Source of the DNA: Desulfuromonadales bacterium
GTDB lineage: Bacteria; Desulfobacterota; Desulfuromonadia; Desulfuromonadales; UBA2294
DNA: 6,028 nt
Assembly: GCA_030591795.1 (NCBI GenBank)
Contig: JAUVAJ010000124.1
Coordinates: 1-6,028 of the forward strand
Direction: 5' to 3'
Shown here: piece by piece, positions 1 through 6,028 of the stretch
Layout: every line of letters begins with the position of its first letter
Position numbering within the stretch: the first letter of the stretch is position 1
Program-made: the position numbers and the translations under genes
The notes under the pieces: generated by a model
Told to the model about the DNA's origin: nothing
Database searches by the model: none
What the model saw: only the letters and a program-made list of their open reading frames with translations

Positions 1-948
1 GAACGGGTCGTTGGCCAAACCGTTCGGGCCACCGGCGCTGGTATCGGTTGGCGGGTAACCGTGACATGAATCACACGCCTTCGGTTTGAAACCTTCTTTA
101 TGCTGGTGACAGACCATACAATCAGCCTGGTTATAGTGGGCAGGATCACCGGCAGCGGTCATATTGTAGCCGTGATACTCGACACCATCGGTCTTGGCAG
201 CATCATAAGTATGACAAGCTTCACAGACGTTGCTCGACTGGGTCTTATCAGCACGGGAATCGTCACCAAAATCGGATGAACCTTCGCGCACGTCTTGAAA
301 ACTGACGGTACCGGCACCGGCCTCAATCGGGAATTGATCAGATCCGTTCGGAGCGGCAAAGGTCGCGTTGACCCGTTTGATGTTACCGGTGTTTCTCGCG
401 TGGCAGGTGCCACAGGTAAACTCACCGTATTTACTGCCGGCAATACCCCAGCCACCATCACCTGACCAACGTGTCGAATCAGTCGAAAGGGAGCTGTGAA
501 CCAAAGGGTTATATACAGGAACGATATTAACAAGAAGGGTTTTCTCAAAAGTGTTTGAGGTGCCGTCGGTAGTCTCGATACGAACTTCATAGACACCGTC
601 GGCATTGTTATCATTAGGCAGTGCGATATCGATCACACCATCTGTCAACGTCAGATCGCTGCCAGAGACCGAGAAAACGGCATCATCAGCACCGGTACCG
701 ACGACAACATAGGTAAAGGTGTCGCCGTTATCTGTATCAGTGGTCGACAAGGCACCGATCACCGTGCCGGCAGAAGTATCGGTCGTCGACATAATCTTGC
801 TCGGCGAAAGGGTAATGTCGGTCGGCACTGCTGCTACGGCATTTGATGCAACCAGAACCGCGACCATCAATAGAGCCAGCAGAGCAACAACCTTGATCGC
901 TTCAACTCGTCCACCCAAACACTTCCGAATCATCTTTGTCATACTCAT
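1..948 (-). CDS. Secreted multihaem c-type cytochrome with N-terminal cadherin-like domain (3' end beyond window)
   Basis: The frame is open from ATG 948 down to base 1, giving 316 residues, and the C-terminus lies outside the window. Residues 1-40 look like a Sec signal peptide: a basic start, a hydrophobic stretch at 20-34, and a likely cut after AVA or AVAA at 37-40. Residues about 41-145 resemble a cadherin-like beta-sandwich (PTDITLS at the start, an STTDTDNGD segment, FTYVVVG). Haem-binding CxxCH motifs follow at 179-183 (CGTCH), 242-246 (CEACH), 277-281 (CMVCH) and 292-296 (CDSCH, followed by GYPP). The last pair, with its spacing and the CHGYPP context, is typical of Geobacter/Desulfuromonas extracytoplasmic cytochromes used in electron transfer beyond the inner membrane. 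An AGGG ribosome binding site lies 8 bases before ATG 948, which favours it over the in-frame ATG at 942. The gene lies 93 bases downstream of the winged-helix gene on the same strand. The total haem number and cell location (periplasm or outer surface) cannot be seen here. Confidence 0.9.
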   Translation of the reverse strand, partial: MSMTKMIRKCLGGRVEAIKVVALLALLMVAVLVASNAVAAVPTDITLSPSKIMSTTDTSAGTVIGALSTTDTDNGDTFTYVVVGTGADDAVFSVSGSDLTLTDGVIDIALPNDNNADGVYEVRIETTDGTSNTFEKTLLVNIVPVYNPLVHSSLSTDSTRWSGDGGWGIAGSKYGEFTCGTCHARNTGNIKRVNATFAAPNGSDQFPIEAGAGTVSFQDVREGSSDFGDDSRADKTQSSNVCEACHTYDAAKTDGVEYHGYNMTAAGDPAHYNQADCMVCHQHKEGFKPKACDSCHGYPPTDTSAGGPNGLANDPF

Positions 949-999
949 TCGATCAGCCCTTTTCGTCAGCGACTTGATGTCACCTTTGGTTCTAACTCA

Positions 1000-1027
1000 G
1001 ATATATCGATAAAATAAAACTATTCAA
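1000..1027 (-). promoter_or_regulatory. Possible sigma-70 promoter for the cytochrome gene
   Basis: On the minus strand, TTGAAT (1027-1022) and TATATC (1005-1000) are separated by 16 bases, each matching four of six consensus positions. The site lies in the 93-base gap between the winged-helix gene and the cytochrome, so the cytochrome could be transcribed independently of the upstream leader RNA. The gap is AT-rich, so a chance match is quite possible. Confidence 0.3.
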
Positions 1028-1041
1028 TTCATTCAGAATGT

Positions 1042-1443
1042 TCAGTTAGCGGCAGCGTCACAGCTGCAGCGCTTATCATCTTCCTGTATTTCGTTCTGCA
1101 TCAAGCAGCAGAGATTTTCGATCAGGTCACTACACTTTTCGGTCGGAAAAACTACAACCTGCTTACGATTAATCAGACCTTGTGATGTATAGAGCAACTC
1201 GTAGCCCCGGCCAGGTGTGGATAGAAGTTTAACGTTACGACTGACCGAACCCTGTGGCATGCCGAGGTACTCCATAAGATCCTGCATGCTGACTCCCGGT
1301 TGCTGGATGACCGCGAGGAGCAGAGCAATATGCTGGATCGGCAAATCCTTGTTCACTTCCGTGCGCAAACAAGTGATAACGTCAGATAGTTTGGTTATAT
1401 TCTGTGTTAGTCCGGGCTTCACTTGTGCCTCATGTTGTGTCAT
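1042..1443 (-). CDS. Small winged-helix (MarR-like) transcriptional regulator with cysteine-rich C-terminus
   Basis: The product is a 133-residue cytoplasmic protein. Residues about 36-76 form a helix-turn-helix resembling MarR/winged-helix regulators: a hydrophobic helix (IALLLAVI), then GVSMQDLMEYLGM, then a putative recognition helix PQGSVSRNVKLLS at about 63-75. A wing-like segment with basic residues (LINRKQVVVFPT) follows at about 90-101, and then a helix. The tail is rich in cysteine: C104, C112, C113, C126 and C128, with C25 further upstream, which could bind a metal or sense redox state (inference). I chose ATG 1443 because GGAG lies 10 bases upstream. An in-frame ATG at 1500 would add 19 basic residues but has only a weak AGAGAA before it. 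A TTG at 1527 lies inside the U-tract of the upstream terminator and is unlikely. The cytochrome follows 93 bases downstream on the same strand, making it the obvious candidate target. DNA target and ligand are unknown. Confidence 0.75.
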   Translation of the reverse strand: MTQHEAQVKPGLTQNITKLSDVITCLRTEVNKDLPIQHIALLLAVIQQPGVSMQDLMEYLGMPQGSVSRNVKLLSTPGRGYELLYTSQGLINRKQVVVFPTEKCSDLIENLCCLMQNEIQEDDKRCSCDAAAN

Positions 1444-1518
1444 TTCGCGGTCACTCCGTTTTTTCTCAGTCAAATCACGCAATCTCTTACCCCCCCTCAT
1501 TTCTCTTTTTTCGGTTGC

Positions 1519-1562
1519 AAAAAACAAAAACGGCCCAATATCCTTTTCCCGGAGTTGGGCCG
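1519..1562 (-). terminator. Intrinsic terminator between the GEMM-like leader and the regulator gene
   Basis: Read on the minus strand, CGGCCCAA (1562-1555) pairs perfectly with TTGGGCCG (1538-1531) across a 16-base loop, followed at once by T5-G-T6 (1530-1519). This is a textbook rho-independent terminator for leftward transcription. No gene lies directly upstream of it on this strand. It sits between the riboswitch-like RNA (1598-1677) and the regulator start at 1443, the position of an expression platform in a transcription-attenuating riboswitch. Bases in its loop (CCGGGA) could pair with UUCCGG at the 3' end of the aptamer, a possible switching contact. Confidence 0.75.
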
Positions 1563-1579
1563 CTTTAAATACGGCACAT

Positions 1580-1598
1580 TAGTCGTCATCACCGACTA
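1580..1598 (-). other. Linker hairpin between aptamer and terminator
   Basis: TAGTCG (1598-1593 on the minus strand) and CGACTA (1585-1580) form a perfect six-pair stem with a seven-base loop. It abuts, and shares one base with, the aptamer P1 strand, so it may compete with or stack on P1. It could be part of the switching region or simply structured linker. Confidence 0.4.
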
Positions 1599-1677
1599 CA
1601 TCTTCCGGAAGCTCCCCCCTGAGGGCGCGTGGCTTTGCGTCACCGAATTGCTCCGGCTTCGCCCTTGTCACAAATGC
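1598..1677 (-). promoter_or_regulatory. Candidate c-di-GMP-I (GEMM-type) riboswitch aptamer
   Basis: The minus-strand RNA carries AAGGGC (1666-1661), then GAA, a six-pair hairpin GCCGGA/UUCGGU closed by a GCAA tetraloop (1651-1648), then GACGCAAAGCC (1641-1631). The outer GGC/GCC pairs, the GNRA loop, the ACGCAAAGCC strand and all spacings match the first half of the GEMM-I fold as known from Vc2 of Vibrio cholerae. A second hairpin follows (GCGCCCU with GGGGAGC, 1628-1611, one G-A mismatch). Closing pairs GCAUUU (1677-1672) with AGAUGU (1603-1598) can form P1. The 3' segment UUCCGGAAG departs from the usual GUUGCCGAAG, so the call is not certain. The base equivalent to Vc2 G20 appears to be G (1664), which would favour c-di-GMP over cGAMP (inference). 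A terminator and a regulator-cytochrome unit lie downstream. Confidence 0.62.
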
Positions 1678-1701
1678 TCTTTAAATCGCCTACCAAGCGA
1701 T

Positions 1702-2090
1702 GACCAAATCTTAGTAATTACAACCCATCAAACACAGCATTAGAAATTATTAAACAATGCACTGTACTTTACTTGGCTATCTCATTAGAGCAAAAAGCAA
1801 ACCAACAATTCACTTTTGCATAAAGATTAAACAAGCGCTAACATTATAATAAATAAATGATTTTCACCTAATCACTCACTCCTGAAATGATCCGGGGGTT
1901 TTCTCCAGAAGCAATAATTGAATGACAATATCTTTTTAATGAGTATTTTACATGCGCCACGGTAGGAAATAGGCATTGAAGACTCAAAGGGGAAAAACGG
2001 TCACAGCCAGTAAAAGAATGTAGCCTTTCTGCCGACATGAAATCTAGACGGCAACAACCATTTATGTTGGAAACTTACATAATTTCTTAC
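1702..2090. other. AT-rich intergenic region without recognisable gene
   Basis: No convincing coding frame is present on either strand. The stretch must hold the minus-strand promoter for the leader RNA, but I could not pick one with confidence. On the plus strand the part from about 1980 to 2055 can form two short stems, AAAGG/CCTTT (1986-1990 with 2024-2028) and TGCCG/CGGCA (2030-2034 with 2049-2053). These could belong to a leader, but they match no RNA family I know. Confidence 0.5.
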
Positions 2091-2119
2091 TTGCCCTGCC
2101 GCGCATGGTCTTTTAGACT
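2091..2119 (+). promoter_or_regulatory. Possible promoter of the acyl-CoA ligase gene
   Basis: TTGCCC (2091-2096) and TAGACT (2114-2119) lie 17 bases apart, each with four of six sigma-70 consensus bases. Transcription would start near 2126, leaving a leader of about 26 bases that carries the GAGGTGA ribosome binding site. No operator for a fatty-acid regulator was recognised. Confidence 0.3.
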
Positions 2120-2151
2120 TAAATTGTAAACTTTATATATATGAGGTGACC

Positions 2152-4050
2152 ATGAACGATCTGGCCAATCTGACATCATTACATGATGTTTTATTACGCG
2201 CTGAGCGGGAGTATCCAGACAATGAAGCTTTCATCTACCGGGCTGGCACTGCCGAGCTGACTGTCACCTATCGCAAGTTTTATGAAGATGTTCTGCTGCT
2301 GGCAAAAGTCTTTACCGACAAGGGGATTGGCAAGGGCGACAAGGTGCTGTTTGTCTCGGACAATCGCTACGCCTGGATCGTTACCGACTTTGCCCTGATT
2401 GCTATCGGGGCGATCAACGTGCCGCGTGGCAGCGACACCCCAACCCGCGAACTCGAGTACATAATCGACCATTCCGATTGCACTTCAATGGTGATCGAAA
2501 CAATGCCGTTGTTTAAAAAGAATGAAGAACTGTTCGGTGCTAAAAAATTCAAGAATATTTTCGTTATCGAAGGTGAAGAAGAGCACAAACTGTTCAGCAA
2601 CCTTTATTGTTATAATGAACTACTCGAAAAGCGGGCCATCACGCCGTCGGACATTGAAACATTTGCCCGTCTCGGTGAAGCACTGCAACCGGACGATCCG
2701 TTCACCCTGATCTACACCTCCGGTACCACCGGCAATCCCAAGGGAGTTATCCTTACGCACACCAACATCATGTACAACGTCCGCATGATCCCGTTGGCAG
2801 TCGAATTAAAAAGAGATGATCGCTGGCTATCGGTCTTGCCAACCTGGCATATTTTTGAGCGGGCGGCCGAGTACATGGCAATCTCTTCCGGCGGCTGCAC
2901 CGTCTACTCATCGGTTAAAACTTTCTCCGCCGACCTTCAGCTATATTCACCAACCATGGTCTGCTCGGTACCACGCTTGTGGGAGGCGCTTTACAGTAAA
3001 ATCAACCATGCCCTTGAAGAACAAGGAAAAGCCAAGGTCTTCAGTCTATTGGTCACAGTATCGACCGTCTTTCGTCATAACCAGCGTAAACTGCGCGGAC
3101 AATTACCCCGCTTCAAAAAACAAAATATCAGCACTGCCCTGCCCGGCAAATTAATGGCAATACTTAAACTGGCGTTACTCGCCCTCCCCTACAAGCTGGC
3201 GCAAAAGAAGTTCGTCCTGGTGCAAGCTCGCTTCGGCGGCCGGTTGCGCCTGGCGATCAGTGGTGGCGGCAGTCTGCCAAGATATCTAGATGAATGGATC
3301 GACGCCCTCGGCATCCGGATCGTCAACGCCTACGGCATGACCGAATGTGCCCCGGCCATCACCGCGCGTGGCCTCAACTGTGAAATTTTTGGAACTATCG
3401 GACCGCCACTGCAGGGGACCGACCTGCGCATTGCCGATGAAAACGACCAGCCGGTGCCACCTGGCGTTGAAGGTGAAATCCAGGTACATGGCCCACAAGT
3501 CATGCCCGGCTACTACAAAAACGATGCCGAGAACTACAAGACCTTTACCGATGACGATTTCCTGCGCACCGGTGACCTCGGCATGCTGACCGTGACCGGC
3601 GAACTGCTCATCACCGGTCGATCCAAAGAGATCATCGTGCTAGCTTCCGGAGAAAATATTGACCCGTCACGGATCGAAGGGGCCATCACCAGTCTGCCAT
3701 TCATCAAAGACGCGGTACTGGTTGGTCAGGACCGCAAAGGCCTCGCTGCCCTGATCGTTCCAGATATCGATAAACTGAAAAAATTCACCAAAGAAAAGCT
3801 TCATCTTGGACGCTCTGACGACACTGACGGCGACTTCCTAAAAGACAGCACCATTATTAACAGCACCCGCCAGGAGATCAATCGCCTGCTGCAACCGAAG
3901 GCAGGGTTCAAGGCACATGAACGGTTGCAGAACATCAGCTTCCTCAAGGAGGATTTTAAACCGGGTGAAGAATTGACCAACACACTGAAAAAGAAGCGTC
4001 ATATCATTGAACGGCGCTATAAAGAAGTTATCGACAAGCTGTTTCACTAA
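2152..4050 (+). CDS. Long-chain fatty-acid-CoA ligase (AMP-forming acyl-CoA synthetase, FAA1/FadD15-like)
   Basis: This 632-residue cytoplasmic or membrane-associated enzyme of the ANL adenylating superfamily should activate long-chain fatty acids with ATP and CoA to acyl-CoA, for beta-oxidation or lipid synthesis. The ATP-binding loop is at 186-198 (LIYTSGTTGNPKG). The A5 motif YGMTE is at 394-398, TGD at 473-475, the hinge and A8 motif at 487-505 (ITGRSKE, then ASGENIDP), and the candidate catalytic lysine of the C-terminal domain lies in TLKKKR at 611-616. The basic and hydrophobic insert at about 305-365, before the second half of the N-terminal domain, and the length fit the long-chain (COG1022) group rather than short-chain ligases. 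I chose ATG 2152 over GTG 2146 because GAGGTGA (2143-2149) is a near-perfect ribosome binding site whose GTG belongs to that site. The gene is monocistronic: a strong terminator starts five bases after its stop. Chain-length preference cannot be read from the sequence. Confidence 0.95.
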   Translation: MNDLANLTSLHDVLLRAEREYPDNEAFIYRAGTAELTVTYRKFYEDVLLLAKVFTDKGIGKGDKVLFVSDNRYAWIVTDFALIAIGAINVPRGSDTPTRELEYIIDHSDCTSMVIETMPLFKKNEELFGAKKFKNIFVIEGEEEHKLFSNLYCYNELLEKRAITPSDIETFARLGEALQPDDPFTLIYTSGTTGNPKGVILTHTNIMYNVRMIPLAVELKRDDRWLSVLPTWHIFERAAEYMAISSGGCTVYSSVKTFSADLQLYSPTMVCSVPRLWEALYSKINHALEEQGKAKVFSLLVTVSTVFRHNQRKLRGQLPRFKKQNISTALPGKLMAILKLALLALPYKLAQKKFVLVQARFGGRLRLAISGGGSLPRYLDEWIDALGIRIVNAYGMTECAPAITARGLNCEIFGTIGPPLQGTDLRIADENDQPVPPGVEGEIQVHGPQVMPGYYKNDAENYKTFTDDDFLRTGDLGMLTVTGELLITGRSKEIIVLASGENIDPSRIEGAITSLPFIKDAVLVGQDRKGLAALIVPDIDKLKKFTKEKLHLGRSDDTDGDFLKDSTIINSTRQEINRLLQPKAGFKAHERLQNISFLKEDFKPGEELTNTLKKKRHIIERRYKEVIDKLFH

Positions 4051-4054
4051 GACA

Positions 4055-4085
4055 AAATATAGCCGCCTATCAGGCGGCTATATTT
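4055..4085. terminator. Bidirectional intrinsic terminator between converging genes
   Basis: The arms 4055-4068 and 4072-4085 are perfectly complementary (14 pairs) with a three-base loop and a GC-rich top. The A/T-rich base of the stem supplies a short U-run on both strands. It lies five bases after the acyl-CoA ligase stop and two bases after the stop of the converging broken gene, so it can end transcripts from both sides. Confidence 0.88.
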
Positions 4086-4087
4086 GA

Positions 4088-4583
4088 TTAAATCTGTGAC
4101 CACTTTATTTGTAAAAGCCTTAAATAAACTCCAAACACCTGTCTGATCTCAGAGTTGTCAAAACCTAGCTTATTTAATCCATCAATCAAATTATTGACAC
4201 CATCAATCTTGGCCTCAATATCGCTTCCAGTATTGTCAGCGAGTGCATGAATAGATATAAAATCAGCTCACATCTCATACAATCCAACACTCTCTTCAGG
4301 ATGAGCAATCAACTGAATATCTATCCAAGTTATTGTATCGGTGTGTAGCGTGTTTATATCCTGATTAATAGTCACAGCGTATGAATAAACCCCGAACGGA
4401 AGTTCAAATCCATCAGCCAGTAACGACAAAGCTGTCTCCTTACGATAAGTACAAAGTAGCTGTATTCGGCCTATTGTACTAAATTGTGTAACTGCTGTTT
4501 CATAACATTTCTGGAGCCCTATCCAGAAACTCGATCACAAACCGATCCATTGCATTTTTCAGTGGTGGATCGGCATCGTCCAT
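4088..4583 (-). pseudogene. Broken gene of unknown function (frameshift plus in-frame TGA)
   Basis: Three protein-like segments line up on the minus strand. The first runs from ATG 4583 for 27 residues (ending DRAPEML) to TGA 4500-4502. In a second frame an open stretch from 4534 to 4271 reads on with YETAVTQFSTIGRI and continues through LADGFELPFGVYSYAV and TWIDIQLIAHPEES. It meets TGA at 4268-4270 and resumes as ADFISIHALADNTGSDIEAK to the stop at 4088-4090. The 496-base span is 165 codons plus one base, so removing one base near 4501-4511 restores a single frame. Reading the TGA as an ancestral TGG (Trp) would then give a 164-residue protein. The composition looks coding (amphipathic, few rare residues), but I do not recognise the family. 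The first segment has no clear ribosome binding site, so the true start may differ. The gene converges on the acyl-CoA ligase and shares its terminator. Confidence 0.6.
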
Positions 4584-4619
4584 TTTTATGATGCAGCTTC
4601 AATAATTACTGTGTCAAGC

Positions 4620-4664
4620 TTGACTTGCTGTCTGTTGTATTTGTAACTCACGCTTGTTAATAAT
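4620..4664 (+). promoter_or_regulatory. Possible promoter region of the toxin-antitoxin operon
   Basis: Two sigma-70-like pairings overlap here. One is TTGACT (4620-4625) with TGTAAC (4642-4647), spacer 16. The other is TTGTAT (4635-4640) with AATAAT (4659-4664), spacer 18. Either would place the inverted repeat at 4692-4719 downstream of the transcription start. The choice between them cannot be made by eye. Confidence 0.3.
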
Positions 4665-4691
4665 CAACGTTGCTGTTCCCACCTCTTAGTG

Positions 4692-4719
4692 GTACTCTTG
4701 GATGCATCATAGGGAGTAC
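4692..4719. repeat. Inverted repeat over the antitoxin ribosome binding site (candidate autoregulatory operator)
   Basis: GTACTC (4692-4697) and GAGTAC (4714-4719) are perfect inverted copies 16 bases apart, and the palindrome GATGCATC (4701-4708) lies between them. The right arm includes the GGGAG ribosome binding site (4712-4716) of the antitoxin. Phd/YefM antitoxins usually repress their own operon through palindromes just before the gene, so an operator is the natural reading. At RNA level the arms could also hide the ribosome binding site. Confidence 0.5.
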
Positions 4720-4724
4720 ATCTA

Positions 4725-5003
4725 ATGAATAAAGCACCAAAAATAATCCCAATCTCTGATCTCCGCCAAAACGCAAGCGGAATCATCAAACGCCTGGCGT
4801 CTTCACACGATCCTTTGTTCATTACACAACGCGGTCGGGCTACTGCCGTGATGGTCAGCATGCAAGATTACGAACAAACTCACCACGAGTTGGAAATTTT
4901 GCGTTTACTTGCCTGTGGTGAAAAAGAGATAGAGGCAGGTGTTGGTTTCGATTTAGATACTGTGCTGGCTGACGCCGACACTCTTTTAGCAGAGCAACAA
5001 TGA
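4725..5003 (+). CDS. Type II antitoxin, Phd/YefM family
   Basis: This 92-residue protein should neutralise the toxin encoded immediately downstream and, with it, repress its own operon. Residues about 7-50 carry the Phd/YefM N-terminal DNA-binding fold: IIPISDLRQNASGIIKRL, then a short loop and PLFITQRGRATAVMVSMQDY, the usual strand-helix pattern with the ITxxGRxxAV-type strand pair. Residues about 53-92 are acidic and helical (EKEIEAG, DLDTVLADADTLL), as expected of the flexible toxin-binding tail that proteases attack. ATG 4725 is preceded by GGGAG with eight bases between. The stop overlaps the toxin start in an ATGA, so the two are translationally coupled, as is usual for such pairs. The length fits the family well. 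Confidence 0.9.
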   Translation: MNKAPKIIPISDLRQNASGIIKRLASSHDPLFITQRGRATAVMVSMQDYEQTHHELEILRLLACGEKEIEAGVGFDLDTVLADADTLLAEQQ

Positions 5004-5290
5004 AGATAGTCTTTACCCCTTCGGCGCGTGATCAATTTTTGCAAGCACTTGCCTATATCCGCCGCGACAATCCCTATGCAGCGGTTTCTTTTCGCCACAA
5101 AACCGAGAGCGTCCTTTTGCGGCTTAAGGATCACCCGGAATCAGGGCGAACACTTCCTGAATTTCCAGACAGTCACTACCGTGAAGTGATTGTCGCACCT
5201 TACCGCTTTTTCTACAGAGTCAAAAACAATGCTGTATGGATTGTGGCCGCCTGGCACGACACGCAGATACCCGAGCACCCGGAAGAATAG
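5000..5290 (+). CDS. Type II toxin, RelE/ParE superfamily
   Basis: This 96-residue protein has the compact RelE/ParE fold. An N-terminal strand (KIVFTPSAR, 2-10) leads into two helices (about 11-45) with the usual LKDHPESGRTLPEF turn at 42-55. The beta-sheet core follows with YREVIV (60-65), PYRFFYRV (67-74) and VWIVAAWHD (79-87). ParE members poison DNA gyrase, while RelE members cleave mRNA on the ribosome. The SGR-PE turn, R61-E62 and the PYRFFYRV strand look more like ParE-type proteins, but the target cannot be decided from sequence alone. The gene starts inside the antitoxin stop codon (ATGA overlap) and has no strong ribosome binding site of its own. That suggests coupled translation, which keeps antitoxin in excess. 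No key region is missing, so the pair looks intact. Confidence 0.9.
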   Translation: MKIVFTPSARDQFLQALAYIRRDNPYAAVSFRHKTESVLLRLKDHPESGRTLPEFPDSHYREVIVAPYRFFYRVKNNAVWIVAAWHDTQIPEHPEE

Positions 5291-5304
5291 AATCGAACCC
5301 AGCC

Positions 5305-5334
5305 TTGACCGTCAGCCACTATTACGTGTAGATT
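5305..5334 (+). promoter_or_regulatory. Possible promoter of the ABC transporter gene
   Basis: TTGACC (5305-5310) and TAGATT (5329-5334) lie 18 bases apart in the 82-base gap after the toxin gene, with five and four consensus matches. Transcription would begin near 5341, about 32 bases before the TTG start. This would separate the transporter from the toxin-antitoxin operon. No terminator was seen in the gap, so read-through is also possible. Confidence 0.35.
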
Positions 5335-5372
5335 AAACAACCTCATCAACCCACTATCCAACGGAATCGGCA

Positions 5373-6028
5373 TTGCTTCAAGTCCATGACCTGAAAACCT
5401 ATTTTTTCACCCCGAACGGCATCGTCAAAGCGGTCGACGGTATCTCCTTTTCGCTGCAAAAGGGTGAGACCATGGCATTGGTCGGCGAATCCGGCTGTGG
5501 CAAATCGGTCACCGCCCTCTCCCTGCTGCGACTGGTTCCGGAACCGGGCAAGATCGTCGGTGGCCAGATCAAATTTGACGGTGAAGATCTTCTGCACCTG
5601 ACGGAGCCGGAGATGCGCCGGGTGCGCGGCAACCGGATCGCCATGGTATTTCAGGAGCCGATGACCGCCCTCAACCCGGTGTTGCGCATCGGCGAGCAGA
5701 TCGTCGAAGTACTGTTGCAGCATCAGGACATCTCGCCGACCGATGCCATGGCTGCAAGCGTTGAATTACTGCACCAGGTCGGCATACCGTCACCGGAGCA
5801 GCGGATTCGTGAGTTCCCCCACCAGCTCTCCGGCGGATTGCGGCAGCGGGTTGTCATCGCCATGGCGCTGGCCTGTGATCCACAGCTGCTGATCGCCGAT
5901 GAGCCGACCACCGCCCTCGATGTGACTATTCAGGCGCAGATCATGGACCTGCTCGGCAACCTGCAACGCGAACGCCAGATGGCCACGCTGTTGATAACCC
6001 ACGATCTCGGGGTCGTTGCCGAATCGGC
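5373..6028 (+). CDS. Oligopeptide/dipeptide ABC transporter ATP-binding protein, OppD/DppD-like (3' end beyond window)
   Basis: The 218 residues seen here belong to an ATPase that powers peptide or nickel import with two permease subunits and a second OppF/DppF-type ATPase. The Walker A motif GESGCGKS is at 38-45. The Q-loop region [12 protein letters not shown] at 91-102 is characteristic of Opp/Dpp ATPases. The signature LSGGLRQR is at 152-159 (commonly LSGGMRQR in this group), Walker B with its glutamate ([12 protein letters not shown]) at 172-183, and the H-loop histidine at 210. Relatives are about 320-330 residues, so roughly the last third is outside. The frame is open from 5337 with no ATG before the conserved start of the domain. 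TTG 5373 gives an N-terminus ([12 protein letters not shown]) that aligns with typical family starts and has GGA seven bases upstream. The substrate cannot be told; partner genes would be expected downstream. Confidence 0.93.

Follow-up and report, generated by a model that had tools for sequence, protein, structure and literature searches.

A leader of the GEMM-I family with an incomplete P3 arm before a MarR regulator gene and a multihaem cytochrome gene in a Desulfuromonadales-type bacterium

According to the sections of PMC6366702 drawn on here, homologues of the Vc2 RNA precede tfoX orthologues in vibrios, and both directions of control occur among class I switches. For Geobacter, the excerpted text of PMC6456294 places GEMM-Ib (cGAMP) riboswitches before cytochrome genes (pgcA, OmcAHG), presents these cGAMP switches as activators of gene expression, and relates that an A20G change turned a cGAMP riboswitch c-di-GMP-selective. 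The bases in contact with the ligand are named as G20, A47, and C92 in the portion of PMC4744006 used here, where the P2-P3 interhelical pair is also described as universally conserved among GEMM RNAs. In the available part of PMC11218506, class I RNAs with a GYRA loop are described as having no tetraloop receptor.

The window analyzed here is the whole stretch of 6,028 nucleotides (contig JAUVAJ010000124.1 of assembly GCA_030591795.1). On its minus strand, a leader would head a pair of genes, presumably cotranscribed, for a MarR regulator and a cytochrome of a Desulfuromonadales-type bacterium. The features, in the order in which the minus strand is read, were as follows.

1683 to 1705, minus strand: inverted repeat GGTCATCGCTTGGTAGGCGATTT, directly 5′ of the aptamer, a possible operator or leader hairpin.
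1599 to 1676, minus strand: GEMM-I (c-di-GMP-I) aptamer, from P1 strand to P1 strand, located with RF01051, RF03167, and the alignment with L001 and L024.
1663 (G20), 1660 (position 23, a G), 1636 (A47), and 1608 (C92), minus strand: key positions of the aptamer, placed from alignments.
1642 to 1657, minus strand: P2 hairpin GCCGGA-GCAA-UUCGGU, six pairs and a GNRA/GYRA loop (covariance model, fold, and alignment).
1610 to 1634, minus strand: remnant of P3, lacking the interhelical G and the canonical proximal strand and falling eight alignment columns short of its counterparts in L001 and L024 (alignment and tallies).
1580 to 1598, minus strand: spacer hairpin UAGUCG-GUGAUGA-CGACUA in the interval between aptamer and terminator (fold).
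1519 to 1566, minus strand: intrinsic terminator, with a GC-rich stem from 1566 to 1527 and a U-rich tail (fold).
1042 to 1482, minus strand: gene of a MarR-type winged-helix regulator, 146 aa from TTG 1482 or 133 aa from ATG 1443 (PF12802).
1001 to 1015, minus strand: 15-base element ATTTTATCGATATAT between the regulator and cytochrome genes, a candidate MarR site.
1 to 948, minus strand: 5′ part of the gene of a secreted multihaem c-type cytochrome, open at the window end (CxxCH, PF14522).

The rest of the window is read from the plus strand. Upstream of the leader lies a divergent AMP-binding (acyl-CoA synthetase-like) gene at 2146-4050, directly followed at 4055-4085 by a strong symmetric hairpin which is probably the terminator of that gene and where Rfam matches stayed below the cut-off. 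Further on there are a Phd/YefM antitoxin and ParE toxin gene pair (4725-5290) and an ATPase gene of a peptide-transport-type ABC transporter (5373-6026), open at the window end.

The assignment of the leader was examined with the Rfam models. At the Rfam threshold, the scan of 1400-1900 returned RF01051 (c-di-GMP-I/GEMM-I) at 1673-1604 of the minus strand, with 38.3 bits over a gathering score of 35 (E 4.9e-6). The preliminary description had proposed a candidate GEMM-I riboswitch here from the letters AAGGGC, GCCGGA-GCAA-UUCGGU, and GACGCAAAGCC, all of which were found in the correct order and spacing; the family membership of the leader is borne out by this score, and what found no support is the working switch in this copy, owing to a defective P3 and a G at position 23. 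A P2 with a GNRA-type loop, as expected of RF01051, is in place, and the alignment gave all three ligand-contact bases. Over the whole window, a permissive Rfam scan kept RF03167 (c-di-GMP-I-GGC) at 1672-1603 of the minus strand (33.2 bits, E 5.5e-5) and dropped two overlapping clan matches of lower score; this score is below that family's own cut-off of 59 and the window has A at position 47, where the consensus has G, so that the RNA is no member of RF03167. Folding of the aptamer stretch alone was no better than that of shuffles (z 0.24; 111 of 200 as good), and the identification therefore depends on the covariance model and on orthology. The orthologous place is L001, a contig of a Desulfuromonadales MAG (Kmv16), whose aptamer at 572-649 is intact and exceeds the cut-off of RF03167 with 62.7 bits. 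Judging by descent and by the Rfam cut-off, the window RNA is most likely a GEMM-I. Such RNAs are frequent in the class, with matches over the cut-off in 256 of 277 genomes and 14 matches at E up to 1 in G001, the genome of L001, and the presence of one here is thus unremarkable in itself.

With respect to the ligand, the kept G20, A47, and C92 point to c-di-GMP. Both c-di-GMP and 3′,3′-cGAMP had been proposed for binding assays, and G20 favors the former; a cGAMP switch of the GEMM-Ib type, which needs A20, is disfavored. Over the 80 aptamers tallied below, position 20 was G in 57, A in 19, and C in 4. The GEMM-I aptamers with C20 are L024 (the same place as L077), L080, L084, and L103, and they are possibly a variant with another ligand; L024, with C at this ligand-contact base, is the MarR-linked aptamer of G135.

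The P3 arm was compared in two ways. In the alignment with L001, L024, and L025, eight columns are missing from the 3′ strand of the window's P3, corresponding to GGGTAGCC in L001 and L024, the placement of this gap being uncertain by one or two bases and an alternative alignment having a seven-base insertion at the same spot. The 5′ strand reads ACGCG in the window versus ACGGG in L001 and L024. Then 80 distinct aptamers from the fetched loci were tallied, the window counted in. Considering that they were found through covariance-model searches, the sample is biased to well-formed aptamers, and the search with a window-derived model that contributed to it is expected to enrich window-like RNAs. 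At least 8 of 10 canonical P3 pairs were present in 75 of the 80; below this value were L015, L016, L105, L116, and the window. The first four have, by reading, a recognizable 3′ strand with an extra-base shift or mismatches, and the best register of the window gives 6 of 10 pairs but lies 65 bases away from A47, too far off to be a P3. Shuffling the 3′ part still gave 8 of 10 in 11% of cases, which makes this tally a guide and no proof, not sharp alone. An earlier tally of seven pairs was dropped as too weak, 6 of 7 being reached by 36% of shuffled 3′ halves.

Base 83, which precedes the proximal P3 strand and which we take to be the interhelical G in Vc2 numbering, was G in 77 of the 80 aptamers. 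The exceptions were L015, L115, and the window; by reading, the first two retain the G in another register and the window does not. A P3 helix with the G of the P2-P3 interhelical pair, a defining feature of RF01051, is therefore missing from the window (6 of 10 pairs, no G83), which lowers the claim of a working riboswitch and leaves that of ancestry unaffected. Position 23 was A in 78 aptamers, T in one (L054), and G in the window only. The distance from A47 to C92 was 28 in the window by manual count, against a minimum of 29 among the 75 well-paired aptamers, and arm length alone is not its anomaly. Unlike the 79 others, the window alone appears to have no P3 strand bearing the interhelical G, a comparison made partly by reading. 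It was also considered whether a tetraloop receptor had been lost, a criterion said to apply to the type I kind only. A loose pattern of CUA after P3 was present in 16 of 22 GAAA-loop aptamers and absent from 48 of 56 GYRA-loop ones, and its matches in the window and L001 were CUCA, which the loose pattern tolerates. This reading was abandoned, the MarR-linked relatives being GYRA-looped too and having no clear receptor. As the alignments place it, the lost part is the proximal P3 strand including the interhelical G. A covariance model built from the window only was run over the 277 genomes and gave matches in 179; 19 stretches, mostly around shorter matches, were retrieved and read together with the window-model loci, and among the matches listed and read there was no P3 arm like that of the window.

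The surroundings of the lesion are well conserved. Between the window and L001, the leaders are identical in 145 of 177 gap-free columns (17 gaps) and the MarR genes in 291 of 441 positions, and the higher conservation of the leader indicates that it has been under selection. On this comparison, constraint acted on the leader during most of the divergence of the two lineages, and the lesion would be recent or tolerated. The kept pocket bases, P1, P2, and terminator argue against a long-standing decay.

An intrinsic terminator had been described about 35 bases beyond the aptamer, and indeed a terminator stem begins 33 nt past the end of the P1 3′ strand (1599). The 78-nt stretch 1600-1523 of the minus strand folded with -29.1 kcal/mol (z -3.4), and none of 200 shuffles was as good; a simple terminator scan did not pick up this hairpin. 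L001 and L024 have a similar hairpin in the corresponding position. We also calculated the complementarity between the 3′ end of the aptamer and the 5′ side of the terminator in 34 leaders, namely those with a script-detected terminator, the window excluded and the places of L001 and L024 entering only under other locus ids, if at all. The pairs belonging to the same leader reached 17.2 against 15.8 in permuted pairs (sd 0.42, 0 of 1000), an excess that would suit an antiterminator broken by ligand binding. For single leaders, shuffles as good were 73 of 500 in the window, which is weak, 34 of 500 in L001, and 2 of 500 in L024, whose terminator piece pairs equally strongly with the tails of the window and L001. 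Ligand-controlled termination before the regulator and the surface protein is the best reading for the intact relatives, and we do not commit it to on or off.

The small DNA-binding protein announced behind the terminator proved to be of the MarR type: its MarR_2 domain (PF12802) scored 35.7 bits against a cut-off of 27, and the family profile matched the MarR-like structures 3bpv and 3bpx with E values of 3.3e-4 and 3.7e-4, NCBIfam giving no match. Taking into account that the relatives start with MRDL and that L001 has GTG at the equivalent place, translation probably starts at TTG 1482. The secreted multihaem cytochrome also held up, with four CxxCH motifs, 26.6 bits for PF14522 (Cytochrome_C7) against 24.8, and an N-terminus that looks signal-like by eye. 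No viral relative of the cytochrome was found, there was no plasmid match, and a DNA pattern had no match in viral contigs.

The protein search found 37 regulator proteins including the window's own, and an alignment-based scan of genome contigs gave six regulator loci, the best being L001, with a regulator 64% identical. A relative occurred in 14 of the 277 genomes of the class, at 17 places in all. Leaving out L038, on the same contig as L023, Rfam was applied to the other 16, and a GEMM aptamer was found upstream of the regulator in three, L023 (the place of L001), L024, and L025 (that of L002). Permissive rescans found no aptamer in nine other regulator loci or in the remaining four, L003 to L006, nor in the viral-collection loci L007 and L008. 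In L001 the order is aptamer, terminator, regulator, and then a secreted protein with one CxxCH; at 3-170, upstream of the aptamer, the contig starts with the remains of a second, paralogous MarR gene. In each of the three relatives with aptamer and MarR gene, the next gene encodes a secreted protein, and two of these show CxxCH within the available stretch.

In eleven loci (the window, L001, L002, L003, L004, L005, L024, L026, L028, L030, and L031), the gene behind the regulator has an N-terminus that looks signal-like by eye. Within the available stretch, the downstream gene has 4 CxxCH in the window, 1 in L001, 25 in L002, 13 in L003, and 2 in L026; the other six have none before the stretch ends, the genes running off it. 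Pfam detected cytochrome domains in L002 and L003, Big_5 in L001, and MAM in L031; the downstream genes of L004, L005, L024, L026, L028, and L030 matched no family. The arrangement was not seen by eye in L007, L033, L034, L035, L036, and L039, and the stretch of L006 stops shortly after the regulator. In L026, L028, and L031, a gene upstream of the MarR relative encodes a sigma-54 activator, and there is no aptamer. It is as if the upstream control of the MarR unit were exchangeable, with some species relying on a riboswitch and others on a sigma-54 activator gene. More distant regulator relatives were found in contigs of the viral collection or by integrase-like genes (L008 at 2050-3515, L007, L034, L035, L036, and L039); only in L008, where the relative lies beside a phage integrase, is this neighbor backed by Pfam. 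After other GEMM RNAs, the first ORFs encode fn3 (14), PKD, Ig-like, GGDEF (3), and other domains, and no MarR family is among the 25 of 106 families listed for the 58 other first ORFs; these were picked by script out of 61, the three MarR-linked loci omitted, with a crude rule that took a different frame or gene for L024 and L002.

Two elements shared with L001 are candidate MarR sites. The inverted repeat GGTCATCGCTTGGTAGGCGATTT is common to both leaders except for two loop bases, with a longest common run of 12, where 500 shuffles gave no run above 10, and has one match in G001 with up to three mismatches allowed. The element ATTTTATCGATATAT forms an identical run in the same intergenic place of L001, the longest run in 500 shuffles being 13; in G001 there are one exact 14-mer and four further places at one mismatch (control one). 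Neither L024 nor L025 has the candidate-site core TATCGATA, which does occur in the unrelated loci L018 and L042 and is thus neither general nor unique to the unit.

Considering all of the above, we favor with moderate confidence the reading that an ancestral GEMM-I switch with a terminator is damaged here in its P3, binds c-di-GMP weakly or not at all, and is left as a fixed attenuator. In the ancestor, a class I c-di-GMP riboswitch would have been coupled to the intrinsic terminator. In the intact relatives, the ligand at the P1/P2/P3 junction would set the balance between termination and read-through into the genes of the MarR and surface proteins, and the MarR protein may add local control, perhaps via the element between both genes; it is the gene order that suggests this second layer. 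In the window, a P3 without the strand of the interhelical G and most of the canonical proximal pairing would give a weak or absent ligand response, and the terminator would then behave as a fixed attenuator. Ligand control is thus probably weak or lost in the window and intact in the relatives. Against this reading, the window has kept its pocket bases, P1, P2, and terminator, its distance from A47 to C92 falls one base short of the minimum among the well-paired aptamers, the lesion is seen in one contig, and the window RNA is still over the RF01051 cut-off (38.3 versus 35).

That same score agrees with an unlikely but serious alternative, in which the RNA is still a c-di-GMP switch through a rebuilt short P3 (AGC/GCU plus CCC-UCAG-GGG), without the interhelical pair and perhaps with lower affinity. 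The retention of G20, A47, C92, P1, P2, and the terminator and the leader being more conserved than the MarR gene would fit it, and class I RNAs with a GYRA loop reportedly manage without the receptor (PMC11218506); yet the interhelical pair is said in PMC4744006, as excerpted, to be universal, and the matches listed and read held no similar arm. We find it more doubtful that sequencing or assembly mistakes account for the missing bases and that the true locus is intact. All the surroundings of the lesion are conserved and the evidence comes from a single metagenomic contig, the only one in which this exact regulator is known, but a clean loss of about eight bases with two odd substitutions nearby is atypical of base-calling error and the adjacent MarR frame is intact. 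Quite improbable, too, is the bolder combination of a short rebuilt P3 that, lacking the interhelical pair, still senses c-di-GMP with altered affinity or kinetics before a unit whose upstream control is exchangeable. Chance resemblance, with no riboswitch ancestry, is hardly credible at all and was discarded: the aptamer folding no better than shuffles would allow it, but the Rfam cut-off is exceeded and L001 has an orthologous full aptamer at the equivalent place.

Should the intact relatives function in the way that their anatomy indicates, c-di-GMP would govern surface cytochromes together with a dedicated local regulator before them, and extracellular electron transfer would be subject to a second layer of control. 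The window copy would serve as a naturally occurring test of the idea that a GEMM RNA can give up its P3 arm with the rest of the leader conserved. A riboswitch before a regulator is already known, and the unit of a MarR plus a surface protein is the more interesting part; in titles and abstract openings of the open-licence literature we found no description of such a unit with exchangeable upstream control.

By comparison with the GYRA-loop kind of GEMM-I (RF01051), the window has in common the score over the cut-off, P1, P2 with its GCAA loop, G20, A47, and C92, and the downstream terminator, and differs in a P3 without the interhelical G and the canonical proximal strand and in the G at position 23. 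With the Vc2-type RNAs of tfoX, it shares a class I c-di-GMP RNA before a regulator gene; the regulator family is a different one, the consulted sections of PMC6366702 mention no cytochrome gene behind it, and the class I switches of V. cholerae are presented there as not based on termination, unlike the terminator leader of the window. The Geobacter GEMM-Ib switches, which come from a related group, resemble it in that a GEMM RNA with a terminator precedes cytochrome genes; they have A20 and sense cGAMP, where the window has G20, and in the cases described in the excerpts of PMC6456294 the RNA immediately precedes the cytochrome genes, with no MarR gene between. The closest system is the L001 unit, with aptamer, terminator, a 64% identical MarR, and a secreted haem-motif protein behind; its aptamer is intact, and its downstream secreted protein is a different one (Big_5, one CxxCH).
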